A DNA stretch of 32,321 nt, from contig JAHBUB010000006.1 in NCBI GenBank assembly GCA_019638285.1, forward strand, positions 108,219-140,539, read 5' to 3'. The number at the start of each line of letters is the position of its first letter. Within the stretch, counting starts at the first letter, position 1. Positions 1-32,321 of this stretch are shown here, piece by piece. The notes under the pieces were generated by a model. It saw only the letters and a program-made list of their open reading frames with translations. It was not told the origin of the DNA and made no database searches. The translations under genes and the position numbers were made by a program. The stretch is from Cyclobacteriaceae bacterium (GTDB lineage Bacteria > Bacteroidota > Bacteroidia > Cytophagales > Cyclobacteriaceae).

Positions 1-1126
1 CCATTTTTACAACGGCATCTGCTTTTGGTACTTTCAGAATATCCCTCAATCCTTTGTAATCAATAATACCAATACCCACAGTTATTAATATGCCTGCCAA
101 TACGGACAATGGTATCTCAGCTGCATACTTTCCTAAACCCAGCAAGACAACTAATAAAAACAATCCGTGAACAACTCCAGAAATTCTAGTTCGGCCACCT
201 GATTTTACATTTACTACAGTCCGCATTGTTGCTCCTGCTCCTGGTATACCACCGATCAAAGCGGCCACCATATTACCAAGACCCTGCCCTATCAATTCCC
301 TGTTGCTGTTGTGCTTTGTCTTTGTAATGTTGTCGGCCACTACTGAAGTAAGTAGTGAATCAATAGAACCCAGTGCCGCAAGTGTAATAGCCGGTACGAG
401 TATCAACCCGATGCTGGACATATTCAGTACGCTAAATATGTCAAAATTCAGATGGGGCAATCCCTCCGGAATATCCCCAATCCTCGGAATATCCATAGTC
501 ACAAATTGTGGGATCAAAGACACCGTAATAAGAGCGACCAATGTACTGGGAACCAACTTAGTTATGCGCGGAAATAGATAAATGATTGCAATAGTGAGAA
601 GCCCCAACAAAAATGCAGGCCAATTCATATTCTGAAGTGGTGTCATTATGCTGACGAATACCTCAGAAATTTTATTAGGGGATGTATGGCCTACCAACGG
701 AAAGAGCTGCAAAAAAATAATAATTAATCCAATCCCACTCATAAATCCCGATACAACCGGGTAAGGAATGAATTGCACCAATTTGCCAATCTGGGTAAGG
801 CCGAAAACAATTTGTAACAAGCCTCCCATAAAAAAAGTAAGTAATACCAGCGTCAGGCCTACTTCGAGGTTGGGTGCTTGTTGCATAAGTGTGGCCGCTA
901 CTAAAGAAGACACCACAGTCATTGGTCCGGTTGGGCCGCTTATCTGAGTTTTTGTTCCACCGAAAATGGCAGCCACAATTCCGATAGCTATGGCTCCGTA
1001 TAAACCTGCTTCCGCACCCAAACCCGATTGAATTCCAAAGGCCATGGCCAGTGGGAGCGCCACAATTCCTGCGGTAACACCGCCAAATAGATCACCTTTT
1101 ATTGTTCTTGTATCAAGTAACTTCAT
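1..1126 (-). CDS. SulP family inorganic anion transporter (partial, cut by left edge)
   Basis: The frame is open from ATG at 1126 to the window edge, giving 375 complete codons; the C-terminus and any STAS domain lie outside. The protein begins MKLLDTRTIKGDLFGGVTAG and has the SulP core: PLAMAFGIQSGLGAEAGLYG, a GGTKTQISGPTGPM segment near residue 60 (the conserved anion-site region), and many hydrophobic helices. A later IPGAGATMRTVVNVKSGGRT stretch matches the conserved SulP signature before the last transmembrane helices. The family moves sulfate, bicarbonate or other anions across the inner membrane, driven by Na+ or H+; the substrate cannot be told from this fragment. It follows a small minus-strand hypothetical gene, with two hairpins in the gap. 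The family call is strong and the substrate unknown. Confidence 0.93.
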   Translation of the reverse strand, partial: MKLLDTRTIKGDLFGGVTAGIVALPLAMAFGIQSGLGAEAGLYGAIAIGIVAAIFGGTKTQISGPTGPMTVVSSLVAATLMQQAPNLEVGLTLVLLTFFMGGLLQIVFGLTQIGKLVQFIPYPVVSGFMSGIGLIIIFLQLFPLVGHTSPNKISEVFVSIMTPLQNMNWPAFLLGLLTIAIIYLFPRITKLVPSTLVALITVSLIPQFVTMDIPRIGDIPEGLPHLNFDIFSVLNMSSIGLILVPAITLAALGSIDSLLTSVVADNITKTKHNSNRELIGQGLGNMVAALIGGIPGAGATMRTVVNVKSGGRTRISGVVHGLFLLVVLLGLGKYAAEIPLSVLAGILITVGIGIIDYKGLRDILKVPKADAVVKM

Positions 1127-1185
1127 ATGATAAAATTTTGATACACAAAGCTCCAGCCAGTTCTTGTAGCTGCAGATTGTGCATC

Positions 1186-1214
1186 GGAAAAAAGTCAGGA
1201 TATTTCTATATCCT
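1186..1214 (-). terminator. Hairpin plus T-run between the hypothetical gene and the SulP gene
   Basis: On the minus strand a perfect inverted repeat, AGGATAT-agaa-ATATCCT (1197-1214), is followed by GAC and six T residues. This is terminator-like, but the stem is only 7 bp and AT-rich. It sits about 60 nt before the SulP start codon, so it could instead be an operator or leader structure for the transporter. Confidence 0.4.
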
Positions 1215-1233
1215 ATTTATATATTGTGAAAAT

Positions 1234-1256
1234 GGATAAAGGATGGTAAACCATCC
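1234..1256 (-). terminator. Short GC-rich hairpin just after the hypothetical gene
   Basis: On the minus strand, 8 nt beyond the TAA of the small hypothetical gene, a perfect 6-bp stem GGATGG-ttta-CCATCC (1241-1256) is followed by TTTATCC. The position fits a terminator for that gene, but the T-tract is short, so read-through to the SulP gene is likely. Confidence 0.4.
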
Positions 1257-1263
1257 GGAGCGA

Positions 1264-1614
1264 TTATCCTTTAGGAGGGGGTGAAGTAATTCCCTTTTGA
1301 AAGGGTGCGTAGGTTTCAATGTGAAATGCTAATGGGACGGTATACAACTCAAGGCTAAAGTTCATTTCATTCAATAAATCCTTTGCGCTGTCATCATCAT
1401 CCTCAACAAGCAACCTTGAATTAACACCTCTTGTTTTTTTGTTAGAGTCATTCGAACTATCAGTCTTATTATCATCTGATAAGAACATTACTATTTCTTC
1501 CTGTGAAACTTCAATGGGAGGGGTTTGCTTAACCATGAAATAAAAGCCAAAAACCAGCGCAAAGGCATAAATAAATGCCCCAGCGGTTAGAACTTTATGG
1601 ATTTTCAATTTCAT
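1264..1614 (-). CDS. Hypothetical membrane-anchored protein
   Basis: This is a 116-residue protein starting at ATG 1614 (MKLKIHKVLTAG). An in-frame TTG three codons upstream was not used because the ATG gives a standard N-terminus. Residues about 8-28 form one hydrophobic segment, either an uncleaved signal anchor or a signal peptide. The remainder is polar and acidic, with a D/N/S/K-rich stretch and a run of four aspartates, then a hydrophobic patch and a proline-rich end (TSPPPKG). I recognise no family. A TATATTTG box lies six bases before the ATG, so its mRNA may have almost no leader. The next gene downstream is the SulP transporter, but two hairpins separate them. The coding call rests on the start context, the anchor and the lack of a competing frame. 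Confidence 0.6.
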   Translation of the reverse strand: MKLKIHKVLTAGAFIYAFALVFGFYFMVKQTPPIEVSQEEIVMFLSDDNKTDSSNDSNKKTRGVNSRLLVEDDDDSAKDLLNEMNFSLELYTVPLAFHIETYAPFQKGITSPPPKG

Positions 1615-1620
1615 GGATTG

Positions 1621-1628
1621 CAAATATA
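1621..1628 (-). promoter_or_regulatory. Candidate Bacteroidota -7 box (TATATTTG) six bases before the ATG at 1614
   Basis: TATATTTG matches TAnnTTTG exactly and is followed by CAATCC and then ATG. No good TTTG -33 element is seen at 19-21 bp; CTGG lies near that position. If used, transcription would start at or near the start codon. Confidence 0.35.
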
Positions 1629-1850
1629 CAAATTTTGAATTTAGCCAGTGGTCGTTTTTTCATCCTCCCGACTTTCGTCTAAAATTTGTTATTACAAATA
1701 TTACAATGAAGCAGCATTTCCGTAGCATTCATTTCGCCTCAAAAGGGGGCATTTGTTGAAGAAAGCTCTCTGCCCTAGCTATAATTAGCATAGCTGCTTT
1801 TTCATTTAACGGGTTCTTTTTAATGGTTAAGTTTTATTTCTTTATTTATT

Positions 1851-4568
1851 TTAAAAGGCTTCACTAAACGTAAAGAAAACCCCATTCTGATCTTTGGCAA
1901 TTCCATAGTCAAGTCGAAGTTTAATATTCTGACTCATTGCGAAACGAATACCCGCCCCATAAGTATATTTTGGTTTGATGAAATCGTCATCAGTTACATC
2001 GCCCACATCTAGAAATGTCACCCCTGAAAATCTCTTATAAACTGGCAAGCGGGCTTCCAGTTGACCAACATAGTACTTTTCGCCACGAAACCTGTTGGAA
2101 TAATATCCGCGCAAAGCATACGAACCTCCCAGGGTGTAACGAAACAAATAACTCGGAGTGCCTTGTGAAAATCCCGCAGCAAGGCGTGATGCAATCACAA
2201 AGTTGGAATTAATGACATATCGAAAATATCGGATCTCTGCATCTATCTGCAGGGCCTCTCCAAGGCCTGGGGCATTGAGTGCTGAAGGAATGTATAGAAA
2301 AGTGATTTGCCTTAATGCTCCTTTTTTTGTGCTGAAGGTGTTATCGCGCGTATCTTGCTTAATGGCAAGCCCTATGCCTACAGGGTTTTCATCCGGGAAA
2401 AATCGTTGATTCAGTTCAACATCGCTCTCATTAGTTGCTTTTGTTTCCCTTCTTCCGCGAGCGTCACCAAAGGCAACAATTTGAAATTTATTTCTTAGAA
2501 TAAATGCGATTTCGGGTCTTACTCTGTAGGTATTGGAAAACAATTTGGTGTAGTCCTCCGCTATGGTTTTGCTTCCTTCCCCAAAATAGTATTGAAAGAA
2601 GTTTGAATAGGAACCGTAAAGATTAAGATTTACATTTCTAAACAGATTAAAATAGGCGTAGCTTGATTGGAAATTTATCTTCCCACCGGAAATAACCTGG
2701 AGTTGAGCATCAAAATATCGACCCGGTATTTTTAATGGAAAATTAAAATAGGCACCCCCGAAAATCATTCCTAAGGCAGGATCATAACCTATTATTGGTG
2801 CAATGGTATAGTCGGTTGGGCTTACTTTAATTGTCTTTAGCGTATCTTCCTCATTGACATTTCTGCTAAGGTCAAACACCAATTCTCCGTCAACATAAGT
2901 TTGGGAAACCTTTGCATTATATAGTGTAAAAGGATCATCTAAAAGTAGAGGTGCTTGCATCACTACAAAGTCAGCATAATAGCCTGGTGCGATTTTTCCA
3001 ATTTTCTTATCTTCATTCAATACATAAGCACCATTTGAAGTATACGCTTCAATGGCTTCGTTAATCGTCAATGTTTTATCGACAATACCCTCCATCAATT
3101 CCCCGTTAGGGTATCGCCCAGTAACATTTACAGCCATATTCGGAAAAGGATTAAGTCCATCTACTTGGGCATAGTCAGTAAACAAGGTATCCATACCATA
3201 AGGATAGTCACTCGTCAGAGCTCCTTTTACGAGTTGATACTTTACTCGTGCATCGAGCAAATCATTTTCTTTAAAAAGCTGGTCGCCAGATGAATGAATC
3301 TTATAAAATGAAGACAGGTTTTTGTAATCAAACAGTTGACTTGCAATTATGGTAACGCCAATTCGAAGGTCGGCAGCTTCTTGTATTTGTTGAACGGACG
3401 AATACCCTGCATGGTCAACCACATGCCGCTTATTCAGTGATGTTTTATTGTTTGCGTGTAAGGTGTTCAATATATTTTGAAGTCCTTCTTTCCCCTGAAC
3501 GTGAAATGCAAAAGTACTGGTAGGGTTAAGCTGAAATATGTCTTTCAATTGTTTTTCACTTAGAAATACTTTCCCACCCGGCTTAACTGCTTCATGTTGG
3601 TGGCCGGAATAAGATAGGGACTGATCCTCAAAAAACTTCATAGCGTGGTATTTTACATGGGATTCATCAACTCCTTTGCCAATGAAGCCCAAGTGTTTCT
3701 TGCCTACTCCCCTCATCAATCCTTCTGTTTGTGGAATACGACCATAGCTTCTTGCTCTCACCCGAACTTTGAGCACGCCATTATTTTGAAGCCCTTGATA
3801 TATCTTAAAGTAGTAGGGATTGAAGGTATTATCTCCAACAGTAGTGATGCCATAGCTAAGCACTTTTGACTGCATAATAGCAATTGCCCTTTGAATGGTT
3901 TCATTGGAATAAGCCGATCCAATAAGGCGGTTGGCTTCCATAGAAGCACCCTCCAGTAGTAGCCCCGTTAAGTTTCCTGCAGCATCCTTTTGCAGGGTTC
4001 CGTCAGTGATGGTAGTGTTCTTATCAAATCCCAGTTTTTTCAACGCTGCACTATTGATTATTGCGGCATGCCCACTCTTTAGAAAAATGATTGTTGGGGT
4101 TTCAGGCATTAGTTCATCTAAAAGTTTGAGTGGATTTGGAGTTTCTTTTAATGGCTCGTTTCCCAGGTTTCGCCCGATGTACATCCCATCCAGCAATTCA
4201 GTTTTTGTTACATTTATTTTTTCAACCAGTTTGGCTTTATCATTGATACCGGAAAAATTAACTTGAAGTAAACCCAGTCCACCATCTATAAAGTGTATGT
4301 GACTGTCTACAATACCAGGTATCACTATTTTTGATTGAAAATCTATTTGAATGGGATAATTTTTTAAATCCAACTCGCTCAAACTATTTCCTGTTTTTGT
4401 AATAAGTCCGTTTTCTACTACAAAATAAGAGGCTTCTGTTAACGAACTATCACAAGTAAAAATTTTACCATTATAATAAAGAGTGGTTTGTGCAGAGGCT
4501 ATGGTAGACCCAAATAGGGCCATGAGAAGATAAACAGCTTTCACTTGTATGATATTATTGGTATCCAT
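1851..4568 (-). CDS. Exported amidohydrolase (YtcJ-like, amidohydrolase family 3) fused to a C-terminal Omp85/BamA-type beta-barrel
   Basis: The 905-residue protein starts at ATG 4568 and has a signal peptide ending near ASAQ (residue 26). Residues about 27-570 are a complete amidohydrolase: the HIH metal motif at H90/H92, K311 in a KFFEDQSL motif (the VKIFxDGSL position of YtcJ-like enzymes), H356 in FAFHVQG, H386 in VVDHAG, D453 in LTSDYP, and the usual C-terminal IGKIAPGYYADFVV. These enzymes hydrolyse C-N bonds; the substrate is unknown. Residues about 585-905 are an outer-membrane barrel of the bacterial surface antigen type: YDPALGMIFGGAYFNFPL opening, LRGYYSNRFRGEKY at 819-832 equivalent to the Omp85 VRGF/Y loop, FLDVGDV near 852, and a terminal Phe. 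No POTRA domain is evident between them. The frame is continuous with no break. The enzyme is probably tethered at the outer membrane; which face it sits on is unknown. Confidence 0.92.
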   Translation of the reverse strand: MDTNNIIQVKAVYLLMALFGSTIASAQTTLYYNGKIFTCDSSLTEASYFVVENGLITKTGNSLSELDLKNYPIQIDFQSKIVIPGIVDSHIHFIDGGLGLLQVNFSGINDKAKLVEKINVTKTELLDGMYIGRNLGNEPLKETPNPLKLLDELMPETPTIIFLKSGHAAIINSAALKKLGFDKNTTITDGTLQKDAAGNLTGLLLEGASMEANRLIGSAYSNETIQRAIAIMQSKVLSYGITTVGDNTFNPYYFKIYQGLQNNGVLKVRVRARSYGRIPQTEGLMRGVGKKHLGFIGKGVDESHVKYHAMKFFEDQSLSYSGHQHEAVKPGGKVFLSEKQLKDIFQLNPTSTFAFHVQGKEGLQNILNTLHANNKTSLNKRHVVDHAGYSSVQQIQEAADLRIGVTIIASQLFDYKNLSSFYKIHSSGDQLFKENDLLDARVKYQLVKGALTSDYPYGMDTLFTDYAQVDGLNPFPNMAVNVTGRYPNGELMEGIVDKTLTINEAIEAYTSNGAYVLNEDKKIGKIAPGYYADFVVMQAPLLLDDPFTLYNAKVSQTYVDGELVFDLSRNVNEEDTLKTIKVSPTDYTIAPIIGYDPALGMIFGGAYFNFPLKIPGRYFDAQLQVISGGKINFQSSYAYFNLFRNVNLNLYGSYSNFFQYYFGEGSKTIAEDYTKLFSNTYRVRPEIAFILRNKFQIVAFGDARGRRETKATNESDVELNQRFFPDENPVGIGLAIKQDTRDNTFSTKKGALRQITFLYIPSALNAPGLGEALQIDAEIRYFRYVINSNFVIASRLAAGFSQGTPSYLFRYTLGGSYALRGYYSNRFRGEKYYVGQLEARLPVYKRFSGVTFLDVGDVTDDDFIKPKYTYGAGIRFAMSQNIKLRLDYGIAKDQNGVFFTFSEAF

Positions 4569-4741
4569 CCAAAATATTTATTAAGGAAGGAATCCTTCTT
4601 TATAGCATCAGGGAAAGGAAAGAGCAGACATGGCATGCGTATGGCTAAAACAAGAACATAAAATAAATAATTTTATTAATTCAAATCAATAAACCGTATT
4701 TCAAGTTAATAATCCCAAGAGACGAGAATCGAATTACAGCA

Positions 4742-6508
4742 CTACTCCCTTGGAATAACCGGCAAAACGATTTTTGAAGGATACTTATTTGAGTGATGAA
4801 TTGTATTCACGGCAGGCATCAAATTTTTCTCAGTGGCAATTTCTGTTCCTGTGTTTGGATTAGGATCATAGTGTGGCGCCTTGCTGCTGGTAATCTGTAT
4901 CCTGATGCGATGGCCTTTTTTAAAAAGATTGGCCGTATAAAGCTGTCCTATTTTAATTTTGTAAACCTCCTCCGGCTTCATCAGCTCCTGCTTTTCAAAT
5001 CCATTCCTATATCGCATTCTTAAATAGCCCGCATCCATTCCGGAAAGGTTGATGGACTTACCATCCGGATAAACATCTGTAAGTGTGATCGCAAAGTCCG
5101 TATCTTTTGCGGAAGAACTTACGAAAAGCTCAGCCACCACTTCCCCTACCACCTTTAGATCATCGACTAAAGGTGATGAAGTATATACAAGCACATCTTT
5201 TCTGCTTTCATTATCTCTTTGATCATAAGGATAGGATTTCTCAAAAGAAATATCCCACAGCGGATTGGATGGATCAAATACATAACTGTCACTTTGTTCT
5301 TGCCCAGGTGTTTGAGCGCTCAGTTTACCATCGGCTTTGTCTATGGTTGTTTTGCCGGTGCTGTGCAAATAAAAATCGGTGGATACCGTCCGGCTAAGCG
5401 GCCATTCATTTTCAGCCATCCATTTATTTTCGCCCATTACAAAAATGCTAACAGGTGGTAATTTGCTTTGATTAGGAATTCCCTTCAATTGTTCATCAAA
5501 CCAATTTAATAACTCAATGTCGTAATCTAAACCGGCCGATTCGTAAAATTCCATTTCTCCAAAATGCGTTTTGCGCGTATTCAATGAGGTGTGATTCCAT
5601 GGCCCCAAAACAAGACGAGAGTTCTTTTTTGCAGTTTCACTTGCTGCCTCTTCGTGCATTTTCCGATAAGCACGTGATGCCCCCTCCGGTCCGTAACCCG
5701 CATCGTACCATCCACTTAAGAGGAGGACTGGAGTCTTAAACTTTTTAAAGTCATCTTCTACATTTACAAAACCCCACCAAGCTGTTTGGTCGGGGTGTTT
5801 AAGCCAGTCGTAGTATTCAGGTGCATATTTCTTAAGAATCGGCAAATCGATTAATGGCCTATACGAATACCATTTTCTCCTGTCACTATTAACCCACTCC
5901 TCTTCTGCCTTTGCATCATCCCAGGTATCGGAGGTATCGTTCGCCTTCTTTCGTTTGTCAGCAAATATGTAAGGCATAAACCAATCTAACCATGGCATAG
6001 AAAACGCACCTCCATAATAAAAAAAGTGGTGACTACTAATGGGTGTCATCTCCGGGGCTGCCGCAGCAAGGTGTGGCGGCATTTGCGACATGGCTAGCCA
6101 TTGTACGATGCCTGGATACGACCCTCCATAAGTTCCAACCTTTCCATTGCAGAAGGTAGAAGTTCCCACCCATTCAATTAAATCGTATCCATCATTCTTT
6201 TCATTTTTGTACGCTACAAATTCTCCTTCACTTCTGTATCGTCCTCTTACATCTACTAAAAAAACTACATAGCCCTGCTTCGCAGCCTTAAGTGGAAACT
6301 CGGCATAACTATCATAATCGTCAACACCATAAGGTGTGCGATATACGATGGCTGGAAATTTGCCTGACTGATCTGGTCGGTAAACAATGGCACCTAATTG
6401 AATACCATCGCGCATTGGAATCATTATTTCTTCACGGACAATATTTTGAGGGTGTTGTGCCTGTAAACCAACAGTGATGAATAATAGGATGGGGAAAATT
6501 TTTCTCAT
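4742..6508 (-). CDS. Secreted CocE/NonD family hydrolase (X-Pro dipeptidyl-peptidase S15-like)
   Basis: The 588-residue protein starts at ATG 6508 (MRKIFPILLFITVGLQAQ), which gives a clean signal peptide; an in-frame TTG seven codons upstream is rejected. The alpha/beta-hydrolase core has the nucleophile motif GGSYPG (Ser about 130), an aspartate in LLSGWYDAGYG (about 269) and a histidine in LGPWNHTS (about 306), completing a Ser-Asp-His triad. The C-terminal third is the jelly-roll domain typical of CocE and S15 enzymes. Members cleave acyl esters or amides, such as cocaine esterase, glutaryl-7-ACA acylase and alpha-amino ester hydrolases; the true substrate here is unknown. It is divergent from the lipoprotein gene at 6689 and lies downstream of nothing on its own strand. 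The family call is firm. Confidence 0.93.
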   Translation of the reverse strand: MRKIFPILLFITVGLQAQHPQNIVREEIMIPMRDGIQLGAIVYRPDQSGKFPAIVYRTPYGVDDYDSYAEFPLKAAKQGYVVFLVDVRGRYRSEGEFVAYKNEKNDGYDLIEWVGTSTFCNGKVGTYGGSYPGIVQWLAMSQMPPHLAAAAPEMTPISSHHFFYYGGAFSMPWLDWFMPYIFADKRKKANDTSDTWDDAKAEEEWVNSDRRKWYSYRPLIDLPILKKYAPEYYDWLKHPDQTAWWGFVNVEDDFKKFKTPVLLLSGWYDAGYGPEGASRAYRKMHEEAASETAKKNSRLVLGPWNHTSLNTRKTHFGEMEFYESAGLDYDIELLNWFDEQLKGIPNQSKLPPVSIFVMGENKWMAENEWPLSRTVSTDFYLHSTGKTTIDKADGKLSAQTPGQEQSDSYVFDPSNPLWDISFEKSYPYDQRDNESRKDVLVYTSSPLVDDLKVVGEVVAELFVSSSAKDTDFAITLTDVYPDGKSINLSGMDAGYLRMRYRNGFEKQELMKPEEVYKIKIGQLYTANLFKKGHRIRIQITSSKAPHYDPNPNTGTEIATEKNLMPAVNTIHHSNKYPSKIVLPVIPRE

Positions 6509-6641
6509 TAAGCGTGTATTTGTGTGCAATTTAATCCATAAAAGAATACGTTCTGAGTTCTTCTGGATTCCCGCTTGTCTCCGGGTTCAGCATGTTATCG
6601 ATTATTTTGGGGTTTTCTTACGAACTATTTGTCATGGGCGA

Positions 6642-6657
6642 GGGAATTGCAATTCCC
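6642..6657. promoter_or_regulatory. Perfect 16-bp palindrome in a divergent intergenic region (candidate operator)
   Basis: GGGAATTGCAATTCCC is a perfect palindrome with no spacer. It lies 32 bp before the ATG of the lipoprotein gene (6689) and about 130 bp before the CocE start on the other strand. Its position suits a dimeric regulator, but no regulator gene is adjacent and no protein is known for it. Confidence 0.35.
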
Positions 6658-6688
6658 AATATCAAAGAAAATCTAAAACTTTACAATT

Positions 6689-7441
6689 ATGATTAAGAAA
6701 GCAATTATCGTTTTGTCTATGGCTGGAATCTTAGGCGCCTGTGATTTTAATCCTTGAGAAAAGGAAAAATTAAGAAGCGAAGTGGACTCATTAAAAATTG
6801 AGTTATCAACCAATCAGGAAATGGCGAGCACGCTAGCACAAGTAGGGGTACTTATGGATTCTATCGATGTAAGTCGAAACATGCTCCGAACAAGTATGTT
6901 GGAGGGCACATCGTATGATGAGTACACCAGAAGAATGAAAGAACTCAACGGCCATGTGAGAAGGACACAAGCCAAAATTGATGAGCTGGAAAGCTCAGTG
7001 AAGTCTTCCAAGTCAGCCGCTAACTCGTATGCCTCCGCTTTAAAGAAATTAAAAGCTGAGCTTAAATCGACCCACGAAGAAATGGCTACACTTCAGACTC
7101 AAGTGGATCGTTATAGAAACGAAAATGAAAACCTGGTTCACACCATAGACTTGCAGAAGGCCGAATTGGCAGACAAACTTCAACAGCTGGGTTCATCTCA
7201 AGAAGAGATCGCCAACCTTGAACTGAACATCAATCAGATGTTAGTTCAATCCAAAATTGATGAGGCCGAAGCCTATTTTTTACGTGCTGAGGCCATGGAA
7301 ATGGTAGCCGATCGTACTCACTTCGCACCTCGTAAGAAAAAAGAGACCAGAAAAGAAGCGTTGGAACTTTACCGAATGGCATCCTTCTATGGGAAACAAG
7401 GAGTCAAATCCAAAATAGAAGAGCTGGAAGAGAAGATTTAG
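6689..7441 (+). pseudogene. Coiled-coil lipoprotein gene interrupted by an in-frame TGA (open part 6782-7441)
   Basis: ATG 6689 starts a textbook lipoprotein signal, MIKKAIIVLSMAGILGAC, with lipobox L-G-A-C. Four codons after the Cys (after DFNP) an in-frame TGA occurs at 6755-6757, and the same frame then stays open to TAA at 7439-7441. Read through, the product would be about 250 residues: a long coiled coil (about 25-180) rich in Glu, Lys, Leu, Ser and Gln, then a helical region with KKKETRKEALELYRMAS resembling a TPR-like helix pair. I recognise no named family. The only start available after the TGA is GTG 6782, which would give a 219-residue cytoplasmic protein without the lipid anchor. 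TGA is a normal stop in this window (DsbD ends in TGA), so this is a nonsense mutation or a sequencing error. Confidence 0.8.
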
Positions 7442-7462
7442 AATTCAAAAAGATCAAGTATT

Positions 7463-7502
7463 TAAATCCAGGATTGTTTTTCAATCTTGGATTTAGTTTT
7501 TT
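7463..7502 (+). terminator. Rho-independent terminator after the coiled-coil lipoprotein gene
   Basis: A 14-bp stem with one G-T pair (7463-7476 with 7482-7495, loop of five T) is followed by a run of six T. It ends inside the stop codon of the convergent gene at 7501, so the two genes meet tail to tail at this hairpin. On the minus strand the T-run is poor. Confidence 0.82.
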
Positions 7503-8097
7503 ACTGTGCCATGGTGGCTATCTTACTCAATGGAATAGTGTTGGCCAGTGATTGAATTTCGTTTTCATTGGTGTCCCCCATCTCTATGGTCAGCAATGTG
7601 TTGTTCATGGGAATCTGAAGGGTATATCCCGTCTTCCCAGTAGTTTCGTTTTCATTTTTATTCAACACTGATTTGTACCCCTGTATCTTTACTATTTTCT
7701 GTGTTCCATCTCCAGAATTCCCTATAAAAGGGATAGAGAGTATGGCATTAATAGAACTGATCAAAGGCGAATTGTTAATCACATCAATGCTACCATTGTC
7801 CTGCTCTCCATAAGAACGATGAACGAACAGCCCGGAAGCTACTCCGGAACCACCTGTTACATTATCATCTTTTTCATTATAGCTAGCAGCCCCTAGTTTA
7901 GTTGGAAGTTGCTTCAAAATTTCCTTGCCAATTGCAATGTCCAACTCATGCAGTGCCTGCTGAAGTGCAAACCGTGTGCTCTCCAAATTCCCGGAACTGT
8001 AAGCCGATTTTGCAGAAGAAATATTTTTGTCAAAATCCTGCGCAATGGTTGTCATTGTACAAGCAATTAGAATTATAAAAGTTGATATTGTTTTCAT
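7501..8097 (-). CDS. Exported protein of unknown function, paralogue of the gene just upstream
   Basis: The 198-residue protein starts at ATG 8097 with signal peptide MKTISTFIILIACTMTTIAQ. The mature part starts with a helical segment, AKSAYSSGNLESTRFALQQALHELDIAIGKEIL, that lines up with AQNSYKSGKYGEARYAVQQAMLGVEMEIGNKIL in the gene at 8120-8917. The strand-rich middle and the end (IQSLANTIPLSKI) also align loosely. It lies 22 bp behind its paralogue, so the two are probably one transcript. No catalytic motif is visible. The GNLESTRFALQQAL segment has a TPR-like look. I do not recognise a family; a periplasmic or secreted location is inferred from the signal peptide. Confidence 0.75.
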   Translation of the reverse strand: MKTISTFIILIACTMTTIAQDFDKNISSAKSAYSSGNLESTRFALQQALHELDIAIGKEILKQLPTKLGAASYNEKDDNVTGGSGVASGLFVHRSYGEQDNGSIDVINNSPLISSINAILSIPFIGNSGDGTQKIVKIQGYKSVLNKNENETTGKTGYTLQIPMNNTLLTIEMGDTNENEIQSLANTIPLSKIATMAQ

Positions 8098-8119
8098 TGC
8101 GAGAATAATTTAAAAAATT

Positions 8120-8917
8120 TTATTGTTCACCGAGCTCTGCCTTAATGCTGTCAACATCCACCGCCTCTGCCGCTTTCATCATATCCGATTCACTGGCAAA
8201 GTTTACACCTTCAAAAACTACCAACGAAGACTGTCCAATGGGTACGCTCAATTTATATCCGCTGTCTTCATCGTATTCAATGATGGCCCTGTGTCCTTTT
8301 AATTTAGTTTGTTTCCAGTTTTGTTCTCCTCCCGTACTTTGTGAATACCCTCCGTTTGATAAATACATGTTCACGGCTGTCATCATCATGGAGTTGTTGG
8401 CCACCATCACTCTGAACACTTTGTCATTATTATTATACTCTCTTTCAATGGTAAGGCCGACCCATCCAAATCCTGTACTGGTCACCTTATCTACAGAAGC
8501 ATCTTTTGCCAACCCACTTATCGAACCAGGCAACGAGTTCAATATCTTATTTCCGATTTCCATTTCTACGCCCAGCATGGCTTGTTGTACTGCATAGCGT
8601 GCCTCTCCATATTTTCCGGATTTATACGAGTTTTGCGCGTCAGCAATATTTTGTTGTACATCAGGAGGTGTAGTGATCAACCCTCCCCCTGTAGTATTAC
8701 CTGGGCTGTTTTTGTTGTTTCCCGATGAACTGGGTGCTCCGGAGGTGCCCGAACTATTCGAGTTGCTATCATCTCCCAAGCCGATTTTCTTTTCCAAAGC
8801 CTGCTCTGCCTTCTGGGATGCCTTATTTTTGATTTTATTCAGGATTTGGCCATTGGCTGACATCATCCCTAGGGAAAGGGCCAGACCTATTATTAAGAGA
8901 TGCTTTATGCGTATCAT
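8120..8917 (-). CDS. Exported protein of unknown function with an Asn/Ser/Gly-rich linker
   Basis: The 265-residue protein starts at ATG 8917 with signal peptide MIRIKHLLIIGLALSLGMMSANG. Residues about 48-80 are a low-complexity linker of Ser, Gly, Asn and Pro. The rest begins with a helical block (AQNSYKSGKYGEARYAVQQAM), then alternating strands (FGWVGLTIEREY, FRVMVANNSMMM, YKLSVPIGQSSLVVFEG) and an acidic end. It is the longer paralogue of the next gene, which lacks the linker. The shared layout suggests a tandem duplication. No known domain is recognised. A TAACTTTG -7 box lies about 20 bp before its start and probably drives both genes. Confidence 0.75.
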   Translation of the reverse strand: MIRIKHLLIIGLALSLGMMSANGQILNKIKNKASQKAEQALEKKIGLGDDSNSNSSGTSGAPSSSGNNKNSPGNTTGGGLITTPPDVQQNIADAQNSYKSGKYGEARYAVQQAMLGVEMEIGNKILNSLPGSISGLAKDASVDKVTSTGFGWVGLTIEREYNNNDKVFRVMVANNSMMMTAVNMYLSNGGYSQSTGGEQNWKQTKLKGHRAIIEYDEDSGYKLSVPIGQSSLVVFEGVNFASESDMMKAAEAVDVDSIKAELGEQ

Positions 8918-8936
8918 ACTTTATGATTTTATAAAT

Positions 8937-8944
8937 CAAAGTTA
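8937..8944 (-). promoter_or_regulatory. Candidate -7 box (TAACTTTG) for the paralogue pair
   Basis: TAACTTTG is an exact TAnnTTTG match 19 bases before the ATG at 8917. The nearest TTG upstream is about 25 bp away, longer than the usual 19-21 bp spacing. A small dyad, TGATTT-ata-AAATCA, lies between the box and the gene. Confidence 0.4.
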
Positions 8945-9025
8945 ATAAAATGTACGATCATGATTTTGACAATTGTAATGCCAAATTAGCGGGCTAATCC
9001 ATGTTGCACCATGGTTTTATTTATT

Positions 9026-9406
9026 ATGAAAGATTTTAAAAAATATTATATCATTTCCGCGCCTCCAGAGGATGTTTTTCTTGCTCTTACCAACCCCGCT
9101 ACCATTCATCTGTGGTCTGGAGAAGAGGCGGAAATGTCAACGGAAGTAGGTTCAGAGTTTTCTCTTTGGGAGGGAAGCATCACAGGCAAAAACCTTGAGT
9201 TTGTGGAGAGCAAAAAGATTGTACAGCAATGGTATTTTGGGGACCAAAAGGAAGATTCTATTGTCACCATTCTATTGCACCCACATCAACAAGGTACTTC
9301 GGTAGAATTGAGGCATACCAATATTCCGGATGATGCTTATGAGGACATCCTAGAAGGATGGAATGAGGTATATTTTGGTTCTCTGAGCGATTTCTATGAT
9401 GAGTAA
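9026..9406 (+). CDS. SRPBCC / AHSA1-like domain protein
   Basis: The 126-residue cytoplasmic protein starts at ATG 9026 (MKDFKKYYIISAPPEDVF). An ATG five codons upstream would add VLFI and is less likely, since family members begin close to the first strand. It follows the START/AHSA1 pattern: IISAPPEDVFLALTNPATIHLWSG at the front, a GSEFSLWEGSITGKNLEF hairpin, an IVQQWYF strand, and a C-terminal helix with GWNEVYFGSLSDFY. AHSA1-type domains form a helix-grip fold that binds hydrophobic ligands or, in Aha1, Hsp90. No function can be set for this one. It is convergent with the M20 gene, separated by a terminator. Confidence 0.85.
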   Translation: MKDFKKYYIISAPPEDVFLALTNPATIHLWSGEEAEMSTEVGSEFSLWEGSITGKNLEFVESKKIVQQWYFGDQKEDSIVTILLHPHQQGTSVELRHTNIPDDAYEDILEGWNEVYFGSLSDFYDE

Positions 9407-9423
9407 TTCTGTGCTAATAAAAG

Positions 9424-9459
9424 AGCCTGACTCAATTAACTTAAGCCAGGCTTTCTTTT
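9424..9459 (+). terminator. Terminator after the SRPBCC gene
   Basis: A 9-bp stem with one A-C mismatch (AGCCTGACT 9424-9432, AGCCAGGCT 9444-9452, loop of 11 nt) is followed by TTCTTTT. It lies 18 bp after the SRPBCC stop and 14 bp beyond the restored stop of the convergent M20 gene, so it may serve both. Confidence 0.7.
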
Positions 9460-9472
9460 GTAATGATTGAAA

Positions 9473-11052
9473 TTATTTTTTTATGGTTGGGTAGGTAATT
9501 CCTAACTGCTCCATATAACTCCCATACTTTGTTTCGTCATAGTAGTACTTTTGAAGCTGGGGCTTAAACTCCTTCATAATCTTTTCGTTCAAATAAGTGG
9601 CTGGCTTGTCTTCCTTGCTAATCATAGGCTGGTATTTGTTTTACTCGACTGCTCCTCTTTGAAATACTTCCAGGCGTTTTCTACAAGCTCTGGCTTAGTC
9701 ACCAAATCAAGAATAGTCATCGCCTGTACTTTGGCTCCAGCTACAACTCCTTTGTGGGCAATTGGTGTGGCCATCGCTATAGCATTCGACCAATGGTGTC
9801 CTTGCAATCCGGGTATGTTAGATGGATAACCCAATGTAATGGTAGGCACCTTCCACGAAATATCTCCGATATCGTCTGAGCCGCCACTTTGAGGGGTTGT
9901 AACCGGCAATCCAAGCTCACTTATTTTCAATGGCATCCCATCCGTTTCTTTCGAGTCTACTTCCTTTTGTACCGCCCTTGCCAGCATTTGATCTTCGTTG
10001 CTCCAGGTGGGTAGCCCAACCGTCTTAATGTTTTCATACATAGTAGTGGCAACGGTTTTGTTGAAATGCCTTGGCCAGGCAGAGCCTAATATCCTACGCT
10101 CCACAGAAGTGTTGGTCATCATGGCAGCACCATCCGCCATCTTGTTCCCCTTTGCATACAGTTCCATAATCTCCGGGTAAGTAATCTGACGGAAGTAAAA
10201 CCATATCGATGCTTTGGAAGGAACGACATTGGGCTGATCACCTCCATTGGTAATAACATGATGAGAGCGTTGCAGTGGATCAAGATGCTCGCGCTGATAT
10301 TGCCACCCTACACTCATCAACTCCACTGCATCCGCTGCACTGCGTCCTCTCCAGGGTGCACCAGCAGAGTGAGCCGACTCACCGCTGAAAGTGTACTCCA
10401 CAGAAATCATTCCGGTTCCCCATGCCTGCCCCCATGAGACACCCAAATTTGAGCCCACATGCGTAAACAGACAAACGTCAACATCATCAAAATAACCATC
10501 GCGTGTATAATATGCCTTCGATCCCAATTGCTCTTCTGCCACACCTGGCCATAGCACCAACGTGCCAGGAATATTGTCCCTCTCCATAATTTCTTTTACG
10601 GTGATGGCTGCCAACACATTTAGAGGAACGCCCGAATTGTGACCTTCGCCATGGCCCGGTGCTCCTTCTACAATAGGGTCGTGATATGCCACTCCGGGTT
10701 TTTGTGATGCTTTAGGGATGCAATCCACATCACTCCCCAGTGCTATCACAGGTTTACCGCTTCCCCACTTCGCCATCCATGCGGTGGGTATTCCTGCTAT
10801 CCCCATCTCAATGGTAAAACCATTTTCTTTTAAAATTCCAGTGATGTATTTGGCTGTTTCGTATTCCTGAAATCCAAGTTCAGAAAAGCTAAATACTTTA
10901 TCCACCATTACCTGCGCCATTTTAGTACGGCTATCAATTTTGGCTGCTGCTTCAGCCTTTATCGCTGCCATTTTTTTTGATGATAATTTTGGGGCTTGCG
11001 CAAACCCCATCGTAAGTGCCGCTGAGAAGAGCGCAGTGTAAAAAATCTTCAT
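9473..11052 (-). pseudogene. Secreted M20D/AbgB-like amidohydrolase with a one-base frameshift (uninterrupted frame 9622-11052)
   Basis: ATG 11052 begins a signal peptide ending near GFAQA. The M20 core is intact: GSDVDCIP (about 106-113), GHGEGHNSG (133-141), GVAEEQ (170-175), a HHVITNGGDQPNVVP segment, and GHHWSNA near 419. AbgB-type enzymes cleave amide bonds such as p-aminobenzoyl-glutamate; the substrate here is unknown. The open frame ends at TGA 9622-9624 after 476 residues. The -1 frame then continues with the family C-terminus: NKYQPMISKEDKPATYLNEK, then YYYDETKYGSYMEQLGITYP, ending in TIKK and TAA at 9473-9475. Adding one A to the four-A run (T at 9639-9642 on the plus strand) gives exactly 526 codons plus a stop. 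The catalytic part is complete, so a shortened enzyme might still work, or this is a sequencing indel. Confidence 0.85.
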
Positions 11053-11073
11053 AGGTTTTAGTTTTAGTTAATC

Positions 11074-11102
11074 CTAATATAAGCATTATTACCTACTCTC
11101 AA
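11074..11102 (-). promoter_or_regulatory. Candidate promoter for the frameshifted M20 gene
   Basis: On the minus strand TTG (11100-11102), an 18-bp spacer and TATATTAG (11074-11081; one mismatch to TAnnTTTG) lie about 22 bases before the ATG at 11052. Spacing is close to the Bacteroidota -33/-7 arrangement. It would give this gene its own start site, separate from the M20 gene upstream. Confidence 0.35.
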
Positions 11103-11183
11103 TGCCTCGATTGTATTTGCGAATAAGAAAACGCCTTATCTCTTATGGTCTTCAGTAAAGCCATTTCATCCTTAATAGGTGCA

Positions 11184-12479
11184 TTACTTCGCTATTCCCG
11201 CCTCAGCCACCGTAAGCAACAAAGCAAACTTTATCGCCTCAGCTCCATCTTTGTTCATCCACCATTCATGTAAAGAGTGTGCCCCGCCTCCTATTCCACC
11301 GCGACCAATTGTAATGGAGGGAATTCCCAACGAGATAGGTATGTTGGAGTTTGTAGAGCTAGGCGAAACAGAAGGGTCTGCTCCAAAATATTTTGCAGCT
11401 GCCATCGACCTTTGTATCACGGCAAGTTCCTCTTTCTGAACCCCCGATGGACGCAATCCAATAACCTCCACATCCATGGTCAGGGGTGCCCCCATCTTTA
11501 CCCCTTTGTTATATTCCTCCAATCCTCTTTTCATAGAAGCATTAAAGATTTCATCAATCTTCTTCAATCTTTCCGGCTCCAACGAACGCATATCTACTTC
11601 CATCCACGACTCAAACGGAATGGAGTTGACCGAAGTGCCACCTCCAATCCTTCCCACATTGAAACTCACTTTTGGTCCTGTAGACGTAAACTTTGTTGCT
11701 TCTTCAGAAAAAATATCAATGGCCTTCGCCAATGCTTGGTGCGGATTCGCCAATCCGAATGCACCCCAGGAATGACCACCCGGGCCTTTGAAGGTCACTT
11801 TATATCGAATTGATCCAAGGCCACCTGTTACCATCCTGCCTATTTCACCGCCATCAATGGATATCCAAGAATCAATCTTTAGGTCACCTTTTTCAAAAAT
11901 ATGTTTTACCCCTCGCAAATCTCCTAACCCCTCTTCTCCCACCGACCCTATTAGCAACACGTCTGCTTCAGTTTCCACACTGGCTTTTTCAAGTGCACGC
12001 AATACCGCAATGACCACAGCCAAACCCCTTGTATCGTCTCCAATTCCCGGAGCCTTCAAGGTATCTCCACTCACTTTCACAGTCACATCTGTTCCCTCAG
12101 GAAAAACCGTATCCAGGTGGGCATCAAGAACTACTACTTTACCTCCCGCCTTACCTTTTCGCAAAGCAATTACATTTCCCACTTCATCAATCCATACTTT
12201 ATCTGCTCCTGCCTCTTCCAGCATTTTTTTAAACTGAAGGCCCCGTTTTTCTTCCATAAAGGGAGGGGCCGGAATCTCTGTCAACAATATCAAATCTTTA
12301 TTGGTCTGTGGCTCTAACTCATCAATGACGTTAAAAGCTTGTTGGATAGATTTGTTTTCAGCCAGTTTCTTAATTTCCTTGTCGTAGTCAACTTTGAAGT
12401 CAACCTTGTCTTTTTGTTTTTGTGCCTCAGCAACCAATGCTATGGTTATGATTAGGAAAAAGGTAAGTAATGTCCTCAT
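11184..12479 (-). CDS. Secreted M20 family metallopeptidase
   Basis: The 431-residue protein starts at ATG 12479 with signal peptide MRTLLTFFLIITIALVAEAQ. M20 motifs are complete: LDAHLDTV (H121, D123), PGIGDDTRG (D148), GSVGEEGLGD (E182, E183), ISIDGGE (D209), FKGPGGHSWG opening the lid domain, and GAHSLHEWW at the C-terminus with the last metal ligand. The family uses two zinc ions to release amino acids from peptides or acyl-amino acids. It resembles peptidase T / M20-M25-M40 di- or tripeptidases but is exported, so it would act in the periplasm or outside. It is followed 131 bp later by a second secreted M20 gene in the same direction, which has its own promoter candidate. A 7-bp inverted repeat lies just before its start. 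Confidence 0.93.
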   Translation of the reverse strand: MRTLLTFFLIITIALVAEAQKQKDKVDFKVDYDKEIKKLAENKSIQQAFNVIDELEPQTNKDLILLTEIPAPPFMEEKRGLQFKKMLEEAGADKVWIDEVGNVIALRKGKAGGKVVVLDAHLDTVFPEGTDVTVKVSGDTLKAPGIGDDTRGLAVVIAVLRALEKASVETEADVLLIGSVGEEGLGDLRGVKHIFEKGDLKIDSWISIDGGEIGRMVTGGLGSIRYKVTFKGPGGHSWGAFGLANPHQALAKAIDIFSEEATKFTSTGPKVSFNVGRIGGGTSVNSIPFESWMEVDMRSLEPERLKKIDEIFNASMKRGLEEYNKGVKMGAPLTMDVEVIGLRPSGVQKEELAVIQRSMAAAKYFGADPSVSPSSTNSNIPISLGIPSITIGRGGIGGGAHSLHEWWMNKDGAEAIKFALLLTVAEAGIAK

Positions 12480-12483
12480 GTTT

Positions 12484-12517
12484 ATGGGTTTTAAAATAAC
12501 GTCTTAAGATAACCCAT
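12484..12517. promoter_or_regulatory. Inverted repeat directly before the M20 start codon
   Basis: ATGGGTT (12484-12490) and AACCCAT (12511-12517) are perfect inverted repeats with a 20-nt spacer holding the palindrome TCTTAAGA (12502-12509). The left arm ends four bases from the ATG at 12479. In the mRNA it would form a leader hairpin next to the start; on DNA it could be an operator. Function unknown. Confidence 0.3.
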
Positions 12518-12633
12518 TAATTTGAAATTGTGAATGTCCTCTTATCCGAGCGGATTAATTATCAAATGCACCACATAAACCCATTTTCTGCTATTTCACG
12601 TTAAACTGTTAACTTCGTAAAGATTTAATTCCT

Positions 12634-13179
12634 ATGAGAACACCTTTGTTGATATTATCTTGGGCTTTGCTTTTGGCCTCTTGCAAGGAAGTCTCTTTTA
12701 AAACACCTCAGCCAATTGGAATAAAATCATTGGATGAAATTCCTGCCACACTTCAAGGACACTATTTGTCCTATGACGAAATAACAGGTGAGAAATCGGA
12801 TACACTTATTATTGAATCCTGGGGATATTACTTTAAGGATAAAAAAGACGATGACTGGTTAGGCGGTGGTCATTTGAGCGATTCCCTAGTGGTTAAGTCC
12901 TATAAGGATTATTATTTCGCCAATTTCAAATCTGGCGATCAATGGGTGTTACGCCTTATCCATCAAAAATCATTCGGAGGCATTGAGTTCCTTTCCATCA
13001 ACATACAAGACGATACGAAACGTAAGGACATCTTGAAAAAGATATCCAAAGAAATGACAATTAAAGAAATCCATCGTGGAGAGGATACCTTTTACCAGAT
13101 TGACCCCACGCCCACACAGTTGATGAAGCTGATAGACAAGGGCTTTTTTACGGGCCCAGAACTCAGTAAAATCGAATAA
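12634..13179 (+). CDS. Lipoprotein of unknown function
   Basis: The 181-residue protein starts at ATG 12634 with the lipoprotein signal MRTPLLILSWALLLASC (lipobox L-A-S-C, Cys 17). The mature part is rich in strands and aromatic residues, with IPATLQGHYLSYDEITGEKS, LIIESWGYYFKDKKDDDW and a WVLRLIHQKSFGGIEFLSI block, ending in a charged helical segment. The opening (a threshold-like LQGHYLSYD after the anchor) recalls small Bacteroidota lipoproteins that measure residual folding or binding, but I recognise no family. It is divergent from the M20 gene and lies 59 bp before the ATPase on the same strand; that gap holds the 14-bp repeats, so the two genes need not be co-expressed. Confidence 0.8.
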   Translation: MRTPLLILSWALLLASCKEVSFKTPQPIGIKSLDEIPATLQGHYLSYDEITGEKSDTLIIESWGYYFKDKKDDDWLGGGHLSDSLVVKSYKDYYFANFKSGDQWVLRLIHQKSFGGIEFLSINIQDDTKRKDILKKISKEMTIKEIHRGEDTFYQIDPTPTQLMKLIDKGFFTGPELSKIE

Positions 13180-13186
13180 AAGCATA

Positions 13187-13228
13187 TTATACATTTTGTA
13201 TAATGCATTTTGCGTAATACATTTTATA
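13187..13228. repeat. Three tandem 14-bp dyad repeats before the ATPase gene
   Basis: Units TTATACATTTTGTA (13187-13200), TAATGCATTTTGCG (13201-13214) and TAATACATTTTATA (13215-13228) follow one another without gaps, sharing T-[AT]-A-T-[AG]-C-A-T-T-T-T. Dyads straddle the unit borders: ATTATACA-ttt-TGTATAAT (13186-13204) is perfect, GTATAATGCA-ttt-TGCGTAATAC (13198-13220) has two mismatches, and the third is weaker. Dyad centres are exactly 14 bp apart. The array runs directly into the -7 box and start codon, so it looks like a cluster of operator sites. Confidence 0.8.
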
Positions 13229-13234
13229 TATTTG
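13227..13234 (+). promoter_or_regulatory. Candidate -7 box (TATATTTG) four bases before the ATPase ATG
   Basis: TATATTTG is an exact TAnnTTTG match followed by AGGG and ATG 13239. It overlaps the last 14-bp repeat by two bases. TTTG at 13209-13212 is 14 bp upstream, shorter than the usual spacing. AGGG could also act as a weak ribosome-binding element, but it is too close to the ATG for standard use. Confidence 0.4.
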
Positions 13235-13238
13235 AGGG

Positions 13239-14378
13239 ATGGCCAAGGACATAACAACCCCCTTTCCTGTGTCGGGGTATCGGGGACCCGAACTGTTTTG
13301 TAATCGGGAGGAGGAAGTAAATACAGTTACTAATGCAATAAAAAGCGGTAGAAATATCACCTTGTTCTCCATCAGGAGGATGGGTAAGACATCCCTTATT
13401 CGTCACTTTTTTCATCTCCTTGGCACAGAAAAAAACAGGCTGACACTGTACGTAGACATCATGCCTACCTTTAACCTAAAAGGTTTTACAAATCAACTAG
13501 CCACCGCCATTGTGCAGTCCTTTCCTGAAAATACATCATTTGGCAAAAAGATATGGGGATGGATCAAGGGCCTGCGACCCCAAATTTCGTTTGATCCTTA
13601 CAATGGGCTTCCACAACTTTCTTTTGAAATAGGTCAGGTGGGGGAACAAAAGGCAACCATTAAAAATCTTCTGCAATTCATGGATCAGAGTGGAAAGAAG
13701 ACAGTTATTGCCATTGATGAATTTCAACAGATCACACGTTATCCAGAAACAGAAACAGAAGCATGGCTTAGGTCTGAAATTCAACAGTTGCAAAACGTGA
13801 ATTTCATTTTCTCAGGAAGTCAAAAGCACTTGTTGTTGGAAATGTTCAATTCAACCAAACGGCCATTTTATTCCAGCACACAAATGCTCCAGGTAGGAGG
13901 TATAGGAAAAGAACATTATGCACCCTTCATTGCCCATCATTTCAAAGTTGGGAATAAATCGATAAAGGAAGACGGCATAGATTTTATTCTGGAATGGTGC
14001 CGACTCCACACATTCTATGTACAAACTTTGTGCAATAGAATATATGCCAGTCAGGAAAAGAACATTTCGATTAATACTGTCCAATTAATCATTAAAAGAA
14101 TTCTTACGGAAAATGAGGCTGTTTACTTTACATTCCGTGAGCTACTCACAGGACCGCAATGGTCGTTGCTCATTGCAATAGCAAAAGAGGGCAGGGTGTA
14201 TACTCCTACTGCTGGTGCATTTATTCAAAAAAACCTATTAGGTACACCTGCCACCGTAAAGCGTTCGCTCGACTCGCTTATGGACAAGGAAATGATATTC
14301 AGAGAAAGTAGTGCTTCAGGAAATTACTACCAGGTATATGATCTGTTTCTGAGTAGATGGCTTGAATACAAACAATAA
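13239..14378 (+). CDS. AAA/ATPase_2-type ATP-binding protein with C-terminal winged helix
   Basis: The 379-residue cytoplasmic protein starts at ATG 13239. Residues 12-52 hold YRGPELFCNREEE and a P-loop, SIRRMGKTSL (K50, T51), of the GxRRxGKTS type of archaeal-ATPase-like (PF01637/COG1672) proteins. Walker B is KKTVIAIDEFQQI (154-165, D160 and E161) and sensor 1 is FIFSGSQKHLL (189-199). Residues about 300-379 form a winged helix-turn-helix: a GPQWSLLIAIAKEGRVYTPT helix, LLGTPATVKRSLDSLMDKEM recognition region and a wing ending in YDLFLSRWLE. These proteins are STAND-like signalling ATPases of unclear role, often accessory in Bacteroidota. The three dyads in front of it suggest regulation by a DNA-binding protein, perhaps its own winged helix. 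It is convergent with the AsmA gene, 12 bp apart, with no terminator seen. Confidence 0.93.
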   Translation: MAKDITTPFPVSGYRGPELFCNREEEVNTVTNAIKSGRNITLFSIRRMGKTSLIRHFFHLLGTEKNRLTLYVDIMPTFNLKGFTNQLATAIVQSFPENTSFGKKIWGWIKGLRPQISFDPYNGLPQLSFEIGQVGEQKATIKNLLQFMDQSGKKTVIAIDEFQQITRYPETETEAWLRSEIQQLQNVNFIFSGSQKHLLLEMFNSTKRPFYSSTQMLQVGGIGKEHYAPFIAHHFKVGNKSIKEDGIDFILEWCRLHTFYVQTLCNRIYASQEKNISINTVQLIIKRILTENEAVYFTFRELLTGPQWSLLIAIAKEGRVYTPTAGAFIQKNLLGTPATVKRSLDSLMDKEMIFRESSASGNYYQVYDLFLSRWLEYKQ

Positions 14379-14390
14379 GCTAAAGTTGAA

Positions 14391-17366
14391 TTAATTATTC
14401 TTCTTTTTCTTCTTCAACAAGTTGTTCAACTTGTCTTGTAATAATTGTTCCACAGGGGCCGTCTTCGTAGTGTCTTTTGCTACTGGTGTTTGATGTGTTG
14501 AGTCTGGCTTATTTCCTTTCAATAGGTTCCCAACAATATCTTTCGGATCCGTACCTTTCAAAGCCTCCGTTACTGCCTCTTTGCCCTTTTCCTGTACAAC
14601 GTTTGTTATGGCCTCTTTCACTTGTTGTTTTTGTTCCTGCATCACTAACTTGGCTTTGGGATCATTATAATTTCCACCCACGCCTATGGTTATCGGTATT
14701 TCGCTGGTAGAATTACTACTGCCAGAGTATTGGTTAAGGAACCCTTGTAACTGACCCCCTAATTTTCCGGCTGGTACATTCATCTTTAATGAATAGTCAA
14801 TACTTCCATCTAGGCCAGTGCTTCCCGCCACTGTAGTTTTATAACTTCCAAACTGTACATCAAAAGGCTTTACACTCAATCTGCCATTATCAATGGAGGC
14901 CGACATCAGTACATCCTTTAAGGTTACTTTATCGCTATCTTCCAACTTTGTAAGTGAGGTAATCCCTGAAACCAATTTTGATTGGGTGAGCGCAGCCTGT
15001 GCCACCTTAATCAATCCTGCTCCGTTTACAGTCGCAAGATTCGGCATCATAGTTGGCAATAATTCACCGCTTATTTTGAAGTCCGTACTGAAATCTCCAT
15101 TCACCAAGCCTGCTATAGGTGCATACGTTTTTACAACAGAGAATGAGCTTGCCGCCTGCTGTATCGCCAACCCTTCAATCTTCAAGTCCATATCATATTT
15201 TGGATGGGCAATGTCTTTTGTATTATAGGTTCCGGTCATCTGGAATTTCCCCCCCAGCATATTGAATTTTAATTCGCGAAGGCTGGCAATGCCATCTTTC
15301 ACAATAATATCGCCTGATGCATTGGTGATGTTGTAATCCATCATTTTCACTGTATTTAGTGAAGAGTGAAGAATGAAATCAATATTTTCCGGTACAGGAA
15401 TAACACCAAAAGGTGCTTCTTCTGTGGCCGGAGTCTGCTCTGATTCTGTCATAAACTCATTCAAGTCTAAAAGATTAGATCTAAAAGTTACATTGCCTTT
15501 GATGGTTTGATTTTTTGAAAACATGTAAGCAATGTAATTGCTCACTGAGCCCTCCATAGAAAAATCACTTTTGCCAATGGTTCCTGCGGTGTTTTTGATC
15601 TCAATTTTACTAGGATCAAAAACCGCCTGTGCCTTGCTGACCGTAACGGCATAGGGCAGATCTTTGGATGAGAACTTAAAGTTTTCCAGTGATGCCGTAC
15701 CACTGGTAGGCAAACGATCGTACTTGCCTGCTTCCACATCAGACATTTTGCCTTTGGTTTGAATGTCTGCAATGACCTTACCTGCCAAAGTCATCCCTTC
15801 AACAGGAAATATTTTCGTCATTTTCTCAAGATCGATAGCGCCATTGGCCTTTATGTCCCAGTTGTAATCATCCAAGTTCTGAATGATCATGTTGGCAACG
15901 AATTTTTCTCCATCCATTAGTAATGAAAGATCCTTGACATTGATAGTTGTCTCTGCCATTTTACCTGAAGTATTTTTTACCGTAGACAAAAATTGCATGT
16001 TTTCAATCGGCAATGGAAACTCGCTTGACTTCACATAGCCATCTCTAAGGGACATGGTTACATCTATCGCGGGAATTATTTTCTTTATGCTATCGTAAAC
16101 ACCATTGGCGGAAGCATCAATAGAAAAGGCTCCCTTCATTTCCAATCCTTCCATGGGAAACATCTTGTTGAGTTCTACCAAATTCAGGCTTGCTTTTACG
16201 TTGCCATTCAGCTTGTAGTTCTTAAGGTTTTCTATTAGAAGTTTAGCGTCTACAGGATTATTGCCAAGCTCCATGTGTAATTTCTTAAGATCTACAATTG
16301 TGTTATCAATCACACCATCCTTATTATCCACAAATAAATCGACATTAATATTTTTAATAGCCGATGGCAGATCAGGATACTTAAACATTCCATCATCAAC
16401 TTTAACTGCCAGATTAAAGGCAGGCATTTGCGTTTCGCTGTAGCTACCCTTTACCATTCCGGTAAAAGCAATGTTTCCGCTAGTCTCTATACTTCCGAAA
16501 TCTTTGGTGTACATGCCCGGCACCAAAGACAATAAACTTTTAAATGTGCTTTCTTCGGTCTCGTAACTGATGTCCATGTCATAGCTATCCTCATTCATTT
16601 TGAACCAGCCATCAAAGGCCAATCCAAAATCATTGAGTTTGGCCACGTTTTTCTTAAAGGTAAATTTGGAATAATCTTCACTTATGCCAAACACCATCTC
16701 TGCAGTAAGTCTCTTGTTGCTAATGTATTCTACACCGTCATAAACTACTGACATCGAATCTGCTTTTGTTTTTGTTCTAAGATCGAACTCCTTCTCATTG
16801 AAGTCACCATTACCTGTATGGTTAAGTCCCGCCATCTTCATAGAAAACGGAATGGATTGGTCATCATATGAAAGATCCCCATCTACTACTTCCCAATAGT
16901 CAATCCCAAATGAAAACTTACTGTCTTCCTCCTTTGCCGCTACGGTATCTGTAGAAGGGTAAGTGATGTCCCAATTGGCCCTTCCATCGGGCAACACTCT
17001 AATATTAATTTGAGGACGAATCAGTGTAATTCCCTTTAGTCTCAATTCATCACCAAACAATAATTCTTTAAGATTTACTTCCACCTCTAGTCGCTCTACT
17101 ACAAAAAGTGGTACGCCCTCAAAGGGGGCCTTATTAAATACCCCTAATTCACTTATCACCGCTGTCACGTTGGGAAAGTTTTTGAACAACGTAAGGTCAA
17201 AATTATCCACATCAAAAATCACGTCTGCATTAACAGAACTGGCTATCTCCTTGTCAATGGCTGCCTTGATATCGTCTTTGAAAACAATAGGGACAATAAT
17301 TGCTGTAGCCACTAAAAGGATAAGAATAATGCCTAACCCAATCAGTACCTTCTTCATGATTTTCAT
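14391..17366 (-). CDS. AsmA family protein
   Basis: The 991-residue protein starts at ATG 17366 (MKIMKKVLIGLG; an ATG three codons later is an equal choice). One membrane segment at about 5-29 anchors it in the inner membrane; the rest is periplasmic. The N-terminal AsmA region has DVDNFDLTLFKNFPNVTAVI, EVEVNLKELLFGDELRLKGI and LPDGRANWDITY. The central part repeats short beta-strand units such as LKNYKLNGNVKASLNLVELN, and the AsmA-like C-terminal domain covers about 650-880 (MLGGKFQMTGTYNTKDIAHP and following). The tail has Gln/Lys-rich helices and ends LLKKKKKNN. AsmA/YhdP/TamB-like proteins form long hydrophobic grooves thought to carry phospholipids to the outer membrane. It lies downstream of the aldehyde dehydrogenase with a 135-bp gap and a candidate -7 box. 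Confidence 0.93.
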   Translation of the reverse strand: MKIMKKVLIGLGIILILLVATAIIVPIVFKDDIKAAIDKEIASSVNADVIFDVDNFDLTLFKNFPNVTAVISELGVFNKAPFEGVPLFVVERLEVEVNLKELLFGDELRLKGITLIRPQINIRVLPDGRANWDITYPSTDTVAAKEEDSKFSFGIDYWEVVDGDLSYDDQSIPFSMKMAGLNHTGNGDFNEKEFDLRTKTKADSMSVVYDGVEYISNKRLTAEMVFGISEDYSKFTFKKNVAKLNDFGLAFDGWFKMNEDSYDMDISYETEESTFKSLLSLVPGMYTKDFGSIETSGNIAFTGMVKGSYSETQMPAFNLAVKVDDGMFKYPDLPSAIKNINVDLFVDNKDGVIDNTIVDLKKLHMELGNNPVDAKLLIENLKNYKLNGNVKASLNLVELNKMFPMEGLEMKGAFSIDASANGVYDSIKKIIPAIDVTMSLRDGYVKSSEFPLPIENMQFLSTVKNTSGKMAETTINVKDLSLLMDGEKFVANMIIQNLDDYNWDIKANGAIDLEKMTKIFPVEGMTLAGKVIADIQTKGKMSDVEAGKYDRLPTSGTASLENFKFSSKDLPYAVTVSKAQAVFDPSKIEIKNTAGTIGKSDFSMEGSVSNYIAYMFSKNQTIKGNVTFRSNLLDLNEFMTESEQTPATEEAPFGVIPVPENIDFILHSSLNTVKMMDYNITNASGDIIVKDGIASLRELKFNMLGGKFQMTGTYNTKDIAHPKYDMDLKIEGLAIQQAASSFSVVKTYAPIAGLVNGDFSTDFKISGELLPTMMPNLATVNGAGLIKVAQAALTQSKLVSGITSLTKLEDSDKVTLKDVLMSASIDNGRLSVKPFDVQFGSYKTTVAGSTGLDGSIDYSLKMNVPAGKLGGQLQGFLNQYSGSSNSTSEIPITIGVGGNYNDPKAKLVMQEQKQQVKEAITNVVQEKGKEAVTEALKGTDPKDIVGNLLKGNKPDSTHQTPVAKDTTKTAPVEQLLQDKLNNLLKKKKKNN

Positions 17367-17417
17367 TGTATTAATATTTTTCTTGTTGCTTTTTCCCTGG
17401 TTTCTGCCTTACTGGGA

Positions 17418-17425
17418 CAAAATTA
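17418..17425 (-). promoter_or_regulatory. Candidate -7 box (TAATTTTG) before the AsmA gene
   Basis: TAATTTTG is an exact TAnnTTTG match 51 bases before the ATG at 17366. The nearest TTTTTG upstream is about 27 bp away, longer than usual. It would let the AsmA gene be transcribed apart from the aldehyde dehydrogenase. Confidence 0.33.
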
Positions 17426-17501
17426 CTAAATCCATTGCTGCCCGCTATGCTACAAAAAGCATGCTGCAATGTTTTAACGAAAGATTGTTATAAAACGTAT
17501 T

Positions 17502-18935
17502 CTAAAACCACCTTAGGATAGGCTCAAGCAGTGTTTTCATTCGTTTTGAAAACGGAGGATAAAACAGATAAGAAAGTGCAAAACCTCTCTTCTGCTTAAG
17601 AACTGGCTTTTCATTAGAAAAGGAAAGAAAACCATAATAACCGTGTGATTTCCCAATGCCGCTATTATTAACTCCTCCAAAAGGAAGGTTAGGATGCATA
17701 AATTGTAAAACACAATCATTGATACAAACGGATCCGGCTGACGTCTGGTGAAGTATGCTTTCTCTAAACTTTTTGTTTGTACTAAAAACATAAAGAGCAA
17801 GTGGCTTTGGCTTTGAGTTGACTAACTCAATTACCTCAGATTCGTTATGGAAAGTAATAATTGGCAAAATCGGCCCAAAGATCTCTTCTTCCATGATTCT
17901 GGCATTGGCAGGCACTTCTGAAATAATGGCAGGGTGAAAGAATCTGGTCGTTGAATTCAACTCACCCGACAGCTCAATTTTTGCTCCTTTCTCTACCGCA
18001 TCTGCCATCATTTCTTTCAAGCGATTAAAATGGCGTTCGTTAATAACCCTTCCATATGAAGAGCTCTGTTCTGAAATACTGACGCCATCGCCAAACAATT
18101 TATCTATTTGAATTTTTAACTCCGCAATGACTTCCTCTTTTATGTCTTCATGAATCACCAGATAATCCGGTGCGATGCAGGTTTGTCCGTTGTTTAAAAA
18201 TTTTCCAAAAACGATTCGCTTTGCTGTCTCTTTAATTCTGGCAGAAGAATGAATGATAGCGGGTGACTTCCCTCCGAGTTCAAGGGTAATCGAAGCCAGG
18301 TGAGTGGCGGCTGCTTTCATCACAATCTTGCCTACTTCAGGGCTCCCAGTGAAAAATATGTGATCAAAAGGCAAGGCAAGTAGTTCGGAGGCAATCTCCT
18401 TGCCCCCTTGTAAAACCATCACATCTCCATCAAATACTTCTTCTACCATCTCGGCAATTAGTTGGGAGGTATTTGGAGTTTCTTCAGAGGGTTTCAACAA
18501 TGCAACGTTTCCAGCTGCAAGACATGAAACCAGTGGCCCTACCGACAAATTGAACGGAAAATTCCATGGCGAAAGAATCAGGCACACCCCTTTTGGTTCA
18601 TACCTTATTTCTGATCGTGTGCCAAGGTAGTTGATGGTAGCATCCACTTTTGTAGGACGCGTCCATTGGTCAATGTTATTGAGAGCATGCTTTATCTCCC
18701 CAATAACAGGATACGCTTCAGAAATATCCACCTCCACCGAAGGTTTTTGAAAATCCCTATGAACAGCCTGTTTTAGCCGCAGGCGATTATCCATTACCCA
18801 ATTCAAAAGCTTTGTCAGTTTCTCTTTTCTGCTGGCAATAGAGGGGTTTCTTTGAAGAAATTGCCTTTTCTTTAAAGCGTTGAAAGCGTCATTTGCTGTT
18901 TGGGTAACTACCCCTTCAAGATTTTCCATCTTCAT
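17502..18935 (-). CDS. Aldehyde dehydrogenase family protein (class 3-like)
   Basis: The 477-residue protein starts at ATG 18935 (MKMENLEGVV); the longer frame begins with TTG and adds 19 basic residues of no known use. It has the NAD(P)-binding SPWNFPFNLS segment, KPSEETPNTS, FFTGSPEVGK, the general-base Glu in LELGGKSP (about 219) and the catalytic Cys in NNGQTCIAPDY (about 253), with EEEIFGPILPI and the FGGVNNSGIGKSHG C-terminal motif. The length and the C-terminal hydrophobic stretch (LSYLFYPPFSKRMKTLLEPILRWF) fit class 3 / fatty aldehyde dehydrogenases (YwdH/ALDH3-like), which oxidise medium or long-chain aldehydes. The hydrophobic tail suggests loose membrane contact. It precedes the AsmA gene on the same strand. 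Family call firm; aldehyde range inferred. Confidence 0.94.
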   Translation of the reverse strand: MKMENLEGVVTQTANDAFNALKKRQFLQRNPSIASRKEKLTKLLNWVMDNRLRLKQAVHRDFQKPSVEVDISEAYPVIGEIKHALNNIDQWTRPTKVDATINYLGTRSEIRYEPKGVCLILSPWNFPFNLSVGPLVSCLAAGNVALLKPSEETPNTSQLIAEMVEEVFDGDVMVLQGGKEIASELLALPFDHIFFTGSPEVGKIVMKAAATHLASITLELGGKSPAIIHSSARIKETAKRIVFGKFLNNGQTCIAPDYLVIHEDIKEEVIAELKIQIDKLFGDGVSISEQSSSYGRVINERHFNRLKEMMADAVEKGAKIELSGELNSTTRFFHPAIISEVPANARIMEEEIFGPILPIITFHNESEVIELVNSKPKPLALYVFSTNKKFRESILHQTSAGSVCINDCVLQFMHPNLPFGGVNNSGIGKSHGYYGFLSFSNEKPVLKQKRGFALSYLFYPPFSKRMKTLLEPILRWF

Positions 18936-19130
18936 TCTTAAAGTTATCCAATTTTTCAGCTTCTTTAGATGGATAATAGCCCGTCTCAGCAATAAAAAAT
19001 AGGGATATCAAATAATCCTCCATCCCTCAGAAAATCAGATTTAGCTCAATTCTTACTCGATTTAAGATCTCTGGCTCACGGTGCTCTTGATTCTCGATTT
19101 ATAATAAGGTTGATAAAAAAATAAGAGGGT

Positions 19131-19844
19131 TTAATTTTTTAAGATCCGAAGCTCTACCCTACGGTTCAATCGATGGGCCTCTTCTGTATCTTCCCGTGTA
19201 ATTGGAACTGTTCCCCCAAAAGCTTTTGTTTTTATTCTGTTTTTAGGAATTCGCTTAGATATCAAGTAATCCTTTACTGCATCTACACGATCCTGTGATA
19301 ATTTAAGATTGGCCCTGGGATTCCCACGTGTATCTGTGTGTCCTTCCAGCTGGATAATCATATTAGGGTTTTGATTCATCATTGTTACTACTTTGTCAAG
19401 TTCAGCATAAGAATTAGCTCCTATCTTTGCCCGACTTTGCTCAAAAATCAATTCTCTTAACACTAATACAGTCCCCTCTGTATGTGTTTCGTGTGCTACA
19501 TCCAGTGCACTGCTCGGTAATCCTAATTCAATATCCTTTAGTAGTATGCGGTCTTCTCCGGCTTCCGCAGGATCGAGCATGTACTTGGAGGGTGCATAGC
19601 CCGGTGCTTCTACAGTGATGGAATACCTATCATGAAACAATGGAAATTTATAACTGCTTCCATTCAGGGTACCTACTACACTTCCATAAGGTAAACTCTG
19701 GTAAGAGATACGAGCCTCAACAGGTTCCTTGGTTTTCGCATTGGTAATTTTACCTGTGGCATAAATCAAGGTGTCAGTATTTTGAGCATGCCCAAAACCG
19801 ATTACCCCTGTAATCATCCAAAATAATAAAACATTCCTTTTCAT
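19131..19844 (-). CDS. OmpA family protein with a carboxypeptidase-regulatory-like domain
   Basis: The 237-residue protein starts at ATG 19844 with signal peptide MKRNVLLFWMITGVIGFGHA. Residues about 25-105 are a carboxypeptidase-regulatory-like beta-sandwich (ATGKITNAKTKEPVEARISY, ITVEAPGYAPSKY). Residues about 125-237 are an OmpA peptidoglycan-binding domain with LEGHTDTRGNPRANLKLSQD. D171 and R186 sit 15 apart, as the diaminopimelate-binding Asp and Arg do in OmpA. No membrane barrel is present, so it is periplasmic and binds peptidoglycan. It lies 27 bp after a larger OmpA-domain gene on the same strand, and both share this domain pair, so they are probably co-transcribed and may work together. 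Confidence 0.93.
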   Translation of the reverse strand: MKRNVLLFWMITGVIGFGHAQNTDTLIYATGKITNAKTKEPVEARISYQSLPYGSVVGTLNGSSYKFPLFHDRYSITVEAPGYAPSKYMLDPAEAGEDRILLKDIELGLPSSALDVAHETHTEGTVLVLRELIFEQSRAKIGANSYAELDKVVTMMNQNPNMIIQLEGHTDTRGNPRANLKLSQDRVDAVKDYLISKRIPKNRIKTKAFGGTVPITREDTEEAHRLNRRVELRILKN

Positions 19845-19871
19845 TTGTGATCGATACTGTGATTTACCGAA

Positions 19872-21902
19872 TTACAATTTCAATATTTTAAACTCCACCC
19901 TACGGTTCTTTTTCCGGCCTTCTTTTGTCTCGTTTGTCTCTATCGGCTTTGTCTCCCCATAGAAGGTCACCTTCACGCGTTCTTTCGCTACCCCTTTATC
20001 GGTAAGATAGCGGACGACCGATTTTGCTCTTCTTTCTGATAATCCTAAGTTATAATCTTCAGGTCCAGTGGAGTCGGTATGTCCGGAAATCTCAACCTCA
20101 AGGGTTGGTTTCTCTCCCATAAGAGTTACAATTCTGTTCAGCTCAGGGAATGATTCGGACTTAAGTGTGGCCTGATCAAAATCGAAAAATATATTATTCA
20201 AATCAATGGTCGCATCCGGCTCAATCTTCGCCACCTGTATTGGCTCAAGGCGTATATCTTGATTTTTTGTTACACCATCTTTAGTAATGCCTCTCAAATC
20301 CAGGTTTTGGTTCTCTGAGATATGTCCGTCTGCTTCCGCCCGTACGCCATACAATTGCCCAGCAGGTAAATGAATTTCATACTCTCCGGTTTCAGGGTCG
20401 GAGTGTGTAACTCCCACCTCGGTACCATCTGGCAGTTTTTCATAAATGATTTTTGCCGAAATCGGCTCACCTGTTTTTGCATCAATCAATTTTCCTCTGA
20501 CAATTACAATAGTCTCCGGGCTCATGAATACCGGCAATTTTACGCGATAGACGTCTGCATTATCAACGGCCACCTCTCTTGAATAATAGGCATACTCACT
20601 GGATGACGGAATGTTAAAAAATAAATCGTTCAGTTCAGTATTAATGTCTGGCCCCATGTTTTCAGGCTCTGACCAGTTCGTCCAGGTGTCATCAAGGCGC
20701 TTGGTCATGTATACATCACTTCCACCATAGCCGCTAAAACCATTGGATGAAAAATATAGTGTCTTATTGTCTGAAGCGAGAAACGGTGCCGATTCTTCTC
20801 CTGCCGTATTAATTATGTCTCCGAGATTTAAAGGGGATGACCATAAGCTATCGTTTTTTTGAAAACTCACATATAAATCCCTGTCTCCTCTTGAGTCTTC
20901 ACGTTCAACAGACATCAATAGGGCAATCCGAGTATTGGCCATAAAGTAATTGGCCTTTTCATTAAAATTATAGTCGTTTTCAATATTCAGTGGTTTAGGA
21001 TCAGACCATGTTCCGCTGAGGTTATCACTTACGGAAACTCCGGCAACCATCTTACCATCTTTCTGATATTTATTGCCTAATAAAATAATCACTGATTTTC
21101 CATCCGGAGTGGCCGAAACAGCATTGATGAAATTTGGGTTGTTGTTATTGAATTTAGGGCCTATGTTTTTGGCCAGGGTCCAGGTGCCATCAGCTCCCAG
21201 CTCTGAATACCAGATATCCTCTTTGTCTGTAACTCCGCCTATATTTTCAGGATGATTCCTTCTACTAAAGTAAAGGGTCTTTCCATCGGGCGAAAGCAGC
21301 GGATTAAGCTCGCTGTAATCACTGTTCACTGACTCGTCTAGCCGCTCTACAATAATGCCTTTACTGAGTAGTTCTGGTATTGAGATGTTGGCTATAATCG
21401 GATATTGAGAATCAGAAATGGCAACCGCATCAATGGAGAAGTAATCTGGCAATGCAGCGCCATCGAATTCTAATTTAACAGCAGCTACTTTATATGGTGT
21501 TTTTTCAACAAATACATTCAACATTCTCCCTTTCAATGGAATGGACATTGGATTAAAGGTGTGTATTAAATATTCATTGTCCTGCTCATCATACAGATAA
21601 AGATTAGATAGTCCACTTGGATTATGTGACTCCGCGATGGCAATTTGCTGGATTTGGATATGGTTGTCGTAGCCTATTTTAATAAATTCTTTTCGTTTGG
21701 GCTTATCAGGAGTCCACGCACTGGGGTTTTGACCTCCTGCAGGAAGTACATTCGGTTTACCTAAAATTTGATTTGCTGAGTATTGAACCGGGGTTAGTTC
21801 AGATGAAAAGTCGATCACTTTTGACCCCCATTGAACCACTTGGCTATGTGCCATTGCGTTGGCGAGAAAGATAAAAGCGGCAATCAGTAATATTCTATTC
21901 AT
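19872..21902 (-). CDS. OmpA family protein with PD40 beta-propeller (PorE-like, no TPR)
   Basis: The 676-residue protein starts at ATG 21902 with signal peptide ending near AMAHS. Residues about 22-165 form a discoidin-like beta-sandwich (VVQWGSKVIDFSSEL, SAWTPDKPKRKEFIKIGY). About 180-455 are PD40/WD40-like repeats (LNPLLSPDGKTLYFSRR, SAPFLASDNKTLYFSSNG, GGSDVYMTK). About 465-555 are a carboxypeptidase-regulatory-like domain and 565-676 an OmpA domain with ISGHTDSTGPEDYNLGLSER. This order after the first domain matches PorE of the type IX secretion system, but PorE has an N-terminal TPR region and a lipobox, which are absent here. It probably binds peptidoglycan and links it to an outer-membrane assembly; a type IX role is inference. 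It heads a two-gene operon. Confidence 0.92.
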   Translation of the reverse strand: MNRILLIAAFIFLANAMAHSQVVQWGSKVIDFSSELTPVQYSANQILGKPNVLPAGGQNPSAWTPDKPKRKEFIKIGYDNHIQIQQIAIAESHNPSGLSNLYLYDEQDNEYLIHTFNPMSIPLKGRMLNVFVEKTPYKVAAVKLEFDGAALPDYFSIDAVAISDSQYPIIANISIPELLSKGIIVERLDESVNSDYSELNPLLSPDGKTLYFSRRNHPENIGGVTDKEDIWYSELGADGTWTLAKNIGPKFNNNNPNFINAVSATPDGKSVIILLGNKYQKDGKMVAGVSVSDNLSGTWSDPKPLNIENDYNFNEKANYFMANTRIALLMSVEREDSRGDRDLYVSFQKNDSLWSSPLNLGDIINTAGEESAPFLASDNKTLYFSSNGFSGYGGSDVYMTKRLDDTWTNWSEPENMGPDINTELNDLFFNIPSSSEYAYYSREVAVDNADVYRVKLPVFMSPETIVIVRGKLIDAKTGEPISAKIIYEKLPDGTEVGVTHSDPETGEYEIHLPAGQLYGVRAEADGHISENQNLDLRGITKDGVTKNQDIRLEPIQVAKIEPDATIDLNNIFFDFDQATLKSESFPELNRIVTLMGEKPTLEVEISGHTDSTGPEDYNLGLSERRAKSVVRYLTDKGVAKERVKVTFYGETKPIETNETKEGRKKNRRVEFKILKL

Positions 21903-22027
21903 GTATATGCTCGGACTATCCCGATTTAGGGACTAAACATACCTAAAAATTTAAAAACGGGAAAAAATATTACATCTCACCACAGATCTGCCTTCTTCGA
22001 GTTTGAGTGAAATAGTCCTTTTCGTGG

Positions 22028-24325
22028 CTATTGCTCCATAGAAGTCTTATTAAAAAGAAGAAAACCTACATGGAGTAAAATGCCCAGTTGGCTTTCGCGA
22101 TCATCATAATAATTAAAACTCAGACTAATTGGCCCCACTGTACTATGATACACCAGACCAGCAGTACCAGTAAAAAATATTTTATTGAATGAATCATCCA
22201 ACACCCCTTCCTGGTTCTGCCCTTTTACAATAGCCTCTAGCGGCTTGAAAAGATATCCTTCAAGCCGAAAGTCCAATTTATTTCTTAAGGCAAATACATT
22301 TCGCCAGCCTCCTGCCACATAATTGTAAGCCCTGAAGTTTTGGAGAAACAATGTTTTACTATCCTGTAAAGGGTAAAAGCCCGGAGCATTAATTAACGAC
22401 CCCTGGTAGTCGACAAAAAGCGGTTGATTAGACAGAACCCCTTCAAAAATATACCCCGAGCTATAGAAGCCAGACTTAAAATATTGCTCAAGAGAAATTC
22501 GGGCCCGTATCCAGGAGTGTCTTTCTTTCAATCCCTGGGTAATCATAGAAGTAGACCCCGGTGTATAATTTTCTGTAACTGAGAACCAATCTGCATTAAA
22601 CGAGTAAGATTTCCCGGCTGAGGCATATTGTTTTTTGTTAAGATTTCCTGTCGTTAGGCTAATTCCGGTTCTGAATCCATTTAGCTTCATGCGATCAAGG
22701 GTATCAATAGAAGTTATAACATCGGTATTGATATACTTATCATCGTTGTTCAGATAGAATCCGTGTAATGAAGCCTTATACTGCCGACCCATAGGGAATC
22801 CGATACTAACACCCACCTTCCTGTCTATACGATCCAGCACCGTGGGCAAAAATTTGTCTACAACAATATCTTTCCCCTCTAAATAATCCCATGAATTGAA
22901 GCTCACTTGCGGTTCAATATAAAATCGTCCAAAGTATGGCAAATCCATTCTGTACTTCACTTCAGCCGATTTCGCAAAACTTCCGGCATAGAAGTTTAAA
23001 CTGGAATGATTAAGCGTGCGATTAAAGTAATAATAATGAAGACCCAAAAACATAGTGCTAATGTTTCTGGTTGCGATCATGCCTCCAAAGTCTATCTGAA
23101 AATTGTTTTGCGGTCTTCGCGACAGCCTAAAATTAAAAATCTTGGCTGCGGTATCGTACACTATCCCTGGGTATACACTCTTAAAGTAATCCTCCGAGAC
23201 AAGTTTATAATATCCTTTCTTAACATCGCTAAAATTGAGTGGTCTTTTTCCGCTTTGAAAAACCTTATTCAAATAATTTCTCTGCTTTGAATTGAATTGA
23301 CTATATTTTACATCTTCAATTACCCAAGGTACGGCCTCACTGTTAAAAATGTTTCGTTTAATTGCAACCGATTCGCAAGTACGCCTATCGGATATCTTTT
23401 TTTTAATCTCTTCTATCTGCCTTAAAGTTTGCTGATACCCGCTGTCAATCATGCTTTTTGCATATCTGAAATCAAATGCCGTATAAGGCTTGAGGCTGGG
23501 TTGAATATAAATTCCATTCTCGGGTACTTCTGCAGGATCTGACTTGTCCAACAACATATAAAGAAGAGATTTTGAAATCAACTTATCATCCTCTCCATAA
23601 GGGTATTCTTCAAACACTTTTGTAGAAACGTTGGATCCAATGATAACCTGCGGGTTAAAATCTCTTTCCATCACATCAATGGGAAAGTTATTGTATACCC
23701 CACCATCAAATAGATATTTATTATCCACTTTTATTGGAAGATAGAAGAAAGGAACGGTTTGCGTAGCGCGTAGTGCATCACTTAATATCCCATTTTTAAA
23801 CACTACGCTCGTTTGCGTAAATATGTCGGCAGCAACTACGCGTAATGGAATAAAAAGGCTGTCAAAGTTATTCTTGGATATGGCCGAGGCTTGTGCAAAC
23901 ATTTCTGCCAATGCAAAGTTGAGAGAAAGGTCGCTTGCAATACTGCTGTTGAGCAAAAATCCGAATGCAGAATCAAGTGAAATATTAAACCGAATAAAAG
24001 AGGGATAATCCTCCTTCTTGCTATATTGGTAGTTGTACCCCTCCTCCAGCTGCCCAGTGATCCAATTCATAAATTCCTTTGACAAGGCAATGTCTTCAAT
24101 CTGTTCAGGGCTCATTCCTGCAGCGTAAGCACCTGCAACAATCCCTCCCATTGAGGTACCTACAATATAGTCAATCGGAATTTCGTTTTCCTCCAGTGCT
24201 TTTAACACGCCAATATGCGCCAGGCCTTTGGCCCCGCCACCACTCAGCACTACTCCCACCTGCTGCGCGCTGGCGCTAAGGGAAATAAAAAATATAATAA
24301 TGAGTATTGAAACAGACCTATTCAT
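22028..24325 (-). CDS. Patatin-like phospholipase fused to Omp85-type barrel (type Vd-like)
   Basis: The 765-residue protein starts at ATG 24325 with signal peptide MNRSVSILIIIFFISLSASA. Residues about 22-310 are a patatin: oxyanion loop SGGGAKG (28-34), nucleophile GTSMGG (S58) and the catalytic Asp in FDGGVYNNFP (D207). Residues about 332-402 form one POTRA domain (VIEDVKYSQFNSKQRNYLNK onward), and about 405-765 an outer-membrane barrel ending in hydrophobic strands (SLSFNYYDDRESQLGILLHV). This is the layout of PlpD/FplA, type Vd secretion proteins whose lipase passenger works at or beyond the outer membrane on phospholipids. It is the classical counterpart of the amidohydrolase-barrel fusion at 1851-4568. 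The catalytic dyad is intact. Confidence 0.95.
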   Translation of the reverse strand: MNRSVSILIIIFFISLSASAQQVGVVLSGGGAKGLAHIGVLKALEENEIPIDYIVGTSMGGIVAGAYAAGMSPEQIEDIALSKEFMNWITGQLEEGYNYQYSKKEDYPSFIRFNISLDSAFGFLLNSSIASDLSLNFALAEMFAQASAISKNNFDSLFIPLRVVAADIFTQTSVVFKNGILSDALRATQTVPFFYLPIKVDNKYLFDGGVYNNFPIDVMERDFNPQVIIGSNVSTKVFEEYPYGEDDKLISKSLLYMLLDKSDPAEVPENGIYIQPSLKPYTAFDFRYAKSMIDSGYQQTLRQIEEIKKKISDRRTCESVAIKRNIFNSEAVPWVIEDVKYSQFNSKQRNYLNKVFQSGKRPLNFSDVKKGYYKLVSEDYFKSVYPGIVYDTAAKIFNFRLSRRPQNNFQIDFGGMIATRNISTMFLGLHYYYFNRTLNHSSLNFYAGSFAKSAEVKYRMDLPYFGRFYIEPQVSFNSWDYLEGKDIVVDKFLPTVLDRIDRKVGVSIGFPMGRQYKASLHGFYLNNDDKYINTDVITSIDTLDRMKLNGFRTGISLTTGNLNKKQYASAGKSYSFNADWFSVTENYTPGSTSMITQGLKERHSWIRARISLEQYFKSGFYSSGYIFEGVLSNQPLFVDYQGSLINAPGFYPLQDSKTLFLQNFRAYNYVAGGWRNVFALRNKLDFRLEGYLFKPLEAIVKGQNQEGVLDDSFNKIFFTGTAGLVYHSTVGPISLSFNYYDDRESQLGILLHVGFLLFNKTSMEQ

Positions 24326-24404
24326 TCGTTACCTACATCAACGATGCCCCCTTTAACAATTAATTGTGTTGAAAAATTACAACTTTAGGAAGAAAAAAGA
24401 AAAA

Positions 24405-25715
24405 CTAACGACCAGATGCAATGGCTTCTTCCACTTCTTCCATTTCAGGAAAAGGGATGCTATCCAAACGATCCGCAATTTTATGAGCAGTTAGAAAAAA
24501 GGATGCTTTACTTTCTTCTTTTATTGGTTGAGAGGGGGGCAGATCGACTCTTAGAGCGTCCACCTGAACACCGTTCTTCCAAAAACGATAACAGAGATGA
24601 GGGCCAGTGGCGAGTCCGGTGCTTCCCACATAGCCAATAGTTTGTCCTTGACGTACTCTTGTTCCGGGCGTTATTCCGGAAGCAATCCTCGACATGTGCA
24701 GGTACTGTGTGGTGTACGTTGCATTGTGTCTTACTTTTACATAGTTGCCGTTGTTCGATGTGTAATGTGCCTCCAATATTATTCCGTCCCCGACTGTTCG
24801 AATGGGCGTACCCGTGCTGGCCGCAAAGTCTGTTCCCAAATGAGCCCGATATACTTTATTTACAGGATGAAACCGACTTTGTGAATACCTCGAACTTATT
24901 CTTGTAAACTCAATAGGATATTTAAGTAATGCTTTGCGCAGGCTGTTTCCCTGCTCATCAAAGTAATCCAGGCCCTCTCCTTGATCAAATGGAAAAGCGT
25001 AATAGCCATTGTTAAAATGTTCAAAATAGATTCCGCTAATTTTTTCTATTCCAATGGTAACTCCATCTACCAGATTTTCTTCATAAATTATTTTGAACTT
25101 ATCTCCTTTTTGAAGCCGCTGAAAATCAACTTGCCACGCAAAGATGTCTACAAAGCGGTTGGTCAGTTCATTGGTTATCCCTAAGCTCTCGATGGTTTCC
25201 GACAGGCTCGACTGGATAACTCCAGTTATTGTTTTCTCTTGAGTTGTTACTTCACGCTGGCAGGTCTCTACCAATAGCGTGTCTTCTAAATGAAAAATTA
25301 TATAATCAATCGCGTTGGGTTCATAGATAATTGCTTTGACAGTTTTAAGAGAATCGCGTTCAGATAAAATAGTGTATTTTTTATTGACCACTATCTTTCT
25401 AAAATCAAAAATATTCCGAGGCACAAAATGGAGCTGCTGATAAATGTCCGGTGAAACATAATATTCCGAAAGGAGGTCTGTAAAACGTTGATTGCGTTTG
25501 ACTACACCCTCCGTCAAATGCAGACTGTCCACTACCATACCATAAAGTAGTGTGGGCTCAACGATATCTACTTCAACAGGGATCGTTACTTCATGTGAAT
25601 AATTGCCCTCTGACGTGAGTACGTTGGAACTGAACAATAGATATACCGCAAAGGAGGAGACAAATATCCCACCCAAAAGTATAGAAACGCCTTTTATAGA
25701 CTTTAAAAATCGCAT
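24405..25715 (-). CDS. M23 family peptidoglycan endopeptidase
   Basis: The 436-residue protein starts at ATG 25715 and has one membrane segment at about 10-30, probably an anchor. Residues about 55-265 are an extended periplasmic region with LysM-like/OapA-like character (FRKIVVNKKYTIL, LQKGDKFKIIYEE). Residues about 280-385 are the LytM domain: HLGTDFAA (H292, D296), QYLHMSRI (H340), and GPHLCYRFWKNG (H373). The usual final HxH is HxC here, so Cys 375 stands where the zinc-binding His is expected. From memory this HLC/HVC form is common in Bacteroidota M23 proteins. It would cut peptide cross-links in peptidoglycan during growth or division. It lies between DsbD and patatin on the same strand. 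Confidence 0.93.
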   Translation of the reverse strand: MRFLKSIKGVSILLGGIFVSSFAVYLLFSSNVLTSEGNYSHEVTIPVEVDIVEPTLLYGMVVDSLHLTEGVVKRNQRFTDLLSEYYVSPDIYQQLHFVPRNIFDFRKIVVNKKYTILSERDSLKTVKAIIYEPNAIDYIIFHLEDTLLVETCQREVTTQEKTITGVIQSSLSETIESLGITNELTNRFVDIFAWQVDFQRLQKGDKFKIIYEENLVDGVTIGIEKISGIYFEHFNNGYYAFPFDQGEGLDYFDEQGNSLRKALLKYPIEFTRISSRYSQSRFHPVNKVYRAHLGTDFAASTGTPIRTVGDGIILEAHYTSNNGNYVKVRHNATYTTQYLHMSRIASGITPGTRVRQGQTIGYVGSTGLATGPHLCYRFWKNGVQVDALRVDLPPSQPIKEESKASFFLTAHKIADRLDSIPFPEMEEVEEAIASGR

Positions 25716-25824
25716 TTCAATTAAAAAATATTTAGCGACTAACGCACAAGTTCAAAAAATAGGAACTTAGAATCCAGTAATGTCTTGGAAAGATAGCTAC
25801 TATATCATTAAAAAACACGTTTTC

Positions 25825-27885
25825 TCATCTTCCATAGAGTTCTCGGTACTTTTTAGTGCCTGAATCAAGAAATTTGATAAATTTTTCGGGTTCCTTATTG
25901 TACCCATAGGGCCATGCCAGCACGCGCTCATCCTTACCTACCAGTACATAAAATGGTTGAGCGTTATTTTCTAGATTGGCAATTTGCATGTCCACATTCT
26001 GCTTACCCAATGTTTTCTTCACTTTACCATCATAAGTAGAAGTAAACCATTCCGATTCTGGTAAAACAGTTTTGTCATCTACATACAGTGCTACTATAAT
26101 ATAGTCTTCTCTCAATCGTTGAAGCACCTGAGGATCAGACCACACGACTGCTTCCATTTCTCTGCAATTGGTACACCCATGGCCGGTAAAGTCTATAAAT
26201 AATGGTTTGTTCGACTTTCTTGCACAGGCCAACGCCTGGTCGTAATCGAAATAGCCCTGAAGGCCATGTGGCAAGTGAAGGAAATCGGCATATTTTGGTT
26301 CTTCACACAGTTCATTTCTGTTCCCTGAATTATTTTCAATGACCAAATCAAAATCGAGGGTGTGCTTTGGAGGGAGATAACCGGCCAACATTTTTAAAGG
26401 TGCGCCCCACAATCCGGGCACCAAATACACCACAAAAGAAAAAGTAAGAATGGCGAGAAAAAGACGAGGAACAGTCACCTTGTCTACCGGGCTATCGTGA
26501 GACAATCGAATCTTACCAAGAAAGTAAAAGCCTAATAAAGCAAAAATCACAATCCACAATGTGATGTTCGTGTCTCTGTCCAGTATCCCCCAATGGTAGG
26601 CCTGATCGGCAATACTGAAAAACTTCAAACACAGTGCCAACTCCAAAAACCCCAATGTAACCTTCACGGAGTTGAGCCAGCCACCCGACTTTGGCAATCC
26701 TTTTATCCATTCTGGAAATATTGCAAACAAAGTAAAAGGTATCGCAAAGGCGAGCGCATAAAAGAACATGGCAAGAATAGGCTTTATGATATGTCCTCCG
26801 GCAGCTAGCACTACCACATTGCCTACAATGGGTAGTGTACACGAGAAAGACACCAGAACCAAAGTAGCCGCCATAAAAAAGACTCCAATCAGTCCTCCCT
26901 TTTCAGCTTGCTGATCCACTTTGTTTACCAACTGATGCGGTGCATTTATTTCGAACAGGCCCAGAAATGAAAGCGCAAATACAATAAAAATAACAAACAC
27001 AAATAGGTTGGGTGCCCAATGGGTAGCTAACGCATTCAACCCCTCAGCTCCCAAAGCAAAGGCAAAGACAGTGCCCGCCAGGGTGTAAATGATAATGATA
27101 GATATGCCGAAGAGGACCGCAAGGCGAATCCCTCTTCCTTTTGATTGGCCATCTTTCAAAAAGAAAGTGACGGTCATAGGAATCATAGGGAAAACACAAG
27201 GCGTAATAAGTGATGTAAGCCCCAGTAGAAAAGCAAAAATTAAGTAACCAAAAAAGGATTCGCTGTTTAAACTATTCTTACCTTCCAACACAGCCTCATC
27301 AATGTAAGGACCTTTGTTTTTTCCAAATTCTTTAATTTCCGTTTTGGTGTCTTCAGTAATAGTTACAGGTGCGGTTATTTGCGCAGCCTCTTCCTGCTTT
27401 GGCACTACACTGCCACCTTTTACCTCAATTTTATCAAATAAAAATTCTCCATCTCCAGGCACACACCTTCCATCAATTTCTGTGCACACCTGATATTCAT
27501 ATTCTCCTTTTATAACAACCCCTTTGGCGAGCAGTTTTACTTTTTGTCTGAATTGGCCCGTCTTCTTAAAAACCTTTACATCACATTCAAAAATATCGTC
27601 ATACTTCTCTATTGGGTTCACGGGGATGATATCTCCCACCAGTTCATAGCCTGCGTTCGGTTCAAAGTTAAAAGTCGCTTTGATTGGCCCATCTTCACAA
27701 GGAAATTCACTTGAATATAAATACCAACCATTGTCAATCTTTACATCAAATATTAGGTCAATCACATCCCCTGCATCTGCAGTATTCACAGAAGTTTTTG
27801 TTGTCCACTTGGCCGGATCAAGAATTTGAGCTTGAAGAGCTGAGACAAAACTGACTAACAATAAAAAGATAAGAATCCGTTTCAT
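25825..27885 (-). CDS. dsbD: Thiol:disulfide interchange protein, DsbD family
   Basis: The 686-residue protein starts at ATG 27885 with signal peptide ending near ALQAQ. Residues about 22-155 are the N-terminal DsbD domain with Cys 134 and 141. Residues about 210-490 hold eight or so membrane helices, with the paired redox Cys in LITPCVFPMIP (C230) and SFSCTLPIVG (C349). Residues about 540-686 are a thioredoxin-like domain with GHGCTNCREME (C571, C574). The protein passes electrons from cytoplasmic thioredoxin across the inner membrane to periplasmic partners. All cysteine pairs of the relay are present. It ends in TGA, which shows TGA is used as a stop in this genome. Its stop lies 109 bp before the M23 gene. 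Confidence 0.93.
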   Translation of the reverse strand: MKRILIFLLLVSFVSALQAQILDPAKWTTKTSVNTADAGDVIDLIFDVKIDNGWYLYSSEFPCEDGPIKATFNFEPNAGYELVGDIIPVNPIEKYDDIFECDVKVFKKTGQFRQKVKLLAKGVVIKGEYEYQVCTEIDGRCVPGDGEFLFDKIEVKGGSVVPKQEEAAQITAPVTITEDTKTEIKEFGKNKGPYIDEAVLEGKNSLNSESFFGYLIFAFLLGLTSLITPCVFPMIPMTVTFFLKDGQSKGRGIRLAVLFGISIIIIYTLAGTVFAFALGAEGLNALATHWAPNLFVFVIFIVFALSFLGLFEINAPHQLVNKVDQQAEKGGLIGVFFMAATLVLVSFSCTLPIVGNVVVLAAGGHIIKPILAMFFYALAFAIPFTLFAIFPEWIKGLPKSGGWLNSVKVTLGFLELALCLKFFSIADQAYHWGILDRDTNITLWIVIFALLGFYFLGKIRLSHDSPVDKVTVPRLFLAILTFSFVVYLVPGLWGAPLKMLAGYLPPKHTLDFDLVIENNSGNRNELCEEPKYADFLHLPHGLQGYFDYDQALACARKSNKPLFIDFTGHGCTNCREMEAVVWSDPQVLQRLREDYIIVALYVDDKTVLPESEWFTSTYDGKVKKTLGKQNVDMQIANLENNAQPFYVLVGKDERVLAWPYGYNKEPEKFIKFLDSGTKKYRELYGR

Positions 27886-27992
27886 GTTATTTTCTCAAGT
27901 TCGATGTTAATTTAAATATGTAGTGATTGGCAATTGTTGGAGAACCTAACATATTCACTAGTGGTAAAATTCATAACCGTCCAATTAAACAA

Positions 27993-29351
27993 CTATTTTT
28001 TTGAATAGTGTTTATAAAACGAAACAATTGTTTCAATCCCCAATAAGAAATTCTTAATTCCATAATGTTCGTTTGGAGAGTGAATCGCATCACTATCCAA
28101 GCCAAAACCCATCAACACGGAATTTAAACCAAGTTCTTTTTTAAAAAGAGCCACAATAGGAATGCTTCCTCCATCTCGCGAGGGAATAGGTGTTTTTCCC
28201 CACACTTCTTCAAACGCACTACTAGCGGCTTTGTATGCAGGTGAGTCTGTTGGTGTTACTGCGGGCTCTCCCCCGTGGTGGGCCATCACCCTCACCTTTA
28301 CATAAGGTGGCGCAATCGCTTTAATATGTTTTGTGAACAACTCCGTAATCTCATGACTCGACTGATCTGGAACCAAACGCATTGAAATTTTTGCACTTGC
28401 TTTCGATGGTAAAACTGTTTTTGCTCCTTCCCCAGTATAGCCTCCCCAGATTCCGTTTACGTCAAGGGTGGGGCGTACTCCTGTTCTCTCAAGAGTTGTA
28501 TATCCTTTCTCCCCTTTTATTTCATTGATCCCAATATCTTTTTTGTATTCATCTAAATTAAATGGTGCTTTATTAAGCGCTTCACGCTCCTCTGCACTTA
28601 ACGCTACCACTTTATCGTAAAATCCGGGAATGGTAATGCGCCCGTGTTCATCCATTAATGAGTGAATCATATCACACAATGTGTTTATTGGATTGGCCAC
28701 CGCTCCCCCATAAACGCCAGAATGAAGATCACGATTGGGTCCTGTTACTTCTACCTCCATATAGCTTAACCCTCGAAGACCTACGGTAATAGAGGGATGA
28801 TCTAGTGAAATAATAGACGTATCCGAAATGAGAATAACCTCCGCCTTCAGAAGTTCCTTATTCGCTGTTACAAACTTGCCCAAATTATCAGAACCCACTT
28901 CCTCCTCTCCTTCAATCATAAATTTGACGTTGCAAGGCAGCGGTCCTTGCTTCATCATTACTTCCAGCGCTTTTATATGCATGTACACCTGTCCCTTATC
29001 GTCACAAGCACCTCGCGCATAAATTTTTTCATCCTTAATGACAGGTTCAAAGGGGGGTGAATCCCATAGGTCCAAAGGATCCGGTGGCTGCACATCATAA
29101 TGGCCATAGACCAAAACTGTTGGCAAGCTCTCCCCCGTTATTTTTTCTCCATAAACTATAGGGTGACCCTCCGTTTCATACACTTTTACAGTTTCCGCTC
29201 CCGCATGTTTTAGTTTGTCCGCAATGTACTCCGCAGCTTCCCTTACATCTGCCTTGTACCTGCTGTCAGCACTTACCGATGGAATTCGAAGCAAGTCAAA
29301 TAATTCTGAAAGAAAGCGATCCTTATTGTCTACGATGTATTGCTTTACCAT
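27993..29351 (-). CDS. Cytoplasmic M20 dipeptidase
   Basis: The 452-residue protein starts at ATG 29351 (MVKQYIVDNKDRFLSEL) and has no signal peptide, unlike the other M20 proteins in the window. M20 motifs are in place: VYGHYDVQPP (H84, D86), ARGACDDKGQ (D118), FMIEGEEEVGS (E150, E151), ISDTS (D177), GPNRDLHSGVYGG opening the lid domain (H210), and FGLDSDAIHSPNEHYG with the last metal ligand. This pattern is that of the dipeptidase / cytosolic non-specific dipeptidase group (CNDP-like), which releases amino acids from dipeptides. It would finish the breakdown of peptides that enter the cell. It is divergent from the fumarase gene with a 142-bp gap. Confidence 0.95.
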   Translation of the reverse strand: MVKQYIVDNKDRFLSELFDLLRIPSVSADSRYKADVREAAEYIADKLKHAGAETVKVYETEGHPIVYGEKITGESLPTVLVYGHYDVQPPDPLDLWDSPPFEPVIKDEKIYARGACDDKGQVYMHIKALEVMMKQGPLPCNVKFMIEGEEEVGSDNLGKFVTANKELLKAEVILISDTSIISLDHPSITVGLRGLSYMEVEVTGPNRDLHSGVYGGAVANPINTLCDMIHSLMDEHGRITIPGFYDKVVALSAEEREALNKAPFNLDEYKKDIGINEIKGEKGYTTLERTGVRPTLDVNGIWGGYTGEGAKTVLPSKASAKISMRLVPDQSSHEITELFTKHIKAIAPPYVKVRVMAHHGGEPAVTPTDSPAYKAASSAFEEVWGKTPIPSRDGGSIPIVALFKKELGLNSVLMGFGLDSDAIHSPNEHYGIKNFLLGIETIVSFYKHYSKK

Positions 29352-29493
29352 GTTTTGATGTGTTATGGTGCAAATTAGTTTTAGAAATGGGTGACTACAA
29401 TTATTTGATCACTAATTTCACCCCTGCTGACCGACTCCTGCCGGAGCATATTGATTCCTTTTTCTATTTTTACGAACCAAATCATTTATAATT

Positions 29494-30891
29494 ATGGACT
29501 ACCGGATTGAGAAAGACACTATGGGCGAGGTAAAAGTACCTGCTGATAAATATTGGGGAGCACAAACTGAGCGTTCTAGAAACAATTTTAAGATTGGCCC
29601 CGAAGCATCTATGCCTAAAGAAATCGTTTATGCTTTTGCTTATTTGAAAAAAGCAGCGGCATTGGCCAATGCCGAACTGGGCGTTTTAGCCAAAGAAAAA
29701 TCAGATCTGATAGGTAAGGTCTGCGATGAGATTTTGGATGGAAAATTGGACGATCAGTTTCCTCTTGTGATTTGGCAAACGGGCTCCGGCACCCAAAGTA
29801 ATATGAATAGCAACGAGGTAATCGCATACCGAGCGCATGTGCTAAATGGCGGAAAACTCACCGATGAAAAGAAAGCGTTGCACCCCAACGATGACGTGAA
29901 TAAATCACAATCATCCAACGATACATTCCCAACTGCGATGCACATTGCGGCTTATAAACTAACTACTGAAGTTACACTGGCGGGTATTCAAAAGCTGAGA
30001 GACACTCTTGCTGCAAAGAGCGAGGAATTCATGAGCATTGTAAAAACCGGACGTACCCATTTTATGGATGCTACTCCTCTGACATTGGGTCAGGAGTTTT
30101 CAGCTTATGTGCAGCAACTTGATAACAGCAAACGCGCCATTAAAAACGCTCTGGAAATGGTAAGTGAACTTGCGCTTGGTGGCACCGCTGTGGGCACAGG
30201 GCTGAACACCCCCAAAGGTTATGATGTGTTGGTGGCCAAAAAAATTGCTGAGCTCACCGGTTTTCCTTTTGTAACTGCCCCCAACAAGTTTGAGGCCCTG
30301 GCAGCACATGATGCAATGGTTGAATTGTCCGGTGCATTGAAACGTGCAGCTGTTTCTCTAATGAAAATCGCCAACGACATAAGAATGCTTAGCTCTGGCC
30401 CTCGTTGCGGAATTGGTGAAATTATTATTCCGGATAATGAACCAGGATCTTCAATTATGCCAGGTAAGGTAAACCCGACACAGCCGGAAGCACTCACGAT
30501 GGTGTGCGCCCAGATCATTGGTAACGATACGGCTGTTTCAATAGCGGGTGCTACTGGTCACTTTGAGTTAAATGTCTTCAAGCCTGTTATCGCTTCCAAT
30601 GTGCTGCAATCGGCACTCCTTATTGGAGATGCCTGTATCTCATTTACCGATAAATGTGCCATCGGAATTAAGCCCAATATACCCATGCTCAAGCAGCATC
30701 TTGAAAACTCTCTTATGCTAGTGACCGCCTTAAATACTCATATTGGGTATGAAAATGCTGCCAAAATTGCTAAAAAGGCGCACAAAGAAAACAAGACATT
30801 GCGTGAAGCGGCTGTAGAATTAGGGTTACTCACTTCAGATCAGTTTGATGAGTGGGTAAGGCCGGAAAAGATGACTGGTGCAGGTCTTTAA
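29494..30891 (+). CDS. fumC: Class II fumarate hydratase
   Basis: The 465-residue protein starts at ATG 29494 ([20 protein letters not shown]). It is full length for FumC. Signature sites: [10 protein letters not shown] (96-105, substrate site), [11 protein letters not shown] (140-150), the active-site [11 protein letters not shown] (His 189) and [11 protein letters not shown] (318-328, catalytic Ser at 319 or 320). It interconverts fumarate and malate in the TCA cycle, is iron-free and acts as a homotetramer in the cytoplasm. Enzymes of this fold also include aspartase, but [16 protein letters not shown] with the [11 protein letters not shown] motif points to fumarase. It is followed by a 185-bp gap before the SPOR-like gene, with no convincing terminator. 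Confidence 0.97.
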
Positions 30892-31076
30892 TGCGTTGAA
30901 AACATCGATAATTGGCCTACAATAAAGGTGGGCAACGATGAAAAAAGGCCCTAAACCAAGTTTTTTTATTACTTTTAGCTCATAATTTAACTTAACAATA
31001 TTTGAATAAGCCTCGCCTCTTGGGCCGAACCAGATCAAGGCAAACTTTTAAACTTCCAAAAACCAAATCAAAAAAT

Positions 31077-31715
31077 ATGAAAACTAGAGTATTATTTCTC
31101 TGCCTGGCTTTAATTTTTTCCGGCACGCAAGTTTTCGCGCAGCTCTCCAAAAAGGAAAAGAAAGAGTGGAAAAAGAAAGCCAAAGAGTATGCAAAGAATC
31201 CTGCCAACTTCAAGACTTTTGTTGAAGCCAAACAAACTGCAGACAGTCAGGTGAATACCCTCACTACCCAGGTGAATCAATTAAAATCATCTGTAAGTGA
31301 TAAGGATGCTAAAATTGCTGAGTTAGAAGATCAAATCTCAAGAATGAGAGGTGACTTAACTTCTGCCAAAGCCGAGTTGGCGAAATTAAATGAGGCTCCT
31401 ACAAAAAATTCAATGGATTTTTCTAAAGGAGTTGTCTTTAAGGTTCAAATTGGTGCTTTCAAAAATAAGGACCTCTCTAAATACTTTGAAAACAACCCCA
31501 ACTTTGGAGGAGAAGTAGCAAATGGCGAGCAAAAACTAACCATTGGTATCTTTCGTGATTACTGGGAAGCTGACACTTTTAAAAAATACATGAGAGAAAT
31601 GGGTGTAAGTGATGCCTGGATAGTTCCTTACAGAGATGGACAGCGCGTAGAGATAAAAGATGTATTGGAAGGTGTGGTAGATGGTAAAGCTCCAACAAAG
31701 AAACCGGCAAAATAA
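31077..31715 (+). CDS. Exported coiled-coil protein with SPOR-like domain
   Basis: The 212-residue protein is best started at ATG 31077 (MKTRVLFLCLALIFSGTQVFA), which gives a signal peptide; the longer frame from 31002 adds 25 non-hydrophobic residues and hides it. Residues about 24-50 are very basic (KKEKKEWKKKAKEYAKNP), about 50-106 are a coiled coil (heptad-like DSQVNTLTTQVNQLKSSVSD), and about 118-200 look like a SPOR-type fold: FKVQIGAFKNKDLSKYF, LTIGIFRDYWEADTFKKYMR and SDAWIVPYRDGQRV. SPOR domains bind denuded glycan strands of peptidoglycan, so a cell-wall role is plausible. It is followed by a strong terminator. Confidence 0.85.
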   Translation: MKTRVLFLCLALIFSGTQVFAQLSKKEKKEWKKKAKEYAKNPANFKTFVEAKQTADSQVNTLTTQVNQLKSSVSDKDAKIAELEDQISRMRGDLTSAKAELAKLNEAPTKNSMDFSKGVVFKVQIGAFKNKDLSKYFENNPNFGGEVANGEQKLTIGIFRDYWEADTFKKYMREMGVSDAWIVPYRDGQRVEIKDVLEGVVDGKAPTKKPAK

Positions 31716-31736
31716 GAATTACTAAATCTGAATATT

Positions 31737-31770
31737 CAAAGAGCAGTGCTTTGCACTGCTCTTTGTTTTT
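31737..31770 (+). terminator. Strong rho-independent terminator after the SPOR-like gene
   Basis: A perfect 13-bp stem (31737-31749 with 31753-31765, loop TTT) is followed by five T residues (31766-31770). It lies 21 bp after the stop and separates this gene from the next one, whose -7 box follows 20 bp later. Confidence 0.92.
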
Positions 31771-31789
31771 AGAGAATTCATCTATCATG

Positions 31790-31797
31790 TACCTTTG
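31790..31797 (+). promoter_or_regulatory. Candidate -7 box (TACCTTTG) four bases before the glycine-rich gene ATG
   Basis: TACCTTTG is an exact TAnnTTTG match followed by CAAA and ATG 31802. TTTG at 31762-31765, part of the terminator stem, is 24 bp upstream, a little long for a -33 element. If active, the mRNA would have almost no leader. Confidence 0.42.
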
Positions 31798-31801
31798 CAA
31801 A

Positions 31802-32321
31802 ATGAGGCTTCTCCTCTTTATTTTCATTTTTTCCTCCTTTTTCTGCTATTCTCAAGTCAGAATGGAGAAGTTAGTAATTCCATCAGGAGAATCTTTCGAA
31901 CTTGTTGGATCAGATATAATCGTGGTAGACACCCTCATAATGGAAAATGCCTCTAAAATAATTCTGAATCGAAAGAAAGCCGATAATTTCATTCATGCTA
32001 AAGTGATTCAGGTTGGCAGCAACTGTATGATCATCGGCAATGGATTGAATGGAGCAGATGGTGAAAGGGGACTTGGGGGGTATACTGCAACGGGACCCTG
32101 TAAAGATGGTATTCCTGGTCGAAACGGAACACCCGGAACTATGGGGACTGACGGGGTAAATCTTTATATTTACTTTAATCAACTTACAGTCGTAGGAAAA
32201 TTAATTATTGACCTCAGTGGAGGGAATGGAGGAGATGGGGGAAAGGGTGGAACTGGAGGAGGTGGAAGTCCAGGAACACGACTTTGTGCAGGAGGGGATG
32301 GGGGTGCAGGGGGGGATGGTT
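31802..32321 (+). CDS. Exported glycine-rich, partly collagen-like protein (partial, cut by right edge)
   Basis: The frame is open from ATG 31802 to the window end, giving 173 codons, and is cut by the edge. It starts with signal peptide MRLLLFIFIFSSFFCYSQ. Residues about 20-80 are strand-rich (KLVIPSGESFELVGSDIIVV, ASKIILNRKKADNFIHAKVI) and read like a right-handed beta-helix or adhesin-type cap. Then come Gly-X-Y triplets (GIPGRNGTPGTMGTDG), an ordinary strand segment (LYIYFNQLTVVGKLIIDLSG) and a Gly-Gly-X stretch (GGNGGDGGKGGTGGGG). I recognise no named family. It is probably a surface or extracellular structural protein. Glycine codons make this the most GC-rich part of the window. The full length and any C-terminal sorting domain are not visible. 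Confidence 0.85.
   Translation, partial: MRLLLFIFIFSSFFCYSQVRMEKLVIPSGESFELVGSDIIVVDTLIMENASKIILNRKKADNFIHAKVIQVGSNCMIIGNGLNGADGERGLGGYTATGPCKDGIPGRNGTPGTMGTDGVNLYIYFNQLTVVGKLIIDLSGGNGGDGGKGGTGGGGSPGTRLCAGGDGGAGGDG

Follow-up and report, generated by a model that had tools for sequence, protein, structure and literature searches.

The window analysed here, a stretch of 32,321 nucleotides corresponding to positions 108219-140539 of contig JAHBUB010000006.1 of a Cyclobacteriaceae bacterium, carries on its minus strand, at 1851..4568, a gene of 905 codons plus stop that joins a signal peptide, an amidohydrolase, a linker and an Omp85-type barrel in a single frame. The signal peptide (4488..4568, minus strand, residues 1-27), assigned by eye and from hydrophobicity, has the core VYLLMALFGSTI and ends in ASA-Q; a GTG at codon 9 may be the true start of the gene. 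An Amidohydro_3 or YtcJ-like enzyme domain follows (2868..4487, minus strand, residues 28-567) and is connected by a linker of about 20 residues (2808..2867, minus strand, residues 568-587) to the Omp85-type barrel (1854..2807, minus strand, residues 588-905), which closes with a terminal Phe at residue 905 and contains an LRGY motif (2103..2114, minus strand, residues 819-822) between strands 11 and 12. The first-pass annotation of this DNA had described the same unbroken arrangement, including the LRGY loop motif and the terminal Phe, and all of these elements are indeed present.

Intact full-length homologues of the fusion were found in three further genomes. L001 (892 aa, 60% identical to the protein of the window) stems from Bacteroidetes bacterium isolate SZAS-61, a member of the window's genus, as does L187 (genome G1380; 890 aa, 49% identical), while L037 (genome G472; 896 aa, 49% identical) belongs to another genus of the same family. 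The four fused copies are 44-60% identical in pairwise comparison and none has a stop between the halves, so that homologues are not, as had been considered beforehand, always encoded as two genes separated by a stop. A sequencing or assembly error that merged two neighbouring genes is ruled out by the three additional intact copies and retains practically no probability. The enzyme-barrel fusion is thus a real, single and conserved polypeptide.

In the N-terminal half, the Pfam profile PF07969 (Amidohydro_3) matches residues 75-565 with 161.2 bits against a curated cut-off of 29.7 (E 7.8e-47), and the other three fused proteins likewise pass this cut-off. For comparison we used 67 stand-alone enzyme relatives, YtcJ-like proteins of 504-597 aa, that were retained from 77 matches after omission of ten (three fused genes, two matches to parts of the gene in the window, L064 and L065 because of spurious extensions, L066 because its sequence contains N, the fragment L077 and the weak match L007). 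Each of the metal ligands H90, H92, K311, H356, H386 and D454 occurs in 67/67 of the aligned stand-alone relatives and an additional conserved residue, H167, in 65 of the 67; the six ligands and H167 are all retained in 4/4 fused copies. The ligand set proposed in the first-pass annotation is therefore complete, with the correction that the aspartate is D454, D453 being off by one. Members of this enzyme family characteristically hydrolyse amides by means of two metal ions and a carboxylated lysine. The bile salt hydrolase BwBSH1, which has been aligned with members of Pfam07969 and COG1574, is reported to cleave taurine-conjugated bile salts and other N-acyl taurines; according to the same report, mutants show that the corresponding six ligand residues are each essential, modification of the lysine is predicted, and an additional His near the amide is essential as well (PMC13081902). 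H167 would correspond to this His.

At 19 enzyme positions where at least 75% of the stand-alone proteins share one residue, the three fused copies compared (window, L001 and L037; L187 was found later) are uniformly changed. Differences between the fused clade and the stand-alone enzymes include G484 in place of an Arg (67/67), D385 in place of a Glu (65/67), Q358 in place of an Ile (65/67) and Y457 in place of a Val (64/67), and some of the altered residues adjoin metal ligands. Because so many conserved positions differ uniformly, the fused clade may have its own substrate or an altered activity.

The C-terminal half was modelled by AlphaFold2 as a barrel comprising residues 588-905, in agreement with the segment (585-905) in which a barrel had been expected. 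Omp85 proteins are defined by a barrel of 16 strands whose loop 6 carries an RGY motif, and the C-terminal half shows both features in the model. Among sequence profiles, PF01103 and PF19143 give no Pfam match in the fused barrel, and the NCBIfam model of the Omp85 family, NF047779, reaches 68.2 bits (E 9.3e-19), below its cut-off of 200. The profile check suggested in the first-pass annotation thus succeeded for the Amidohydro_3 half but failed for the barrel half with respect to PF01103 itself, although its stand-alone relatives do exceed the PF01103 cut-off (9/9 scanned, none with a POTRA match). The Omp85 assignment consequently rests on fold, motif and relatives, as the fused barrel fails every curated sequence cut-off. 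As relatives we used 60 stand-alone barrels (321-412 aa), drawn from genomes at the levels of the window's family, order, class and phylum and selected from 67 matches by omitting seven (three fused genes, two matches to parts of the gene in the window and two weak fragments). In 44/60 the sequence ahead of the matched barrel does not exceed 73 residues, and the relatives fit the 'noNterm' Omp85 proteins described by Heinz and Lithgow (PMC4104836).

The window's family holds a large and varied stock of Omp85-type barrels: among the matches listed for NF047779 in 118 genomes of this family, frames cluster at about 370-430, 445-540 and 1120-1350 aa. Four further proteins of the family (L160, L161, L162 and L163; frames of 645-864 aa) have Omp85-type barrels behind N-terminal parts that give no Pfam match, with a GDWDRHxDQWRWA motif in L160 and L163; these may be additional fusions or be related to the PF00149 type.

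The second half of the linker (KxSPxDY) is identical in the window, L001 and L037 and differs in L187, while its first half is poorly conserved among the fused copies. With about 20 residues it is too short for a POTRA domain and Pfam finds no POTRA match in any of the four fused proteins, which bears out the initial impression that this domain is absent. Confidence of the AlphaFold2 model is poor at 407-617, a range that takes in the end of the enzyme domain including D454, the linker and the first two strands, because the 67 enzyme rows of the underlying alignment are shifted into barrel columns after about residue 311; the model therefore does not predict how enzyme and barrel are placed relative to each other. 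No enzyme-barrel fusion is found among the 50 matches listed in a comparison with the PDB.

The first-pass annotation had looked for a fusion conserved in many genomes across Bacteroidota. In the samples searched, and among the matches listed, carriers are instead few and all belong to one family. The fusion occurs in 3/62 genomes of the window's genus (its own, that of L001 and G1380), in 2/118 genomes sampled from the family (its own and G472), in 2/245 of a second sample of this family, drawn as the family of L001's genome (those of L001 and L037), and in 1/7 genomes of the genus of G472; since these samples overlap, the counts are not additive. Among the matches listed for 395 genomes of the phylum, 390 of the order and 295 of the class there is no fused copy beyond the window's own, at most 2, 2 and 3 candidates per genome, respectively, having been scored for most genomes; the listed matches are ordered by E-value, and a fused copy would rank at the top. 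A scan of contigs with short exact peptides returned L001 as the only match, although records near the window may be omitted from it. Long frames in three other genomes were rejected as candidates: those in G964 and G905 are ordinary enzymes whose frame continues upstream in GC-rich DNA, and that in G1107 continues into a stretch of N. The rarity of the fusion fits a dispensable function.

In phylogenetic trees of each half, calculated together with the 67 stand-alone enzymes or the 60 stand-alone barrels, the fused rows form one clade with a support of 100, both with three fused rows and after addition of L187 as the fourth, so that a single fusion event is indicated. Branching inside the clade differs between the halves (window with L001 in the enzyme half, support 97; L001 with L187 in the barrel half, support 86), reflecting either recombination or noise. 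Across three fused pairs, four-fold degenerate sites are 24-31% identical, which is near chance, compared with 49-60% identity of the proteins; the fused chain has therefore long been held by selection. A YtcJ-like enzyme gene would accordingly have fused once to the gene of a stand-alone, 'noNterm' barrel, probably inside one Bacteroidota family, and the gene would since have moved between genomes.

The fusion is flanked by a gene for a CocE/NonD hydrolase of the S15 family (4742..6529, minus strand) and, as the next gene downstream, by one for a small protein of 116-119 aa (1264..1623, minus strand) with relatives in the corresponding position of L182 (74%) and L183 (26%); a SulP-type sulfate permease (2..1126, minus strand) continues past the window edge. 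Two congeners, G1383 (L182) and G1375 (L183), have the window's gene order around CocE, but a tandem second CocE occupies the place of the fusion (71% and 65% identical to the window's CocE, respectively) and is followed by the 116-aa gene and the sulfate permease. Of two other congeneric stretches, L184 has only part of one flank in common with the window and L185 nothing but CocE. Just downstream of the fusion, at 1683..1742 on the minus strand, lies a degraded scrap of a DUF1569 gene that matches the intact DUF1569 gene (Pfam) located directly downstream of the fusion in L001. The match amounts to 77% DNA identity over 61 columns, with a tblastn E of 2e-8 in the window and a score of 42.7 bits, whereas 500 shuffled versions of the gap scored no more than 21.9. 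Because of the second CocE at the same place in two congeners and the scrap beside the fusion, the gene of the window was probably acquired horizontally, and it seems to have brought some of its earlier surroundings along and to have replaced the second CocE gene. Composition gives no sign of transfer (39.4% GC in the fusion and 40.9% in the window), upstream remnants of the L001 context were not found in the window, and DUF1569 was not found near L037 or L187. The locus bears on how such genes spread, as it presents a rare fused gene where two congeners have a tandem copy, with the scrap of a former neighbour still attached.

Upstream of the fusion, L001 (3643-4521) and L187 (3-917) encode LytTR-type regulators that are 51% identical over 286 residues, assigned by Pfam for the copy of L001 only. 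Neither the window with its upstream flank nor the L037 stretch yielded such a regulator; where present, it could possibly regulate the fusion. Elsewhere in the window, two adjacent proteins of 198 and 265 aa (7501-8917, minus strand) look mutually related by eye and give no Pfam match; both have counterparts in L182 and L183. An AsmA-family protein of 991 aa is encoded at 14391-17366 (minus strand), and a glycine-rich, collagen-like frame at 31751-32320 (plus strand) continues past the window edge. Encoded 17 kb from the fusion, at 22028-24325 (minus strand), is a protein of 765 aa whose start looks signal-like by eye and in which Pfam recognises a patatin domain at residues 25-218; its long C-terminal part gives no Pfam match, and the protein is perhaps a PlpD-like patatin-Omp85 candidate.

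By sequence and model, the fusion combines a signal peptide, a complete set of metal ligands and an Omp85-type barrel in one conserved chain. We consider it fairly probable that this chain is a secreted YtcJ-type metal-dependent amide hydrolase that is permanently anchored in the outer membrane, on its periplasmic side, by a POTRA-less Omp85-type barrel. Following export by Sec, the enzyme domain would fold in the periplasm and BAM would insert the barrel. Barrels of this kind usually have their N-terminal domain on the periplasmic side. As both ends of a 16-strand barrel face this side and the linker is short, the enzyme would be kept at the inner face of the outer membrane, the arrangement that has been reported for PlpD. 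The patatin domain of PlpD, once thought to be secreted, was described in 2024 as periplasmic, and a part in outer-membrane lipid balance was proposed for it (PMC11116518); the analogy is inexact, since PlpD has a POTRA domain and none was found in the fusion. Held in this position, the enzyme is predicted to cleave amide bonds, whether the substrate arrives across the outer membrane or is located within it; our leading guess is lipids with an amide linkage or N-acyl amino acids. Ornithine or glycine lipids of the amide-linked kind are reported from some Bacteroidota, and aminolipids of this sort can occupy both membranes (PMC11631085), which makes them attractive candidates. The more specific idea of an amide-lipid hydrolase of the inner leaflet, a binuclear metalloenzyme that would strip ornithine or glycine lipids of their N-acyl chain, remodel the outer membrane and form the amide counterpart to the supposed phospholipid role of PlpD, is a long shot drawn by analogy.

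The location of the enzyme could also be conceived differently. As first proposed for type Vd proteins, the barrel might pass the enzyme to the outside, where it would stay attached or be cut free; a signal peptide and a C-terminal barrel are present, and earlier reports on PlpD did place its passenger outside (PMC4104836, PMC6555100). We hold this unlikely, because PlpD was found to be periplasmic when re-examined (PMC11116518), no POTRA was found in the fused proteins, the linker has only about 20 residues and passage through an Omp85 pore would demand that the enzyme domain, some 540 residues long, be unfolded. The placing now reported for PlpD's patatin likewise leaves the action outside the cell, as envisaged in the first-pass annotation, without support.

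Slightly less likely still is cleavage after export into a free periplasmic enzyme and a separate 'noNterm'-type barrel with a job of its own: both halves do occur as separate genes elsewhere and the linker is poorly conserved in its first half, yet the fusion has been kept in four genomes, at the 44-60% identity given above, with nothing interrupting the chain. That the enzyme domain is non-catalytic and, in place of POTRA, serves a barrel working in outer-membrane assembly or transport as its periplasmic docking domain would accord with the changes at several otherwise conserved enzyme residues in the fused clade and with the suggestion that 'noNterm' barrels act in assembly (PMC4104836); retention of the six metal ligands and H167 in every fused copy renders it improbable.

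With the periplasmically anchored hydrolase as the preferred reading, a metal-dependent amide hydrolase is added to the patatin and PF00149 classes described in front of Omp85 barrels, here without POTRA. The fusion and the periplasmic placing of PlpD's patatin together suggest that such barrels are membrane anchors for periplasmic enzymes and not secretion pores, and so clearly cut a fusion protein makes this question testable. If the amide-lipid hydrolase were true, the Omp85 barrel would be a general platform for anchoring enzymes, be they patatin, phosphoesterase or amidohydrolase.

Of the known systems, PlpD and FplA (type Vd) share with the fusion a signal peptide, an N-terminal hydrolase and a C-terminal 16-strand Omp85 barrel in one chain, but theirs is a Ser-Asp patatin lipase with POTRA, whereas the fusion has an Amidohydro_3 metalloenzyme and no POTRA that could be found. 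As Pfam finds no patatin domain in the fusion either and type Vd proteins are described as having one POTRA (PMC6555100), the type Vd platform named in the first-pass annotation is not supported. In the 'Metallo' Omp85 subfamily of Heinz and Lithgow (2014), a metal-dependent enzyme likewise precedes the barrel; the clusters for which they predict POTRA domains do not include this subfamily, and its barrels are related to 'noNterm' (PMC4104836). Its enzyme, however, is a calcineurin-like phosphoesterase (PF00149), for which the fusion gives no Pfam match and has an amidohydrolase instead. A 'Metallo'-type PF00149-barrel protein is also present in the window's family (L165; 1316 aa compared with 905). 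Enzyme-Omp85 fusions with patatin (and POTRA) and of the PF00149 'Metallo' type have been described (PMC4104836, PMC6555100). An amidohydrolase on an Omp85 barrel was not found in the literature searched, which covered few subscription journals, and other domain databases may list the architecture; a Myxococcus paper names both Omp85 and an amidohydrolase, the latter as a separate table entry. Within these bounds the proposed novelty of the enzyme class stands, while an enzyme in front of a POTRA-less barrel has precedent in 'Metallo' (PMC4104836) and L165. The 'noNterm' or NF047779 barrels, POTRA-less Omp85 proteins and stand-alone relatives of the C-terminal half, lack an enzyme domain and by definition an N-terminal extension, whereas the fusion has an N-terminal part of 567 residues, so that only its barrel half is related to them. 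YtcJ or Amidohydro_3 hydrolases (PF07969, COG1574), represented by 3ICJ, 3IGH and the metalloBSH BwBSH1, have the same fold and ligand set as the enzyme half (PMC13081902), but these three come without a barrel, while the enzyme encoded in the window is part of an outer-membrane barrel protein.
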